Assembly (NCBI RefSeq): GCF_008298015.1
Contig: NZ_VTPX01000005.1
Location: 62,001-126,000, forward strand
Source of the DNA: Salinicola corii
GTDB taxonomy: Bacteria; Pseudomonadota; Gammaproteobacteria; Pseudomonadales; Halomonadaceae
Reading direction: 5' to 3'
DNA length: 64,000 bases
Positions within the stretch are counted from its first letter, which is position 1, and the number at the start of each line of letters is the position of its first letter. Below, piece by piece: positions 1 through 64,000 of this stretch. The notes beneath the pieces are model-generated. The model searched no databases. It was not told the DNA's origin and saw only the letters and a list, made by a program, of their open reading frames with translations. A program made the translations under genes and the position numbers.

Positions 1-1427
1 AGCAGCGCGTTGAGCAGCGGCCAGTCGGAAACTGCGTCAGAGCCATCCTGCATGCTCTCGGTTTCTCGGTTGGGGCTGGCCACCGAACCGGAGTCGAGAT
101 GGTCGCGACCGATGACCACTGGCGCGGAGAGCTCGCCGCTGCGCACCATTTCATTGAACGCCAGCCCCAGCTTCTCGCGCAGGCCCAGACCGACCCAGCA
201 GATACGTGCCGGCAGCCCTTGGAAGCTGATGCGCTCTCGTGCCATGTCGAGCCAGCGATGCAGGTGCGCGTCATCGGGGATCAGTTCCTTCACCTTGGCA
301 TCGGTCTTGTAGATGTCCTGCGGATCGCCGGACAGCGCGGCCCAGCGGAACGGGCCAATGCCCCGGCAGAACAGCGGCCGGATATAGGCGGGAACGAAGC
401 CTGGGAAGTCGAAGGCGTTGGCAACGCCCTCCTCCTGCGCCATCTGGCGGATGTTGTTGCCGTAGTCGAAGGTGGGGATGCCCTGCTCGGCAAACGCCAG
501 CATAGCGCGCACATGTTCGGCCATCGACGCCTTGGCCGCCTTGACCACCGCCTGCGGCTCGGTCTTGCCACGCGCGCGATAGTCCTCCCAGCGCCAACCG
601 GCCGGCAGATAACCGTTGAGCGGATCGTGGGCACTGGTCTGGTCGGTGACCATGTCCGGGCGTGCGCCACGGCGTACCAGTTCAGGCAGAATTTCAGCCG
701 CATTACCATGCAGGGCGATGGAAACCGCCTTGCCTTCGACGGTGTAGCGCTCTATCCGGGCCAGGGCATCGTCCAGATCTTCCGCCTGTTCGTCGACATA
801 GCGTGTACGCAGGCGAAAGTCGATACGTGATTGCTGGCACTCGATGTTGAGCGAACAGGCGCCCGCCAACGTTGCCGCCAGCGGCTGCGCGCCGCCCATC
901 CCGCCGAGCCCCGCCGTCAGGATCCAGCGCCCGGCGAGCTTGCCGTCGTAATGCTGGCGCCCCGCCTCGACGAACGTCTCGTAGGTCCCTTGAACGATGC
1001 CCTGGGAGCCGATGTAGATCCACGAGCCCGCGGTCATCTGGCCGTACATCATCAACCCCTTGGCATCGAGCTCGTTGAAATGCTCCCAGTCGGCCCAGTG
1101 TGGAACCAGGTTGGAGTTGGCAATCAGAACCCTCGGCGCATCGGCATGCGTCCTGAACACGCCGACCGGCTTACCCGACTGCACCAACAGCGTTTCATCC
1201 GTCTCGAGCGTTTTCAGCGTGGCAACGATCGCGTCGAAACATTCCCAATCGCGTGCCGCGCGGCCGATGCCGCCATAGACGACCAGTTCTTTCGGGTTCT
1301 CGGCCACGTCCGGGTCGAGGTTGTTCATCAGCATGCGCATCGGCGCCTCGGTCAACCAGCTCTTGGCAGTCAACGTCGAACCGTGAGGGGCGCGAATGTC
1401 GATATCACGAAAACGAGAATGAGTCAT
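1..1427 (-). CDS. hutU: Urocanate hydratase (urocanase), 3' end cut by window
   Basis: Converts urocanate to 4-imidazolone-5-propionate, the second step of histidine breakdown, in the cytoplasm with tightly bound NAD+. The reading frame is open from the ATG at 1427 ([16 protein letters not shown]) to the window edge, giving 475 of the roughly 555 residues usual for the family. The NAD-binding stretch [12 protein letters not shown] and the signature [10 protein letters not shown], which carries the catalytic Cys, are both intact, as is [20 protein letters not shown] near the cut end. The remaining C-terminus and probably hutH and hutI lie left of the window. It is transcribed away from hutF, with a likely HutC operator about 70 bases upstream of its start. 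Confidence 0.97.
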
Positions 1428-1494
1428 GAGTACTCCGGGCAGTCGATAACGGGACGAGAACGTTGGCCGAGACGGCGAGCTCTACCATTGAATA

Positions 1495-1504
1495 TGTATA
1501 TACA
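1495..1504. promoter_or_regulatory. Probable HutC operator upstream of hutU
   Basis: The perfect palindrome TGTATATACA lies 68 bases upstream of the hutU start, in an AT-rich context (ATGTATATACAT). The same ten bases occur at 1650-1659 and 5873-5882, always in front of hut genes. HutC is a GntR/HutC-type regulator and its known Pseudomonas operators are short TGTA/TACA palindromes, so the assignment is inferred from repetition and context. Confidence 0.75.
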
Positions 1505-1649
1505 TTACCCTGTCAAATGTCGGCAGCCAAGTGTGTCATCAAAAATCGAGTAATTCCTGATTTCTCCAATTATGGTGCATAAATGGGCATTAACCGCACC
1601 AAAACAATGCAGATCGAGACGCTTGAATCCTGCCACCGGACACGCTATA
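1505..1649. other. Divergent hutU/hutF intergenic region
   Basis: The space between hutU (minus) and hutF (plus) is 257 bases and is AT-rich compared with its surroundings. Apart from the two palindromes at its edges I see no gene. It must hold the two divergent promoters, but no clear sigma70 boxes could be fixed by eye. Confidence 0.5.
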
Positions 1650-1659
1650 TGTATATACA
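1650..1659. promoter_or_regulatory. Probable HutC operator upstream of hutF
   Basis: A second perfect TGTATATACA palindrome ends 25 bases before the hutF start codon, where a bound repressor would block transcription or initiation. It is identical in its ten-base core to the sites at 1495 and 5873. Confidence 0.75.
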
Positions 1660-1684
1660 ATAAATTGCACCAAAGAGGCCCGGG

Positions 1685-3046
1685 ATGCCAAAGACCTACT
1701 TCGCTACTGCCGCACTGCTGCCCGACGGATGGCGACACGACGTACGGATCCGTGTCGATGACAGAGGGTTCATCGACAACGTGACCGCCGATGCCACTGC
1801 AGACGAGGCGGAACGCCTCGGCGGACCCGTGCTGCCCGGCATGCCCAACCTCCACTCTCACGCCTTTCAGCGCGCCATGGCCGGTGTCGCCGAGATCGCC
1901 TCTGACAAGGCGGACAGTTTCTGGAGCTGGCGTAACCACATGTATGGCCTGGTGGATCGCCTCACACCTGAAGACGTGGGCGTTATCGCACGCGCACTCT
2001 ACGTCGAGCTGCTCAGAGGGGGCTACACCCAAGTCGGCGAGTTCCACTATCTGCATCACGATCCGCAGGGCCACGCCTATGCCGACCCGGCGGCGATGTC
2101 GCATGCCTTGCTGGAAGCGGCGGATGCCAGTGGAATCGGCATGACCTTGCTGCCGGTACTCTACGCCCACAGCGATTTCGGCGGTCAACCACCCAGCCAC
2201 GGCCAGCGGCGTTTCATCCACTCGCCGGAAACCTACCTCGAATTACTGGCGCAGCTCACACCACGGTGCTCCGAGAACCCGCGTCTGTGCCTGGGCACGG
2301 CGCTGCACTCGCTCCGCGCGGTGACACTCGAGGAGATCGAAACGGTGCTTGCAGCCAATCCCGCCGGCCCGCGTCACATCCACATCTCCGAACAGGTGAA
2401 AGAGGTCGAGGCAAGCATCGCCTGGAGCGGCCAACGTCCCGTCCAGTGGCTGCTGGACAACGTCGAGCTCGACTCAAGGTGGTGTCTGATTCATGCCACC
2501 CATCTCGACGACGCCGAAGTGCGGGGTATTGCCGCCAGCGGTGCCGTGGTCGGTCTCTGCCCCACCACCGAAGCCAACCTCGGCGACGGTGTCTTCCCCG
2601 CGGCGCGTTACGCTGAGCTAGACGGGCGCTGGGGCATCGGCTCGGACAGTCATGTCTCGCGGAATGTGGTCGAGGAGCTACGTTGGCTCGAATACGGTCA
2701 GCGTCTGATGACACACCGGAGGAACGTACTGCATGACGTCGAGCGGAGAGGGGTAGGCGATTGGCTCTACCGACAGGCGGTGACCGGCGGCGCCCTCGCC
2801 TCGGGGCAGCCGATCGGAGAGTTGGCGGTCGGCAAGCGCGCCGACTGGCTCGTGCTCGATGGGCAAGATCCCGATCTTGCCGCCAGCGACGACGCCTCGC
2901 GCCTCGGGCGTTGGCTGTTCGGGGGGTCCCGCTCGCAGATTCGCGACGTCATGGTCGCCGGTCACTGGCAAATCCGTGATCACCGGCATGCGCTGGATGA
3001 CGTCAATCGACGCGAACTGGGTGCACTGCTCAAAACACTCGCCTGA
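1685..3046 (+). CDS. hutF: Formimidoylglutamate deiminase HutF
   Basis: Deiminates N-formimino-L-glutamate to N-formyl-L-glutamate and ammonia, the branch of histidine catabolism that then needs a deformylase rather than formiminoglutamase. At 453 residues it has full length. It is an amidohydrolase-superfamily enzyme: the metal-binding HSH is at residues 57-59 in NLHSHAFQRAMAG, followed by HIHISEQ, a CLIHATHL segment and GIGSDSHVS with the conserved Asp. The signature DSFWSWRNHMY is typical of HutF. The start ATG follows the second HutC palindrome by 25 bases. The YjiH-type gene begins 57 bases after the stop and is probably in the same transcript. Confidence 0.96.
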   Translation: MPKTYFATAALLPDGWRHDVRIRVDDRGFIDNVTADATADEAERLGGPVLPGMPNLHSHAFQRAMAGVAEIASDKADSFWSWRNHMYGLVDRLTPEDVGVIARALYVELLRGGYTQVGEFHYLHHDPQGHAYADPAAMSHALLEAADASGIGMTLLPVLYAHSDFGGQPPSHGQRRFIHSPETYLELLAQLTPRCSENPRLCLGTALHSLRAVTLEEIETVLAANPAGPRHIHISEQVKEVEASIAWSGQRPVQWLLDNVELDSRWCLIHATHLDDAEVRGIAASGAVVGLCPTTEANLGDGVFPAARYAELDGRWGIGSDSHVSRNVVEELRWLEYGQRLMTHRRNVLHDVERRGVGDWLYRQAVTGGALASGQPIGELAVGKRADWLVLDGQDPDLAASDDASRLGRWLFGGSRSQIRDVMVAGHWQIRDHRHALDDVNRRELGALLKTLA

Positions 3047-3103
3047 GGCCCCACGCAACGATACCCACGCTCGCCAATACAATAATCGACAACGGTAACG
3101 ACG

Positions 3104-4420
3104 ATGGATACGACCGATAAGCCTTTCGAGCCCACGCTGCGAACACGGGCAAAAATGATCATGCCGAGCGCACTCGGCATTCTCATCTTCTTCGTTCCGA
3201 TATCGATCGCCGGTACCCGCACGATACTGCTCGATCATCTGGTGACGGCCATTCGTCATGGTCTTGGCTCCAGCGTCAATTTACTTGCACTGGCCGTTAT
3301 CGTCGCCGGGGCCATCCATCCGCTCTACACCGGACGCTGGCGGCAGAGCCGAACCGAAGCCGTTCTGACGCTCTTCAAGGTGATGGGCACGCTGGTCGCG
3401 GGCATGGCGATCAGCGGTATCGGCCCAGAGGCACTGTTCGCACCGGACATGCTGCCTTTTCTGTTCGATAAACTGGTGATCTCGGTGGGCTTGATCGTTC
3501 CCGTCGGCGCAGTCTTTCTGGCGTTGCTGATCAACTACGGGCTCATGGAGAGTGTCGGCGTGCTCTGTCAGCCATTGATGCGTCCGCTATGGCGTACGCC
3601 GGGGCGATCGGCAATCGACGCGGTGGCGTCTTTCGTCGGCAGTTACTCGATCGGGCTGCTGATTACCAACCGCGTGTACCGGGCCGGACGATATTCGGCG
3701 CGTGAAGCGGCCATCATCGCCACAGGTTTCTCGACCGTCTCGGCCACCTTCATGATCATCGTCGCCCGAACGCTCGACCTGATGGCGATCTGGAATCTCT
3801 ACTTCTGGATCACCCTACTGATCACGTTCATCGTTACCGCCATCAGTGTACGGTTGCCTCCGCTGGCGCGGATGGATGATCGCGTGGCAGTCGCGGAGGC
3901 GAAGACATTTTCCGGCTCTCGTCTACGCCATGCCTGGGAAGAAGGCCTCAAGGCAGCGGACCGCGCGCCCCGACTCGGCGAGAGCGTCGTGACCAACCTG
4001 AAGGAAGGCCTGCTGATGACCATGAGTATTCTCCCGACCATTCTGTCGGTGGGCTTGCTCGGACTGCTGCTGGCCAAATACACGCCGGTGTTCGAATGGC
4101 TGGGCCTTCTGTTCTATCCGCTGATCGCGCTGTTCGGACTAGAGGAAGCGCGAGAGCTATCCCAGGCAGTGGCGTCCGGCATGGCGGAGATGTTTCTGCC
4201 CGCCCTGCTGATGGCGGATGCCTCGTTGCCGGCGCGTTTCGCTGCTGGGGTCGTGTCGGTATCGACGATCCTTTTCTTTTCCGCGTCCATTCCCTGCATC
4301 ATGTCGACGCAGATTCCGCTGTCGGTGGGAAAGATCCTGGTGATCTGGTTTCAGCGCACCTTCTTGAGTGTGGCGCTTGCGGTTCCCGCCGGCTATCTCG
4401 TCGCTGCCTGGGTCAGTTGA
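3104..4420 (+). CDS. YjiH family membrane protein (nucleoside-recognition Gate domain)
   Basis: A 438-residue integral membrane protein of the YjiH family with Gate (nucleoside transporter gate) domains. Hydrophobic segments begin near residue 20 (ALGILIFFVPISIAG) and recur through the protein; a soluble stretch near residues 255-295 separates the two halves, and the second half starts at LLMTMSILPTILSVG. The family has no firmly established substrate. Its place directly after hutF and before the convergent hutC suggests a role in the hut pathway, for example moving histidine, urocanate or a pathway intermediate. That is inferred from position only. Confidence 0.85.
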   Translation: MDTTDKPFEPTLRTRAKMIMPSALGILIFFVPISIAGTRTILLDHLVTAIRHGLGSSVNLLALAVIVAGAIHPLYTGRWRQSRTEAVLTLFKVMGTLVAGMAISGIGPEALFAPDMLPFLFDKLVISVGLIVPVGAVFLALLINYGLMESVGVLCQPLMRPLWRTPGRSAIDAVASFVGSYSIGLLITNRVYRAGRYSAREAAIIATGFSTVSATFMIIVARTLDLMAIWNLYFWITLLITFIVTAISVRLPPLARMDDRVAVAEAKTFSGSRLRHAWEEGLKAADRAPRLGESVVTNLKEGLLMTMSILPTILSVGLLGLLLAKYTPVFEWLGLLFYPLIALFGLEEARELSQAVASGMAEMFLPALLMADASLPARFAAGVVSVSTILFFSASIPCIMSTQIPLSVGKILVIWFQRTFLSVALAVPAGYLVAAWVS

Positions 4421-4444
4421 AACCGCGGCCACTGTCCAACCGAC

Positions 4445-5161
4445 TCAAGCCGTTGGTGCGTGCGCCATGGAACGCAGCTTGTAACGGTCACCGGGATGGA
4501 TGAGATGCGCGTAGCTGATCAGGCGATCGCCGGACCAAGTGCGCCGTCGCACGCTCAGACACGGCATGGCTTCTGCGACATCGAGTTGTAAGGCGATCTC
4601 GATGTCCGGGAGGATCGCCTCGACGATATGTTCCATATCGCTGATAGGACAAGCCGCTACCAGTACCTCATTGGGCGTGTGGCGGTGAAAGTCAGCCTCC
4701 AGATAGGCCGGCACCCAACGCGGGTTGACGTAACGATTCTCCAACTGGATCGGCCGACCATTTTCGAGATGAATCAGGCGCGAGTGATAGAGCCTGGTGC
4801 CAACCTTGACCCCCATGCGCATGGCAATCTCGTCGTCAGCCACAACGCTCTCCAATGTCAGCACACGGCTGGCATATTCGTGACCGCGTCCCCGCACCTC
4901 GTCGGCGATATTGTTGATCTCGACCAGTGGCGATTCGGAACGGCGGTCGGCAACGAAAGTACCAATACCCGACTGGCGCCAGAGATACCCCTCCTGCACC
5001 AGGTCGCGGATCGCTTTATTGGCGGTCATGCGACTGACGCCGAATGTCTCCGCCAGCGCCTCCTCTGGCGGGATCTGGTGGTCCACGGGAAACTCACCAC
5101 TATGGATCCTGTCGAGCAGATACTGCTTGATAACTTTGTAACGTGGAGGCTGGGGGCTCAC
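4445..5161 (-). CDS. hutC: Histidine utilisation repressor HutC (GntR family, UTRA domain)
   Basis: A 238-residue regulator. Residues 8-70 form the GntR winged helix (PPEEALAETFGVSRMTANKAIRDL), and the remainder is a UTRA ligand-binding domain of the HutC subfamily, which in Pseudomonas senses urocanate and represses hut genes. Translation starts at a GTG that overlaps the hutD stop as GTGA, so hutD and hutC are translationally coupled. The likely targets are the three TGTATATACA palindromes at 1495, 1650 and 5873, the last in front of its own operon. Confidence 0.94.
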   Translation of the reverse strand: MSPQPPRYKVIKQYLLDRIHSGEFPVDHQIPPEEALAETFGVSRMTANKAIRDLVQEGYLWRQSGIGTFVADRRSESPLVEINNIADEVRGRGHEYASRVLTLESVVADDEIAMRMGVKVGTRLYHSRLIHLENGRPIQLENRYVNPRWVPAYLEADFHRHTPNEVLVAACPISDMEHIVEAILPDIEIALQLDVAEAMPCLSVRRRTWSGDRLISYAHLIHPGDRYKLRSMAHAPTA

Positions 5162-5835
5162 TTACGCTCCTTCGATGATAGCTGTGCCGGGTAGATCGCG
5201 ATCAGAAAACCGGCAACGGACGTGTCTGCCAGAACCGTAGGCGCAGGGGCATCGAAGCATCGTTCGTTGCGCCTCGCGGGATGGCTTTTCAAAACCAGCG
5301 TATCGCCTGCCATCCAGGTACATCCGCCCTGACTCGGCTGCGTCGGGCAGGCGGCCAGCACGAACCAAGCCGCCTCACAACCTTTGGGGCAGACGACGTC
5401 ATCCCAGTGGCACGGCTTCATGCTGCCATCCCATCGCGCTGGATCGAACATCAGGTTCAGCGCCAGGCTGGGGCCTTCTGGCAAGCGGCAGTCGACGGGT
5501 TCGCCTCCCGAGAAAACGACCGACTCAGCGAGCGATAGCCCAACCTCGCGGTCACCGAAGGCCAGCGTGACGGGATGACGACCAAGCACGCCAAAGCAGC
5601 GCTGCCAACCGCTGAAAGAAGAGAACGGGCCGGCCCGGTCCAGATCGGCAATCGACAGGCGCCAGCCGGGCTCGCTGGCACTGGCATCGCATGCCACTTC
5701 ACGAGTCGTACCACCGCCATTCTTCCAGCGCACCGCCTCCAGATTGCGCCATGGCAAGCAGTGAACGGTTTCCAGCGACAAGGTCATACGCGTCTCGATC
5801 CGATAGTGGGTCATCTGTTTCAGCCGCGCTTGCAT
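5158..5835 (-). CDS. hutD: HutD family protein
   Basis: A cupin-like HutD/Ves family protein of up to 225 residues, with the family signature WKNGGGTTREV and WRLSIADLDRAGPFSSF. In Pseudomonas HutD has been proposed to limit hut expression at high inducer, but its biochemistry is not settled. It is the first gene of a hutD-hutC pair and overlaps hutC by 4 bases. Three in-frame starts are possible (5835, 5814, 5787). The 5787 start gives MTLSLETVHCLPWRN and fits the usual family N-terminus best, so the annotated span may be 16 residues too long. Confidence 0.9.
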   Translation of the reverse strand: MQARLKQMTHYRIETRMTLSLETVHCLPWRNLEAVRWKNGGGTTREVACDASASEPGWRLSIADLDRAGPFSSFSGWQRCFGVLGRHPVTLAFGDREVGLSLAESVVFSGGEPVDCRLPEGPSLALNLMFDPARWDGSMKPCHWDDVVCPKGCEAAWFVLAACPTQPSQGGCTWMAGDTLVLKSHPARRNERCFDAPAPTVLADTSVAGFLIAIYPAQLSSKERK

Positions 5836-5872
5836 GACACGGCTGACACGATGATCGAAGCATTGAAATTAA

Positions 5873-5882
5873 TGTATATACA
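5873..5882. promoter_or_regulatory. Probable HutC operator between hutD and the binding-protein gene
   Basis: The third perfect TGTATATACA palindrome, inside ATGTATATACAT. It sits 38 bases upstream of the longest hutD start and 83 bases upstream of the binding-protein start, in their shared divergent promoter region. It could therefore autoregulate hutDC and control the binding protein. Confidence 0.75.
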
Positions 5883-5964
5883 TTATATAAACATTCGACG
5901 CGTGACCCCAGTCACTACCGTACCTTTTCAGACAACAACATCAATAAACCAAAAAGGATGTCGC

Positions 5965-6831
5965 ATGTCCCCTTTCAAAAATCTACTGGTCGGTGGCGGT
6001 CTCCTCATCGCCGGCATGAGCATGAGTGCCGTGAGCGCGGCGAATACCCCGATTACCATCGGTACCAACAACTGGGCCGAGAATATCGCCATTTCCCACA
6101 TGTGGCAGCAACTGCTCGGTGAAAAGGGATTCGATGTCTCGCTCAGCGAAGTCTCCAAGCCGATCCTGTTCGGCGGGCTGGCGGCGGGCGATATCGACAT
6201 CTCGCTGGAAGTCTGGCTGCCGAGCGACAATTCGTTCATCGAACCCTACAGCGATCGCATCGATCTCCATGGCACCTGGTACGACGATGCTCTCGACGCG
6301 CTAGTCGTGCCATCCTACGTCGACGATATCAATTCCGTTGCCGATCTCGAGCGTCATGCCGAGGATTTCGAGTATCAGGGCGAGCCGACGATCTTCGGCA
6401 TCGAGCCCGGCTCGACCATCGCCGACGAGACCGACGCTGCCATCGAACAGTATCAACTGCCATTCCGTCAGCTCAGCAGCAGCGAATCGGCGATGATGGC
6501 GCAGCTCAAGGAAGCGTATCGCGAGAAGCAGCCGGTTGCCGTCACCCTGTGGCAACCGCACTGGGCATTCGCCGAGTACGATCTGAAGATTCTCGACGAT
6601 CCGAAGAAGACCTTCAGCGCCGGCGAGCAGATCAAGTGGGTATCGCACCACGGTTTCGGCGATGACAACCCCGGGCTCAAGGCGATGCTGGATGCCTGGC
6701 ACATGACACCGGAACAGCTGTCCCAATTGATGCTGGAAATCGAGAACACGGGCGACCCGGACAAGGGTGCGGCACAGTGGATCGCCGCCAACCGCGATCT
6801 CGTCGATGGCTGGCTCGCCGCCAGGCCATAA
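5965..6831 (+). CDS. OpuAC/HutX-type periplasmic binding protein of an ABC transporter
   Basis: A 288-residue secreted substrate-binding protein of the glycine betaine/proline/histidine (OpuAC) family. A signal peptide (LLVGGGLLIAGMSMSAVSA) precedes the mature start near ANTPITIGTNNWAEN. The same frame stays open to 5575, but the ATG at 5965 directly precedes the signal peptide and is the real start. The hut context and the operator at 5873 suggest it binds histidine or a related imidazole, like HutX of rhizobial HutXWV. No permease or ATPase gene follows: the gene is closed by a strong terminator, so its membrane partners must be encoded elsewhere. Choline or betaine as ligand remains possible. 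Confidence 0.88.
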   Translation: MSPFKNLLVGGGLLIAGMSMSAVSAANTPITIGTNNWAENIAISHMWQQLLGEKGFDVSLSEVSKPILFGGLAAGDIDISLEVWLPSDNSFIEPYSDRIDLHGTWYDDALDALVVPSYVDDINSVADLERHAEDFEYQGEPTIFGIEPGSTIADETDAAIEQYQLPFRQLSSSESAMMAQLKEAYREKQPVAVTLWQPHWAFAEYDLKILDDPKKTFSAGEQIKWVSHHGFGDDNPGLKAMLDAWHMTPEQLSQLMLEIENTGDPDKGAAQWIAANRDLVDGWLAARP

Positions 6832-6852
6832 CCGCGTTCATCACCAGCGCAA

Positions 6853-6881
6853 AAAAATCCTGGCCATCAGCCAGGATTTTT
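6853..6881. terminator. Bidirectional rho-independent terminator
   Basis: The sequence forms a perfect stem, TCCTGGC (6858-6864) with GCCAGGA (6870-6876) around the loop CATCA. It is flanked by five A on the left and five T on the right, so it works on both strands. It closes the binding-protein gene (plus) and the small membrane protein gene (minus). Confidence 0.93.
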
Positions 6882-6903
6882 CATGCCGACAACTCGGCGA
6901 TCA

Positions 6904-7110
6904 TCAGCAGCGCGTGCAGTGCTTCAGGGTTTCGGCCTCGTCGCTCTCGAGCCGCGGGGTGCGTCGCGGCGATGCCGGCGACCGGCGCAACGGATGCAGC
7001 AGCACATTCGAACGCAGCATCGTCGACAGCATGGCGCGAACCACGTGCGCGAGCACGTAGACAACCACGGCCATAACGATCAACGCCTTGATGCGCCCTG
7101 AAATCTTCAC
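6904..7110 (-). CDS. Small hypothetical membrane protein (68 residues)
   Basis: A short gene starting at GTG 7110 with a strong ribosome site (AAGGAG, about 7 bases upstream), encoding VKISGRIKALIVMAVVVYV and onward. It has one predicted N-terminal membrane helix (residues 8-27), then a basic, Arg/Pro-rich tail ending LKHCTRC. It is immediately followed by the shared terminator at 6853-6881, which supports it as an independent transcription unit. I recognise no family. Support comes from the ribosome site, the helix and the terminator. Confidence 0.6.
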   Translation of the reverse strand: MKISGRIKALIVMAVVVYVLAHVVRAMLSTMLRSNVLLHPLRRSPASPRRTPRLESDEAETLKHCTRC

Positions 7111-7267
7111 GCTGCTTCTCCTTGAATGGGGGGTATCGGGGGGAATGACACGGAGGATATAACCACACGACTGTGACGAAAAATTGAAGGCGTCGATAAC
7201 CGGTATGCGAGTCATCGATGTCGGTGGTCTATGCTGAAGCCACAGTATCGGCCGAGAGGTACCTGGC

Positions 7268-7822
7268 TTGAGACCGTCGAAGACCGATTTTCCGCTGGAC
7301 CAATGCCGCTGCCATCTGGAAACGGGGCCGATCGTGCTGGTCGGCTCCCACTGGCGGGGCGAACGCAATCTGATGGTGATGGGCTGGCACATGATGCTCG
7401 GCTTCGCGCCGGCACACTTCGGCTGCCTGATTACCGCCGGCAACCACAGCCATCGTCTGGTGCGCGAAAGCCGCGAATGCACGATCAACGTGCCCACGCT
7501 CGAGCTCGTCGACGCGGTCGTCGGTGTCGGCAACAGTGACGGCGACGCGATCGACAAGTTCGATGCCTTCGGTCTGACACCGGAGGAGGGAGAGATCGTC
7601 TCGGCACCGCTGGTCGCCGAGTGTTACGCCAGCTTCGAATGCCGTCTGGCCGACGACAGCCAGATCGACCGCCACGAGCTGTTCATCTGGGAGATCGTCA
7701 AGGCCCATGTCGACACTTCGATCGAGCTTCCCCGCACGCTCCACTACCGCGGCCATGGCCGCTTCATGGTCGCCGGCGACGAAGTCGACCGATCGGGGGA
7801 CTTCCGGGTGCAGAATCTGTAG
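7268..7822 (+). CDS. Flavin reductase family protein
   Basis: A 184-residue protein of the flavin-reductase-like, FMN-binding split-barrel family. The opening CRCHLETGPIVLVGSHWRGE and the segment NLMVMGWHMMLGFAPAHFGC are typical of the subgroup annotated as flavin reductases or flavoredoxin-like proteins. Its partner is unknown; members often serve monooxygenases or reduce metal complexes. Translation appears to start at TTG 7268, preceded by GAGG. No better ATG exists in this frame. It runs convergent to the acetylpolyamine amidohydrolase gene, with only 16 bases between the stops. Confidence 0.82.
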   Translation: MRPSKTDFPLDQCRCHLETGPIVLVGSHWRGERNLMVMGWHMMLGFAPAHFGCLITAGNHSHRLVRESRECTINVPTLELVDAVVGVGNSDGDAIDKFDAFGLTPEEGEIVSAPLVAECYASFECRLADDSQIDRHELFIWEIVKAHVDTSIELPRTLHYRGHGRFMVAGDEVDRSGDFRVQNL

Positions 7823-7838
7823 AAGCCATCGCGGGCAG

Positions 7839-8870
7839 CTATGTTTTCAACAGCCCCGCGAAAAAGCTCACCGCGTTGGCCTCGAGCCCTTCCAGGTAGT
7901 AGCCGCCCTCCTGCACCACCAGCGTCGGCAGGTCGAGACCGGCGATGGCGCGACCGAGCTTGCCGAATCCCGGCGTGGAGACCGACACCCTGGCCTGGGG
8001 ATCCTTCTCGTGGATATCGAAGCCCAACGCCAGTACCAGCGCATCCGGTTCGAACAGACGAATCGCCTGGCAGGCTTGTTCGAGACGCTCGAAGAACACC
8101 GCTTCGGGTGAGCCGTGGGGCATCGGTAGATTGAGGTTGTAACCCAGCCCCGCGCCGCGCCCGCGCTCGTTCTCGAAGCCGGTGACCGCCGGGTAGAAGT
8201 TGGTGGTGTCGCCATGGATCGAGATGTACATGACGTCATCGCGCTCGTAGAAGATCTCCTGCACGCCCTGGCCGTGATGCATGTCGGTGTCGAGCACGAC
8301 GACGCGCGGATAGCGCGAGGTCAGATGCTGCGCCGCGATGGCGGCGTTGTTGAGAAAGCAGAAGCCCCCGGCGGAGTCGATGCCGGCGTGGTGCCCCGGC
8401 GGGCGCGACAGCGTATAGGCGAAGCGCTCGCCCGCCAGCAGCGCTTCGGCGCCGGCCGCCGCGCTCTGGGCCGCCCAGTAAGCCGCCTGCCAGGTGTGCT
8501 CCCCCACCGGGGCGCTGCCATCCGCCAGATAGCGCGCGGCTTCGGCGAGAATCCCGCGCAGCGCATTGGGCGAGCGCACGAAGATGCTGGAGATCACCTC
8601 TTCGCCCCAATCTTCGCCCCCGTTCTCGCTGACATCGTGCCAGCGTCGATGGGCACTCTCGAGAAAGCGCAGGTAGGGCAGCGAGTGCACCGCGCGCAGC
8701 GGCGCGACGCCACGATCCGGAGGCGTCTGAATCTCGAAGCCGAGACGTCTGGCCGCCGTCAGCAGGTGCTCGGCGCGGTCGCGAACTTCCTGGGGTTGGC
8801 GCATCTTGCCGCGGGAAAAATAGGTCTGCGGCTGGTGCAGCAACTGGTCGTCGTGGAAGAAGGTCTTCAT
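7839..8870 (-). CDS. Histone-deacetylase-family acetylpolyamine amidohydrolase
   Basis: A 343-residue zinc hydrolase of the class II histone deacetylase superfamily, close to bacterial acetylpolyamine amidohydrolases that deacetylate acetylputrescine or similar amides. Visible motifs are LSRPPGHHAG, GGFCFLNNAAIAA, DTDMHHGQGVQEIFY with the metal and catalytic histidines and aspartates, ALGFDIHEKDP and the C-terminal QEGGYY. The start at 8870 (MKTFFHDDQ) has AAGGA about 9 bases upstream and fits the family; the frame extends 6 residues further. It is the third gene of a minus-strand operon after a class II aldolase and a hydroxyacid dehydrogenase. Confidence 0.9.
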   Translation of the reverse strand: MKTFFHDDQLLHQPQTYFSRGKMRQPQEVRDRAEHLLTAARRLGFEIQTPPDRGVAPLRAVHSLPYLRFLESAHRRWHDVSENGGEDWGEEVISSIFVRSPNALRGILAEAARYLADGSAPVGEHTWQAAYWAAQSAAAGAEALLAGERFAYTLSRPPGHHAGIDSAGGFCFLNNAAIAAQHLTSRYPRVVVLDTDMHHGQGVQEIFYERDDVMYISIHGDTTNFYPAVTGFENERGRGAGLGYNLNLPMPHGSPEAVFFERLEQACQAIRLFEPDALVLALGFDIHEKDPQARVSVSTPGFGKLGRAIAGLDLPTLVVQEGGYYLEGLEANAVSFFAGLLKT

Positions 8871-8906
8871 CGATGTTGTCCTTGTCATCCGCAGTCCACC
8901 TGATCC

Positions 8907-9851
8907 TCAATAGCCCGCGTGGCGATCCACGACGCTTGCCGGCAGCTGGCCGTCACCCATCCGCGCCATCGCTTCGGCGACCTCTTGAGCCACCTGGTTC
9001 GGCGTCGAATCGCAGGCGTCGTGGGGCGTAATCACGATCCGCTGGTGATGCCAGAACGGGTGAGCCTGCGGCAGCGGTTCGATCGCGAACACGTCCAGCG
9101 AGGCTGCCGAAAGCTGGCCGTTCTCCAGCGCCGCGAGCAGGTCGGCCTCGATGAGGTGCTCGCCGCGACCGACATGGACCAGCGCCGCCCCCGAAGGCAG
9201 CCGCGAGAACAGTTCGGCATTCAGGATACCGCGGGTTTCAGCGGTCAGTGGCAGCAGATTGATCAGGATGTCGCTGCGCGCCGCGAGCCGTTCGAGACCG
9301 TCGGTGCCGCTGAAGCCCTCGACGCCAGCCGGCAGATTGCGCCCGCTGCGGGAGTGGATCGCGACGTCATAATCCAGCGCCGTGAGCGCCCTCGCCACCG
9401 CGCCACCCATCTTGCCCGCCCCCAGCAGGCCGATGCGGACATCGCCGGCATCGCGCTTGGGCAACCGCTGCCAGTGCCGCTGGCGCTGATTGGCCAGATA
9501 GTCGCCGAAGCGGCGGTGGTGCCACAGCACGTGCCAAGTCACGAAACCCGCCATCATCTGCGCCTGGGACTCGCCGGCAATGCGCATCAGCGGCACGTCC
9601 CCAGGCAGGCTCGCACTCGCCAGGATGCCGTTGACGCCGGCCGCGATCGACGACACCAGGCGCAGGTTGGGATAGGGCCGAAAATCGTCGGCACCCGGGT
9701 CCCACGCCAGCGCCAGCGTCACCGCTTCTGGGTCGACGACCTCCTGCGGCAGCGCCAGACGGATATGCGGCGCCGTGCGTTCGAAGGCAGCGATATAGTC
9801 GCGCATGATCTCCGGGGAGCCCAGCAGCACGCCTTGAATCGTCCGCGCCAT
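8907..9851 (-). CDS. D-2-hydroxyacid dehydrogenase (glyoxylate/hydroxypyruvate reductase A-like)
   Basis: A 314-residue NAD(P)-dependent D-isomer-specific 2-hydroxyacid dehydrogenase resembling GhrA. It has the Rossmann motif GLLGAGKMGGAVARAL near residue 145, LVHVGRGEHLIEADLL, and the C-terminal ITPHDACDST with the catalytic His. The start ATG at 9851 lies 2 bases after the aldolase stop, so the two genes are tightly coupled. A second paralogue is at 49388. The actual substrate is unknown; the neighbouring aldolase suggests a small 2-keto or 2-hydroxy acid. Confidence 0.9.
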   Translation of the reverse strand: MARTIQGVLLGSPEIMRDYIAAFERTAPHIRLALPQEVVDPEAVTLALAWDPGADDFRPYPNLRLVSSIAAGVNGILASASLPGDVPLMRIAGESQAQMMAGFVTWHVLWHHRRFGDYLANQRQRHWQRLPKRDAGDVRIGLLGAGKMGGAVARALTALDYDVAIHSRSGRNLPAGVEGFSGTDGLERLAARSDILINLLPLTAETRGILNAELFSRLPSGAALVHVGRGEHLIEADLLAALENGQLSAASLDVFAIEPLPQAHPFWHHQRIVITPHDACDSTPNQVAQEVAEAMARMGDGQLPASVVDRHAGY

Positions 9852-9853
9852 GC

Positions 9854-10621
9854 TCAGCCCTCTAAGTCCGGCTGGATGCGCTTCAGCAGCCGCAGGTAGG
9901 CGTCCCACTCCGGATCGTGGTCGGTGACGCCGTGATCCGAATCCCACTGTTCATACTGCCGGGCGGTATGCTCGGCCAGCGCATCGTCCACGCGCCGAAC
10001 CTTCATGCCGCTGCCCATCAGCGCCAGCTGTGCCTGGCAGCTGCGCTCCAGATTGTGCATCCGCTTGAACGCCTCTCCCACGGTACGCCCGCACACCAGC
10101 ATGCCGTGGTTGCGCAGCACCATGATCGGCTTGTCGCCGAGATCGGCCACCAGCCGCTCGCGCTCGGCCAGATCCAGCGCGATGCCCTCGTAGTCGTGGT
10201 AGGCGGTGCGGCCATGGAACTCCATCGACCACTGGTTCAGCGGCAGCAGCCCCTCTTCGAGACAGGAGACCGCCACCCCGGCCACCGAGTGCGTATGCAG
10301 CACGCAGTGCACGTCCGGTCGTGCCTCGTGGATCGCGCTGTGGATGGTGAAGCCGGCCTTGTTGACCCCCGCGCCCTCTGGATCGTCGATCACGTTGCCT
10401 TCGAGATCGATGGTGACCAGATTGGCCGCGGTCACCTCCTCGAAGCGATAGCCGTAGGGGTTGATCAGGAAGTGCTCCTTGCCGGCCTCGGCCCGCGCGG
10501 AGATATGCGTATAGATGCTGTCGTCGAGCCCGAAGTGGGCGATCAGCCGGTAGGCGGCCGCCAGATCCCGGCGCGCTGCCTGCCGGGCCGTGTCATGAGG
10601 CGCATCGGTCACCATGTTCAT
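9854..10621 (-). CDS. Class II aldolase/adducin family protein
   Basis: A 255-residue zinc-dependent aldolase or decarboxylase-like protein of the class II aldolase/adducin fold. Metal ligands are visible in CVLHTHSVAGVAVSC and in LRNHGMLVCGRTVGEAF; the sequence GLDDSIYTHISARAE is a hallmark of the family. The ATG at 10621 has AGGAG about 8 bases upstream. It heads a three-gene minus-strand operon and is divergent from a GntR regulator that probably controls it. Members act on sugar phosphates or hydroxyacids, and the substrate here cannot be told from sequence. Confidence 0.88.
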   Translation of the reverse strand: MNMVTDAPHDTARQAARRDLAAAYRLIAHFGLDDSIYTHISARAEAGKEHFLINPYGYRFEEVTAANLVTIDLEGNVIDDPEGAGVNKAGFTIHSAIHEARPDVHCVLHTHSVAGVAVSCLEEGLLPLNQWSMEFHGRTAYHDYEGIALDLAERERLVADLGDKPIMVLRNHGMLVCGRTVGEAFKRMHNLERSCQAQLALMGSGMKVRRVDDALAEHTARQYEQWDSDHGVTDHDPEWDAYLRLLKRIQPDLEG

Positions 10622-10730
10622 CGTCGATCTCCTGGTTGGCGCTGGATCATCGTTGTGCTTGTGGGAGGGTCGCCGGCCGCCGTTACCATGACGGAAGCGG
10701 TGAGAGATAACCTATCAGGCAACTTTCAAA

Positions 10731-10747
10731 CTGTCGACACTCGACAG
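10731..10747. promoter_or_regulatory. Inverted repeat, likely GntR operator
   Basis: A perfect 7-3-7 palindrome, CTGTCGA-CAC-TCGACAG, lies between the divergent aldolase operon and the FCD-type GntR gene, 63 bases upstream of the regulator start. Position and symmetry make it the best candidate operator for that regulator. Confidence 0.55.
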
Positions 10748-10809
10748 TCGACCCTAATGGCAATTTGAGCGATAGTGCGACGACCGGAAACCGAGCAGAA
10801 CGAGACGCC

Positions 10810-11493
10810 ATGACCACGACCACAAGTGGATTCGCCACGATCCAGCAGCGCGACCTGGTCAACCAGATCGCCGACATGCTGACCGAGGCCCTGCTCAAGG
10901 GGGACTTCGCGCCGGGCGTGCATCTGGCCGAAGCGCAGCTGGCACGGGACTTCGGCGTCAGCCGCGCCCCGGTGCGGGAAGCGGCACGCCTGCTCGAGAG
11001 CCGTGGCATGCTGGTCTCCCAACCCCGGCGCGGCTTCTTCGTTCGCACCTTCAACGCCGCTGAACTCGACGATGTCTACGACCTGCGCCTGTGCCTGGAG
11101 CGCCATGCCGTGCGCCTGCTCGCCGGCAAGCTGACGGCCGAGATGGAGGCGGCGCTCGACGCCCAGCTCGAGACCATGCGCCGGGTCGCCAACGACGGCA
11201 CGGCGCTCCAGCAGATCGAGGAAGACGTCGCCTTTCATCGCATGCTGTGCCAGTTCAGCGGCAACCAGCGGCTGGTGCGCGTTTTCGACGAGCTGTGCCA
11301 CGAGATGCGCTTCTGCATCCTGCTGATCGGCCAGCTCTACGACGACCCCGCCCAGGTCGCGGAGAGCCACCAACCCGTCATGGACGCCCTGCGGACACGA
11401 GATGCGAACGCCTGCGAGGCCGCGCTCGACTACCACATCGGCATTGCCCAACAGCGGGTCGGAGAGATGTTTCGGGAGCGGGAGGGGCAGTAG
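10810..11493 (+). CDS. GntR family transcriptional regulator (FCD domain)
   Basis: A 227-residue regulator with an N-terminal GntR winged helix (LAEAQLARDFGVSRAPVREA) and a C-terminal all-helical FCD ligand-binding domain. The domain shows the metal-ligand pattern DLRLCLERHAV ... DVAFHRMLC ... ESHQPVMDAL ... CEAALDYHI. Such regulators usually sense small organic acids. The ATG at 10810 is preferred over an upstream TTG at 10765, which would add 15 unfamiliar residues. It is divergent from the aldolase/dehydrogenase/amidohydrolase operon and likely controls it through the palindrome at 10731. Confidence 0.9.
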   Translation: MTTTTSGFATIQQRDLVNQIADMLTEALLKGDFAPGVHLAEAQLARDFGVSRAPVREAARLLESRGMLVSQPRRGFFVRTFNAAELDDVYDLRLCLERHAVRLLAGKLTAEMEAALDAQLETMRRVANDGTALQQIEEDVAFHRMLCQFSGNQRLVRVFDELCHEMRFCILLIGQLYDDPAQVAESHQPVMDALRTRDANACEAALDYHIGIAQQRVGEMFREREGQ

Positions 11494-11564
11494 TTGCTGA
11501 AGCCAAACAAGGCGGATATCGCGAACTGATTCGCCTCCAGATCGACACTTGGCCTGCGATGCTT

Positions 11565-14500
11565 TTACTTCTGCAACGCCTTATATTCCTGCACCAGCAT
11601 ATTGAAAATAATACGGCAGGCCTTGTTGGCGATTTCTCCGCCTTCCAGTAATGGCATTGCCATTTTTTCGTTATCACTCATCGCATCCAAAACGACGTCA
11701 TTGAACCGTGCGGGCAACAGTCCATGCATAGCCTGATCTTCGCTATGAGAAACCACTTGCTGCATTAGCGGTTCATCCTTCGATAATCTTCCCGCTAAAC
11801 CCCGGAAGAAGTGCAGCTTGTCGTCGTCACTGACCTCGGCACCGTAGAGATCGTTGAGCCGGTCGATGATCTCGGCCAGGCGCTGCTTCTCAGGATCGTG
11901 AGGCTTGCCGGAGCCCACCTCGCTGACCGGGGTCAACCCGTAGTCGCCCTCGGCCTCTTCCAGGCGCAGGCGTTTCTCTTCGCGCTTGGTAAAGCGGTAA
12001 TGGGTCAACTCAAGCTCGCTGACGTCGACGCCTTCTTCTTCCAGCAAACGGTCAGTTCTCAGTAGCGGATAAAGGCCACGCGCGAAGACACAGAGCTGCT
12101 CGAGCTCGGCGTCGTCGAAATGAACAATCTGGCTGAGGAATTCGTAGCTGCGCACGAAGCTGTTCAGGTTCTTGCGGAACAGTTCGAGTTCGTCGCGGGT
12201 GGTACCGGCGTCCTTGAGCTCCTGCTCGGCACGTTTCAGGCCCTTGTCGTCGCCATTGCGCTCGGCTGTCTGGCGAGCCTCACTCCAGGCCTGAAACTGA
12301 TCCAGAGCCAGCCGATAACGCTGTTTGAAGCGCTCCTGCGCCGGTCGGCAATGGTAGCTGAGACTGGAGGCAGACGCCTTGGGATCGAAAAACGCTCTTG
12401 CGAAGGCCTCCACTTCGGGCCATTGATAGATACCACTGGCATCCAGAGTGCGCTGGAGGTCATAAACCACCTGCGGATCGGAGACATCGGCCAGCTCGGC
12501 CTTGCGATAATAGGTCGCGAAGGCGTCAAGGATATCCTGCTCATCGTTGTAGAAATCGAGAACGAAAGTCTCTTTGCCGGGGAAAAGGCGATTGAGCCGC
12601 GAGAGGGTCTGCACGCAGTCCACGCCCTGAAGCTTCTTGTCCACGTACATGGCGCATAGCTTGGGCTGATCGAAGCCGGTCTGGAACTTGTTGGCCGCGA
12701 TCATCACGTTGTAGTCGTCGGTATCGAACGCTTCACGCATGTCACGCCCATTGAGTCCCGGGTTGAGCCACTGACTGGTCTCCGTCACCTCCTCGGGGAT
12801 CGCCTCGTCCGGCGGCACGCTGCCGGAGAACGCCACCATCGGATGAACGTCGTCGTAACGCTTCTCCTGGATGTACTCACGCATCGCCAGTTGATAGCGC
12901 ACCGCCTCCTGCCGACTCGCCGTGACCACCATCGCCTTGGCCTGCTTATCGAGTAAGTGATGCACGTTCTTACGATAATGCTCGACGATCACTTCGACCC
13001 GCTGCGCAATGTTGTAGGGGTGCAGGCGAACCCACTTCGCCAGCGTCCGTGACGCCTTTTTGGAATCCACCTCCTGCTCCTCGCCATCGGGATGGGCGAG
13101 CTTCCACGCCGTGCTGTACGTCACGTAGTTCCGGAGGACGTCCAGAATGAAGCCCTCCTCGATGGCCTGGCGCATGGAGTAGAGATGGAACGGCTGAGGC
13201 TTGTTCGCTGTGCTGGCTGGCAGATCCGGCTCCGGCTTGCGACCGAAAAGTTCGAGGGTCTTGCCCTTGGGTGTGGCAGTAAAGGCGTAGTAGCTGATGC
13301 GCTCATTGGGTCGGCGCGAAGCGACGGCAGCATCGAGCATGGCCTCAGCGGTTATTTCCAGCTCGCCATTGCCCTCGCGCTCTTCCAGCTCGCCGTTGCC
13401 GTCCTCATCCATCGATTCCCCGGCGGCAGCCAGCAGTGCCTTGAGCTTGCTGGCCGAGCTGCCCGTCTGTGAGGAGTGAGCCTCGTCGGCGATCACTGCA
13501 TAACGGCCCTCGGCCAGCTTGGGGCGTTTTTCCAGAGCATCGAACAGCGCCGGGAAGGTCTGGATCGTGACGATGATGATTCGCGTGTTACTGGCGAGCG
13601 CTTCGGCAAGTTGTTCCGACTTGCTCTGATTGCCGACCTCACGGGTGATCGGGCAGACCACGCCATGGGCATGCTCGAATTGATAGATGGTTTCCTGAAG
13701 CTGACTGTCGAGCACCGTGCGATCGGTGATCACGATCACCGAGTTGAACAGTTTCCGGCCATCGTCTGCATAAAGGTTGGCCAGTTGGTGAGCCGTCCAG
13801 GCAATGGAATTCGACTTGCCGGAACCGGCACTGTGCTGCACCAGATAGCGCTGCCCGGCGCCCTCCGCCAACGTGGAACGAATCAACCGATTGACCACGT
13901 CCCATTGATGGTAACGCGGAAAGATCAGCGTCTCTTTCGTGCTGCGACGACCATGGAAGTCTTCAGTGGTCTTCTGCTCGAGATGCAGAAAACGGCCGAG
14001 AATCTTCAACCAGGCATCCGGCGCGAACACCTGCTTCCATAGGTAAGCGGTCGCGTAAGTCTGATCATCATCGGGCTGCGGATTGCCGGCACCGCCCTCT
14101 TCCGTGCCACGATTGAACGGCAGAAAGAAGGTGTCCTTGCCCGCCAGCTTGGTGGTCATCGCCACCTCCGCCTGACTGACGGCGAAATGGACCAGGGCAC
14201 CACGTTTGAATGCCAGCAGTGGTTCCACCTTGCGGGTGACCGGATCCTTGAGCGGTCGGTCCTGGCGATACTGCCGCTTGGCATTTTCTACCGTCTGCTT
14301 GAACTGGCTCTTCAATTCCAGCGTCGCGACAGGAATGCCGTTGACGAACAGCACCAGATCCAGACGCGGGTCATAGCCTTGGCCAGCGTCTTTGTCTCGG
14401 GTGTGAGGGGAATAGGAGACTTCCGGCACCACGCGCAAACGGTTGGCACGGTAGCGGGCAAGCGAATCCGGATTCATGCCGTGATCGGGCTGGAAGCTGC

Positions 14501-14795
14501 ACAGATCGAATTTGACGCCCGGCACCTTGAAGCCATGACGCAGAACCTCGAGCGTGCCGGCCTGCTCCAGCTCACGCACGACCTTACGCACGAATACGGT
14601 CTCGGATGCCTGCGGATTGCTCTGGCAGAACTTCTCCCAACGCGCCGGCCAGGCCTCCTTGACGTAGCCAAGCAAGTCCTCCGTGTAGAGCGCCGTATGG
14701 CGGTCATACCCGCTGCCTGCGCCGGTTCGCCACCCGCCGACCACCATGGCGTCGATGATGTCCCGCTGAAAACGGGCTTCTCTGCTGTCCGCCAT
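11565..14795 (-). CDS. hsdR: Type I restriction enzyme R subunit
   Basis: The 1076-residue motor and nuclease subunit of a type I restriction-modification system. The N-terminal PD-(D/E)xK nuclease is visible as YDPRLDLVLFVNGIPVATLELKS, with D146 and E160-L-K162. A superfamily 2 helicase follows, with Walker A HSAGSGKSNSIAW, the DEAH box VIADEAHSSQTG, and later QTGFDQPKLCAMYVDK. It translocates DNA and cuts when the specificity complex meets unmethylated sites. It is transcribed last in the island, after abiEii. No frameshift is seen, so it should be functional together with hsdM and hsdS at 17741-21189. Confidence 0.97.
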   Translation of the reverse strand: MADSREARFQRDIIDAMVVGGWRTGAGSGYDRHTALYTEDLLGYVKEAWPARWEKFCQSNPQASETVFVRKVVRELEQAGTLEVLRHGFKVPGVKFDLCSFQPDHGMNPDSLARYRANRLRVVPEVSYSPHTRDKDAGQGYDPRLDLVLFVNGIPVATLELKSQFKQTVENAKRQYRQDRPLKDPVTRKVEPLLAFKRGALVHFAVSQAEVAMTTKLAGKDTFFLPFNRGTEEGGAGNPQPDDDQTYATAYLWKQVFAPDAWLKILGRFLHLEQKTTEDFHGRRSTKETLIFPRYHQWDVVNRLIRSTLAEGAGQRYLVQHSAGSGKSNSIAWTAHQLANLYADDGRKLFNSVIVITDRTVLDSQLQETIYQFEHAHGVVCPITREVGNQSKSEQLAEALASNTRIIIVTIQTFPALFDALEKRPKLAEGRYAVIADEAHSSQTGSSASKLKALLAAAGESMDEDGNGELEEREGNGELEITAEAMLDAAVASRRPNERISYYAFTATPKGKTLELFGRKPEPDLPASTANKPQPFHLYSMRQAIEEGFILDVLRNYVTYSTAWKLAHPDGEEQEVDSKKASRTLAKWVRLHPYNIAQRVEVIVEHYRKNVHHLLDKQAKAMVVTASRQEAVRYQLAMREYIQEKRYDDVHPMVAFSGSVPPDEAIPEEVTETSQWLNPGLNGRDMREAFDTDDYNVMIAANKFQTGFDQPKLCAMYVDKKLQGVDCVQTLSRLNRLFPGKETFVLDFYNDEQDILDAFATYYRKAELADVSDPQVVYDLQRTLDASGIYQWPEVEAFARAFFDPKASASSLSYHCRPAQERFKQRYRLALDQFQAWSEARQTAERNGDDKGLKRAEQELKDAGTTRDELELFRKNLNSFVRSYEFLSQIVHFDDAELEQLCVFARGLYPLLRTDRLLEEEGVDVSELELTHYRFTKREEKRLRLEEAEGDYGLTPVSEVGSGKPHDPEKQRLAEIIDRLNDLYGAEVSDDDKLHFFRGLAGRLSKDEPLMQQVVSHSEDQAMHGLLPARFNDVVLDAMSDNEKMAMPLLEGGEIANKACRIIFNMLVQEYKALQK

Positions 14796-14902
14796 GTCAT
14801 CCCCTGCGCTCGGCGTGATCGTTGGTTGTGTTCGTTTCGTAACAGACTAGCGTTTCAGAAGGTTAAGGAGAAAGCCACTATGTCGCTGCGGACCGATTAA
14901 GC

Positions 14903-15835
14903 TTATCCATGAGACTTTCGCTGAAGCCCGCTCAACGCCTGCGCCAGTGACTCGATAGAGCGCCGATGCTTTTCCTCGCTCATCCGCTGGATATTGGCCA
15001 GCTTCCAGCGCACCGCCGGTAACTTATCGACGCCTCCGATCGATAGAAGCGACCAGTCTGGCGTTCCCTGCTTGAACGACAGCAGAAAGCGAACGTCTTC
15101 ATCGGTGATCAGTTCTCCCAGCCGGGCCAGTAATGCCCGCCGAGCCGCTTCCAGTTCCGCCAGCGGAACCTCGGTTCGCGCCATACCGGCGAACTCTTGG
15201 TGGTAGATGGCATCCAGCGGCTGCAGCCGCGGATTGAGGACCTCGCTCAAGGGTCGCGGATGACCGAGCAGATAGACGAGGAACCCCTCGAAGAGACTCC
15301 GATCCAGACCGCCTTGGTCCAGCAGTTGCTTCACGTCAAAGAGATCCCGGGGATGCTGACGGTCCAGCGCCGCGCAGAGCTTACCGCCGTACAAGTCAGG
15401 TAGCGAAACCACCTGTACAGCGGCAAATCCGTACTCGTCTTCCACGGCTTCGACGACATCGCGCTCGTCGGGCAGGTGCACGGTTCCGCGCAGTACGGGA
15501 GATACTTCGATCTTGACCTGGCTCTGGCCCCGGCGAACCAGAATCCGCAGCTCGTCACTGCGGTTGTTCTGAAGAGCGGCCCTCGCACCCGGTACTCGAT
15601 CATTGATGGCTCGCGCCAGACGCTGAAGCGCCTGGCGGCAGCAGATCAGCGCTTCCTCGCGAGGCTCCAGCGGCAGGTAAGCAAGATCGATATCGACCGA
15701 GAGTCTGGGAAACGGTTGAACGAACAGATTGATAGCCGTTCCGCCCTTGAGCGCGAAGCACGGCTCGTCATTCAGAAACGGCAGCAACGAGACCAGTAGC
15801 CGCACCTGCTCGTGGTATCTCGGCTCAATGGGCAT
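14903..15835 (-). CDS. abiEii: AbiEii-type nucleotidyltransferase toxin
   Basis: The 310-residue toxin of a type IV (AbiE) toxin-antitoxin system, which gives abortive infection against phage. The nucleotidyltransferase signature is intact: KGGTAINLF from Lys30 and SVDIDLAYL with D48 and D50. The later segments SLPDLYGGKLCAALDRQHPRD and D-V-K-Q-L-L-D match the AbiEii family; MenA-type relatives modify tRNA acceptor ends. It overlaps abiEi by 11 bases and lies 107 bases before hsdR, so the toxin pair is embedded in the restriction island. Confidence 0.93.
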   Translation of the reverse strand: MPIEPRYHEQVRLLVSLLPFLNDEPCFALKGGTAINLFVQPFPRLSVDIDLAYLPLEPREEALICCRQALQRLARAINDRVPGARAALQNNRSDELRILVRRGQSQVKIEVSPVLRGTVHLPDERDVVEAVEDEYGFAAVQVVSLPDLYGGKLCAALDRQHPRDLFDVKQLLDQGGLDRSLFEGFLVYLLGHPRPLSEVLNPRLQPLDAIYHQEFAGMARTEVPLAELEAARRALLARLGELITDEDVRFLLSFKQGTPDWSLLSIGGVDKLPAVRWKLANIQRMSEEKHRRSIESLAQALSGLQRKSHG

Positions 15836-16601
15836 CGGTGAATGTCTCCGGCACGGTCACCTGGAACTCCCTGTCCAGCTTACCGCCCTGGCAGAGCTGA
15901 CGCTTGCCCCGGCCGAGATCCAGGCGATCCAACGCCAGCCGCCGGTACCAGGCATGGCCTGCGTGACGCGCCAACACCAGAAACGCGCGCTTGGTCCTTA
16001 TCGAGCGACATCCTTCCAGCAGTGCCTGCAGGCGGCGTGGCCGCAGCGTGTTGAGTCCATCGAAGGTATCCACCAGCTCGCTGCTGAACAACAGCTCGTT
16101 CGGTGTAACGGCAACCCATTCCAGAATGGCCCGTTCGGGGGTCGAGATCGTCAAAGCGAACGTCTTGCCCGACGGCTCGACGCGCTCGAAGCTGCCGGCA
16201 AGCGACGCCGGCAAACTGCCATCGGTGTGAAACGCGATTCGTCCCGCCCAGTCGGCGTCTTTCAGCCAGCCGGGAAGCCGAGTCGCGGATACGCCAAACA
16301 GATGCGTCGTCCCACTCCCCAGCGGTAGATAGTGGGCAAAGCCTTGCAGCGCCAACGCCGTCTGGCCGCCCGGCCAGAGGGACGGCGATTCCGACTCGCC
16401 GCTCGACTGCAGCGCGAAGACCACGCTCTCCCAGGAGAGGGGATCACCGGCACGGCTGTAGGCGCCGTGCCCCACGCGCTGTAGCCAGCCGCTACTGGCC
16501 AGCTTGCGAGCCTGATCCGCGCTGACGCCATGCGCGGTAAGCCACGCCGTCGTCACGATGGCGCCATGCGGGATCTGCTGCCAAAGTTGGTTTATTTTCA
16601 T
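15825..16601 (-). CDS. abiEi: AbiEi-type antitoxin and autorepressor
   Basis: A 258-residue antitoxin with an N-terminal winged-helix domain (IVTTAWLTAHGVSADQARKLASSGWLQRVGHGAYSR) and the large C-terminal domain of AbiEi proteins (LTISTPERAILEWV). In studied AbiE systems AbiEi neutralises AbiEii without stable contact and represses its own promoter at inverted repeats. The start at 16601 (MKINQLWQQ) is chosen because the longer frame to 16649 would run through the operator at 16631. Two palindromes upstream are probable binding sites. Confidence 0.92.
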   Translation of the reverse strand: MKINQLWQQIPHGAIVTTAWLTAHGVSADQARKLASSGWLQRVGHGAYSRAGDPLSWESVVFALQSSGESESPSLWPGGQTALALQGFAHYLPLGSGTTHLFGVSATRLPGWLKDADWAGRIAFHTDGSLPASLAGSFERVEPSGKTFALTISTPERAILEWVAVTPNELLFSSELVDTFDGLNTLRPRRLQALLEGCRSIRTKRAFLVLARHAGHAWYRRLALDRLDLGRGKRQLCQGGKLDREFQVTVPETFTDAH

Positions 16602-16630
16602 ACCCAAAAGCGGCCTTGACCGGCGATTTA

Positions 16631-16644
16631 TTACCTCAAGGTAA
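16631..16644. promoter_or_regulatory. AbiEi operator 1
   Basis: A perfect 14-base palindrome, TTACCT-CA-AGGTAA, lies 30 bases upstream of abiEi. It shares the ACCT-N2-AGGT core with the second palindrome, and the two centres are 63 bases apart, which is about six helical turns. Studied AbiEi proteins bind paired inverted repeats in their promoters. Confidence 0.65.
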
Positions 16645-16695
16645 ACCAATAGGGTTTATCAACAAACCTGAAACGGAATTCAGGACCGTTTTTTA

Positions 16696-16705
16696 ACCTA
16701 TAGGT
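16696..16705. promoter_or_regulatory. AbiEi operator 2
   Basis: ACCTATAGGT, inside TTTTAACCTATAGGTAAAC, is a second palindrome with the same ACCT-N2-AGGT core as the site at 16631. A weaker related inverted repeat (AGGGTTT...AAACCT) lies between them near 16651-16669. Confidence 0.62.
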
Positions 16706-16747
16706 AAACTGAAAGCCGGAATCGGCTGCCGTAGGTGACCCTGGAAA

Positions 16748-17704
16748 TCAGTCCAAAGGAGAATTGGATTCAGCTTCTGTCGCCGCAGCGCTCACTTGCT
16801 GGTCCTGCCAACCGGCGTAGGTCTGGCCAGTCCCCTCGACCTTCCACTGCTCCCGCCCGTTGGCACTTCGCCCGGACACGACCGCAGCGGCCGCGCTCGG
16901 GCTAGAGAACGCGTAGTCGGCCGCGAAACGCCGGAGACTGCCCTCAGCCGCGACCAGCACATTGTCGTCACAGAGCTGCTGAAAGAGCGCCTTGTAGCCA
17001 CCATTGACGCCGACCCACTGGTCACGAGCCATCGAGCCCTCGAGTACGAAGAACTCTCCATCGACCTCCTGCCCTTTTGCCTTGATGCCATGGCGCGGCA
17101 CTTCGAGGACGAATTTGGGCGATTGAGGCAATACTTCCGGTGCCCCGGCAAGCTGCTGACTCACCGGCGTGGCGCGTCCACGCAGAAAATCGAAACCCAA
17201 CACCGGCAATACCGTGCGAATCTGCTCGGTGAAGAACGCCATATCGGCACGGTCGGATTCGGGTAAATTGATGTACTCATGGGCGGTGCCGTTGATCAAC
17301 TTGCAGCGCCCGACGTCACCCGCGTTTTTGATCAGCAGACTCTCCAGATATTTGACGTGCGCCTTGGTCAGGTTCTGGTCCTTGCTGGTGATCAGGCAGA
17401 CCCGCTCCCAGAAATCCTTGCCACCACCCGGCCCGGCCACTTCCGGCCGGTTGTGCTGCTTGAGGCGCGTACTGACATCGTCGCTTTCGCCGATATACAC
17501 CAGCGGTCGCAGGCTGTTGTCCGGGTCCGGCCCGACCAGAAAATAGATACCGGTACGCCCGCACTCCGGCCGCTGCACCAGTTCGCTCAATTTGGTGCGC
17601 GGCCCGGTCAGCACGTGGCCGGTCCAGTTCATGATCTCGGCTGTCAGCAAACCATTAGGCGTACCGTCCACCAGAAAGAGTCGAATACTGCGGCCCTGCG
17701 TCAT
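16748..17704 (-). CDS. GIY-YIG nuclease family protein with DUF4357
   Basis: A 318-residue protein with a central GIY-YIG nuclease domain (GIYFLVGPD, LVYIGESDDVSTRLKQH) and a C-terminal DUF4357 module (AFSSPSAAAAVVSGRSANG). Proteins of this architecture often sit inside type I restriction loci, but their role is not established. Three consecutive ATGs (17710, 17707, 17704) follow an AAGGA that directly touches the first, so the third has the only acceptable spacing. It starts 30 bases after the hsdS stop and is probably cotranscribed with hsdM and hsdS. Confidence 0.87.
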   Translation of the reverse strand: MTQGRSIRLFLVDGTPNGLLTAEIMNWTGHVLTGPRTKLSELVQRPECGRTGIYFLVGPDPDNSLRPLVYIGESDDVSTRLKQHNRPEVAGPGGGKDFWERVCLITSKDQNLTKAHVKYLESLLIKNAGDVGRCKLINGTAHEYINLPESDRADMAFFTEQIRTVLPVLGFDFLRGRATPVSQQLAGAPEVLPQSPKFVLEVPRHGIKAKGQEVDGEFFVLEGSMARDQWVGVNGGYKALFQQLCDDNVLVAAEGSLRRFAADYAFSSPSAAAAVVSGRSANGREQWKVEGTGQTYAGWQDQQVSAAATEAESNSPLD

Positions 17705-17740
17705 CATCATTCCTTGTTATTGGGATTCGGCTATCCGAGT

Positions 17741-19225
17741 TCAGCTATAGGTGGCGTGCGCTTCGGCGACCATTGGTAGCTCCGGTTGTTCGATCGATTG
17801 CTCGGGCTGCCAGTTGCGGACATCGATTTTACCGGTAACGGCGGCGGAGATCAGGGCGGAGCGGCGTTCTTTAAGTCTTTCTTCGAGTTCGATAGCCTCC
17901 CCCACCATATCGAGCAAACTCCATGTTTTTTTGACGATTTCGTCGCGAATTTCAATCTGTTCTTCAACTGGAGGGCACGGGAGTGTCATTTCAAGTACCG
18001 TTCCCTGCCCAATATTCAGCATCGAACTACTTGCTCCTGTCGCCTCTAGCTCGATTTGCTTTCTAGTTTGTGAAGCCCCCATAAAAAAAGCTAGGAACAA
18101 TGGATCAGCGACTGACTTATGGAGACGAAGGCGAAACAACTTGTCCGACAACATCAAGTTGGGATAGTCAATGGTAGGAACCGCACAGCTACCAACCAGT
18201 TCCCGCGTATTAGCGCGAGAGATCAGAACGTCATCAGTTTTAACAGTCAAATCATGCCTGGGAGAAAGGTTGTCGGGAAGCTTCTTATTCTCTTGGCAAT
18301 CAAACCTACCATGATTGACGCACCCTACTTTAAGCACACCCCATTCTTTCTTGCTTCCAACAGGGACATTCTCGCACTGCGGGCTCCAACCTTGCTCAAA
18401 TGAACATACGACATGCTTGATTCGCTTGACTCTCCAATGCGCCGGCACCTCGCCCAGCCACTCCACTCCGGAGTCCTTCATCGGCACATCAGGATCCAGC
18501 CCTTTGGCGACGGCATGAGAGATCACCGCCTGGCGCTTCTCCTTGAGCAGCTCGATCAGGCGCTTTTGCTCGTCGATCAGCGCGTCGATGCGGGCGGTTT
18601 CGTGGTTGAGAAAGGAAGCAATTTTTTTCTGTTCTTCCCATAATGGAACTGGAACGGGCAAGACCACCAAGTCTGACGCATTGATCGCCGGATAACTGAC
18701 GCCAACGGAACGGGCGATGATATTTGAGATAAACCACTCAGCTCTGAGCGTATATCCCAGCAATTCGGAATGATATACATCAGACACAGGCCGAATGGCA
18801 GCAAACCCTGTAGAACCTACAAGATTCTCAGGTGGCTCTTTCACCGGAGCAATAGCGCGCAAATAGGTGCGCACGGTCGAGATCAGGACATCTCCATCCT
18901 TCAAAATCCGACGCGCCCTTGAGGGTGCCGATAAAAAAGAATGTTCTGACCAGCCGGTGATGCCGAGCTGCTCATCCACATCCGAAATTTCAACATACTT
19001 GATGAGATATTCGTCAGGCGTGCTTTCCGACAACACCTCGTCATTGAAAGTCGCAACGTACTTCAGAGGTTTTATGTCCCAATGGGCCGGCACCTCATCC
19101 AACCACTCAACACCGGAATCCTTGTATTCGGGATAGGCGGAAAAGGTACTCGGGCTATCCCTGCCCTCGCCCTTCGGGCCAGTCGCTTCGCGCCTGTTCG
19201 AATTTGTTCCCGACAAATTTGTCAT
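17741..19225 (-). CDS. hsdS: Type I restriction enzyme specificity (S) subunit
   Basis: The 494-residue subunit that sets DNA sequence recognition for both methylation and cleavage. It has two target-recognition domains, each introduced by a near-repeat ([15 protein letters not shown] near residue 35 and [15 protein letters not shown] near residue 253). Each is closed by a conserved helix ([20 protein letters not shown] and [20 protein letters not shown]). The recognition domains are clearly lower in GC than the neighbours, as usual for exchanged TRDs. The start overlaps the hsdM stop by 4 bases (ATGA). The first 25 residues are Ser/Arg/Gly-rich and not typical of the family. Confidence 0.95.
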
Positions 19226-21189
19226 GCCGACATCCCCTCGATCATCTGCTTGATCCGGTCGGTGCAGGCCTTGAGGTCGGCGTCGATCTCTTCCAGCGGA
19301 CGCGGCGGCGTGAATTGATAGAAGTGTCGATTGAAGGGGATCTCGAAGCCAACGATACCAATACGGCCGTCCTGCTCATCGCGTTTTTCTTCGTCGATCC
19401 AGGCATCCGGCACGTGAGGCTGCACCTCGCGCTTGAAGTAGTCGAACACGGACTCACCCAACGGCACGTTTTCGTTATCGCGCAGGCTGCTGTCCGGCTC
19501 CGGGTTGCCTTTACTGTCGAGACAGATGTCCGCTTCCGGATCGCGCTCGGAAAGCGCATTGAGAATGGCTTTCTGCACCGGCGCGCCGATTTTCAATCCG
19601 GCGGCTTTCAACGCCTTGGTGAAAGCGTCGCGGTTGACATGGATCTGCTCGGGATCGAGCGTTGCGCAGGCAGCTTTGAGCGCTTCGCGCTCCGGCTTGG
19701 GAAGTTTCTGGATCGGCTTTTCTTCATCCAGCTTGGCCAGCCGTTCGGGACTTGCCTGAAAGTTGAGACGCAGCGGGCGCTCCACGGTGATGCGCCGGTA
19801 GCCGAAGGCGTCGACCGGGAAGATCTTGCTCTCTTCACCCTCGAGGTTCTGGCCGTAGAGCCTTACGATCGCCTCGATGTCTTCATCAGCGACGTACTGG
19901 CGCTTGCTGCCCAGCGATTTACGCATCTTGCTGGCACGGCCGGTAGCGTTGATCAGTTGCACCTTGCCACGACGCTCGGCCGGCTTGGCGTTCGAGAGAA
20001 CCCACACGTAGGTGGCGATTCCGGTGTTGTAGAACATGTCGGTGGGCAGGCCGACGATGGCCTCGACCATGTCGTGCTGGAGCAGGTAACGGCGAATCTC
20101 GGACTCACCGCTCCCCGCGCCGCCGGTGAACAGCGGCGACCCGTTGAGGATAATGCCGATGCGCGAGCCGCCCTGCTGCGTGGGGCGCATCTTGCTGACC
20201 AGATGCATCAGGAACAGTAGCGAACCGTCGGAGACGCGCGGCAACCCGGGGCCGAAACGCCCATTGAAGCCTTTCTGCTTATGTTCGTCGGTGACCTGCT
20301 TCTGAACTTTCTTCCATGCCACGCCAAACGGCGGGTTGGAAAGCATGAAGTCGAAGTGCTCGCCGGCCAGTTGGTCGTTGGCGAGCGTATTGCCCAGCTT
20401 GATCTGTTTGACCTCCTGGCCCTTGACAAGCATGTCCGCCTTGCAGATCGCGTAGGACTCGGGGTTCAGCTCCTGACCGTGTAGCGACACGCTCATGCCG
20501 CCGCTGACCTGCTGCATGTACTCGTCGCTTTCGGAAAGAAAGCCGCCCGTGCCCGCTGTCGGGTCGTACACGGTGACGATGCCGCCGCTCTTGAGCCTGG
20601 CATCCTGATTGGTCAGCACCAGCGAAGTCGTCAGGTGCACGATATCTCGTGGGGTGAAGTGTTCACCCGCCGTCTCGTTGGAGCTTTCCGCGAACTTGCG
20701 AATCAGCTCCTCGAAGACGAGCCCCATGCCGAAGTTGGAGAGACTTTCCGGGCTGAGATCCGTCTTGGCGAACGCCTCGACGACCTTGTAGAGCAGATCG
20801 TTGGCGCTGAGCTGCTGGACGAAGTTCTCGAACTCGAAGTGCTCGAAGATCTCCCGCGCGTCCTGGCTAAACGACTGCACGTAACTCATCAGGTCGTTGG
20901 CAGTCTGCGTGCTGGAGAGTGTGCCCAGCGTCAGCTTTGAGGCATTGAAAAAAGGCTGCTTGGCCGCTCGCAGCAGCAGTTGCTCGCGTACCGCGTCCGG
21001 CTTGTCGCGATGCTGGTGAGCGGCGTCGACCACCTCTTGCTTCGTGGGCACCAGGACGCACTCCAACCGGCGGAGCAGGGTGAACGGCAGGATGATACGA
21101 CCATACTGGGACTGCTTGAAATCGCCGCGCAGCAGGTCCGCGACGGACCAGATGAAGGCGGCCTGCCGTGAGTGGCTTTCGGTATTCAT
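19222..21189 (-). CDS. hsdM: Type I restriction-modification methyltransferase (M) subunit
   Basis: A 655-residue N6-adenine methyltransferase. It has the N-terminal HsdM domain ([20 protein letters not shown]), motif [10 protein letters not shown] at about residues 209-217 for S-adenosylmethionine, and motif IV NPPFG at about 285-289. A long C-terminal region follows that binds HsdS and HsdR. The frame continues upstream to 21318, but ATG 21189 gives the usual N-terminus. It is the first gene of the island and is divergent from the HAD-like pseudogene. Confidence 0.96.
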
Positions 21190-21371
21190 GATGTTCTGAA
21201 GTATCCCTGCGTCTCGATGCACTGTTCGTGTAATGCAGGGAATCATACAGGTGACGCGAAAACCATGGCATCCGGCGACCTGGCGAAAACACTGACACGC
21301 TACGTTAAGCCCCTGCACCGACTGTCAGGACAAATCGAGCGCTCGATAACGCAAAGCTGTCGCCAAATGGC

Positions 21372-22022
21372 ATGATGACCATTATTCAATCGACGAGTGA
21401 CGTGATGCCTCCCTCATCTCCCCCGACCGACCTTCATTCTCTCTCCACCCTGACCCACTGGGCCTTCGACATGGATGGCACGCTCACCCTCGGCGTGCAC
21501 GATTTCCCGGCGATCCGGCGTGAGCTGGAGATCCCGGACGGCGCCGATATCCTGCATCACCTGGAGACGCTGCCCGCCGCCGAGCGCGATGCCAAGCACG
21601 ACTGACTGCTCGAGCATGAGCGGGAACTGGCGTTGCGCTCGACCGCGGCAGCCGGCGCGGTCGAGCTGGTTCAGGCACTCTGCGAGCGCGGCTGTCGTCT
21701 GGGTATCCTGACCCGCAATGCCAAGGAGCTGGCGCATATCACCCTGGAAGCCATCGGCCTCGACGGCTGCTTCGCTCCCGATGACGTTCTCGGACGCGAC
21801 GAGGCGCCGCCCAAGCCGCATCCCGGCGGCCTCGACCATTTCATCCATCGCTGGCAGGTCGAACCGTCGAGCGTGGTGATGGTAGGCGACAGCCCAATGG
21901 ACCTCGAGTGCGGTCGCGCCGCCGGTGCCCGCACGATTCTGGTCAACGTCGCGGAAAACCGCTGGCCGAACCTCACCGACTGGCACCATCGGGATTGTCG
22001 ACGGCTGCTGGCGCAACTTTGA
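21372..22022 (+). pseudogene. HAD-IA family phosphatase interrupted by an in-frame TGA
   Basis: Reading through one stop gives a 216-residue haloacid-dehalogenase-type hydrolase. Motif I is FDMDGTLTLGVHDF (D33, D35), and after the stop come GILTRNAKELAH, PPKPHPGG and VMVGDSPMDLECGRAAGA. The break is TGA at 21603-21605, in the context KHD-stop-LLEHERELA, where relatives usually have Trp, so a single TGG to TGA change explains it. No frameshift is present and the frame continues to 22022. It could be a recent pseudogene, a sequencing error, or a case of stop readthrough. Confidence 0.8.
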
Positions 22023-22032
22023 GCCCAACGCC

Positions 22033-22055
22033 AGCGGGGCGTGATCCGCCCCGCT
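22033..22055. terminator. Possible terminator hairpin after the HAD gene
   Basis: A perfect 9-base stem, AGCGGGGCG with CGCCCCGCT around TGATC, starts 11 bases after the stop. It lacks a T tract, so termination by this hairpin is only a possibility. Confidence 0.45.
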
Positions 22056-22269
22056 CCCGCCTCCTTACCGGTCTCCGCGTCGAACCTTTCCCTTTTCGAA
22101 TGACATCGCATCCCCCTTCACAGCCGAATCAACCAATGCTATAAATCGAAACCAAAGGAACACTGTTTAACCAGGGTAAAGAAAGAAATCATGCTAACGT
22201 TTTGCGCTCGAAAGCCTTCGAACGGCGAGCGCGATGCCCTGGCCAACCTCCACTCGATCGGAGCCGCTC

Positions 22270-23199
22270 ATGCCCGGGATTGTCTGTCGACGTTCGCCCC
22301 TGATGTGCTTGATGGCCATCGCAATGTTGGCGCTTGCCCTGCCCGCCGGCGCGAATGAAGCCGCGCAGCAGAAGTTCAAAGCCGTGACCACCTTCACGGT
22401 GATCGCGGACATGGCCCAGAACGTGGCCGGCGATGCCGCCACGGTGGAGTCGATCACCAAGCCGGGCGCGGAGATCCACAACTACTCGCCGACGCCGGGT
22501 GACATCATGCGCGCCCAGGGTGCCGACCTGATCATCTGGAATGGCCTCGACCTGGAGCGCTGGTTCGAGAAGTTCTTCCAGCATCTGGACAACGTACCCA
22601 GCGTGATCGCCTCCGAGGGCGTCGAGCCCATCGGCATCACCTCCGGCCCGTATGACGGTAAACCCAACCCCCACGCCTGGATGTCGCCGAGCAATGCGCT
22701 GATCTACGTCGACAATATCCGCGACGCCTTCATCAAGTACGATCCGGACAACGCCGAGACTTACCGCAACAACGCCGAACGCTACAAGCAAGAGATCGAA
22801 GCGGCCGTCGCCCCGATCCGCCAGTCGCTGGCGCAGATCCCCGAGGAGGATCGCTGGCTGGTGACGAGCGAAGGGGCCTTCTCCTATCTGGCACGGGATT
22901 TCGGGCTGCGCGAGCTCTACCTGTGGCCGATCAATGCCGACCAGCAGGGCACGCCGCAACAGGTTCGCCACGTGATCGACAGCGTTCGCGAGCATGATAT
23001 TCCCGCGGTCTTCAGCGAGAGCACCGTCTCCGCCAAGCCGGCCCAACAGGTCGCCCGCGAGACAGGCGCGCTCTACGGTGGCGTGCTCTACGTCGACTCG
23101 CTGAGCGGCCCGGACGGCCCGGTCCCGACCTATATCGATCTTCTCGAGGTCACGTCCCGCACCATCGCCGACGGTCTCACCGAGGGAACCAGCCAGTGA
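22270..23199 (+). CDS. sitA: Metal ABC transporter substrate-binding protein (SitA/YfeA type)
   Basis: A 309-residue periplasmic binding protein of cluster A-I, most like the manganese/iron proteins SitA and YfeA. A signal peptide ([18 protein letters not shown]) is followed by the metal-ligand segments [24 protein letters not shown] and [12 protein letters not shown], with a final Asp in YVDSL. No His-rich loop of the ZnuA kind is present, which argues for Mn/Fe rather than zinc. ATG 22270 is preferred over 22234 because GGAG lies 7 bases upstream of it. It heads a four-gene operon with 4-base overlaps. Confidence 0.9.
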
Positions 23200-24116
23200 T
23201 CGAACCCGGAGCGCCCGAGCAGCCGGCCACCGCGACCGCCTCCCGACAGCGTGGGGGCGGCATCTCCGTCACTGGCGCCACCGTGACCTACCGCAATGGA
23301 CACACGGCGCTTCGCGACACCAGCTTCGAGATCCCCACCGGCACGATCACCGCGCTGGTAGGCGTCAACGGTTCCGGCAAGTCGACGCTGTTCAAGGCGA
23401 TCATGGGGTTCGTGCGTCTGGCCCAGGGCGACATCCGGGTGCTGGACCTGCCGGCCAAAACCGCGCTCAAGCGCAACCTGATCGCCTATGTACCGCAATC
23501 CGAGGAGGTGGACTGGAACTTCCCGGTACTGGTCGAGGACGTGGTGATGATGGGGCGCTACGGCCATATGGGCATGCTGCGCATTCCCAGGCGGGCCGAT
23601 CACGAGGCGGTCGCCGCCGCGCTGGAGCGGGTCGGCATGAGCGAGTTTCGTCGGCGCCAGATCGGCGAACTCTCCGGCGGCCAGAAGAAGCGTGTCTTCC
23701 TGGCCCGCGCTCTGGCCCAGGATAGCCGGGTGATCCTGCTCGACGAGCCATTCACCGGTGTCGACGTCAAGACCGAGGAGCAGATCATCGCCCTGCTGCG
23801 CGAACTGCGCGCCGAGGGGCGGGTCATGCTGGTTTCGACCCACAATCTCGGCTCGGTGCCGGAGTTCTGCGACCGTACCGTACTGATCAAGGGCACGATA
23901 CTGGCGTCCGGCCCCACCGACGAGACCTTCACCCAGCACAATCTGGAGCTGGCGTTCGGCGGCGTGCTGCGTCACTTCGTGCTCGACCAGTCCCACCCGG
24001 CCGGCGCGCCACCCCATGCCGTGGGTGTCTTCACCGACGACGAGCGGCCGCTGGTGCTGCAGAACGGCATCGCCGCGCGGCGCCACCGCGGTCCCGGAAA
24101 GGGAGGCTCCCGTTGA
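23196..24116 (+). CDS. sitB: Metal ABC transporter ATP-binding protein
   Basis: A 306-residue ATPase that energises uptake by the SitC/SitD permeases. It has Walker [11 protein letters not shown]-loop [10 protein letters not shown], signature LSGGQKKR, Walker [13 protein letters not shown] and the H-loop STHNLG. It starts at GTG 23196, overlapping the sitA stop (GTGA), with AGGGA about 8 bases upstream. The C-terminal tail after residue 255 is longer and more basic than in many homologues. Confidence 0.93.
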
Positions 24117-25018
24117 TGGATCTCCTCCTGCCACTCGCCTATTTATCCGAGCCCTTCGGTTATGGCTACATGCGTAACGCCATGTGGGTATCGGCGCTGG
24201 TGGGCTGCGTCTGCGCCTTCCTCTCCTGCTATCTGATGCTCAAGGGCTGGTCGTTGATCGGCGATGCGCTCTCCCATTCGATCGTGCCCGGCGTCGCCGG
24301 GGCCTACATGCTGGGGCTGCCGTTCTCGCTCGGCGCCTTCTTTGCCGGCGGACTCGCCTCGGCGGCGATGCTGTTCCTCAACCAGCGCAGCAAGTTGAAA
24401 GAAGACGTCATCATCGGCCTGATCTTCACCTCGTTCTTCGGCCTAGGGCTGTTCATGGTCTCGCTGTCGCCGACGTCGGTGGATATCCAGACCATCGTGC
24501 TGGGCAACGTCCTGGCGATCACGCCCGCCGACACCCTGCAGCTGGCGGCGATCGGCGTGATATCGCTGATCGTCCTGCTGGCCAAGTGGAAGGACCTGAT
24601 GGTGACGTTCTTCGACGAGAACCATGCCCGCTCGATCGGCCTCAACCCCACCGCGCTCAAGATCCTGTTCTTCACGCTACTGGCGGCATCGACCGTCGCG
24701 GCGCTGCAGACGGTGGGCGCCTTTCTGGTGATCTGCATGGTCGTCACCCCGGGCGCGACGGCCTATCTGCTGAGCGATCGCTTCCCGCGTCTGCTGGTCA
24801 TCGCGGTGACGATCGGCTCGCTGACCAGCTTCCTCGGCGCCTACGCCAGCTACTTTCTCGACGGCGCCACCGGCGGCATCATCGTAGTGCTGCAGACGCT
24901 GATCTTCCTCATGGCGTTCGTGTTCGCCCCCAAGCACGGGATGCTGGCGGCGAGACGCCGGGCCGCAGCGTCGCTGGCACGGACGCCAGTGGCCGAAGCG
25001 GCGGAGTCGCGATCATGA
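24116..25018 (+). CDS. sitC: Metal ABC transporter permease (first)
   Basis: A 300-residue ABC-3 family permease with about eight hydrophobic segments. GDALSHSIVPGVAGAYMLG and HARSIGLNPTALKILFF are typical of the family. The ATG at 24116 overlaps the sitB stop and has GGGAGG at suitable spacing; a TTG one codon earlier is less likely. It forms the membrane channel together with the second permease, an arrangement characteristic of Sit/Yfe systems. Confidence 0.92.
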   Translation: MDLLLPLAYLSEPFGYGYMRNAMWVSALVGCVCAFLSCYLMLKGWSLIGDALSHSIVPGVAGAYMLGLPFSLGAFFAGGLASAAMLFLNQRSKLKEDVIIGLIFTSFFGLGLFMVSLSPTSVDIQTIVLGNVLAITPADTLQLAAIGVISLIVLLAKWKDLMVTFFDENHARSIGLNPTALKILFFTLLAASTVAALQTVGAFLVICMVVTPGATAYLLSDRFPRLLVIAVTIGSLTSFLGAYASYFLDGATGGIIVVLQTLIFLMAFVFAPKHGMLAARRRAAASLARTPVAEAAESRS

Positions 25019-25881
25019 GCTGGCTGGACACACTGCTGATGCCGTTCCAGTTCGGCTTCATGGTCAACGCCATGGTCATCGCCGTGCTGGTCACCGTGCC
25101 GATGGCCCTGCTCTCCTGCTTCCTGGTGTTAAAGGGCTGGTCGCTGATGGGGGATGCCATCTCCCATGCCGTCTTCCCGGGCGTGGTGATCGCCTATATC
25201 GTCGGCATCCCCTACGCCATCGGCGCTTTCGCCGCCGGCATGTTCTGCGCCATCGCGACCGGATTCCTCAAGGAGAACAGCCGGATCAAGCAGGACACGG
25301 TGATGGGGATCGTCTACTCCGGCATGTTCGGCGTCGGCCTGGTGCTCTACGTCAAGATCCAGTCGACGGTGCATCTCGATCACATCCTGTTCGGCGACAT
25401 CCTTGGCGTAGCCTGGCGTGATATCGGCGAATCGGCGCTGATCGCTCTTGTCACCGTCGGCGTCATCGGTCTCAAATGGAAGGACTTCCTGCTCCACGCC
25501 TTCGACCCGACCCAGGCCCGGGCGGTGGGTCTGCGAACCGGCCTTCTGCACTACGGCCTGCTCTGCCTGATCTCGCTGACCATCGTCGGCGCCCTGAAAG
25601 GGGCGGGGATCATCCTGGCCATTGCGCTGCTGATCGCCCCCGGCGCCATCGCCTTTCTGCTGACCCGGCGCTTCAGCACCATGCTGCTGCTATCCGTTGC
25701 CCTGTCGGCGCTCATCGCCTTTTTCGGCGTCTACCTCTCGTTCTTCCTCGACAGCGCCCCGGCACCGACCATCGTGCTGCTGTTCTCGATCGCGTTCGGC
25801 GTGGCCTTCGTCATCTCGGCAAGGCGTACGACGCGGCGCGAGCGTGCCCAGGACGACGCCTTCCCGGCAGCGAGGCGCTGA
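25015..25881 (+). CDS. sitD: Metal ABC transporter permease (second)
   Basis: A 288-residue ABC-3 family permease, paralogous to the preceding gene (LKGWSLMGDAISHAVFPGVVIAY against LKGWSLIGDALSHSIVPGV in sitC). The same frame is open far upstream to 24184, but that part is a shadow of sitC. The ATG at 25015 overlaps the sitC stop by 4 bases. The last 20 residues form a basic cytoplasmic tail. Confidence 0.92.
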   Translation: MSWLDTLLMPFQFGFMVNAMVIAVLVTVPMALLSCFLVLKGWSLMGDAISHAVFPGVVIAYIVGIPYAIGAFAAGMFCAIATGFLKENSRIKQDTVMGIVYSGMFGVGLVLYVKIQSTVHLDHILFGDILGVAWRDIGESALIALVTVGVIGLKWKDFLLHAFDPTQARAVGLRTGLLHYGLLCLISLTIVGALKGAGIILAIALLIAPGAIAFLLTRRFSTMLLLSVALSALIAFFGVYLSFFLDSAPAPTIVLLFSIAFGVAFVISARRTTRRERAQDDAFPAARR

Positions 25882-25937
25882 GCGACGGTCGTCGCCCTGG
25901 GATGTCCCGACGACGGCCGGTGTCACCGACAAATTTG

Positions 25938-25950
25938 GTTATGTTATAAC
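25938..25950. promoter_or_regulatory. Zur-like box upstream of the amidase gene
   Basis: GTTAT-GTT-ATAAC is a perfect 5-3-5 palindrome 46 bases upstream of the amidase start. It shares the GTTAT-N3-ATAAC core with the stronger boxes upstream of folE2 (35299) and dksA2 (41539). The outer bases do not extend the symmetry, so it is the weakest of the three. Confidence 0.65.
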
Positions 25951-25996
25951 GTATGCGTGGTAACTTTTTTCCTTATCATGTTTACGGATATTCACC

Positions 25997-27142
25997 ATGG
26001 ACAGAAGGCGCTTCATCACCACGCTCTTGGCCACCTGTTTGCTCCCCAGTACCCGGGCGCTGGCCGGCAACCCGCTGATCCCCTTCACGCTGACCGAGGA
26101 CGACGAGAGCGCCAGCTTCGTCATCGAACTGGAGGGCAGCAACGAACACAACGTATTTACGCTGGATCATCCACCGCGCGTCGTCATCGACCTGCCTCAG
26201 GTCACGCGGGTGGCATCCTCCAGCGCCGCCCTTCACCAGCATGCCGGCATCGTCGAGGATGTGCGGACCGGCCAACGGGCGGGCGGCATTCGCATCGTGC
26301 TCGATCTGAAGACGCTCAAGCAACCGAAGACGCATATCCGCCAGTTGGGCGCCAATCGCTCGCAACTGATCGTCAGTATCAACGACCCCGACCCGCTGAT
26401 GGCCGCGGTGACGGCCGAGGCGCAGTCCCACAACCAGCCGCGCAAGGCGATCATCGAGATCGACGCCGGCCATGGCGGCAAGGATCCCGGCTGCATCAGC
26501 GCCGACGATCACTACGAGAAATACGTCGCCATGGGGGTCGCCGACTATCTCAAGGGGCGCCTGGACACGGATCCCAGGTTCGAGCCATCGCTGACACGGG
26601 ACAGCGATATCTTCATCCCACTGCACCAACGTGTATTGATGGCGCGGAATCACCACGCCGACCTGTTCATCTCGATACACGCCGACGCCGCACCGACCAC
26701 CAAGGCCGCAGGCGCCTCCGTCTATATTCTCTCGGAACACGGAGCCAGTTCGGCCACGGCCCGGTGGCTGGCCGAGAGCCAGAACAGCTCCGACCGCTAC
26801 GCCTCGACCCGGGACAGCGAGATCTATTCGGACGATCCCGACGTGCAGTCGGTGCTCATCGACCTGTCGATGCGCGGCACTGACGTCGCCAGCCAAAAAC
26901 TGGCCAGGACGACGTTGAACCAACTTGGCAGCGTGACCGCGCTGCACAACGATCGCGTCAACAAGGCGGCTTTCGCCGTGCTCAAGTCGCCGGACATTCC
27001 CTCGATGCTGGTCGAGACGGGCTTCATGTCCAATCGGCAGGACTGCCGCCGGCTACTGCGCAGCGCCCACCAGCAGGAACTCGCGGAGGCACTGCATCAG
27101 AGCGTGGCCGATTTCTTCGAGGCCAACCCGATACCGGGCTGA
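25997..27142 (+). CDS. N-acetylmuramoyl-L-alanine amidase (AMIN plus Amidase_3)
   Basis: A 381-residue zinc-dependent murein amidase that cleaves the amide bond between MurNAc and L-Ala in the periplasm. The N-terminus MDRRRFITTLLATCLL is a Tat-type signal. An AMIN domain follows at about residues 30-135, and the Amidase_3 catalytic domain begins at EIDAGHGGKDPG with further ligands in YEKYVAMG and SIHADA and the catalytic Glu in ETGFMSN. Zur-regulated amidase paralogues are known from zinc-limitation regulons of other bacteria. The Zur-like box upstream suggests this copy replaces a housekeeping amidase when zinc is scarce. Confidence 0.92.
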   Translation: MDRRRFITTLLATCLLPSTRALAGNPLIPFTLTEDDESASFVIELEGSNEHNVFTLDHPPRVVIDLPQVTRVASSSAALHQHAGIVEDVRTGQRAGGIRIVLDLKTLKQPKTHIRQLGANRSQLIVSINDPDPLMAAVTAEAQSHNQPRKAIIEIDAGHGGKDPGCISADDHYEKYVAMGVADYLKGRLDTDPRFEPSLTRDSDIFIPLHQRVLMARNHHADLFISIHADAAPTTKAAGASVYILSEHGASSATARWLAESQNSSDRYASTRDSEIYSDDPDVQSVLIDLSMRGTDVASQKLARTTLNQLGSVTALHNDRVNKAAFAVLKSPDIPSMLVETGFMSNRQDCRRLLRSAHQQELAEALHQSVADFFEANPIPG

Positions 27143-27176
27143 GTGTCTGCAGTGAAGGCGAGCTTGAGCTGACGAC

Positions 27177-27204
27177 TCGAGCCGACCCAATCGGGTCGGC
27201 TCGA
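27177..27204. terminator. Terminator hairpin between amidase and symporter genes
   Basis: A perfect 12-base stem, TCGAGCCGACCC with GGGTCGGCTCGA around AATC, lies between convergent genes. It lacks a T tract but its position and strength fit a transcription end for both strands. Confidence 0.7.
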
Positions 27205-27249
27205 AGCGTCGAGAGCCTCCGCGTGGCTCCTCCTACGGCAATACGCTGG

Positions 27250-28641
27250 CTAGGGAGCCGGCGCCGTCGCCACCGCACGCGGCCGACTCAGCAGGCTCAC
27301 GCCGATCAGCGTCACCGCCGCCAGCGGCATCGCCACCAGCACGCTGTTCCAGCCCATCGGCTTGCCCAGCGCGATCTCCCACACCAGCGTCATCACGCCG
27401 CCGACGATCATCGCCGACAGCGCGCCGGCCGGCGTAGCGCGAGGCCATAGCAGCGCGGCCAGGAACACCGGGGTGATCGCGGCGCCGTACATGCCGTAGG
27501 AGTACATCTGCATCGCCAGCACGCTGGGGAAGAACGCCCCCAGCACCCAGGCCAATACGCCCAGCACCACGACGGTCAGGCGATTGACCAGCAGCGCCTT
27601 GCCTGCCGGGATATTCAGTTTCAGCAATCCACCGAGAATGTCCTGGGTCAGGCTGGCCGATGCCGACAGCAGGTAGCTGTTGCCGGTGGTCAGCAGCAGC
27701 GCCACCAGAGACGCCAGCAGCAGCCCGCCGACCACCGTCGGCAGCCCCTGCTGGGCCAGGGTCATCATCGCGGTCGATGGCGTGATATCGGGATACATCA
27801 CCCGCGTGGCGCAGACCAGCAGGGTGATCAGCGAGGTACATACGATCGAGGCGATGACCAGGCCCATGGCGGCTTTCTTGGCCGTGGCCGGGTCCCGCGC
27901 GGCGGCGAAGCGCTGAAACAGGTTCTGGTCGCCCAGGATCAGCAGGAACAGCGGCAGGAAATAGCCCAGCGCCTGCCACGGGGTGAGACCGCCGAGCAGC
28001 GTCCGGTGCGTGGCCGGCAGCGCGTCCATCATGTCGCCGAGACCGCCCAGCCGGGTCAGCACCAGCGGCAAGGCGATCAGCATGCTGCCAAAGATGATGA
28101 TCGCACTCAGGTAGTCGGTGTAGGCCACCGAGACCAGCCCGCCCATGGTCGCCAGACCGATCATCACCAGCGCGGCGATCACCACGCCCTGCCACACCGG
28201 CAGGCCGAACGCCAGGTTGAGCGCCTGCCCCGCTCCGGTGAACTGGTACGAGACGATGCCGACGTAGGCCAGCAGGATGATCAGTGACGCGATCGAGCGC
28301 GCCGTGGGCCCGAACCGCTCCTCGATCAGACCGGGAATCGTGGTCGCCCGCGAGCGGCGCATCTTGCGCGCCAGCAGGAAGTAGACCACCAGCGCGGCGA
28401 TCGGCGTGCCGGCGAAGAAGAAGATCGCCGCGCCCGGGCCGTGCTGGAACACGAAGCTGGCGCCGCCGACGATGGAGCCCGACCCCACGAAGGTGGCCAG
28501 CAGCGTCGCGGTGAGCACCAGGGTGGAGAGCGAACGCCCCGCCACGATGAAGTCGGTATCGTCGTGGACCTTGCGTCGCGAGAAGTAGAGCCCGATGACG
28601 ACCATCAGTACGATATACGCGATGACGAAGAATGCCTGCAT
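27250..28641 (-). CDS. Sodium:solute symporter (SLC5 family)
   Basis: A 463-residue membrane transporter with about 13 hydrophobic segments and SLC5 hallmarks: VAGRSLSTLVLTATLLATFVG near residue 34 and GPGAAIFFFAGTPIA near 68. The substrate is unknown. It follows the amidohydrolase gene by 97 bases on the same strand and likely imports that enzyme's substrate, perhaps a dipeptide or imidazole-like compound. The start has GGGAGG about 9 bases upstream. A LysR gene precedes the pair on the same strand. Confidence 0.9.
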   Translation of the reverse strand: MQAFFVIAYIVLMVVIGLYFSRRKVHDDTDFIVAGRSLSTLVLTATLLATFVGSGSIVGGASFVFQHGPGAAIFFFAGTPIAALVVYFLLARKMRRSRATTIPGLIEERFGPTARSIASLIILLAYVGIVSYQFTGAGQALNLAFGLPVWQGVVIAALVMIGLATMGGLVSVAYTDYLSAIIIFGSMLIALPLVLTRLGGLGDMMDALPATHRTLLGGLTPWQALGYFLPLFLLILGDQNLFQRFAAARDPATAKKAAMGLVIASIVCTSLITLLVCATRVMYPDITPSTAMMTLAQQGLPTVVGGLLLASLVALLLTTGNSYLLSASASLTQDILGGLLKLNIPAGKALLVNRLTVVVLGVLAWVLGAFFPSVLAMQMYSYGMYGAAITPVFLAALLWPRATPAGALSAMIVGGVMTLVWEIALGKPMGWNSVLVAMPLAAVTLIGVSLLSRPRAVATAPAP

Positions 28642-28738
28642 GATCGCAGCCTCCCGTTCTTGATTGTTATACGTCGTGATTGTTATGCGTGTCGTCTTGC
28701 CGACCCGGTGCGAACGCTCGCCCCGGGGCGGCGGGACA

Positions 28739-30007
28739 TCAGCGGTTCAGGCGATCCTTGACCGCGCGGCCGCCCTGCATGATCAGCGACAGGTGCTGGC
28801 CCTGGCCGGTCAGCAGGCTCATGTCCTCCAGCGGGTTGCCGTCGACCACGATCAGGTCCGCCCACGCCCCCGGCGCGACACAGCCGATCTCGCCCTCCAT
28901 CCGCAGCAGCTTGGCCGCGGTGGAAGTGGCACTGCGAATCACCTCGTGGGGCGGCAGCACCTGGGAGCGGATCACGAACTCCTCCGACTGGTGCGGATGC
29001 ATCTCGCCGAGCAGGTCGGTGCCGTAGGCCATCTCCAGCCCCGCTTCGCGCATGGTGACCAGACTTTCCAGTCCTGCCAGTCGTACGTCGTCGATCTTGG
29101 CGACGGATTCCGGCTTGAGTCCGTAGTCGGCGCCTTCGATCTTGAGCCGTTCGTAGGTCACCAGCGTGGGGCAGGCCATGGCGCCGCGCTCGGCGGCCAG
29201 GCGGGCGGTATCCGCCTCGATCAGGTTGCAGTGTTCGAGCGATCGCACCCCGGCCTCGACGGCGCGGCGAATCGCCTCGTCGGTGTAGAGGTGCGCGCTG
29301 ACGTAGGTCTGGGCGTTGCTCGCCTCCTCGACGATGGTCCTGAGTTCGTCCACCGAGAAGCTCAGGAAGTCGATCGGATCGCTGGGTGAGGAGACGCCGC
29401 CGTTGGCCATCACCTTGATGAACTGGGCACCGGCCTTGATCTCCTGACGCACCGCGCGGCGCACCGATTCGACGCCGTCGCAGATCCGCCCCATCGAACC
29501 CAGGCGCCGGGTCTGGTACTGGTCGTCGCGCTCGTCATAGAAGCCGCGGTAGTCGTTGTGACCGCCGGTCTGGGAGAGCGCCTTGCCGCAGATCACCAGC
29601 CGCGGGCCGACGAAGAGCCCTTCCGCCACCGCCTGCTGGATGCCGCGGTCGGCACCGCCGACGTCGCGCACCGTGGTGAAGCCGCGCATCAGCATGCCTT
29701 TCATGATCGGCGTTGCGCGGGCGGCGACCAGCGCGTCCGGCAGCAGCGCGTTGGCGCCGAGATCGGCGGTGGTGGCGATGACGTGGACATGGCAGTCGAT
29801 CAGGCCGGGCATCAGCGTGCGCCCCTCGAGATCGATCACGCGGGCGTCCTGGGGCGCCTCGATCGGCGCATCGGAGACCTGGGCGATGCGGTCGCCCTCG
29901 ACCAGGACATGCACGCCGGTCCGCGGCTGCGGGGAGGAGCCGTCGACCAGGCTGGCGTTTCGGAACAGGACAGCTTGCGAGGAGAGTGCGGAGGAGCGTT
30001 CGGTCAT
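28739..30007 (-). CDS. Amidohydrolase family metal-dependent hydrolase (prolidase/imidazolonepropionase-like)
   Basis: A 422-residue binuclear amidohydrolase-superfamily enzyme. Metal ligands are visible as HVH in LIDCHVHVIA, the bridging Lys in FIKVMANGG, His in VSAHLYTD and LEHCNLIE, and Asp in MAYGTDLLGEMH. It resembles the group annotated as imidazolonepropionase-like or Xaa-Pro dipeptidases, whose members hydrolyse N-acyl or prolyl dipeptides. It is followed by an SLC5 symporter and preceded by a LysR regulator, together a likely uptake and hydrolysis unit. Confidence 0.87.
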   Translation of the reverse strand: MTERSSALSSQAVLFRNASLVDGSSPQPRTGVHVLVEGDRIAQVSDAPIEAPQDARVIDLEGRTLMPGLIDCHVHVIATTADLGANALLPDALVAARATPIMKGMLMRGFTTVRDVGGADRGIQQAVAEGLFVGPRLVICGKALSQTGGHNDYRGFYDERDDQYQTRRLGSMGRICDGVESVRRAVRQEIKAGAQFIKVMANGGVSSPSDPIDFLSFSVDELRTIVEEASNAQTYVSAHLYTDEAIRRAVEAGVRSLEHCNLIEADTARLAAERGAMACPTLVTYERLKIEGADYGLKPESVAKIDDVRLAGLESLVTMREAGLEMAYGTDLLGEMHPHQSEEFVIRSQVLPPHEVIRSATSTAAKLLRMEGEIGCVAPGAWADLIVVDGNPLEDMSLLTGQGQHLSLIMQGGRAVKDRLNR

Positions 30008-30120
30008 GGCTTGGGCTCTTGTGGGTGACTCGAATACGGCTTGAGCCTACCCAGCGCCTCGAGCCCGTGAAAAGCGCTAAAAACGCATGGCAGCATGCGG
30101 TCAGCGCATCGATCCCCCGA

Positions 30121-31053
30121 TCACTCCCCCTGCGGCGATATTTCCAGCAGCCAGCGCTTGAAACAGCGCGTGGCGACGTTCTCCCGGCGCTCGTCCGGGG
30201 TGATGAGATAGTAGCCGCCGCCGTGGCTCGCCCAGTGGTTTGACGCCACCACCAGGCGCCCACGTTCGATCTGGCTGTCGATGACGTGGCGCCAGCCCAG
30301 CACGATGCCCTGCTCGAACACCGCCATCTCGACCAGCGTCGGGTAGTGATTGAAGATCACGGCCTGGGTCGCCGGCGAGATCGTCACATCGTGATATCGA
30401 AACCAGTCGCGCCATGAAATCCACAGGCTCTGGGCATCCTCCAGGGTCAACAGCGTCTCCTGCAGAAGGTGCTCGGGCTCGAGCTTCTGATGCTCGCCGA
30501 GACCGTAACGCTCGCGGCACGCCGCGAGGTAGGCGGGTGCGCAGACCGGAAAGACTTTCTCGGGAATCGCATAGGTGGTCTCGAATCCCGGCAGCGCCGC
30601 CTGCTTCAGGTAGTAGAGCCCGATGTCGAACTCGAACGACGACAGCGAGGTCACGCCGTCGCGTACGATCAGGCGCAGCTTGAAGTTGGGGTACTGGCGC
30701 CGGAAATCGCCCAGCCGGGGCGCCATCCAGAACTGGGCCACCCCGGCGGTACAGGCCACCGTCAACTCGTTCTCGCCGGTGCTCTTCATCACCTCGGCGG
30801 TGGCGTTGACGCAGTCGTCCAGGATCGAGCGCACCTGCAGCGCGTAGGTTTCGCCCGCCCGGGTCAGCGTCAGCTGGCGCTGCTCGCGGATGAAGAGCTT
30901 GCGGCCCAGAAACTGCTCGAGATGGACGATCTGACGACTCACCGCGCTCTGGGACAGGTTCAGCTCGACGGCGGCACGGGTAAAACTCATGTGTCTCACC
31001 GCCGCTTCGAAAGCGATCAGAGCGTTGAGCGGCGGCAGCGGCGACATGCGCAT
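30121..31053 (-). CDS. LysR family transcriptional regulator (GcvA-like)
   Basis: A 310-residue LysR regulator. The N-terminal helix-turn-helix reads LNALIAFEAAVRHMSFTRAAVELNLSQSAVSRQIVHLE, close to the GcvA group, and is followed by a periplasmic-binding-like effector domain. The ribosome site GGAGCTTCTC fits ATG 31053. It lies 113 bases upstream of the amidohydrolase and symporter genes on the same strand and is the obvious candidate to control them. Confidence 0.9.
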   Translation of the reverse strand: MRMSPLPPLNALIAFEAAVRHMSFTRAAVELNLSQSAVSRQIVHLEQFLGRKLFIREQRQLTLTRAGETYALQVRSILDDCVNATAEVMKSTGENELTVACTAGVAQFWMAPRLGDFRRQYPNFKLRLIVRDGVTSLSSFEFDIGLYYLKQAALPGFETTYAIPEKVFPVCAPAYLAACRERYGLGEHQKLEPEHLLQETLLTLEDAQSLWISWRDWFRYHDVTISPATQAVIFNHYPTLVEMAVFEQGIVLGWRHVIDSQIERGRLVVASNHWASHGGGYYLITPDERRENVATRCFKRWLLEISPQGE

Positions 31054-31112
31054 GAGAAGCTCCAGGGAGGCGGCGGAGAGGGCCAGGATACGTCATCGCG
31101 CCGGCGGGAACG

Positions 31113-32012
31113 CTAGTCGTGATCGCGGATGAAGTCGATGAAGGCGCGCAGCGGGCCGGGTACCAGCCGGCGATCGGCGTAGTAGAGATAGGGGCCGGAA
31201 AACCGTGGCCACCAGGGTTCGAGTACCGGCATCAATGCACCGCTTTCCAGGTCGGGCCGGAGCCACTGCTCGAACAGCATGATCAGGCCGACGCCCTGCC
31301 GCGCGGCGTCGACGCCGAGATCGACCCCGCCACCGATACTGACCTCCAATGGCCCATGGGGCTCGATACGGATCAACTCTTCGCCTTTTTCGAACTCCCA
31401 GACCGCCAGGTTGCCATTGGTGAAACGGCCGTAAATGCAGGCGTGGTCGAGCAGATCCCGGGGATGTTCGGGGGTGCCGCAGCGGGCCAGATAGTCGGGC
31501 GACGCGACCAGCGCGAAACGCTGCTCGCGCGGGCCGATGGGCACGGCGATCATGTCCTGCTCGAGGCGCTCATCGTAGCGAATGCCGGCGTCGTATCCCG
31601 CCGCGAGAATATTGGTCACCGCGCTGTCGGCGGTGATCTCCACGCGGATCTCCGGGTAGGCCTTGAGAAAGTCGGGCAGGATCGAGGGCAGCACCAGTCT
31701 CGATGCGCTGACCGGCACGTTGAGCCGCAGCGTACCGGCCGGGCGATCCTTGAAGCCGTTGACCGCATCCAGCGCGCTTTCCACCTCCGCCAGCGCGGGC
31801 GACAAGCGCGCCACCAGCGCCTCGCCGGCTCGCGTCAGCGTCACCGCCCGAGTGGTGCGATGGAACAGTCGAATGCCGAGTGCGGTCTCCGCACGCCGCA
31901 CCGCATCGCTCAAGCGCGAGGCGCTGGTACCGCTCAGTCTCGCGGCTTCCCGAAACCCCTTGGCTCTGGCCACCGCCAGCACGACCTGAAGATCACCGAG
32001 ATCGGCGCTCAT
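31113..32012 (-). CDS. LysR family transcriptional regulator
   Basis: A 299-residue LysR regulator of the CrgA/DsdC-like subgroup. The HTH is GDLQVVLAVARAKGFREAARLSGTSASRLSDAVRRAE, where SAS replaces the common SQS, and the effector domain begins near RLNVPVSASRLVLPSILPDF. The start at 32012 (MSADLGDLQ) is favoured over 32060, which adds 16 residues not expected in the family. It is divergent from an aldo/keto reductase gene with a 119-base gap, a classic arrangement for LysR control of the neighbour. Confidence 0.9.
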   Translation of the reverse strand: MSADLGDLQVVLAVARAKGFREAARLSGTSASRLSDAVRRAETALGIRLFHRTTRAVTLTRAGEALVARLSPALAEVESALDAVNGFKDRPAGTLRLNVPVSASRLVLPSILPDFLKAYPEIRVEITADSAVTNILAAGYDAGIRYDERLEQDMIAVPIGPREQRFALVASPDYLARCGTPEHPRDLLDHACIYGRFTNGNLAVWEFEKGEELIRIEPHGPLEVSIGGGVDLGVDAARQGVGLIMLFEQWLRPDLESGALMPVLEPWWPRFSGPYLYYADRRLVPGPLRAFIDFIRDHD

Positions 32013-32131
32013 TGTGCACTTTCCCGTACGCCCTGTATGGATTGAACGGAATAGTCGCACAGCATCGGCAGGCCTACCATGCAGGACTCACAAGAGCGTC
32101 CACCATTCGTTATTCGATACAGGAGTGAACC

Positions 32132-33001
32132 ATGTCTCTCATCGACAAGGCCGGTACATATGCCCTCGGCGATCGTCGGGTCAAGCGCCTGGGCTACGGC
32201 GCCATGCAGCTCGCCGGCCCCGGCGTGTTCGGTCCGCCCAGGGATCCGGCACGGGCGTTGCAGGTGCTCGAGGAGGTCATCGCCGCCGGTATCGATCATA
32301 TCGACACCTCGGATTTCTACGGCCCCCACGTCACCAACCAACTGATCCGACAGGCACTGCATCCTTATCCCGACGATCTCTGCATCGTCACCAAGGTCAG
32401 CGCCCGACGCGATGAAACCGGCGCCTGGCTGCCCGCGCTCTCCCCAGCCGAGCTGACCCAGGCGGTGGAGGACAACCTGCGCAACCTGGGCCTGGAACAG
32501 ATGGAGGTCGTCAACCTGCGCAGCATGCTGGACGTCCACGGCCCGGCGGAAGGCTCGCTGGAGGCGCCGCTGACGACCCTGGCCGAGCTCCGCGAGCGCG
32601 GCCTGATCAAGCACATCGGGCTGAGCAACGTCACCGCCACCCAGGTCGCCGACGGACAGAAGATCGCCCCCATCGTCTGCGTGCAGAACCAGTACAACCT
32701 GGCCAATCGCGCCGACGATGCGTTGATCGACCGGCTCGCCGCGGACGGGATTCCCTACGTGCCGTTCTTCCCGCTAGGCGGCTTCACGCCCCTGCAGTCG
32801 GAAACACTGTCCGAGGTGGCGCAGACCCTCGACGCCACCCCGATGCAGGTGGCGCTGGCGTGGCTGCTCAAGCGCTCGCCCAATATCCTGCTGATCCCCG
32901 GCACCTCGTCGCCCGAGCATCTGCAGCAGAATATCCAGGCGGCCGCGCTGGAGATACCTGATGCTCAAATGGCATTGCTCGATCGTATCGGCAGCGAGTA
33001 A
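32132..33001 (+). CDS. Aldo/keto reductase
   Basis: A 289-residue NADPH-dependent oxidoreductase of the AKR superfamily. The TIM-barrel motifs are LGYGAMQLAGPGVFG, DHIDTSDFYGPHVTN (with the catalytic Asp and Tyr) and VTKVSARR (Lys). At the position of the usual catalytic His the sequence reads EVVNLRSML, with Arg instead of His, as in the YdbC-like subgroup. The ribosome site AGGAG is 7 bases upstream. It is probably controlled by the divergent LysR gene. Confidence 0.9.
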   Translation: MSLIDKAGTYALGDRRVKRLGYGAMQLAGPGVFGPPRDPARALQVLEEVIAAGIDHIDTSDFYGPHVTNQLIRQALHPYPDDLCIVTKVSARRDETGAWLPALSPAELTQAVEDNLRNLGLEQMEVVNLRSMLDVHGPAEGSLEAPLTTLAELRERGLIKHIGLSNVTATQVADGQKIAPIVCVQNQYNLANRADDALIDRLAADGIPYVPFFPLGGFTPLQSETLSEVAQTLDATPMQVALAWLLKRSPNILLIPGTSSPEHLQQNIQAAALEIPDAQMALLDRIGSE

Positions 33002-33039
33002 CGCGGCCGACATCGGGGCATCCGGCTCAGCGTGACGGT

Positions 33040-33972
33040 CTAGGGCAACGTCGCCAGGCGCTGCCAGAATTCCTCGGCAGCGGCAGGCAGCGCCGCCCTG
33101 GCCCGGGCGATGTGAATCTCGACCGGTATGTCCCAGGCCGGTCCGAGCGCCCGGACCAGTTGACGACCGCGCCACTCCGACTCCGCCAGGATGAGCGGGA
33201 GCCAGGCCATCCCCTTGTTCTCCAACGCCATCGACATCAACACTGCCGCCAGATGGCTCGAGAACAGCGGCGCGCGCGAGGCGAACTCGGCATCGCTGCG
33301 CAGGCGGTGGGAAACGATGCGCCCCAGTCCGGAAGCGTCGGTGTAGGCCAGATACGGAACGGCGGGATCGTCCGCCGGCAGGAATTCGGGATCGAAGCCC
33401 GCCGCTGCGTCCTTGCCCTCGCCGAGTTTTCTGCCCAATTCCGCACCGATCAGTGGTACCAGCGTGTCCTGCGCGATCCTTCGACTCTCGAATCGGCCCG
33501 GATCGAGTCGCGTGGGCACCTCCGGGTGACGGTGGCTGAGCAGAAAATGCACCCGCCCCTGCATCAGCCTCTGCTCGCATTCCGCCATGCTCTCGGTGTG
33601 CAGCTGCAGCGCCTCGAGCGGCGCGCCCTTCTCGATCTGACGAATCCAGCGCGGGAAGAACGTGAACGACAGCGAGTGTGTCGCCGCAAACTGCAGGGTT
33701 CGCGCGGTCTTGCCCGCCACCTCCCGAACCTCTTCGCGCAACCGATGCAGGCGGGTGGCGGACTCCAGCGCACCGCGATGCATCGCCCGCCCGGCTTCGG
33801 TCAGCGACGTCCCCTGGGGCATTCGCGTGAACAGGGTGACGTCCATCCACGCCTCCAGCGCGCGTATTCTTCGGCTGAAGGCCGGCTGGGTGATATGGCG
33901 CGCCTCGGCGGCGCGCACGAAGCTGCCGTGCTCCGCCAAGGCGATGAAGTCCTCGAGCCAGACCAGTTCCAT
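33040..33972 (-). CDS. LysR family transcriptional regulator next to tarD
   Basis: A 310-residue LysR regulator with the HTH LEDFIALAEHGSFVRAAEARHITQPAFSRRIRALE and an effector domain starting near LQFAATHSLSFTFFPRWIRQ. It is divergent from the D-tartrate dehydratase gene, with a 129-base gap that contains a clear palindrome. The regulator therefore probably responds to tartrate or a related hydroxyacid. Confidence 0.9.
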   Translation of the reverse strand: MELVWLEDFIALAEHGSFVRAAEARHITQPAFSRRIRALEAWMDVTLFTRMPQGTSLTEAGRAMHRGALESATRLHRLREEVREVAGKTARTLQFAATHSLSFTFFPRWIRQIEKGAPLEALQLHTESMAECEQRLMQGRVHFLLSHRHPEVPTRLDPGRFESRRIAQDTLVPLIGAELGRKLGEGKDAAAGFDPEFLPADDPAVPYLAYTDASGLGRIVSHRLRSDAEFASRAPLFSSHLAAVLMSMALENKGMAWLPLILAESEWRGRQLVRALGPAWDIPVEIHIARARAALPAAAEEFWQRLATLP

Positions 33973-34005
33973 GGGTGGAGTCCTGTGAGAGGGTTACCAA
34001 TGGCA

Positions 34006-34020
34006 ATGCCGTTTCGGCAT
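34006..34020. promoter_or_regulatory. Palindrome, likely LysR operator for tarD
   Basis: A perfect 6-3-6 inverted repeat, ATGCCG-TTT-CGGCAT, sits 33 bases upstream of the LysR start and 82 bases upstream of tarD. Its size is consistent with a T-N11-A type LysR site. Confidence 0.55.
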
Positions 34021-34101
34021 GTCAAACCCCGTTAATAGCATTGGCTGGCGAGTCGACGCCACCGTTATCGTGGCCTCTCCTTCCTCCACGAGTGTTCAGC
34101 C

Positions 34102-35271
34102 ATGCGTATCGTCGATATCCGCGAACAGACCGCATCGATCGCCTCTCCCATCGCCAATGCCTACATCGATTTCTCCAAGATGACCTGTTCGGTGGTCGCG
34201 GTGGTCACCGACGTGATCCGCGACGGCAAGCCGGTGATCGGTTACGGCTTCAACTCCAACGGTCGCTACGGCCAGGGCGCGCTGATGCGCGACCGCTTTC
34301 TGGCCCGGGTGCTGGAAGCCGACCCCGAGACGCTGATCGATCACGAACACGACAACCTGGACCCGTTCGCCATCTGGAAGACGTTGATGACCAACGAGAA
34401 GCCCGGTGGCCATGGCGAGCGCTCGGTGGCGGTCGGCACCATCGACATGGCGGTCTGGGACGCCGTGGCCAAGATCGAGGGCAAGCCGCTCTATCGGCTG
34501 CTGGCGGAGCGCTACCGCGATGGTCAGGCCGACGACAAGGTCTGGGTCTATGCCGCCGGCGGTTACTACTATCCCGGCAAGGACCACTCGAAGCTGCAGG
34601 AGGAGATGCGCGGCTATCTCGATCGCGGCTACAGCGTGGTCAAGATGAAGATCGGCGCCGCACCGCTGGATGAGGACCTGCGCCGGATCGACGCGGTGCT
34701 GGAGATCGTCGGCGACGGCAGTCGACTGGCGGTCGATGCCAACGGCCGCTTCGACCAGGCGACGGCCATCGCCTACGCCGAGGCACTCAAGCCCTACAAT
34801 CTGTTCTGGTACGAAGAGGCCGGCGATCCGCTCGACTACGCGCTGCAGGCGGAGCTCGCGAACCACTACGAGTTGCCGATGGCGACCGGCGAGAACCTGT
34901 TCTCGCACCAGGATGCCCGCAACCTGCTGCGCTACGCCGGCATGCGCCCGGATCGCGACTACCTGCAGTTCGACTGCGCGCTCTCCTACGGTCTGGTGGA
35001 GTATCTGCGCACGCTCGATGTCATGGCCGGGATGGGCTGGTCCAGCCGTCGCTTGGTACCCCACGGCGGCCACCAGATGTCGCTCAATATCGCCGCCGGC
35101 CTGCACCTGGGCGGCAACGAATCCTACCCGGACGTGTTCCAGCCCTTCGGCGGCTTTGCCGACGGCATCCGGGTGGAAGATGGCTACGTCGCTCTGCCCG
35201 ACGTCCCGGGCGTCGGGTTCGAAGCGAAGTCGGCGCTCTACCAGGTCATGCGCGAACTCGGCGGCGAGTGA
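34102..35271 (+). CDS. tarD: D(-)-tartrate dehydratase (enolase superfamily)
   Basis: A 389-residue member of the mandelate-racemase group that matches the D-tartrate dehydratase family and turns D-tartrate into oxaloacetate. The KxK motif is VKMKIGA with K181 and K183. Metal ligands are D212 (VDANGRF), E238 (WYEEAGDP) and E264 (TGENLFSH), and the catalytic His is H321 in LVPHGGHQMS. This agrees with the Lys/His pair known for the Bradyrhizobium enzyme. No dedicated transporter is adjacent. Confidence 0.9.
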   Translation: MRIVDIREQTASIASPIANAYIDFSKMTCSVVAVVTDVIRDGKPVIGYGFNSNGRYGQGALMRDRFLARVLEADPETLIDHEHDNLDPFAIWKTLMTNEKPGGHGERSVAVGTIDMAVWDAVAKIEGKPLYRLLAERYRDGQADDKVWVYAAGGYYYPGKDHSKLQEEMRGYLDRGYSVVKMKIGAAPLDEDLRRIDAVLEIVGDGSRLAVDANGRFDQATAIAYAEALKPYNLFWYEEAGDPLDYALQAELANHYELPMATGENLFSHQDARNLLRYAGMRPDRDYLQFDCALSYGLVEYLRTLDVMAGMGWSSRRLVPHGGHQMSLNIAAGLHLGGNESYPDVFQPFGGFADGIRVEDGYVALPDVPGVGFEAKSALYQVMRELGGE

Positions 35272-35298
35272 AGGTTGTGCGCATCGACGTCAAAAGAT

Positions 35299-35315
35299 AT
35301 GTTATAAAATAACAT
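35299..35315. promoter_or_regulatory. Zur box upstream of folE2
   Basis: ATGTTAT-AAA-ATAACAT is a perfect 7-3-7 palindrome ending 21 bases before the folE2 start. It matches the gammaproteobacterial Zur pattern TGTTATA/TATAACA and shares its core with the boxes at 25938 and 41539. FolE2 is a well-known Zur target. Confidence 0.85.
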
Positions 35316-35336
35316 TAATGATATCGATGAGCACTC

Positions 35337-36260
35337 ATGAACCTCACCCTACCCCCGCTACCGGATGTCGCCGCTGGGCGCGAACCGGAACCGTCCCAGG
35401 GCGCGTCATACCGCGCCCTGCAACATGTCGGCATGCAGGGCATCGCCATCCGGCTGCAATGGGAGGATGGCACTCGGCTGCCGGCCACCGCCGACGTCGG
35501 TGTCGATCTCGCCGCCGGCCAGCGCGGCATCCATATGTCGCGCCTCTACCGCCTGCTCGACCGCCTCGACGAAGCGCCGTTGACGCCGGACCGGCTGGAC
35601 GCCCTGGGGCATGCCCTGCTGGATAGCCAGCACGACACCAGCCAGCGCCTCTATCTGGCGCTGCGTCTCGATCTGCCGCTACGGCGCCGTGCCCTGCTCA
35701 GTGACGCCAGCGGCTGGCGCCACTACCCGCTCACGCTGGCCCTCGAGGGCAGCCATCAAGGTCTGACCCGGACCCTGACCCTCGAGCTCGACTACGCCTC
35801 CACCTGCCCCTGCTCGACGGCACTGGCCAGGCATGCCATGGCCCGCGACTGGCGCCACTGGGCCGAGGAGCAGAACACCGCGAACCTCGATGCGGACACG
35901 GTGGCCGACTGGATCGAGCACCGCGGCAGCTTCCCCACGCCCCACAGCCAGCGCAGCCGGGCCGCGATCGCGCTGCGCCTGGCCGATGCCGCCCCCTTCG
36001 CGCCGGCGGCGCGCATCGACGCCTTCGAGCAGACCCTGCAGACGCCGGTGCAGACGCTGGTCAAGCGCATCGACGAGCAGGCCTTCGCCGAGCGCAATGG
36101 CGCCAACCTGATGTTCTGCGAGGATGCCGCACGACGGCTGGCCGAGCAGTGCGAGGCGCAATCCGACGTGCTCGGCTATCGCGTCGACGTCACCCACGCC
36201 GAGAGCCTGCACGCCCACGATGCCGTGGCCCGGGCCGAGCGCGATTTCGAATCCCGATGA
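35337..36260 (+). CDS. folE2: GTP cyclohydrolase IB (FolE2)
   Basis: A 307-residue type IB GTP cyclohydrolase that makes 7,8-dihydroneopterin triphosphate for folate and tetrahydrobiopterin-type pathways. It is the metal-flexible alternative to zinc-dependent FolE. Family features are visible in GIAIRLQWEDG, VDLAAGQRGIHMSRLY, DYASTCPCSTALARHAM (metal Cys region) and NLMFCEDAARRL. A Zur box directly upstream fits its role when zinc is scarce. Confidence 0.95.
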   Translation: MNLTLPPLPDVAAGREPEPSQGASYRALQHVGMQGIAIRLQWEDGTRLPATADVGVDLAAGQRGIHMSRLYRLLDRLDEAPLTPDRLDALGHALLDSQHDTSQRLYLALRLDLPLRRRALLSDASGWRHYPLTLALEGSHQGLTRTLTLELDYASTCPCSTALARHAMARDWRHWAEEQNTANLDADTVADWIEHRGSFPTPHSQRSRAAIALRLADAAPFAPAARIDAFEQTLQTPVQTLVKRIDEQAFAERNGANLMFCEDAARRLAEQCEAQSDVLGYRVDVTHAESLHAHDAVARAERDFESR

Positions 36261-36287
36261 CACCACGGGAGTGACGCCAGCGTACCG

Positions 36288-36303
36288 GGCGTGCCGGCAC
36301 GCC
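36288..36303. repeat. GC-rich palindrome after folE2
   Basis: A 16-base perfect palindrome, GGCGTGCCGGCACGCC, lies 28 bases after the folE2 stop and could act as a weak hairpin. No T tract follows. Confidence 0.35.
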
Positions 36304-36431
36304 ACGCCGGGTTCGGCGTCCATTCGTCGAACCTAGCCGATGGTCGGACGGTCGTCGGGCCTTCCCCCTCATACAGTGTCACCAAGCCCCGGCGAGATGG
36401 GCCGGGACAGGCACTGCAGCGGGAGGGATCC

Positions 36432-38339
36432 ATGAGTCGCTATCAGGACGAGTACCGCACCTCGATCGAGGATCCGGAAACCTTCTGGATGCGTCAGTCG
36501 CGACGCCTTCCCTGGTTCGCGCCACCGTCCCGGGCGCTCGCCTACGACGCGAGCGGACACGCCCGCTGGTTCGGCGATGGCGAGCTCAATCTGTGTCACG
36601 CCGCCCTCGACCACCACGTCGAGCAGGGGCACGGCGAGCGCACCGCGATCTACTGGGACTCTCCGCTCAGCGGCCAGCAGCGGCGCTACAGCTATCGTGA
36701 GCTGCGCGACACCACCGCCCGCTGCGCCGGCGCGCTACGCGGGCTGGGCGTCACCCCGGGCGATCGCGTGGTGATCTACTTGCCGATGGTGCCGGAAGCG
36801 CTGATCGCGATGCTGGCCTGCGCGCGTCTCGGCGCCATCCACTCGGTGGTGTTCGGCGGTTTCGCGCCGCGGGAGCTGGCCGCGCGGATCGAGGATGCCA
36901 AGCCCAGGGTGGTGATCGCCGCCTCCTGCGGGCTCGAACCCGACCGGGTGATACCCTACCAGCCGATCGTACGCGAGGCGCTGTCGCGCAGCGCCCATGC
37001 GGTGGCCCACTGCGTCTATCTGCAGCGCGACGCCTGCCGCGCCGAGATCGGCCCCAACGAAGCGGCCTGGGAGACGCTGATGACGGCGGCCGAGCCCGCC
37101 GACTGCGTACCGGTGAAGGCCACCGACCCGCTCTACATCCTCTACACCTCCGGCACCACCGGAAAACCCAAGGGCGTGGTGCGCGATACCGGCGGCTACG
37201 CGGTGGCACTGCACTACTCGATGGAGACGATCTACGACATTGCCCCGGGAGACGTCTTCTTCTCCGCCTCCGACGTGGGCTGGGTGGTCGGCCACTCCTA
37301 CATCGTCTACGGTCCGCTGCTGCGCGGCGCCACCAGCGTGGTCTACGAGGGCAAGCCGGTGCGTACCCCCGATGCCGGCGCCTTCTGGCGGGTGATCGAC
37401 GAGTATCGGGTGAAGAGCTTCTTCACCGCCCCGACGGCCTTCCGCGCGATCAAGAAGGAGGATCCCGAGGCCCGCCAGATGGAGGGCTACGATCTCTCCT
37501 GCCTGCGCTCGCTGTTCCTGGCCGGGGAGCGCCTCGACCCGCCCACCTACCACTGGCTCAAGGCGCATCTCGACGTTCCCATCGTCGATCACTGGTGGCA
37601 GACCGAGACCGGCTGGGCGATCGCCGCCGATCCGCTGGGGCTCGACCCCGTGCCGACCCGCGCCGGCTCAGCCACCTTTCCGGTGCCGGGCTACGATGTG
37701 CGCATCCTCGACCGCCACGGCGAGGAGGTGGGCGCCCTGACCGAGGGCAGCGTGGTGATCAAGCAGCTGCTGCCGCCGGGCTGCCTCGCCGGCATCTGGG
37801 GCGACCCCGAGCGCCTGCACTCGGCCTACCTGGCGACCTATCCGGGTTACTACCTCACCGGTGACGGTGGCTATTTCGACGAGGACGGCTACCTGTTCGT
37901 GATGGGCCGTACCGACGACGTGATCAACGTCGCCGGCCACCGGCTCTCCACCGGCGAGATGGAAGAGGTGCTCGGCTCGCATCCAGCGGTGGCCGAGTGC
38001 GCGGTGATCGGGACGCAGGACGCGCTGAAGGGGCAACTGCCGCTGGGCCTGGTGATTCCCAAGGATGGCTTCGATGGCGACGAGGCGAAGCTGGAGCGGG
38101 AGCTTATCGCCCTGGTGCGGGAACGGATCGGCCCGGTGGCGAGCTTCAGGCAGGTCCGGGTCGTGGATCGGCTGCCCAAAACCCGCTCCGGCAAGATCCT
38201 GCGTCGCGCGCTGCGCCAGCTCGCCGACGGGGAGACCTTCGACGTGCCCGCCACCATCGACGACCCGACCAGCCTGGAGGACGTTCGCCAGGCCATCGCC
38301 ACTCTGCATGGGGCCGAATCCGCGGAGCGGGATGATTGA
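36432..38339 (+). CDS. prpE: Propionate-CoA ligase (acyl-CoA synthetase, PrpE-like)
   Basis: A 635-residue AMP-forming ligase that activates propionate (or acetate) with CoA. Its motifs are LYTSGTTGKPKGVVRDTGGY, the adenylate-binding HWWQTETGWAI, YYLTGDGGYFDEDG, and the catalytic-Lys motif PKTRSGKILRR. The VRDTGGY segment is more PrpE-like than Acs-like. ATG 36432 has GGGAGG 6 bases upstream; an upstream frame to 36291 is not supported. No prpBCD genes are near, so it works alone here. Confidence 0.92.
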   Translation: MSRYQDEYRTSIEDPETFWMRQSRRLPWFAPPSRALAYDASGHARWFGDGELNLCHAALDHHVEQGHGERTAIYWDSPLSGQQRRYSYRELRDTTARCAGALRGLGVTPGDRVVIYLPMVPEALIAMLACARLGAIHSVVFGGFAPRELAARIEDAKPRVVIAASCGLEPDRVIPYQPIVREALSRSAHAVAHCVYLQRDACRAEIGPNEAAWETLMTAAEPADCVPVKATDPLYILYTSGTTGKPKGVVRDTGGYAVALHYSMETIYDIAPGDVFFSASDVGWVVGHSYIVYGPLLRGATSVVYEGKPVRTPDAGAFWRVIDEYRVKSFFTAPTAFRAIKKEDPEARQMEGYDLSCLRSLFLAGERLDPPTYHWLKAHLDVPIVDHWWQTETGWAIAADPLGLDPVPTRAGSATFPVPGYDVRILDRHGEEVGALTEGSVVIKQLLPPGCLAGIWGDPERLHSAYLATYPGYYLTGDGGYFDEDGYLFVMGRTDDVINVAGHRLSTGEMEEVLGSHPAVAECAVIGTQDALKGQLPLGLVIPKDGFDGDEAKLERELIALVRERIGPVASFRQVRVVDRLPKTRSGKILRRALRQLADGETFDVPATIDDPTSLEDVRQAIATLHGAESAERDD

Positions 38340-38457
38340 CGCAGCAGGCCGTTCGGTCAGCATGCGGATCGCTGCCGAACATCACCACCCCGAGCTCGAT
38401 TTCCACGAGGCGGCCCTGGCGCCTACCCTGGAGGCGCCGGACGTCTCCGGGAACGGC

Positions 38458-39558
38458 CTAGCCGAATAGCCCTTTCAAGGTATGCGGCTGGCTACGCAGA
38501 TACTGCTTGGGCGCGTGCACGCTGGCGCCGAGCTTGGCGGCGGCGTGCCACGGCCAGCGCGGATCGAAGAGCATGCCGCGGGCCAGCGCCACGGCGTCGG
38601 CTTCACCGCTGAAGACGATGCCTTCGGCCTGCTCCGGCTCGGTGATCAGACCCACCGCGATCACCGGCATGGCGATCTCCTGCTTCATGCGACGGGCGAA
38701 CGGCACCTGATAGCTGGGGCCGACATCGAGCGCCTGACGTGGATCGAGACCGCCACCGGAGCAATCGATGAAGCTACAGCCTCGGGCATCGAGGGCCTTG
38801 GCCAGGGTCACGCTCTGCGCCAGATCCCAGCCGCCCTCGACCCAGTCGCTGCCGGAGATACGGATACCCACCGGCTTGTCTGCCGGGAACACCTCGCGCA
38901 CGGCATCGAAGATTTCCAGCACGATCCGCATGCGATTCTCGAGGCTGCCACCGTATTGGTCATCGCGCTGGTTGGAGAGCGGCGACAGGAATTCATGCAG
39001 CAGATAGCCATGGGCCGCGTGGAGCTCGATCAGATCGAAACCCAGGCGATCGGCACGCCTGGCTGACGCGACGAAGCCCGCCTTGAGCGCTTCGATGTCG
39101 TCGAGCGTCATGGCCCTCGGCGGACGCTGATCGTCCTGATAGGGCACCTCGGAAGGCGCCACGGTCTGCCATCCTCCGGCTTCCAGGCTCAACTGCGCGC
39201 CGCCTTCCCAGGGTGCCTGGCAGGAGGCCTTGCGGCCGGCGTGGCCGAGTTGAATGCCGATCGGCATCGGCGAATGGGCCCGTACCGCCTCCAGCGTGCG
39301 CGCCATCGCCTGCTCGTTGGCGTCGGAATAGAGCCCGACGTCCCCCGGGGTGATGCGCCCTTCCGGCGCCACCGCCGACGCCTCGATCACCAACAGCCCG
39401 GCGCCGGAGAGCGCCAGGTTGCCGAGATGGATGGTGTGCCAGTCGGTCATGTTGCCGTGCTCGTCGGCGGAGTACTGGCACATCGGTGAAATCATGATGC
39501 GATTGGCCAGCTCGAGCCCGGCGAGTTCGAGCGGCGTAAACAGCTTGGGAGAGGCCAT
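38458..39558 (-). CDS. NADH:flavin oxidoreductase, Old Yellow Enzyme family (YqjM/XenA type)
   Basis: A 366-residue FMN ene-reductase. C27 in ISPMCQYSA is the redox-tuning Cys of the thermophilic-like YqjM/XenA group, and ELHAAHGYLLHEFLSP holds the two substrate-binding histidines. QLGHAGRKAS and AVGLITEPEQAE are also conserved. It probably reduces activated alkenes or electrophiles. It lies downstream of the dksA2 and COG0523 genes on the same strand but is separated from them by a terminator at 39703, so it is likely a separate unit. Confidence 0.92.
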   Translation of the reverse strand: MASPKLFTPLELAGLELANRIMISPMCQYSADEHGNMTDWHTIHLGNLALSGAGLLVIEASAVAPEGRITPGDVGLYSDANEQAMARTLEAVRAHSPMPIGIQLGHAGRKASCQAPWEGGAQLSLEAGGWQTVAPSEVPYQDDQRPPRAMTLDDIEALKAGFVASARRADRLGFDLIELHAAHGYLLHEFLSPLSNQRDDQYGGSLENRMRIVLEIFDAVREVFPADKPVGIRISGSDWVEGGWDLAQSVTLAKALDARGCSFIDCSGGGLDPRQALDVGPSYQVPFARRMKQEIAMPVIAVGLITEPEQAEGIVFSGEADAVALARGMLFDPRWPWHAAAKLGASVHAPKQYLRSQPHTLKGLFG

Positions 39559-39702
39559 GAATCCTGTTCCTGAGATGGATGATGGCGAAAATGTAGCTTG
39601 CTAATAATTCTTTGGCAATGCCTGCCTCTCGATGACGAAAACAAAAACCCACCTAGGTGGTCGTCGAGGTCGCGAAGTGGGCATCCGGAGAACGGCGACC
39701 AT

Positions 39703-39739
39703 AAAAAACCCCGGTGAAGCCCACGAGGGACTACCGGGG
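39703..39739 (-). terminator. Rho-independent terminator of the dksA2-COG0523 unit
   Basis: On the minus strand a stem CCCCGGT with ACCGGGG (39709-39739) encloses an inner CCC/GGG pairing and is followed by six T (39703-39708). It lies 59 bases after the COG0523 gene. Another hairpin, GGCGGC with GCCGCC (39769-39788), precedes it. Confidence 0.85.
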
Positions 39740-39797
39740 AAGCTCTGGTGGAGACCAGACCACAGCGAGGCGGCACCAGCGAGCCGCCACGATGGAC

Positions 39798-40997
<1,200 letters not shown>

Positions 40998-41078
40998 GGA
41001 TTCCTCCAGCAAGGTAGGTCCGGGTCGGCCTCGGTATCGAATGGGCCATGGATGTTGGGGTCGCCGGCACTCGGCGTG

Positions 41079-41510
41079 TCAGGCGCTGTGCCGCCTGGCG
41101 TAGTGATGCTCGCGCTGCTCCTGACGCTGCTTGGCCTCGAGACACAGCGTGGCGGTGGGTCTCAGCAGCAATCGCCGCAGGCCGATGGGCGCGCCGGTCT
41201 CTTCGCAGAAGCCGTAGTCGCCCTCATTCAGCCGCTTCAGCGTGCCGACGATCTTGCGCAGCAGGCGTGTCTCGCGGTCGGCCTGGCGCAGCAGCAGACG
41301 CAGCGTCTCCTCGTTGGCGGCCAGATCGGCTTCGTCGCCAGCACCACGGCTGTCGACGATGGTGCGGCGGGTCTCTTCCAGCGCGGCTTCCAGCTCAGCC
41401 TGCTCCGCCAGTAGACGCCGCCTGAAGAAGTCGAGCTGAGCCTCGTTCATGTAGGCGCCTTCGGGCATTGCCAGCAGTTGGCTCTCATCCTCGATAAACG
41501 GTAACGGCAT
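41079..41510 (-). CDS. Zinc-independent DksA paralogue (DksA2)
   Basis: A 143-residue RNA-polymerase-binding DksA/TraR family protein that works with ppGpp in the stringent response. The coiled-coil tip motif DxxDxA is present (D59, D62, A64). The usual four-Cys zinc finger is reduced to C102-x-x-T105 and C123-x-x-A126, the same Cys/Thr and Cys/Ala pattern reported for the zinc-independent DksA2 of Pseudomonas aeruginosa. A strong Zur box 29 bases upstream explains its use under zinc limitation. Confidence 0.93.
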   Translation of the reverse strand: MPLPFIEDESQLLAMPEGAYMNEAQLDFFRRRLLAEQAELEAALEETRRTIVDSRGAGDEADLAANEETLRLLLRQADRETRLLRKIVGTLKRLNEGDYGFCEETGAPIGLRRLLLRPTATLCLEAKQRQEQREHHYARRHSA

Positions 41511-41538
41511 GGCGGCCTCCTCGGGAGCGTCTCGACCA

Positions 41539-41563
41539 TTTAATGTTATAACATAACATTAAA
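41539..41563. promoter_or_regulatory. Strong Zur box upstream of dksA2
   Basis: A perfect inverted repeat with 11-base arms (TTTAATGTTAT and ATAACATTAAA) around AAC lies 29 bases upstream of the dksA2 start. It is the longest of three GTTAT-N3-ATAAC boxes in the window. Confidence 0.9.
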
Positions 41564-41658
41564 AACGCCAACACTCTTCTCTCCCTGCTCGGAAACGAAC
41601 ATGAAATGCAGTCATTAGCGAAAGTCGAATGCGCTTTGCGGCGGATTTTGCCCACACT

Positions 41659-41676
41659 GTGACAAAACCATGACAC
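41659..41676 (-). promoter_or_regulatory. Pho-box-like direct repeat
   Basis: On the minus strand the sequence reads GTGTCAT-GGTT-TTGTCAC, the 7-4-7 layout of a PhoB site (compare CTGTCAT-N4-TTGTCAC in E. coli phoA). It lies 225 bases upstream of phnD but points toward dksA2, and a MITE-like element separates it from phnD. The functional assignment is therefore tentative. Confidence 0.4.
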
Positions 41677-41691
41677 CGAAAGCGTCCCTAA

Positions 41692-41836
41692 AGGAAATAC
41701 TGAATAAATCGACGAGCAGGATGAAGCGCAAGGCGCACGGAGCACAGAAGGCGAGACATAACATGGGGTTAGGCGAGTCTTCGAGCACCGCGCAACGCAG
41801 CAATTCGCCTGCGCAGGCATTTATGCAGTGTTTCCT
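41692..41836. mobile_element. MITE-like element with terminal inverted repeats
   Basis: The ends AGGAAATACTGAATAAAT (41692-41709) and ATTTATGCAGTGTTTCCT (41819-41836) are inverted repeats with 16 of 18 matches. They enclose about 110 bases without coding capacity. This is the structure of a miniature inverted-repeat element derived from an insertion sequence. No clear target duplication could be fixed, and no transposase is present in the window. Confidence 0.6.
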
Positions 41837-41900
41837 AAAAAGATCGACAACTCGCGCGGTCGGTGTCGCCTATAACAACCTCCGTCCCAGGAGATCCGCC

Positions 41901-42911
41901 ATGCCACGACGTCTCGAACCCTCCAGCTCCCTCTCGCTACGCCTGCCGCTTTCCCTGTTGGCCACGCTGCTACTCGGCTGCGGCCTCAGCGTTGCGGCAC
42001 AGGCCGCCGAGGAGTGCCCGCAGCGCGGGGATCTGGCGCCCATGTACTGCGATGCCGACGGCGACCTGGTCGCGGATGCGCCGAGCGACGAATCCCAACT
42101 CCTCGATCCCGATCCGCTGGTCTTCGCCTACACCCCGGTCGAGGATCCGGCGATCTACGCCGATATCTGGGAACCGTTCATCGAGCACCTCCGCGACGTG
42201 ACCGGCAAGGACGTGCGCTTCTACGCCGTGCAGTCCAACGCCGCCGAGATCGAAGCGATGCGCAGCGGGCGCATCCAGGTCGCGGGCTTCTCCACCGGGC
42301 CGACGCCATTCGCGGTCAATCTCGCCGGGGCGGTGCCGTTCGCGATCATGGGCAGCGACGATGGCGAGTTCGGCTACACCCTGCAGGTCTACACCCGCAA
42401 GGACAGCGGCATCGACGAGCTGAGCGACCTAAAGGGCAAGCGCGTCGCGCACACCTCGCCCACGTCCAACTCCGGCAACCTGGCGCCACGCGCCCTGTTC
42501 CCCGAGCAGGGCATCACCCCCGACGAGGACTACGAGGTGGTCTATTCGGGCTCTCACGATCAGTCGATGCTGGGCGTGGTCGCGGGTGACTATGACGCCG
42601 CGCCGGTCGCCTCCGAGGTGGTCGATCGCATGGCCGAACGCGGTCTCTACGACCCGGAAGAGGTCAAGATCGTGTTCGAATCCAAGCGTTTCCCCACCAC
42701 CTCCTATACCTACGCCTACAACCTCAAGCCCGAGCTGATCGACAAGATCAAGGAAGCCTTCTTCAGCTTCGACATGAAAGGTACCGAACTGGGCGAGGAG
42801 TTCGACGGCGTGACCAAGTTCGTCCCGGTGACATACCAGAAGGATTGGGAAGTGATTCGTGACATCCAGGATGCCAACGGCGTCGTCTACTCACAGGAAA
42901 ACATCGAATAG
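41901..42911 (+). CDS. phnD: Phosphate/phosphite/phosphonate ABC transporter binding protein
   Basis: A 336-residue periplasmic binding protein of the PhnD family. A signal peptide covers about residues 12-36 (LLLGCG could also be a lipobox). The mature N-terminus has an unusual acidic stretch with C39, C50 and D51-A-D53-G-D55-L-V-A-D59, resembling a calcium-binding loop. The binding domain follows from LVFAYTPVEDP, with VAGFSTGPTPF and SGSHDQSMLGV. The ribosome site is AGGAG. The ligand could be phosphonate, phosphite or phosphate. The last codons and stop are duplicated downstream in a 26-base tandem repeat. Confidence 0.9.
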   Translation: MPRRLEPSSSLSLRLPLSLLATLLLGCGLSVAAQAAEECPQRGDLAPMYCDADGDLVADAPSDESQLLDPDPLVFAYTPVEDPAIYADIWEPFIEHLRDVTGKDVRFYAVQSNAAEIEAMRSGRIQVAGFSTGPTPFAVNLAGAVPFAIMGSDDGEFGYTLQVYTRKDSGIDELSDLKGKRVAHTSPTSNSGNLAPRALFPEQGITPDEDYEVVYSGSHDQSMLGVVAGDYDAAPVASEVVDRMAERGLYDPEEVKIVFESKRFPTTSYTYAYNLKPELIDKIKEAFFSFDMKGTELGEEFDGVTKFVPVTYQKDWEVIRDIQDANGVVYSQENIE

Positions 42912-42942
42912 CCCGGTCACAGGAAAACATCGAATAGCCCGG
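42891..42942. repeat. 26-base perfect tandem duplication at the phnD stop
   Basis: Two identical 26-base units (42891-42916 and 42917-42942) lie head to tail, each containing the last phnD codons, TAG, and 7 following bases. The first copy's stop is used. This looks like recent slippage. Confidence 0.95.
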
Positions 42943-42979
42943 TTCGTGATTTAGCACGGTCATGCTGCAGAAAAACCGG

Positions 42980-43002
42980 ACGGCGCCGACACTCGGCGCC
43001 GT
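42980..43002 (+). terminator. Hairpin between phnD and phnC
   Basis: A perfect 10-base stem, ACGGCGCCGA with TCGGCGCCGT around CAC, is followed by TTTCTC. Such hairpins after binding-protein genes usually act as partial terminators or 3' stabilisers, giving more binding protein than membrane components. Confidence 0.7.
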
Positions 43003-43021
43003 TTCTCCACGAGGATCCCTC

Positions 43022-43819
43022 ATGCTGCGCATTCAGAATCTGGTCAAACGGTACGGCCATGGCGAGCCGGTGCTGCGCGGGCTCGATCTCGACGTTCCCG
43101 GCGAATCGGTGGTGTCGATCATTGGCGCCTCGGGAGCCGGCAAGAGCACCCTGCTGCGCTGCATCAACCGCCTGGTGGAACCCACGGGAGGCAGTATCGA
43201 GCTCAACGGCCTGGAGCTGACGTCTCTCAAACGCGAAGAGCTGCGCAAGGCGCGCCGGCGAATCGGGATGATCTTCCAGGGCTTCAACCTGGTGGACCGG
43301 CTGACGGTGATGGAGAACGTCCAGTGCGGGAGGCTGGGCTACATCCCCTACTGGCGGGCGGCGCTGCGCAAGTACCCGGCGGAAGACATCGAGCGCGCCT
43401 ATCACCTGATGGAGCGCGTCGGCATCGCCCACTACGCCAACAAGCGCGCCGATGCGCTCTCCGGCGGCGAGCGCCAGCGCGTCGGCGTGGTGCGTGCGTT
43501 GATGCAGCAACCGGAAATTCTGCTCGCCGACGAACCCACGGCCTCGCTGGACCCGGTCAGTTCGCGCCAGATCATGGAGCTGCTGCAGAATCTGTCCCGG
43601 GAGCTGTCGCTACCGGTACTGATCAATATCCACAACGTGGCCGAGGCACGGGAATACACCCAGCGCATCGTCGGCATGCGCTTCGGCAAGCTGATCTTCG
43701 ACGGCGTTCCCGCCGATCTGGATCAGGAAGCGATGGACGCCGTCTACAGCGGCACGCCGGGCGACGAGCGCCAACAAGCCGACGCTGGCCCGGCGCAGGC
43801 CAGGGCGGTGGTGTCATGA
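43022..43819 (+). CDS. phnC: Phosphonate-type ABC transporter ATP-binding protein
   Basis: A 265-residue ATPase with Walker A GASGAGKSTLLRC, Q-loop MIFQGFNLVDRL, signature LSGGERQR and Walker B ILLADEPTASLDP, matching PhnC. ATG 43022 has GAGGA at good spacing. An earlier in-frame ATG at 42962 would place the hairpin inside the gene and is rejected. The stop overlaps the next start as ATGA. Confidence 0.94.
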   Translation: MLRIQNLVKRYGHGEPVLRGLDLDVPGESVVSIIGASGAGKSTLLRCINRLVEPTGGSIELNGLELTSLKREELRKARRRIGMIFQGFNLVDRLTVMENVQCGRLGYIPYWRAALRKYPAEDIERAYHLMERVGIAHYANKRADALSGGERQRVGVVRALMQQPEILLADEPTASLDPVSSRQIMELLQNLSRELSLPVLINIHNVAEAREYTQRIVGMRFGKLIFDGVPADLDQEAMDAVYSGTPGDERQQADAGPAQARAVVS

Positions 43820-44634
43820 GCACGGGCACAGACCGGACAGCGCCTCCATCGCCACGACACTGGCGCAAGCCACCGTTCATCGCCAACCCGCTGCTGCGCT
43901 GGGGCCTGGTCGTCGGCGTCGCGATCTATGCCATCTGGGCGATCTCGATCCTGCCTTTCGATCTCGATCGCATCAGCCAGGGCATGACCCGAGCCGCACG
44001 CATCTTCTCCGGCGCCTTCCCGCCCAACTTCGACCGGTACGAACTGCTCATCGACGGCTTTCTCGAAAGCCTGCAGATCGCCATCCTGGCGACGCTTCTG
44101 GGTCTCGCGTTGAGCCTACCCATCGCGTTCATGGCGGCCCGCAACATCGCCGCCAGGCCGATCTACGTGATCGGGCGAGCGATCATCATTCTGGCGCGCA
44201 GTTTCCATCCGGTGATCGTGGCGATCCTGTTCGTCAAGGCCGTCGGTTTCGGTCCGGTGGCCGGCATCCTGACGCTGACGCTCTACTCGATCGGTTTCGT
44301 CGCCAAGATGCTGGCCGAACGGATCGAGGAGATCGACTGGGGTCAGGTGGAAGCGCTTCGGGCCAGCGGCACCCGCTATATCGGCGTGCTGCAGTTCGCC
44401 GTGCTGCCGCAGATCATGCCGCGCCAGATCGGCCTCGGCATCTATCAACTCGACAGCAACCTGCGGGCCTCGGCGGTGGTCGGCATCGTCGGCGCCGGCG
44501 GCATCGGCTCCACGCTGATGAACGCCTTCGGCCGCTACGACTACGACTTCGCGCTGGCGATCACGCTGGTGATCATCGGCGTGATTCTGGTCAGCGAAGC
44601 GATCAGCGGTCGGATCAGGAGGAACATCGGATGA
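43816..44634 (+). CDS. phnE: Phosphonate-type ABC transporter permease (first)
   Basis: A 272-residue permease with about six membrane segments. The PhnE motifs are SLPIAFMAARNIAARP, FVAKMLAERIEEIDWGQVEALRASG (the ATPase-contacting EAA loop) and VVGIVGAGGIG. The start overlaps phnC and the stop overlaps the second permease by 4 bases, so all three are translationally coupled. The frame is open upstream inside phnC, which is not meaningful. Confidence 0.93.
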   Translation: MSTGTDRTAPPSPRHWRKPPFIANPLLRWGLVVGVAIYAIWAISILPFDLDRISQGMTRAARIFSGAFPPNFDRYELLIDGFLESLQIAILATLLGLALSLPIAFMAARNIAARPIYVIGRAIIILARSFHPVIVAILFVKAVGFGPVAGILTLTLYSIGFVAKMLAERIEEIDWGQVEALRASGTRYIGVLQFAVLPQIMPRQIGLGIYQLDSNLRASAVVGIVGAGGIGSTLMNAFGRYDYDFALAITLVIIGVILVSEAISGRIRRNIG

Positions 44635-45431
44635 CGCAAACCGTTGCCGAGCGCGCCTGGGCGCGCTACACCCCGCAACAGCGCTGGAAGCGCTTCGCCA
44701 CGATGCTAGTGGTTGCCGCTGCCGTGGTGTGGGCGGTGGAGAGCATTGATATCATCTGGCCGTGGGTGTGGGATGCCCCGGCCCAGGTCGGCGACCTGTT
44801 CGGACGCATGGTGCCGCCGGACGTGAGCAATCTGCGAGCGATTCTGTGGGCACTGGTCGAGACGCTCAATATCGCCACGATCGCCACCTTCGTGGCCGTC
44901 TTCGTGTCGCTGCCGATCGCCTACATCGCGGCCCAGAACACGACACCCAACCGTTTCACCCTATGGCTGGGGCGCTTCATCCTGGTCTCGAGCCGGTCGG
45001 TCAACACGCTGATCTGGGCGCTGCTGTTCGTGGCGATCTTCGGTCCCGGCGTGCTGGCCGGCATCATCGCGATCATGTTCCGGTCGATCGGCTTTCTCGG
45101 CAAGCTGCTGGGCGAGGCGATCGAGGAGATCGACCGCCGCCCGGTGGAGGCGCTGGAAGCGACCGGCGCCTCGCGGGCCAAGGTGGTGCTCTACGCCATC
45201 GTGCCGCAGGTCATGCCGACCTTCTTCGCGGTCGGCATCCTGCGCTGGGACATCAACCTGCGCGAGTCGACGGTGCTCGGCTTGGTCGGCGCCGGCGGGA
45301 TCGGCGTGATCCTTCAGGGCGCCATCGACACGCTGGCGTGGCAGACCGTCGCCACCATCCTGCTGGCGATCATCGCCCTGGTCATCCTGGGCGAGGCACT
45401 GGCCGCCTGGCTGCGCAAGAAGGTCATCTGA
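44631..45431 (+). CDS. phnE: Phosphonate-type ABC transporter permease (second)
   Basis: A 266-residue permease paralogous to the preceding one. Its EAA-loop counterpart is LGEAIEEIDRRPVEALEATGAS, followed by TVLGLVGAGGIGVILQG. Two-permease PhnDCEE sets are common in phosphite and phosphonate importers. No C-P lyase, phosphite dehydrogenase or phosphonatase gene follows, so the imported compound cannot be named from this window. Confidence 0.93.
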   Translation: MTQTVAERAWARYTPQQRWKRFATMLVVAAAVVWAVESIDIIWPWVWDAPAQVGDLFGRMVPPDVSNLRAILWALVETLNIATIATFVAVFVSLPIAYIAAQNTTPNRFTLWLGRFILVSSRSVNTLIWALLFVAIFGPGVLAGIIAIMFRSIGFLGKLLGEAIEEIDRRPVEALEATGASRAKVVLYAIVPQVMPTFFAVGILRWDINLRESTVLGLVGAGGIGVILQGAIDTLAWQTVATILLAIIALVILGEALAAWLRKKVI

Positions 45432-45447
45432 TCCGGGACCTGCTTTT

Positions 45448-45467
45448 CCCGGCGTTCACGCGCCGGG
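45448..45467. terminator. Weak hairpin after the phn operon
   Basis: CCCGGCG pairs with CGCCGGG around TTCACG, 17 bases after the last permease stop. It has no T tract on the plus strand, so it is only a possible terminator. The region up to 45575 otherwise shows no gene. Confidence 0.4.
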
Positions 45468-45575
45468 GAAGGTCGCTTCGGCTTTTCCTAAGCATGACCC
45501 TATGTAAATGCTGGTTTCGCCGTGGCGGCCGGGATGCAAAGCTTGATCCATCCCGATCCTCGAGAGTCGCCCGGC

Positions 45576-46016
45576 ATGCCCACCCATACCCGCATTCGCA
45601 TGTTCAACACCAAAGAGACCTATCCCAATCAGTCGCTGGACAACGACCTGTGCCAGGCCGTACGGGCGGGCAATACGATCTACGTTCGCGGTCAGGTCGG
45701 CACCGACTTCGACGGCATTCTCGTCGGCCTGGGCGACCCTAGGGCCCAGGCAGAGCAGGCGATGAAGAACGTCAAGCAGTTACTGGAAGAGGCCGGCTCA
45801 GACCTCTCGCACATCGTCAAGACGACCACCTACCTTATCGATCCACGCTACCGTGAACCGGTCTATCAGGAGGTCGGCAAATGGCTGAAGGGCGTCTATC
45901 CGATCTCCACCGGGCTCGTGGTCTCGGCACTGGGACAGCCGCAGTGGCTGATGGAGATCGACGTCATCGCCGTCATCCCTGATGACACCGTTCCCTCTGA
46001 CATTTCAGCATTCTGA
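45576..46016 (+). CDS. RidA/YjgF family protein lacking the key arginine
   Basis: A 146-residue Rid-superfamily protein, full length from MPTHTRIRMFNTKETYPNQ. RidA proper hydrolyses reactive enamines and imines using an Arg (R105 in E. coli, in PARSCVEV). Here the matching stretch is YPISTGLVVSAL, with Ser111 at that position, so it belongs to the Rid groups without the Arg, whose reactions are largely unknown. It is the first gene of the accessory catabolic cluster, 31 bases before an ABC ATPase. The ATG at 45576 is chosen; the upstream frame from 45522 is possible but atypical. Confidence 0.88.
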   Translation: MPTHTRIRMFNTKETYPNQSLDNDLCQAVRAGNTIYVRGQVGTDFDGILVGLGDPRAQAEQAMKNVKQLLEEAGSDLSHIVKTTTYLIDPRYREPVYQEVGKWLKGVYPISTGLVVSALGQPQWLMEIDVIAVIPDDTVPSDISAF

Positions 46017-46047
46017 CCCTCCCACTTTCCAACAATCGGAGCTGCCC

Positions 46048-47208
46048 GTGGCGACCGTATCCCAGAGTCCACCTTCCGCCGCCCCGGCGTTCGCCGTCGG
46101 CTCGCCAGCCACCATACCCGAGCGTGTCGCGGTGCAACTCGACGGCATTCTCAAGCGCTTCGGCGATGCGATCGCGCTGCAGAGGATCTCACTGAAGATC
46201 CGCGAGGGTGAGTTCGTCACGCTTCTCGGCCCATCGGGCTGCGGCAAGACAACGCTCTTGAATCTCATGGCCGGCTTTCTCGAAGCCGACAATGGCGAGA
46301 TATTCATCGATAACCAACTGGTCACCGAGACTCCGCCCTACCAAAGGGAAATCGGCATCGTGTTCCAGAACTACGCGCTCTTCCCGCACATGAGCGTGGT
46401 CAAGAATGTCGGCTATGGGCTGCGCATGCGCGGCACGCCGAAGGCAGAGATCGATGAACGGGTCGCCCAGGCGCTGGCGCTGGTGAAGCTTGAGGGCTTC
46501 GGCGAGCGTATGCCACGCGAGCTCTCCGGCGGTCAACAGCAGCGAGTCGCCCTCGCCCGTGCACTGGTGATTCGACCCAAGGTGCTGCTGCTCGACGAAC
46601 CCTTCTCGGCGCTGGATAAGAACCTGCGCCTGTCGATGCAACTCGAGTTGAAGGAGATTCAGCGCAAGCTGGGCGTGACCACGGTCTTCGTCACCCACGA
46701 CCAGGGCGAAGCGTTGAGCATGAGCGACCGCGTGGTGGTGATGTCCGCCGGGCACGTGCGCCAGATCGGCACGCCGGATGCCATCTATCGCTCCCCGGAG
46801 GACCCGTTCGTGGCCGGTTTCGTCGGTGATGCCAACGTGCTCCCGGGGCGCTATCTGAGCCGTGACGACGCCGCCAATATCGAGCTGGGCGACGCCACGC
46901 TGCGCCTGCCCGCCGATCGCATTCATGCTTCGGTGGGCGCGCGTCTGGCGGTCTACGCTCGTCCCGAAAACATTCATCTGGTACCGCTGGACGGCGACAC
47001 GCTACTGACCGGCACGGTGGTCAACCACGTGTTCCAAGGCGATCACGTCGACGTTCACCTGGACGTGCCGTCACTGGATCAGGCGCGTCTGTTCGTACGC
47101 CGCTCGGGGGTCGAATCTCTGACTCGCTGGCCCGTGGGCGCGGTCGTCGGCCTGGCCTTCGAAGACGACGGCATCTGCGCCTTCGCCGCCGACGCGACGT
47201 CTGCTTGA
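46048..47208 (+). CDS. Polyamine-type ABC transporter ATP-binding protein (PotA-like)
   Basis: A 386-residue ATPase of the spermidine/putrescine (PotA) class. The ATPase domain has LGPSGCGKTTLLNLMAGF, VFQNYALFPHMSV, LSGGQQQR and LLLDEPFSALD, and a C-terminal TOBE domain begins near LPGRYLSRDDA. GTG 46048 is taken as start because CGGAG lies 8 bases upstream; the frame extends 22 residues further. Its binding protein and permeases are 4.7 kb downstream, at 51808-54595, so the transporter is split within the cluster. Confidence 0.9.
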   Translation: MATVSQSPPSAAPAFAVGSPATIPERVAVQLDGILKRFGDAIALQRISLKIREGEFVTLLGPSGCGKTTLLNLMAGFLEADNGEIFIDNQLVTETPPYQREIGIVFQNYALFPHMSVVKNVGYGLRMRGTPKAEIDERVAQALALVKLEGFGERMPRELSGGQQQRVALARALVIRPKVLLLDEPFSALDKNLRLSMQLELKEIQRKLGVTTVFVTHDQGEALSMSDRVVVMSAGHVRQIGTPDAIYRSPEDPFVAGFVGDANVLPGRYLSRDDAANIELGDATLRLPADRIHASVGARLAVYARPENIHLVPLDGDTLLTGTVVNHVFQGDHVDVHLDVPSLDQARLFVRRSGVESLTRWPVGAVVGLAFEDDGICAFAADATSA

Positions 47209-47257
47209 TCGACACGCCATTCTCAATACGATAAGCGCTGAACAGGAACGCCTCGCC

Positions 47258-48262
47258 ATGCCTCTATCCGATACCATGCTGGCCGTGATCGCCCGCCAAC
47301 CGGGCGCCCCCAACGTTCTCGCCTGTGTACAGCGAGCGCTACCCACCGTGGGTCCAGGCGAGATCCTCATCCGTGTCGCAGCGGCCGGCGTGAACCGCTC
47401 GGACCTGATGCAGCGCAGCGGTGCGCCGCTACCGCCAGGCACCACCGACGTGCTGGGTCTGGAAGCCGCCGGCACCGTCGTTGCCGTGGGTGACGGCGTG
47501 ACCGACATCAGTGTCGGCGAACGCGTCATGGCACTGCTCGGCGGCGGCGGATACGCCGAATACTGCATGGCCGTCGCCGCTCACTGCCTGCCCGTGCCCA
47601 CCGGCCTCTCTCTGGAGGTCGCCGCGGGCGTTCCCGAAGCGGCCTTCACCGTTTGGCACAACCTGTTCGAGTGCGGGCGGCTGACGGCGGGCGAGACCGT
47701 CCTGATTCACGGCGCCGCCAGCGGCGTGGGAACCTTCGCCGTGCAGTGCGCTCATGCCGCCGGCGCCCGCGTGATCGCGACCGCAGGTGACGCGGTCAAG
47801 ATCGCCGCGTTGCAAAAGCTCGGCGTCTGGCGCGCCGTGGATCGCCACGAGGAAGATTTCGTCGATGTCATCGCTGACATGACCGAAGGCCGCGGCGTCG
47901 ACGTGGTACTGGACAACGTCGGCGGGCCCTACGTGGCCAGGAATCTGGCGGCCATGGCCCCGGGCGGGCGCCACGTCAGCCTGTCGTTTATACAGGGTCA
48001 GCACATTGAGCTGGATCTATCGGTGCTGATGCGCAAGGGCCTGAGCCTGACTTCCTCGACGCTTCGCCCCAAGAGCCATGAGGAGAAGTCGCGGATGGCC
48101 GCGGCCATCCGCCAGCATCTGCTGCCGTGGCTAGCATCGGGCGACGTGCGTCCATTGATTCACGCCGCGCTACCGCTAGCGCGAGCCGCCGAGGCTCATC
48201 GCTGCCTCGAAGCCAACGAGAACATCGGCAAGGTGCTGCTGGTCCCCGCCGGCGCCTATTGA
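47258..48262 (+). CDS. NAD(P)H quinone oxidoreductase, PIG3 family
   Basis: A 334-residue zinc-free medium-chain dehydrogenase/reductase of the quinone oxidoreductase type. It has the N-terminal GroES-like fold (AGVNRSDLMQRSGAPLPP), LGLEAAGTVVAVG and the Rossmann motif IHGAASGVGTFAVQ with the A-x-x-G-x-x-x pattern. Its hydride acceptor is unknown. In this cluster it may reduce a quinone or an enone intermediate. Confidence 0.9.
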   Translation: MPLSDTMLAVIARQPGAPNVLACVQRALPTVGPGEILIRVAAAGVNRSDLMQRSGAPLPPGTTDVLGLEAAGTVVAVGDGVTDISVGERVMALLGGGGYAEYCMAVAAHCLPVPTGLSLEVAAGVPEAAFTVWHNLFECGRLTAGETVLIHGAASGVGTFAVQCAHAAGARVIATAGDAVKIAALQKLGVWRAVDRHEEDFVDVIADMTEGRGVDVVLDNVGGPYVARNLAAMAPGGRHVSLSFIQGQHIELDLSVLMRKGLSLTSSTLRPKSHEEKSRMAAAIRQHLLPWLASGDVRPLIHAALPLARAAEAHRCLEANENIGKVLLVPAGAY

Positions 48263-48299
48263 AGGTCAGCACTGCGCCCGACAAGAACAAGGAGCCCAC

Positions 48300-48929
48300 A
48301 TGAGCGATTCGACTCGTTTCCTGTTGTACTACGCCTCGACTTCCGCCTTCGTGCGCAAGGTCATGATCAGCGCTCAGGTTCTTGGTCTGACCGATCGCAT
48401 CGAGCGACTCGACTCCGCCGCCCACCCGGTGGAGCGCGACGAGCGCATCGCCGCATTCAATCCGCTGGCCAAGGTCCCGGCGCTGCGCACCCCCGAGGGC
48501 ATATCGCTCTACGACAGCCGCGTCATCTGCGAATACCTGAACGCCTTCGCCGGCGGCTTGCTGTTCCCCGCTGAAAGCGATGCACGCTGGATCAGCCTGA
48601 CACGTCAGGCGCTGGGAGACGGCCTGATCGATGCCGCGTTGCTGGCGCGCTACGAATTCACGGCCCGCCCGGCGGCGGCTCAGTGGTCGCCCTGGGCCGA
48701 GGCACAGTTGACCAAGGTTCGCGCCGCACTGGCCGAGATCGACTCGCAGGCGCCCATCCTCAGCGACCAGCCAGACGACATCGGCGTGATCGCCATCGGA
48801 TGCGCCTTAGGCTATCTCGACTTCCGCTTCGCCGATCTCGACTGGCGACGCGACCATCCTCGCGCCGCGGCCTGGTTCGAGCGCTTGAGCCAGCACCCAG
48901 CCCTGCGCGCCACGCAGCCCTCGGCCTGA
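48300..48929 (+). CDS. Glutathione S-transferase family protein
   Basis: A 209-residue protein with the thioredoxin-like N-terminal domain (LYYASTSAFVRKVMISAQVLGL, with the likely glutathione-activating Ser in STSAF), FNPLAKVPALRTPEG and LYDSRVICEYLN, followed by the helical C-terminal domain. In catabolic clusters such proteins isomerise or detoxify reactive intermediates. It lies 37 bases after the quinone oxidoreductase gene and 15 bases before the dehydroquinase-like gene. Confidence 0.92.
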   Translation: MSDSTRFLLYYASTSAFVRKVMISAQVLGLTDRIERLDSAAHPVERDERIAAFNPLAKVPALRTPEGISLYDSRVICEYLNAFAGGLLFPAESDARWISLTRQALGDGLIDAALLARYEFTARPAAAQWSPWAEAQLTKVRAALAEIDSQAPILSDQPDDIGVIAIGCALGYLDFRFADLDWRRDHPRAAAWFERLSQHPALRATQPSA

Positions 48930-48944
48930 GATTCCGGAGCCCCC

Positions 48945-49391
48945 ATGCCCCATCGCGTCTACTTTCTCAACGGTCCCAATGCCAATCTCTATGGCCTCGA
49001 CAAGCACGGCACTTACGGCAGCGAGAGCTTCGCCAGCATAGAGCAGGGTTGCCAGCGCCACGCCGGCGCGCTCGAACTGACACTCGAGTTTCGCCAGAGC
49101 AACCACGAGGGCGTGCTGGTGGACTGGATTCAGGAAGCGCGTCATAGCGCCGATGCCATCATCATCAACGCGGCGGGGCTCACCTACAGTTCGGTACCGA
49201 TTCTCGACGCGCTGCTCGCTTTCGACGGCCCGATCATCGAAGTCCACATGAGCAACATCTGGCAGCGCGAAAGCTTTCGCCACCACTCCTACGTGTCGAA
49301 GGCAGCGACCGGCGTTGTCGCAGGCCTGGGCGCCACCGGCTATCGCCTGGCGCTGTCGGCCGTGGCGGAGCTGCTGGAGGACCGGGCATGA
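48945..49391 (+). CDS. Type II 3-dehydroquinate dehydratase-like protein with altered active site
   Basis: A 148-residue protein of the type II dehydroquinase (AroQ) fold. By eye it aligns without gaps to the Mycobacterium tuberculosis enzyme over the active-site region, and the numbering coincides. N12, the catalytic base Y24, N75, H101, R108 and R112 are kept. The essential lid arginine R19 is D19, the usual REP loop reads LDKHG, G77 is A77 and H81 is Y81. Dehydration of a different substrate, or another reaction on an enolisable acid, is more likely than the shikimate step. It overlaps the next gene by 4 bases and is embedded in the catabolic cluster. Confidence 0.88.
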   Translation: MPHRVYFLNGPNANLYGLDKHGTYGSESFASIEQGCQRHAGALELTLEFRQSNHEGVLVDWIQEARHSADAIIINAAGLTYSSVPILDALLAFDGPIIEVHMSNIWQRESFRHHSYVSKAATGVVAGLGATGYRLALSAVAELLEDRA

Positions 49392-50320
49392 CGCCGACGC
49401 TGGTGTTCTACAGCCAGTTCGACAGCTTCGAGGCGTGGCGCAATCTGCTCTCGCCGCTGCTGCCACAGGTACGAATCCGTCAGGCGGCAGACGTCGACGA
49501 CGCGGACAGCGTGCTCTATGCGCTGGCCTGGAAACCGCCTGAGGGTTTCTTCGCCCGCTACCGTAACCTGAAGCTGCTGGTGAACCTGGGCGCCGGCGTC
49601 GACTCGCTGGTCGGTCGCAACGACCTGCCGGCCATTCCAATTACCCGCGTCTCCGACCCCGACATGGGGCGGATGATGGCAAGCTATGTGCTCTTCGCCG
49701 TCCTCCGCTACGCCCGCGACATCCCCGCCTTCGAACGCGCCCAGCGCGAGCGACGCTGGCACTATCTGCACCCCCGGCTGCCGGATAGTATCCGCGTCGG
49801 CGTGCTAGGACTCGGTGAGCTGGGCGCCTGCGCCGCGCAGGAGCTGGTCCGTCAGGGATTCGATGTCCGCGGCTGGTCGCGCTCGCCCAAACGGCTGGAA
49901 GGTGTGACCTGCGTCGATGGCATGTCACGGCTCGACGACTTTATCGGCGCGAGCGATATCCTGGTCACGATGCTGCCGCTAACGCCCGAGACCCGTGGGC
50001 TTCTAAGTGCCAAGCGCCTGGCGCTGCTACCTCCGGGGGCCTGCTTCATCAACGTTTCCCGAGGCGCGATCGTCGACCAGCGGGCACTGACCGAGGCTCT
50101 AACCAGCCGGCGCATCGCCGAGGCCACGCTGGATGTGTTCGACCGTGAGCCGCTGCCGCCGGAAGATCCCTTGTGGCAACTGGACAACGTGCTAATCACG
50201 CCGCACCTCGCCTCGGTGGCCATTCCCGAGTCCGCCGCGCGCCAAATCGCCGACAATATCGGCCGTCTCGAGCGCGGCGAAGCCGTGTGGCATCAGGTGA
50301 ATCCGGCTCGCGGCTACTAG
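49388..50320 (+). CDS. D-2-hydroxyacid dehydrogenase (glyoxylate/hydroxypyruvate reductase A-like)
   Basis: A 310-residue NAD(P)-dependent hydroxyacid dehydrogenase with LGLGELGACAAQELVRQG as Rossmann motif, INVSRGAIVDQRAL, and DVFDREPLPPEDPLW before ITPHLASV with the catalytic His. It is paralogous to the gene at 8907 but clearly diverged. The start overlaps the dehydroquinase-like gene by 4 bases, so the two act together, perhaps on successive hydroxyacid intermediates. Confidence 0.92.
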   Translation: MTPTLVFYSQFDSFEAWRNLLSPLLPQVRIRQAADVDDADSVLYALAWKPPEGFFARYRNLKLLVNLGAGVDSLVGRNDLPAIPITRVSDPDMGRMMASYVLFAVLRYARDIPAFERAQRERRWHYLHPRLPDSIRVGVLGLGELGACAAQELVRQGFDVRGWSRSPKRLEGVTCVDGMSRLDDFIGASDILVTMLPLTPETRGLLSAKRLALLPPGACFINVSRGAIVDQRALTEALTSRRIAEATLDVFDREPLPPEDPLWQLDNVLITPHLASVAIPESAARQIADNIGRLERGEAVWHQVNPARGY

Positions 50321-50430
50321 ATCCACGGTTACTGGATTCACGACGACTGCCCTACGATTCAGGAACCGTCCCGAGCCCGCGCCACTCTCAATCCCCGATG
50401 TCAGCCCAGTGTTCGCTGTCGCCGGCGCCC

Positions 50431-51405
50431 TCAGCCGATATCCTCGATCGCACGGACCGAATGCGGGTCGAAGAAGCTCGGCGCCGCCATACCGGGAATG
50501 TACTGGTCGGACACAAACATCCGGCAGCGCTCGGCGAAGGCGCTGACCACGCGCGACAGCTGCGCGTTCCTGGCGACAGCGTAGCCCAACTGCATGGGCC
50601 GGTGCTCGCCGGCCAACCTCACTCGAATCAGACGCTTGCCGTCCAGTGACAGATTGGCCTTGGGACGCACGTTGGCGATGCTGTAGCCGACGCCGTTGGC
50701 GACCATCGCCCGTACCACCTCGAGATTGCTCGACCGCATCACGATGTTCGGCGTGACGCCGGCAGGCAGGAACAGACTGAGGAAGTATTCCCGGCTCCAC
50801 GGCATGTCCAGCAGGACCATGGGGTGGGTTTCCAGATCGTCCATCGTCACCGCCGACAGATTCGCGAACGGGTGATGCTCTCCCACCATCACGTAGGGCG
50901 GCAGCCGGGCCAGCGGCTGGAAGTCGATATCGTCGTTCGACACCAGATCGTAGGTCAGGGCAATGTCGATCTCCGCGCTTCGCAGCTTGGCCAATAGCTG
51001 CTCGTAGTCGCCCTCGAACTGACTGATGCGAACCCCTGGAAACGCCCGCCCGAAACCGAATACCAGCTCGGGCGTGATCATCGGTGCCAGCGAGCCGAAG
51101 CAGCCGACGCGCAGGGGCCCCCGAATGGTGTTCAGCGACTCCGAGGCGATGGTGTAGAGGTTGCTCACCTGGTCGAGAATCAGCTTCGCCTCTTTCATCA
51201 CCTCGCGACCAATCGCCGTGAGCGAGACCCCCTGGGCGTGATGCCGCACGAAGAGTTGAACCCCCAGCTCGGACTCGATATGGCTGATCGCGGCCGAGAT
51301 CGAGGGCGAGGAGACATGCAAGCGCTCGGACGCGCCATGCAGACTGCCTGCCTCGCCGGAGGCGACGAAGTATTCGAGTTGGCGTTGTGTGATTCGACTG
51401 AGCAT
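50431..51405 (-). CDS. LysR family transcriptional regulator of the catabolic cluster
   Basis: A 324-residue LysR regulator. The HTH is RQLEYFVASGEAGSLHGASERLHVSSPSISAAISHIE and the effector domain starts near GPLRVGCFGSLAPMITPEL. The ATG at 51405 fits the family, while the frame to 51525 does not. It lies inside the cluster, convergent with the hydroxyacid dehydrogenase and divergent from the binding-protein gene, and is the likely pathway regulator. A 9-1-9 palindrome at 51663 is a candidate site. Confidence 0.92.
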   Translation of the reverse strand: MLSRITQRQLEYFVASGEAGSLHGASERLHVSSPSISAAISHIESELGVQLFVRHHAQGVSLTAIGREVMKEAKLILDQVSNLYTIASESLNTIRGPLRVGCFGSLAPMITPELVFGFGRAFPGVRISQFEGDYEQLLAKLRSAEIDIALTYDLVSNDDIDFQPLARLPPYVMVGEHHPFANLSAVTMDDLETHPMVLLDMPWSREYFLSLFLPAGVTPNIVMRSSNLEVVRAMVANGVGYSIANVRPKANLSLDGKRLIRVRLAGEHRPMQLGYAVARNAQLSRVVSAFAERCRMFVSDQYIPGMAAPSFFDPHSVRAIEDIG

Positions 51406-51807
51406 GGCGGGTTCTCGATACGAAGATAGCGCTTTCGAAGCGACGATGGCGAGTTCGCAAGACGGCGCATGCAGCAGTGGCCGCGGCGTTTGACCACGAG
51501 CGTCCCGCCTCTCGGCCTCGATCATACGACAGCGTGTCTCGATGCGTCAGTGCCTGCACAGGCGCCGGCGATGCCCACGAGCCTGGCGCCGCCCCGCGCC
51601 ATGCTGCATCGGAAATTCCTACGCAAGGCAACGGCAAAGGCTGTTTTACCGATCCCGCCGCGCGAGGCCATGATGGCCTCGAACGGTGAACGGCTGATCG
51701 CCATGTCTCAAGTGACCGCGTCGTATTCCGTCGACGTTCACGCGACACGACGGCATCACGAGCTGCCCGACACCACGCCTTTCGACCATCGAACGAGAGC
51801 TAAAACA
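51406..51807. other. 402-base intergenic region between LysR and binding-protein genes
   Basis: No convincing gene is present, although one frame stays open. The region is unusually long for a divergent LysR promoter. It contains the palindrome at 51663-51681 and must hold the binding-protein promoter. No terminator, repeat family or RNA gene was recognised. Confidence 0.5.
51663..51681. promoter_or_regulatory. 9-1-9 palindrome, candidate operator
   Basis: CGAGGCCAT-G-ATGGCCTCG is a perfect inverted repeat 127 bases upstream of the binding-protein start. It may bind the divergent LysR regulator, but its GC-rich core is not a typical T-N11-A site. Confidence 0.35.
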
Positions 51808-52833
51808 ATGCATAAAGCCATCGCTCTGACCCTGCTGAGTGCCAGCCTGATGGGCATCTCAAGTGCGAACGCTGCCGACAAGTTGATCGTCAGCACCTGG
51901 GGCGGCAGTTTCCGCGATCTCATCGACGAGGCCATCGGCCAGGAGTTCACCCGACAGACCGGCGTCGAGGTCGAATACGTGACCGGCGGCACCATCGACC
52001 GTCTCAACAAGGCCAAGCTGGCTGGCAGTGCCGAAACCGATATCACCTTTACCACGTCCCACGTGGGTTGGCTCTACGCCAACGACGGCCTGTTTGAGGA
52101 CCTGGACATGGGCAAGATCCCCAATGCCAAGAATCTCGTGCATCAGGCCAAGCTGAGCCCGAATCACATCGGCGTGTGGGGCTACGTCTACACCATCGGC
52201 TATCGCCCGGACTTGGTGCCGGACGACATCACTTTCGACAGTTGGGAAGACCTGTGGAATCCCGAGCTCGAGGGCACCATCGCACTACCCGACTGGGATC
52301 CGAGCCATATCATCGCTGTGGCTGCCAAGCTCGAAGGTGCCGACGCCGAGCACTGGGAGGCCGGCCAGGACAAACTCAAGGCGCTCATTCCCAATATCAA
52401 GGCGTTCTATACCAACGACGCCAACAGCCAGCAGTTGATCGCCACCGGGGAGACGCCAGTACAGCTGCTGCTGTCGATGAACGCCTACCACATGATGGAC
52501 GAAGGCGTGGACATCGAACTGGCGATGCCAAAGGAAGGCGCCGTGCTTGGCATCGATGCCATGGGCATCAACAAGGGCAGCGAACACGCCGATCTGGCCT
52601 ACCAGTTCATGAACATCGCACTGTCGCCGGACGTCCAGGCGAAAATCGCCGAGATCAACAACGGCAGTCCGGTCGTGACCAATGCGGCAGTCGACCCGGA
52701 AATCGCCAAACTGCCGGGCATGCTGACGACGGCCGAGCAGTGGGACGCCACGCTGGACACCGATCCCAAGCTGCGGGCCGAGATGACCGCCGAATGGCGC
52801 AAGTGGTTCTCGGAAAACATCATGACGCATTGA
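51808..52833 (+). CDS. Polyamine-type ABC transporter substrate-binding protein (PotD-like)
   Basis: A 341-residue periplasmic binding protein of extracellular solute-binding family 1, PotD/PotF-like. A signal peptide (KAIALTLLSASLMGISSANA) is followed by DKLIVSTWGGSFRDLIDEA and the family segments FDSWEDLWNPELEG and AMGINKGSEHADLAYQFMN. The frame is open to 51469 but the ATG at 51808 begins the signal peptide. Ligands of this group range from polyamines to opines and other small cationic or organic-acid compounds. It works with the permeases that follow and probably with the ATPase at 46048. Confidence 0.9.
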   Translation: MHKAIALTLLSASLMGISSANAADKLIVSTWGGSFRDLIDEAIGQEFTRQTGVEVEYVTGGTIDRLNKAKLAGSAETDITFTTSHVGWLYANDGLFEDLDMGKIPNAKNLVHQAKLSPNHIGVWGYVYTIGYRPDLVPDDITFDSWEDLWNPELEGTIALPDWDPSHIIAVAAKLEGADAEHWEAGQDKLKALIPNIKAFYTNDANSQQLIATGETPVQLLLSMNAYHMMDEGVDIELAMPKEGAVLGIDAMGINKGSEHADLAYQFMNIALSPDVQAKIAEINNGSPVVTNAAVDPEIAKLPGMLTTAEQWDATLDTDPKLRAEMTAEWRKWFSENIMTH

Positions 52834-52920
52834 TCATTGTGACTCCAAAGGCTCAAGACCCGGCCGCCGAGGCTCTCCCCCGGTGGTCGTTTCTCCCGAC
52901 CGTGCTCGATGGAAAGCCCC

Positions 52921-53775
52921 ATGACTCGTAGACCTGCCTTCGTCGGTTGGTTCCTGCTGCCGGCGATACTCACCGCACTCGGCCTGACGATCGCCATGCT
53001 GACCGTGCTTCAGTACAGCGTGCGCGCGTACATTCCAGGCTCGCTGGACGTAGGCGGCTTCACGCTCGACAACTTTCAGGACCTGATGAAGGGCCTCTAC
53101 GCACGCGCCTTTCTCAACACTGTGTGGCTGAGTTTCAAGACAGCGCTGTTCGGGCTGATGCTGAGCTACCCACTGGCCTATACGCTGGTACGCACACGCA
53201 CCGCATGGTTGAAGTCGTGCATCCTGATCATCGCCATCACGCCGCTGTTCCTCGGCGAGGTGGTGCGGACGTACTCTTGGATCATCGTGCTTGGCAACAG
53301 CGGCTTCCTCAATAGCCTGCTGCTGGCCATCGGGCTGATCGACAAACCGCTGCAACTGATGTTCACCAACACCGGCGTGGTACTGGCGCTGGTCCACGTC
53401 ACCATGCCGATCATGGTACTCATGCTGGCGACCGGCCTGTCGCACATCGACATCGCCTACGAAAAGGCCGCCACCAGCCTGGGCGCAAGCCCCTTCAGAG
53501 CCTTCCTGACCATCACGCTGCCGCTGTCGCTACCGGGTGTCGTCGCCAGCGTGACGACCGCCTTCGCCTGGACGTTCAGCGCCTTCGCCACACCGCAGCT
53601 GATCGGTGGCGGACGCGTGAGTACCGTCGCCACGCTGGTCTACCAGTTGGGCTTTTCGTCGCTGAACTTCCCCTTCGCCGCCGCCCTGAGCATGGCCGGC
53701 CTAGCGATGACGGTAGTGCTGCTGGCCGCGCTCAAGCGTATGACCCGACCGCTGCAGAACGTAGGGATCCACTGA
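52921..53775 (+). CDS. Polyamine-type ABC transporter permease (PotB-like)
   Basis: A 284-residue permease with six predicted membrane helices (FVGWFLLPAILTALGLTIAML first). The EAA loop is YEKAATSLGASPFRAFLTITLPLSLPG. ATG 52921 has GGAAAG just upstream; an ATG 4 codons earlier (52909) is possible. It ends 1 base before the second permease start. Confidence 0.91.
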   Translation: MTRRPAFVGWFLLPAILTALGLTIAMLTVLQYSVRAYIPGSLDVGGFTLDNFQDLMKGLYARAFLNTVWLSFKTALFGLMLSYPLAYTLVRTRTAWLKSCILIIAITPLFLGEVVRTYSWIIVLGNSGFLNSLLLAIGLIDKPLQLMFTNTGVVLALVHVTMPIMVLMLATGLSHIDIAYEKAATSLGASPFRAFLTITLPLSLPGVVASVTTAFAWTFSAFATPQLIGGGRVSTVATLVYQLGFSSLNFPFAAALSMAGLAMTVVLLAALKRMTRPLQNVGIH

Positions 53776-53776
53776 A

Positions 53777-54595
53777 ATGACTCGCTCGACCCGTGATCGA
53801 TGGCTGGGCTACGCCGGACGCCTCCTGGTGGCCCTGATCCTGCTCTTCGTGCTGCTGCCGACGGTGGTGGTAGTCATCTCCTCGTTCAGCAGCACCTCGG
53901 TGCTCTTCTTCCCGCCCAAGGGCTGGTCGCTGCGCTGGTTCGAACGCGCCGTGAGCTACGACGACTTCAGAAGCGGTTTCTACTCGGGGCTGATCGTCAC
54001 CGCCTGGGCCTCGACGCTCGCCGTGTTCATCGGCACGACCCTGGCAATCGTCATCCACCGCTACACATTCCGCTTCAAGGCCGTGCTGGAAGGCATCCTG
54101 CTGTCGCCGCTATTCATCCCCCATTTCACTATCGGTCTCGGCCTGCTGATGCTGGTGGCACAGTTGAATCTGGGACGCGGCTACGCGCTGGTGATCTTCT
54201 GCCATGTCGTGCTCGTGCTGCCGTTCGTGCTGCGCAGTCTGTACGTTTCGCTTCAAAACCTGGGCCAGCGGGTCGAGATGGCGGCGGCCAGCCTCGGTGC
54301 CTCGCCACTGCGGGTGGTGTGGACCATCACGGTTCCGCTGATGCTGCCAGGCCTGTTCGGCGGGTGGCTGTTCGCCGCGATTCTCTCGTTCAACGAATTC
54401 ACCGCGTCACTGTTCATCACGACCCAACGCACCCAGACGCTGCCGGTGGCGATGTACAACTACGTTCGCGAGTTCGCTGACCCGACGCTGGCCGCACTGT
54501 CGGTGATCTACATCGTGATCACGGCCACTCTGCTCACCCTGGCCAACCGTTTTCTCGGTCTGGGCCGGATTCTCAACGTCGACGCACCGCGCTGA
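53777..54595 (+). CDS. Polyamine-type ABC transporter permease (PotC-like)
   Basis: A 272-residue permease. The N-terminal helix RLLVALILLFVLLPTVVVVI is followed by the PotC-typical FPPKGWSLRWFERAV, and the EAA loop is RVEMAAASLGASPLRVVWTITVPLMLPG. It forms the heterodimeric channel with the preceding gene. DUF1028 follows 38 bases later, suggesting transport and catabolic genes share one transcript. Confidence 0.92.
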   Translation: MTRSTRDRWLGYAGRLLVALILLFVLLPTVVVVISSFSSTSVLFFPPKGWSLRWFERAVSYDDFRSGFYSGLIVTAWASTLAVFIGTTLAIVIHRYTFRFKAVLEGILLSPLFIPHFTIGLGLLMLVAQLNLGRGYALVIFCHVVLVLPFVLRSLYVSLQNLGQRVEMAAASLGASPLRVVWTITVPLMLPGLFGGWLFAAILSFNEFTASLFITTQRTQTLPVAMYNYVREFADPTLAALSVIYIVITATLLTLANRFLGLGRILNVDAPR

Positions 54596-54633
54596 ATGCG
54601 CGCTCGCGTGACCTCATCCAGGAGAGACGACGC

Positions 54634-55308
54634 ATGACCTTTTCCATCACGGGGCGTTGCGCCGAGACCGGGCAGATGGGGATCGCCATCAGTTCCTCGA
54701 GTATCGCCGTGGGGGCCCGATGTCCCTGGCTGCGTCCCGGTATCGGGGCGGTCTCCACCCAGAACGTGACGCTACCCGCACTCGGCGAGCGAGTGCTGGC
54801 GTGTCTGGCCGAGGGCGCGTCCCCGGCGCAGGCACGGGACATGGCGCTGGCCACAGATGCCCATTGCCAATATCGGCAATTAGCGGTGCTCGACGCACAA
54901 GGCCGCACCGCCCACTTCAGCGGCGACGAGACGCTGGGCTGCCACCACGCCGTAGCAGGCGAGCAGTGCGTCGGTGCCGGCAATCTGCTGGCCAGCCGTG
55001 ACGTGATCGAGGCACTGGTGCGAGCGTTCGAGACCCACCGAGGCCCGCTGGCCGACCGTTTGATCGCGGCGATGCAGGCGGCAATGACCGCCGGCGGTGA
55101 AGCCGGGCCGGTACATTCGGCGGCGCTGCTGGTGGTCGGGGAACCGAGCTGGCCGATCGTCGATTTGCGCGTGGACTGGGCGGATGAGGCGCCGATCGAG
55201 CAGTTGGCGACGCTCTGGGCAGACTATCGGCCTCAGATGCAGGACTACCTCACCCGCGCGTTCGATCCGACCCAGGCGCCCAGCTACGGCGTCCCGGGCA
55301 ACGAATGA
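54634..55308 (+). CDS. DUF1028 domain protein
   Basis: A 224-residue protein of the DUF1028 family, which has an Ntn-hydrolase-like fold and no settled reaction. Typical features are FSITGRCAETGQMGIAISSSS at the N-terminus, GVGAVSTQN-like GIGAVSTQNVT, and GNLLASRDVIEALVRAFE. The ribosome site AGGAG lies 10 bases upstream. Genes of this family often occur beside Rid proteins, amidases and ABC importers in catabolic operons, and the same company is seen here. An amide or imine hydrolysis role is a guess from fold and context. Confidence 0.9.
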   Translation: MTFSITGRCAETGQMGIAISSSSIAVGARCPWLRPGIGAVSTQNVTLPALGERVLACLAEGASPAQARDMALATDAHCQYRQLAVLDAQGRTAHFSGDETLGCHHAVAGEQCVGAGNLLASRDVIEALVRAFETHRGPLADRLIAAMQAAMTAGGEAGPVHSAALLVVGEPSWPIVDLRVDWADEAPIEQLATLWADYRPQMQDYLTRAFDPTQAPSYGVPGNE

Positions 55309-55482
55309 GGCAGCGGTTGGCGCCGACCGGCATGGCCCATGCGAACGTCGGCCATCGCTGTACCCGTTCCACACGCCGCACGCGATCCGCACGGTACGCC
55401 GGGTTCACGTGCAGCGCCCCATCCACATGCCGCATAGGTTCCACGCGTCATAACGGGGCTTCAAGCCTTTCAGGAAACTTGC

Positions 55483-56733
55483 ATGACAGTCGAGAGAATC
55501 AACACGCTGGTGGTCGGTGCCGGCCAAGCAGGCATCGCCATGAGCGAGCACCTATCGCTCATGAACATTCCCCATATCGTGCTCGAGCGCGCCCGCATCG
55601 CCGAGCGCTGGCGTTCCGAGCGATGGGATTCCCTGGTGGCCAACGGACCCGCCTGGCACGACCGTTTTCCGACGCTCGCGTTCGAGGGCGTTTCACCCGA
55701 CGCCTTTCCGCCGAAGGAGCGCATGGCCGACTATTTCGAAACCTACGCGGAGATGCTGAAGGCCCCGGTTCGCAACGGGATCGAGGTGCAACGGGTGGAG
55801 CGCCTGACGGGGCGACGCGGGTTCCGGGTCGAGACTTCCGAGGGCGAATACGAGGCGGACAACGTGGTTGCGGCGACCGGCCCCTTCCAGAAGCCGACCT
55901 TCCCTCGCATCATTCCAGAGACGGCCGACGTGCAGCAGTTGCACTCCTCGGCGTACAAGAATCCCGATCAGTTACCCGACGGTGGCGTGCTGGTCGTCGG
56001 CGCGGGCGCGTCCGGTTCGCAGATCGCTGAGGAGCTGCGCCAAGCGGGCCGGCGGGTCTATCTGTCGGTGGGCGAGCATTATCGGCCGCCGCGCGCGTAT
56101 CGTGGGCGCGACTACTGCTGGTGGCTGGGTGCCTTGGGTCTGTGGGACGAAGTTCGTATCCGCCCGAAAAAAGCGCATGTCGCCTTCGCGGTCAGCGGTT
56201 ACGAAGGCGGCCGGACCGTGGACTTCCGCCGGCTCGCCCACGCTGGCATCACGCTGGTAGGCCTGACCCGTGCCTGGGAGGCGGGGCGCTTGCGCTTCGA
56301 CGAGGGTCTGGCGGAGAACATCGCTCAAGGCGACCAGGCCTACTTCGACGTGCTGCGCGAAGCCGATGCGTATATCGCGCAGAATGGTCTGGATTTCCCA
56401 CTGGAGCCAGAGGCCTGGGAACTCCTGCCCGATCCCGACTGCCTCACGTCCCCGATCCTCGAACTCGACCTGAAAGCCGAAGGCATCACCACCGTGCTAT
56501 GGGCTACCGGTTTCCAATTCGACTTCGGCTGGCTGCAGGTCAACGCCTTCGACGACGCAGGGTTGCCGTTCCACAAGCGCGGCATCTCCGCCGAGAGCGG
56601 TATCTATTTTCTGGGCCTGCCCAATCTGGTCAATCGGGCCTCGTCGTTCATCTACGGGGTCTGGCACGACGCCAAGTACATTGCCGACCATATCGCGCTG
56701 CAGAATGCCTACATGGCTTACGAACGCGCTTGA
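55483..56733 (+). CDS. Flavin-dependent monooxygenase (FMO/Baeyer-Villiger-like)
   Basis: A 416-residue class B type flavoprotein. The FAD motif is VVGAGQAGIAMSEHL at residue 9, the NADP motif is LVVGAGASGSQIAEEL near residue 170, and between them LHSSAYKNPD resembles the FMO linker motif. The segment WDSLVANGPAWHDRFP is typical of bacterial YUCCA-like monooxygenases. It could N-hydroxylate an amine or insert oxygen next to a carbonyl; the substrate is unknown. The hydroxyacid oxidase gene follows by 23 bases. Confidence 0.9.
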   Translation: MTVERINTLVVGAGQAGIAMSEHLSLMNIPHIVLERARIAERWRSERWDSLVANGPAWHDRFPTLAFEGVSPDAFPPKERMADYFETYAEMLKAPVRNGIEVQRVERLTGRRGFRVETSEGEYEADNVVAATGPFQKPTFPRIIPETADVQQLHSSAYKNPDQLPDGGVLVVGAGASGSQIAEELRQAGRRVYLSVGEHYRPPRAYRGRDYCWWLGALGLWDEVRIRPKKAHVAFAVSGYEGGRTVDFRRLAHAGITLVGLTRAWEAGRLRFDEGLAENIAQGDQAYFDVLREADAYIAQNGLDFPLEPEAWELLPDPDCLTSPILELDLKAEGITTVLWATGFQFDFGWLQVNAFDDAGLPFHKRGISAESGIYFLGLPNLVNRASSFIYGVWHDAKYIADHIALQNAYMAYERA

Positions 56734-56756
56734 GCAACCCAAGTGAGCGCCACGCC

Positions 56757-57899
56757 ATGAGTCACGTCACCTGCATCGAAGATCTGCGCCGTCTGGCACG
56801 CAAACGCGTGCCGAGGATGTTCTACGACTACGTCGATGGCGGCTCGTGGACCGAGTCAACCTATCGCGCCAACGAGCGCGACCTCCAGCGCCTCGAGTTC
56901 CGTCAACGCGTGGCCTGCGACATCGCCCACCGCAGTCTGGACTCCACGATGGCGGGGCAATCCGTCTCCATGCCAGTGGCCATCGCCCCCACCGGGCTGA
57001 CGGGAATGCAGCGCGCCGATGGTGAGATCCTCGCGGCGCGGGCGGCAAAACACGCTGGCATCCCGTTCACGCTGTCAACGATGAGTATCTGCTCGATCGA
57101 GGCCGTGTCCGACGCCACCGGAGACCATCCGTTCTGGTTTCAGCTCTACGTCACGCGTGATCGTCGATTCAGCGAGGCGCTGATCGAGCGCGCCCGTGCC
57201 GCTCGCTGTTCGGCGTTGATGGTCACCATGGATCTCCAGGTCTTCGGTCGACGGCACAAGGACCACAAGAACGGTCTCTCGGTGCCGCCACGACTCACGC
57301 CGAAACATCTTCTCGACCTCGCGTGCAAACCGCGCTGGTGCCTGGGCATGCTCGGCACACGACACCGCCAATTCGGCAATATCGTCGGCCACGCCCACGG
57401 CGTCGACGACATTCAATCACTGGTGGCGTGGACGCAGGAGCAGTTCGACCCCGCCTTGTCTTGGACGGACGTGGAGTGGATCAAAAAGCGCTGGGGCGGT
57501 CCGTTGATCGTCAAGGGCATCCAGCACCCCGACGATGCCCGTTTGGCGGTGGAAAGCGGCGCCGACGCCGTAGTAGTCTCCAACCATGGCGGTCGGCAAC
57601 TGGACGGCGCGGCATCGTCCATCACCACGTTGCCGGAGATCGTCGAGGCGGTGGGCGCGACAACGGAGATTCATTTCGACAGCGGGATACGTTCTGGCCA
57701 GGACGCGCTCAGGGCGTTGGCGCTCGGCGCGCGAGGCGTCTACATCGGCCGCGCCATGCTCTATGGACTCGGCGCTCTTGGTGAGGAGGGCGTAACTCGG
57801 GCACTGACCATCCTTCACGATGAGCTGGACCTCTCAATGGCGTTCTGTGGTCACACGGATATCCGGGATGTGAACCGGGAAATTCTGCGGAGGCGGTGA
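56757..57899 (+). CDS. FMN-dependent alpha-hydroxyacid oxidase/dehydrogenase (LldD family)
   Basis: A 380-residue flavoprotein that oxidises an L-2-hydroxyacid to the 2-keto acid, like lactate dehydrogenase LldD and glycolate oxidase. Motifs include MFYDYVDGGSWTESTY, IAPTGLTGMQRADGE, QLYVTRDR, LIVKGIQHPDDA, the active-site VSNHGGRQLDGA with catalytic His and Arg, and FDSGIRSGQDALRALALGA. It is the last gene of the accessory cluster. Together with the D-specific dehydrogenase at 49388 it implies that both stereoisomers of a hydroxyacid pass through the pathway. Confidence 0.93.
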   Translation: MSHVTCIEDLRRLARKRVPRMFYDYVDGGSWTESTYRANERDLQRLEFRQRVACDIAHRSLDSTMAGQSVSMPVAIAPTGLTGMQRADGEILAARAAKHAGIPFTLSTMSICSIEAVSDATGDHPFWFQLYVTRDRRFSEALIERARAARCSALMVTMDLQVFGRRHKDHKNGLSVPPRLTPKHLLDLACKPRWCLGMLGTRHRQFGNIVGHAHGVDDIQSLVAWTQEQFDPALSWTDVEWIKKRWGGPLIVKGIQHPDDARLAVESGADAVVVSNHGGRQLDGAASSITTLPEIVEAVGATTEIHFDSGIRSGQDALRALALGARGVYIGRAMLYGLGALGEEGVTRALTILHDELDLSMAFCGHTDIRDVNREILRRR

Positions 57900-58048
57900 T
57901 GAAGCTCTCTTCCCTTCTTTACGAAGCGGGGGCGCGAGGTGGTTCATTTCCCCACCAACTGGAGAGTCGGTAATAGATTCGTAAGTCACGACGCCCCCGG
58001 AAAATGCTCGAGCAGTGACTCCCACGCAGTCAGCCGCAGCCCGCACTT

Positions 58049-59068
58049 CTAGCCGGCATCCCGACGGACACGCTTCAGCCAGCGCTGCTTGGCGTACTTG
58101 CGCAGGTTGTGCACGTTGTCGGTCTCGTCGACGATGTCCTGGCCCAGGATCGTCTCGATCACGTCTTCCATGGTGATCAGCCCGACCCAGTTGCCATGGT
58201 CGTCGTAGACCACGCGCAGATGGTTGTGATCCTTGAGCATGGCGATGAAGACATGCTCGACGCTATCGGCTTCGTCGACGATGGCGATCGGATGCATCAG
58301 TGCCTTGAGCTTCTGCTCGTCATCGGCGTGATAGGTATCCGCCTTGTGCACATAACCTAGGGCGTCTTCGGCGCCGTCCATGACCGGAAAGCGCGTGAAC
58401 TGCGTCTTGCCGTAACGCTGATCGAACTCGGCCACGGTCATGTCGGGCGTCACCGTTTCGCACACGGTCCGCGGCGTCATCACGTTCTTCACCAGAATCT
58501 CGTGCAGGTTGAGAATATTGGTGATGGTACGGGTCTCATCGGCATCCAGCGCCTTCTCTTCCAGGCCGATTCTCGCCAGTGCCTTGATCTCCCCGCGCAT
58601 GTCGACGTCATTCTCGCTCTTGGCGATGCGATTGGTGATCATCTCCGAAAGCCAGATGAACGGCAGCAGCACCAGTACCATGACGCGCAAGGTCGGCGGC
58701 AGAAAGGGGGCCAGGCCACGCCAGTAGCTCGCCCCGATGGTCTTGGGAATGATCTCCGAGAACACCAGGATGCCGAAGGTCATCAATGCCGAAGCGATCG
58801 CCACGTGAGCATCGCCGAACACGACAGCCACCTGGGCGCCGACACCCGTGGCACCGACAGTGTGCGCAATCGTATTGAGGGTCAGGATCGCCGCCAGCGG
58901 CCGATCGATATTCGATTTGAGCTTGTTGAGCTTGTCGTGAAGCTTGGGGCGGGTGTCCTTGAGCTGCGCGATGTAGCTCGGTGTCAGCGAGAGCAGCGCG
59001 GCTTCCAGCACCGAACAGACGAAGGAGAAACCGATCGAGAGAACGACGAATGCCGTCAGCAGAAACAT
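58049..59068 (-). CDS. CNNM/CorC-type membrane protein with CBS domains
   Basis: A 339-residue protein with an N-terminal CNNM transmembrane domain (DUF21; FSFVCSVLEAALLSLTPS, GILVFSEIIPKTIGA) and a CBS pair from about residue 195 (VKNVMTPRTVCETVTPDMTVAEF, LITMEDVIETILGQDI). The C-terminal CorC/HlyC module is absent. Family members are linked to magnesium or other ion efflux. It stands alone on the minus strand between the catabolic cluster and a kinase gene. The 149 bases before it (57900-58048) hold nothing recognisable. Confidence 0.92.
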   Translation of the reverse strand: MFLLTAFVVLSIGFSFVCSVLEAALLSLTPSYIAQLKDTRPKLHDKLNKLKSNIDRPLAAILTLNTIAHTVGATGVGAQVAVVFGDAHVAIASALMTFGILVFSEIIPKTIGASYWRGLAPFLPPTLRVMVLVLLPFIWLSEMITNRIAKSENDVDMRGEIKALARIGLEEKALDADETRTITNILNLHEILVKNVMTPRTVCETVTPDMTVAEFDQRYGKTQFTRFPVMDGAEDALGYVHKADTYHADDEQKLKALMHPIAIVDEADSVEHVFIAMLKDHNHLRVVYDDHGNWVGLITMEDVIETILGQDIVDETDNVHNLRKYAKQRWLKRVRRDAG

Positions 59069-59211
59069 GAGGGGTCGCTATGTGACTTGTGAGGACTCTT
59101 TATCCTGACTTGTCACGCGGCTGTCAATGACCTCGCGGAGAAATCCGCCGACATCCGGCCGGACGCCGGCGTGAGCTATGCTGACAACTCGCTACGCAGG
59201 GACGGTCAATC

Positions 59212-59829
59212 ATGCATATTGCAGTCGAAGGCCCGATCGGCGCCGGCAAGACCACACTGGCTCGTCAACTGGCCACCTATCTCGAGTGGGCACGCCGAAT
59301 TCCCGTGCGTCTGTCGCTGGAAAACTATCAGCGCAATGCGTTTCTGGCTGACTTCTACGCCACCCCTGATCGCTGGGCGCTAGCGGCCCAGCTTGATTTC
59401 CTGGTCTCCCGTCACAAGCAGCTCGAAGCTTTGCCGACCACCGGTGACGAAGTGATAGTCGCCGACCATACGCTACTCAAGGATCGCATTTTCGCGGACC
59501 TGGTGCTGCAAGGCCGAGAACTGGCCCTTTACAGAGAGATCGCGGATGCCATGCCCGTGGGCGGTTCCCGTCCCACGCTCATGATCTATCTCGACATCGA
59601 GACCGACACGCTACTTTCCCGCATCGCCAAACGCGGCCGCGACTTCGAAACATCGATCACCGCGGCCTACCTGCACGACCTCCATCAGCTGTATCGGCGC
59701 TATCTCGCACGCTCCGAGGTGCCGGTGCTGACGGTCGATGCCGACCTGGTCGATCCGGGTTCGGATGAGCAACTGGCGGCGCTGTGGCAACGTATTCTCC
59801 GCGCGCATCCAGGTTCGGATCGCCAATGA
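59212..59829 (+). CDS. Deoxynucleoside kinase family protein
   Basis: A 205-residue kinase of the deoxyadenosine/deoxyguanosine kinase family with P-loop EGPIGAGKTTLARQLA, VADHTLLKDRIFA (the family's DR region) and MIYLDIETDTLLSRIAKRGRDFE. It salvages deoxynucleosides or acts on a related small substrate. The phosphatase gene starts 46 bases downstream. I see no folK or pan genes here, with which this family is often found. Confidence 0.9.
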   Translation: MHIAVEGPIGAGKTTLARQLATYLEWARRIPVRLSLENYQRNAFLADFYATPDRWALAAQLDFLVSRHKQLEALPTTGDEVIVADHTLLKDRIFADLVLQGRELALYREIADAMPVGGSRPTLMIYLDIETDTLLSRIAKRGRDFETSITAAYLHDLHQLYRRYLARSEVPVLTVDADLVDPGSDEQLAALWQRILRAHPGSDRQ

Positions 59830-59875
59830 ACAAGTCGGGCTAGGCTCGGCGTTGCAGCTGGGTATACTGGAAACC

Positions 59876-61147
59876 ATGACAACCAAGACTCCCTTCTCGC
59901 TAGATCACGCCGCCCTGCTGGAAGAACTGGCGGCCACCGACAATCTGCTCGTCATCCAGGATCTGGACGGGGTCTGCATGGGACTGGTCGGCAATCCGTT
60001 GACGCGTCGGTTGGAGCGGCGCTACCTCGATGCCACCCGTCGACTCGATGGGCACTTCTTCGTGCTGACCAACGGCGAACACATCGGCTCCCGCGGCGTG
60101 AACGGCATCGTCGAGGCGCAGTTCGAGACGCCGGATCGCCCCGGCGAGCAGGGCCGCTACCTGCCCGGGCTGGCGGCCGGCGGCGTGCAGTGGCAGGACC
60201 GTTTCGGGGCGGTGTCGCACCCCGGCGTGAGCGACGCCGAGCTGGCGTTTCTGGAGGCGTTTCCCGTCCAGGCGGAGGCATTTCTCGAGTCGCTGCTGTC
60301 GCGGCCACCCTATGACCTTTCGTCGGAGGCGAGACGCGATCTGATTGCCGCGGCGGTACTCGACAACATCGCCTCGCCGACGCTCAACCTCAACGTCTTC
60401 CACCGCCACTGGCAGGCGACGCCAGCGTACTATCGGGCACTGCAGGCCGACATCGCCGAGTTCATGCACGCGCGGCTCGAAGCCGCTCGCCAGGCGGGGC
60501 TGGATGACGCCTTTTTCATCCACTACGCGCCCAATGCCGGCCATGACGCCGACGGCAACGAGCGCCTGCGACAGGGCGACGAAAACGGAGAAGGTGCCGG
60601 CACCACCGATTTCCAGTTGATGCTGCGCGGTGGCGTCAAAGAGATCGGCGTGCTGGTCATCCTCAACCGCTATTACCATCGTCACACGGGGCACTACCCG
60701 TTGGGCGAGGCGTTCAACGCCCGCGAGGCGCCCCGCGATCACAAGGCGCTGCTGCGACTGGCCAGCGACCATTTCGATCCCGCGCTGATGCCGCGCATCG
60801 TCGGGGTGGGAGACACCGTGACGTCGTTCATTCCCTCTGGCGATGCGCGCGGCGAGCGCCAGCGCGGCGGCAGCGACCGCGGTTTTCTGACCATGATCCA
60901 GCAACTGGGCGAAACCTTCGGCAGCGACAACCGCGTGCTCTACGTCGACAGCAGCGGTGGAGAAGTTCGGCGCCCCGGCGTCGATGCCGAGCGGCTGGCG
61001 CGCCATGCCGGGAATCCCGACATCGAGGTCTGGCCGGCGCTGGAGGGGATCAGTGATGCCGAGGACCCGTTGACGCTGGATGCGATCTTCCCGGCGGGTC
61101 ACACGCAGTACATCGATTTCTTCTGCGAACTGGCCGCGCGGCGCTGA
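59876..61147 (+). CDS. ggpP: Glucosylglycerol 3-phosphatase homologue (StpA/GgpP)
   Basis: A 423-residue protein closely resembling cyanobacterial StpA, which dephosphorylates glucosylglycerol phosphate to the compatible solute glucosylglycerol. Shared stretches include FSLDHAALLEELAATDNLL, VIQDLDGVCM (D29 and D31 as HAD-type nucleophile pair), FVLTNGEHIGSRGV, YLPGLAAGGVQWQDR, LMLRGGVKE and VGVGDTVTS. The frame runs from 59738 but ATG 59876 fits StpA. No glucosylglycerol-phosphate synthase is adjacent, but phosphoglucomutase, which supplies glucose-1-phosphate, is 1.8 kb away. The role points to salt adaptation. Confidence 0.88.
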   Translation: MTTKTPFSLDHAALLEELAATDNLLVIQDLDGVCMGLVGNPLTRRLERRYLDATRRLDGHFFVLTNGEHIGSRGVNGIVEAQFETPDRPGEQGRYLPGLAAGGVQWQDRFGAVSHPGVSDAELAFLEAFPVQAEAFLESLLSRPPYDLSSEARRDLIAAAVLDNIASPTLNLNVFHRHWQATPAYYRALQADIAEFMHARLEAARQAGLDDAFFIHYAPNAGHDADGNERLRQGDENGEGAGTTDFQLMLRGGVKEIGVLVILNRYYHRHTGHYPLGEAFNAREAPRDHKALLRLASDHFDPALMPRIVGVGDTVTSFIPSGDARGERQRGGSDRGFLTMIQQLGETFGSDNRVLYVDSSGGEVRRPGVDAERLARHAGNPDIEVWPALEGISDAEDPLTLDAIFPAGHTQYIDFFCELAARR

Positions 61148-61162
61148 GCCCCGGTCGTTGAA

Positions 61163-62890
61163 TCAGCGCCAGTCCCTCGCGTTCAGCAACACCGTGCCGG
61201 AGAGATGATCCAGGGTCGGCTCGGGTGTCAGCGACCCGCTCAGCGTCACTGGCAACAACCCTATTGACACCCCATCCTTGCGAAGCGTCACCAGCGTTGC
61301 CTCGGCGGCACTCCCGGTGGAGGCGGCGGTCATCTGCCGCGGCAGAGCGAAACCGATCGATCTGGCCTGCGCGGAGACGAGCAGCTCCCGCCCCTGCACG
61401 GTAAGGCGTAGAAGCTCCCCCGTCGGCAGCGTCACCTCGGTCTGGCGCCCGGCACTCACGTCGACGGCGTTCAACAGCAGATCGAACCCTTCGAGCGCGA
61501 CGCCCGTCGAGCCCGAATAGACGCGCGAGTAGCGATCACTGCCGGCAGTGGCCGCCAAGGAGGGATCCAGCCCCCAGGCCCGGGCCAACGGCCCGATGCC
61601 CGATGGCGCCTCGCTCGCCGGCATGCCGCCCGTGGGCGCCACCCGTCCCAGTTCGCCGGCGTCCTCCAGATACCTCAGCGCCGCCAGGGCTTGGCCGGTC
61701 TGCTCCGCGTCTCTCGCCGGTTGCTCGACGATCGCCAGGAAGCGATTGCCCTGGCTGCGAATCGATGTCCATTCGGCCCCCTGGGGACCGAAGCTTGCCA
61801 CCAGCATCGTCACGACAGGAACCGCTGCCATCAGCCGGATATCGCCGCGTGAGCGCCGAAAAACCTGCAGCAGCACCACCACCGCCAGCACGGTCGCCAG
61901 GGCGGCAAGCAGATAGCGCTCCGGCGTCACGCCATAGGCGCCGATTCGCTGCGCGACAGCGATGACGACGAGCACGAGCGGCACCGGCAACACCCATGGC
62001 CAGTAGCGCAGCAAGACACGCACGAGGGCGCGTTCTTCGCGCATGAAAGGCCGGCATACGATCAGAGCGACGAGCAGGCAAACGCCGAAGCCGGAAACCA
62101 GCCAACCGCTCTGCCCATTGGGCAAGCCCCCGCCCAACAGGCACTTCACGGCGTAGGCGTGAAGGATGAGGGCGTAGACGAGAATCAGCGGTGCGGCGAT
62201 CCATTCACCTAGCGCGCCAATCGCGCGGGCGGAGAGCCTATCGAGTCGGCAATCGTCGGCCAGGTAGAACGAATCCGGTATCAGTGCCAGCCAGAAGAGT
62301 GGCGCGAAGAGTAGCGCCGTGATGGCGGCAATGTGAGCATAGAGCTGGAACGGCACCTCGAGCCCGAACAGCAGATTCAGGCTGACGAAGACCAGCGAGA
62401 GGCCGATACCGAGCAAGTTCCAGCCGATGCAGGAGAGCAGAAACGCGAACGTCAGCCGCCCCAGGAATCCTCGGAATGCCGTGCCGGAGCCTCCCGCGAG
62501 ATAGGGCGACAGCGGAACCAGCGCGACGAGAGCAAACGCCAGCAGCCACGTCGAGGTATGCAGTGCGTCCTGAAACCAGACCAGGCAAAACCCAAATGCT
62601 CCGGCGATCACCGCCGTGAGCTGGCGCATGCCCGCACCGACCATCTCGCGTCGGGACGCCAAGGCTTCAAGACCAAGCGTAGCCGAAAGCGCGGCCAACG
62701 CGGCACATGCCAGCCCCATCAGCGCACGCCACACTAACGCCGCTGACCCGATCTCCTCGATCAACAGATTGGCGACGAACGTCGCCACCAGAAGCAGCGC
62801 GATGACCACCGGGAAACGCACCAGCACGTCCCGGTAGCTGGCCATTTCGCGCAGGCGTTGCCGCAGACGGTTACCGATCGACGCCGACAT
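61163..62890 (-). CDS. DUF4153 membrane protein
   Basis: A 575-residue protein with about 12 hydrophobic segments in the first 370 residues, starting VLVRFPVVIALLLVATFVANLL. A soluble C-terminal part follows from about residue 375 to the end, rich in Gly, Ser and acidic residues. It fits the DUF4153 group of uncharacterised membrane proteins. The stop faces the phosphatase gene with 15 bases between, and pgm lies just upstream on the same strand. Function unknown. Confidence 0.8.
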   Translation of the reverse strand: MSASIGNRLRQRLREMASYRDVLVRFPVVIALLLVATFVANLLIEEIGSAALVWRALMGLACAALAALSATLGLEALASRREMVGAGMRQLTAVIAGAFGFCLVWFQDALHTSTWLLAFALVALVPLSPYLAGGSGTAFRGFLGRLTFAFLLSCIGWNLLGIGLSLVFVSLNLLFGLEVPFQLYAHIAAITALLFAPLFWLALIPDSFYLADDCRLDRLSARAIGALGEWIAAPLILVYALILHAYAVKCLLGGGLPNGQSGWLVSGFGVCLLVALIVCRPFMREERALVRVLLRYWPWVLPVPLVLVVIAVAQRIGAYGVTPERYLLAALATVLAVVVLLQVFRRSRGDIRLMAAVPVVTMLVASFGPQGAEWTSIRSQGNRFLAIVEQPARDAEQTGQALAALRYLEDAGELGRVAPTGGMPASEAPSGIGPLARAWGLDPSLAATAGSDRYSRVYSGSTGVALEGFDLLLNAVDVSAGRQTEVTLPTGELLRLTVQGRELLVSAQARSIGFALPRQMTAASTGSAAEATLVTLRKDGVSIGLLPVTLSGSLTPEPTLDHLSGTVLLNARDWR

Positions 62891-62904
62891 CGAGGATCAA
62901 CCGG

Positions 62905-64000
62905 TCACCCGGCCAGGACCCCGTCAACCAGCGCCTTGGCCTCCTCCTGGATACGCTTGAGATGAGCCTCGCCCTGGAAACTCTCGGCGTAAATCTTGTA
63001 GACGTCCTCGGTACCGGAGGGGCGCGCGGCGAACCAGCCAGCATCAGTGACCACTTTCAGGCCACCGATGGCGGCACCGTTGCCTGGAGCCTCGGTCAGT
63101 TTGCGGGTGATCGGGTGGCCGGCCAGCGTGTCGGCGGTGACCTGCTCCGGCGACAGCTTGCCGAGCCTGGCTTTCTGCTCGCGGTTGGCCGGCGCATCGA
63201 CGCGTTCATAGACCGGCGCACCGAAGCGTTCGGTCAGCGCCTGGTAGCGTTCGCCCGGGTCCTTGCCGGTGACAGCGGTGATCTCGGCGGCGAGCAGGCC
63301 GAGAATGATGCCATCCTTGTCGGTGGACCACGGCTTGCCGTCCAGGGTCAGGAACGAGGCGCCGGCGGACTCTTCGCCCCCGAAGCCGAGGCTGCCCTCG
63401 ATCAGGCCATCGACGAACCATTTGAAGCCCACCGGCACCTCGACCACGTCCCGCCCCAGCCCTTGTGCGACGTGATCGATCATCGACGACGATACCAGCG
63501 TCTTGCCGATGGCGGCTTGGCCGCTCCAGTTCGGACGGTGGGTGAAGAGGTATTCGATGGCGACGGCGAGATAGTGGTTGGGATTCAGCAGCCCGCTCGA
63601 GCGGGCGACGATGCCGTGGCGATCGTGATCGGTATCGCAGGCGAACGAGACGTCGAAGCGATCCTTGTTCTCGATCAGGCCGGCCATGGCGTAGGGCGAC
63701 GAGCAGTCCATGCGGATCTTGCCGTCCCAGTCGACGCGCATGAAGCGGAAGGTCGGATCGACGGTGGTCGAGATCACTTCCAACGGCAGGTCGTACTTCG
63801 CGGCGATCCGCGGCCAGTAGTGCACCCCGGCCCCGCCCAGCGGATCGACGCCGAACTTGAGTCCGGAGTCGCGGATCGCAGCCATGTCGATGACCTTGTC
63901 GAGGCCACCGACGTAGCTGTCGATGAAATCGAAACGCTGGGTGGTCGGTGCCTTCAGCGCGTCGGCGTAAGCGACGCGGCGAACGCCCTCGAGCCCGTCG
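62905..64000 (-). CDS. pgm: Phosphoglucomutase (alpha-D-glucose phosphate-specific), 5' end outside window
   Basis: Interconverts glucose-6-phosphate and glucose-1-phosphate. The open frame runs off the right edge, leaving about the last 365 of some 545 residues. Visible are [37 protein letters not shown] (magnesium loop), [25 protein letters not shown] for substrate recognition, and the phosphate-binding [17 protein letters not shown]. The catalytic Ser lies outside the window. The DUF4153 gene starts 14 bases after its stop and may be cotranscribed. Confidence 0.95.

Follow-up and report, generated by a model that had tools for sequence, protein, structure and literature searches.

An Asp19/Tyr81 subfamily of type II dehydroquinase homologs, encoded in a catabolic-looking operon and probably distinct in function from biosynthetic AroQ

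Type II 3-dehydroquinate dehydratase (AroQ; TIGR01088, PF01220; 1d0i, 1h05) has been studied thoroughly, is a drug target and is usually credited with one reaction. QuiB and AroQ2 are catabolic dehydroquinases of quinate use. Two further systems bear on the genes considered here: the Rut pyrimidine pathway (RutA-F) and the MSMEG_0569 family flavoprotein (TIGR04046), which we take to be linked to the Nit1C cluster. What, then, is a dehydroquinase homolog without the arginine of the active-site lid doing among catabolic genes? We analyzed a 64,000-nucleotide stretch of the Salinicola corii genome (the window) that encodes such a protein at 48945..49391 (+). We call this type II dehydroquinase homolog, which carries Asp19 and Tyr81, AroQL. 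From its clade, the Asp19/Tyr81 pair, the presence of a separate aroQ and a conserved gene set, we conclude that AroQL is a neofunctionalized enzyme of a catabolic-looking pathway. We put at roughly 0.72 the probability that it has a different function in a catabolic operon and is not a biosynthetic 3-dehydroquinate dehydratase.

AroQL resembles AroQ in family, length and numbering. The reading frame at 48945-49391 is intact and codes for 148 aa, of which residues 5-140 match PF01220 (dehydroquinase class II) with 169.5 bits (cut-off 23.3, E=4.2e-50). In a phmmer search, residues 6-142 match residues 6-142 of the chain in the 1h05 group, which we take to be the M. tuberculosis enzyme; the numbering of the two proteins therefore coincides, as a sequence-only reading of this DNA had concluded by eye from a gapless alignment. 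Solved structures contributed 39 distinct sequences matched at E<=0.001, 38 of which bear dehydroquinase or dehydroquinate dehydratase/hydratase names, the other being named I3-A6. AlphaFold2, given 39 aligned rows (37 AroQL, one paralog and one canonical), returned a model with a pLDDT of 91.4 and a pTM of 0.89; residues 11-30 score lower, near 85. From its sequence, AroQL is predicted to have the type II dehydroquinase fold.

Active-site residues were compared in an alignment of 144 rows, comprising the window, 87 rows with Asp19 and Tyr81, and 56 canonical rows with Arg19. The classes were defined by residues 19 and 81 themselves, yet each row fell into one of them and there were no intermediates. 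Setting aside two copies of the window (L002, L113) and a divergent paralog (L127) leaves 84 AroQL relatives, 80 from individual loci (the best 80 of 187) and four from an even sample of the phylum. Residue 19 is Asp in the window and in 84/84 relatives and Arg in 56/56 canonical rows, while residue 81 is Tyr in 84/84 relatives and His in 55/56 canonical rows, the last having Phe. Residues 19-21 read DKH in the window, where canonical rows mostly have REP or RQP. The loss of the lid arginine, the altered REP loop and the His-to-Tyr change had all been called from the window alone, and the changes at 19 and 81 extend to the relatives; no shifted loop hides an arginine, Asp19 itself being aligned at the position. 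Because Asp19 and Tyr81 recur in 84/84 close homologs, they are more than chance. Replacement of Gly77 by Ala had also been proposed as a rebuilt feature and is rejected as an AroQL signature: Ala is present in 84/84 relatives, but canonical rows too have Ala (38/56) more often than Gly (18/56).

Further residues are fixed or nearly fixed in AroQL and seldom found in canonical rows, namely F7, A13, Y16, S28, F29, G78, L79 and M102, together with L18 (81/84) and I97 (82/84), and position 106 is Trp in 79/84 relatives where 46/56 canonical rows have His. The main catalytic residues are shared with AroQ. N12, Y24, N75, D88, E99, H101, S103, R108 and R112 are invariant in 84/84 relatives, which bears out the earlier observation that N12, Y24, N75, H101, R108 and R112 are retained. 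Among them, we assume that N75 and S103 lie near the substrate carboxylate and that E99-H101 is the acid/base pair that protonates the leaving hydroxyl; His81 of the canonical enzyme is presumably a ring-hydroxyl contact. The E99-H101 pair and Tyr24 are kept in 84/84 relatives, and from its conservation Tyr24 is presumably still the base in AroQL. In an excerpt of a review (PMC7144000), the Arg19 equivalent is given as essential in the S. coelicolor enzyme, where it seems to lower the pKa of the Tyr24 equivalent.

Within the type II dehydroquinase family, AroQL makes up a subfamily of its own. A tree was built from 86 rows: 29 AroQL (the window plus one third of the 84 relatives), the L127 paralog and all 56 canonical rows. 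In it AroQL forms one clade with support of 99/84, or 99/97 together with L127, which sits on a long branch. When 17 signature columns were removed, in a 51-row tree (22 AroQL, the paralog and 28 canonical) built under a simpler model, AroQL still occupied one side of a branch at a lower support of 95/79, just below the starred level, and the paralog separated from it. By class, 41 of the 80 loci (best 80 of 187) are alphaproteobacterial, 34 gammaproteobacterial and five betaproteobacterial. Matches at E<=1e-40 turned up in 79 of 398 genomes sampled evenly from the phylum; five places are 67-100% identical, the Salinicola genome included, and the others at most 58%. Thirty loci were fetched from this sample, and the signature was found in those five and in the more distant L127 (52%). 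A divergent paralog, 51% identical, with the motif NGANTNLYGLD and Gln99, lies at L151:9847-10299, also near HpaB, HpaC, Rid, DUF1028 and glutathione S-transferase (GST) genes.

The AroQL gene shares its last 4 bases with the gene of a GhrA-type D-2-hydroxyacid dehydrogenase (49388..50320, +; best solved matches 4xa8 and 5vg6), an overlap noticed in the sequence-only reading. Upstream of AroQL on the same strand are genes for a Rid/L-PSP family protein (45576..46016, +) that has Ser where RidA has its aligned Arg, a PotA-type ABC ATPase (45982..47208, +; start codon uncertain), a member of the PIG3-type NAD(P)H quinone oxidoreductase family (47258..48262, +; start uncertain; TIGR02824, 408.1 bits against 296.8) and a GST family protein (48300..48929, +). 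Downstream of GhrA, a LysR-type regulator (50431..51405, -; start picked by codon scoring) is followed by a PotD-type periplasmic binding protein of an ABC importer (51781..52833, +; start uncertain), a PotB-type permease (52909..53775, +), a permease named PotC by position (53777..54595, +; PF00528) and a DUF1028 protein (54634..55308, +; PF06267). Next come an FMO-like flavoprotein, presumed to be a monooxygenase (55483..56733, +), whose closest NCBIfam model is TIGR04046 at 361.5 bits, below the cut-off of 498.35, and an LldD-type FMN-dependent 2-hydroxy-acid dehydrogenase/oxidase (56757..57899, +), which is found in 16/80 loci and has an ortholog in L003. The M20/ArgE-like family is absent from the operon of the window and has a 64% relative on another contig of the same genome. 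Directly upstream of the operon is a phosphonate-type ABC transporter (41901-45431; the ATPase passes TIGR02315), all four genes of which were matched only in L003 among the 80 loci (best 80 of 187); a gene for a ZigA zinc metallochaperone GTPase (39801-40997) also lies upstream.

How well is this neighborhood conserved? Neighbors were sought up to 10 kb on each side in the 80 loci (best 80 of 187; six are under 19 kb), first with a codon-scoring gene caller and clustering and then, since the caller missed some genes such as GhrA of L074, with tblastn at 42% identity and 60% coverage; a gene counts as present when it lies in the stretch, whether or not it shares a transcript with the others. 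By tblastn, Rid is found in 74 loci, GhrA in 69, DUF1028 in 68, PotA in 66, the PotD-type protein in 64, PotB and PotC in 63 each, FMO-like in 54, ArgE-like in 51, LysR in 49, PIG3 in 48, GST in 47, HpaB in 22 and HpaC in 17. The gene caller gave slightly lower counts for GhrA (68), DUF1028 (66), PIG3 (46) and PotB (62) and a higher one for HpaC (20), while LysR reached 74/80 by loose clustering against 49/80 at >=42% identity. GhrA comes immediately after AroQL in 65 of the 77 cases considered (76 loci plus the window; L004, L025, L052 and L067, with shifted coordinates, were left out) and overlaps it by 4 bases in 52 of these 65; by tblastn GhrA is absent from 11/80 loci. The two oxygenase types exclude each other: 54 loci have FMO only, 22 HpaB only, none both and four neither (L025, L044, L045 and L046, of which L025 and L044 are short). 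PIG3 accompanies FMO in 47/54 loci and HpaB in 0/22, and GST in 45/54 and 1/22, respectively. Exceptions outside the 80 are L155 and L159, with HpaB, PIG3 and GST, and L151, with HpaB and GST. Some AroQL loci have a TRAP transporter in addition to or in place of the ABC importer.

The same gene set, with annotated names, is carried by plasmids of Rhizobium, K. pneumoniae and E. coli. Of 200 plasmid records that match the 13.3-kb E. coli plasmid operon at all, 108 cover at least 80% of it, and 103 of the 200 are from Klebsiella; among 5426 complete E. coli genomes two match, one of them over only 1% of the query. The 60 plasmid records listed, out of 201, give AroQL the name 3-dehydroquinate dehydratase. 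The whole set lies on a conjugative K. pneumoniae plasmid (L143, pKP02022) and a mobilizable E. coli plasmid (L145), with VapBC-type and transposase genes close by.

Part of the gene set also occurs without AroQL. Of forty further stretches, selected for a match to DUF1028, Rid or an AroQL-type protein or for being the canonical locus, 14 (L163, L164, L167, L179, L181-L184, L186, L188-L190, L192 and L194) hold FMO, Rid, DUF1028 and ArgE-like genes with no AroQL in the stretch. Some of these cores lie near NCS1-type permeases, others near amino-acid ABC genes with PhyH and class II aldolase, or near omega-aminotransferase and methylmalonate-semialdehyde dehydrogenase genes. Several DUF1028 stretches lack any core partner (e.g., L161, L162, L165, L166, L185 and L187). 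Since the core is also found alone, AroQL is an accessory with no certain place in the pathway; together with GhrA it resembles an extension by which the FMO-Rid-DUF1028-ArgE core would be fed or drained. The Salinicola genome has a second FMO-Rid-DUF1028 set outside the window, at about G000:C26:164-167 kb (L160). Its FMO is 62% identical to that of the window; PhyH, class II aldolase and amino-acid ABC genes accompany it, and the stretch lacks AroQL. As a working analogy only, the Rut pathway likewise combines a flavin monooxygenase and flavin reductase with a Rid protein and a hydrolase, and the HpaC-like partner scores best to RutF, although its 124.9 bits fall below the cut-off of 254.75. 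The monooxygenase families differ, however, DUF1028 and ArgE-like proteins belong to the set described here, and AroQL and GhrA are without Rut counterparts.

The Rid protein of the window is 81-98% identical to those of most gammaproteobacterial loci and 48-67% identical to the others. At the position that we take to align with the active-site Arg of RidA, the Rid proteins have Ser (60/75) or Cys (15/75) and thus lack the arginine of an imine hydrolase. Excerpts of one paper state that RidA needs this conserved Arg as an imine hydrolase and that about 10% of RidA proteins have Ser in its place (PMC4433059). The absence of the arginine weakens the role proposed for Rid below.

What might the pathway do? 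A nitrogen-containing organic acid would be taken up by the PotD-type ABC importer. The FMO-like enzyme would oxygenate it, a step that HpaB/HpaC would carry out in other genomes, and nitrogen or acyl groups would then be stripped off by Rid, DUF1028 and the ArgE-like hydrolase. GhrA and AroQL would act in succession: GhrA would convert a 2-oxo acid into a 2-hydroxy acid or the reverse, and from this 2-hydroxy acid, made or used by GhrA, AroQL would eliminate water by type II chemistry. The carboxylate would sit near N75/S103, E99-H101 would protonate the leaving hydroxyl, and Tyr24 would take a proton from the neighboring CH2, which a carbonyl, imine or heteroaromatic carbon would make acidic. 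Without Arg19 and His81, contacts made by the lid and to ring hydroxyls would be lost, and an amine or iminium group on the new substrate may form a pair with Asp19. Where present, PIG3 and GST might reduce or isomerize the unsaturated acid.

Dehydration of a 2-hydroxy acid is the simplest reading, given the overlapping 2-hydroxyacid dehydrogenase gene and the retained carboxylate, proton-transfer and hydroxyl residues, but we advance this step for AroQL tentatively, at rather less than even odds. The GhrA-AroQL-PIG3/GST chain is not obligatory, as GhrA is missing from some loci and PIG3 and GST from nearly all HpaB loci, and the chain must differ between organisms. The NCS1-type permeases beside AroQL-free cores hint at an N-heterocyclic substrate; one, scanned with Pfam, has PF02133, and the two scanned score well short of the ncs1 and cytX cut-offs. 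The substrates considered were pyrrole-2-carboxylate, imidazole or pyrimidine derivatives, homarine, kynurenine-like 2-amino-4-oxo acids and mycosporine-like compounds, and none finds support in these data.

The same fold could instead catalyze another reaction, acting on an enol or keto acid as a reverse hydratase, a tautomerase or a C-C lyase. The Asp19/Tyr81 swap changes two substrate-pocket residues, whose roles we partly assume, and an optional isomerizing step would fit a core module that also exists without AroQL; the presumed carboxylate and acid/base residues of dehydration are nevertheless invariant in 84/84 relatives, and we regard this alternative as unlikely. Rather less likely still is an amine lyase in which Asp19 binds a cationic amine and NH3 or an amine, not water, is eliminated. 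Charge reversal at position 19 in every relative and importers of the polyamine or amino-acid type are in keeping with such a lyase, but AroQL has the leaving-group residues of the dehydratase and some loci use a TRAP transporter as well or instead.

Could AroQL be a working 3-dehydroquinate dehydratase with an altered lid, serving quinate-like catabolism? Since the main catalytic residues are all kept, activity on 3-dehydroquinate may persist, and Tyr24, N75, H101 and R112 are among them. The family models are divided. AroQL scores 158.1 bits against the TIGR01088 equivalog for type II 3-dehydroquinate dehydratase, below its cut-off of 169.85, but exceeds the cut-offs of NF003806 (187.5 against 171 bits), a model of the kind 'subfamily' and not equivalog, and of its sisters NF003807 (168.9 against 130) and NF003805 (159.7 against 146); all three bear the name 3-dehydroquinate dehydratase, which counts against a new function. 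Compared by description only, AroQL is like QuiB and AroQ2 in being a second AroQ homolog in a catabolic setting. It differs from them in its neighbors: quinate/shikimate dehydrogenase and dehydroshikimate dehydratase are absent from the recurrent neighbors typed with Pfam/NCBIfam and from three annotated records. Arg19, essential in S. coelicolor according to the review excerpt cited above (PMC7144000), is moreover replaced in 84/84 relatives.

The same genomes also hold other dehydroquinases. In the Salinicola genome a second, canonical aroQ, whose absence would have counted against the sequence-only reading, lies at G000:C11:676302-676712 beside accB and accC, with 191.8 bits to PF01220 (AroQL, 169) and a REP loop; a search of this genome for the type I enzyme AroD found none. 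Chorismate synthase is on another contig, so that the description of a catabolic cluster far from aro genes holds for the two genes placed, this one and the canonical aroQ. Exactly one PF01220 match was found in 131/146 genomes of a search among relatives that included the Salinicola genome itself, and a second copy is therefore uncommon in the Salinicola lineage. From the 80 loci, 44 AroQL genomes were tested, and 42 of them contain another PF01220 place of at least 184.6 bits, judged by score and unaligned; the other two have AroD, one with only PF01220 fragments besides AroQL (G897) and one with AroQL alone (G896). AroD was searched in five genomes, and the one without it (G895) has a 200.9-bit PF01220 place. 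A quinate-type dehydratase is accordingly improbable. That AroQL is a catalytically dead structural or regulatory partner, as loss of an arginine reported essential (PMC7144000, in excerpt) might suggest, is hardly credible with Y24, N75, E99, H101, S103, R108 and R112 invariant in 84/84 relatives.

The reading of AroQL as an enzyme with a new substrate or reaction thus rests on several lines: Arg19 and His81 are replaced in every relative aligned, AroQL has its own clade, the genome encodes a canonical enzyme besides, and quinate/shikimate genes are absent from the recurrent neighbors typed in the conserved, catabolic-looking operon. A new substrate, proposed from the window alone, is well supported by these lines, though the Gly77 argument offered for it was wrong. 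We consider it somewhat better than an even bet that this Asp19/Tyr81 pocket enzyme belongs to an undescribed, horizontally mobile pathway for a nitrogen compound, in which the unrelated FMO-like and HpaB/HpaC flavin monooxygenases are interchangeable and the Rid (Ser/Cys)-DUF1028-ArgE core is reusable. Among the open-access PMC titles and abstract openings listed, we found no description of the operon; 'DUF1028' alone gives nothing there, so the absence says little.

AroQL constitutes a whole subfamily without the lid arginine, in a catabolic-looking operon common to Alpha-, Beta- and Gammaproteobacteria and present on K. pneumoniae plasmids. Once its substrate is identified, many annotations would be corrected, the functions of DUF1028 and of the odd Rid group would become easier to establish, and it would be seen how the active site of a type II dehydroquinase was re-tuned.
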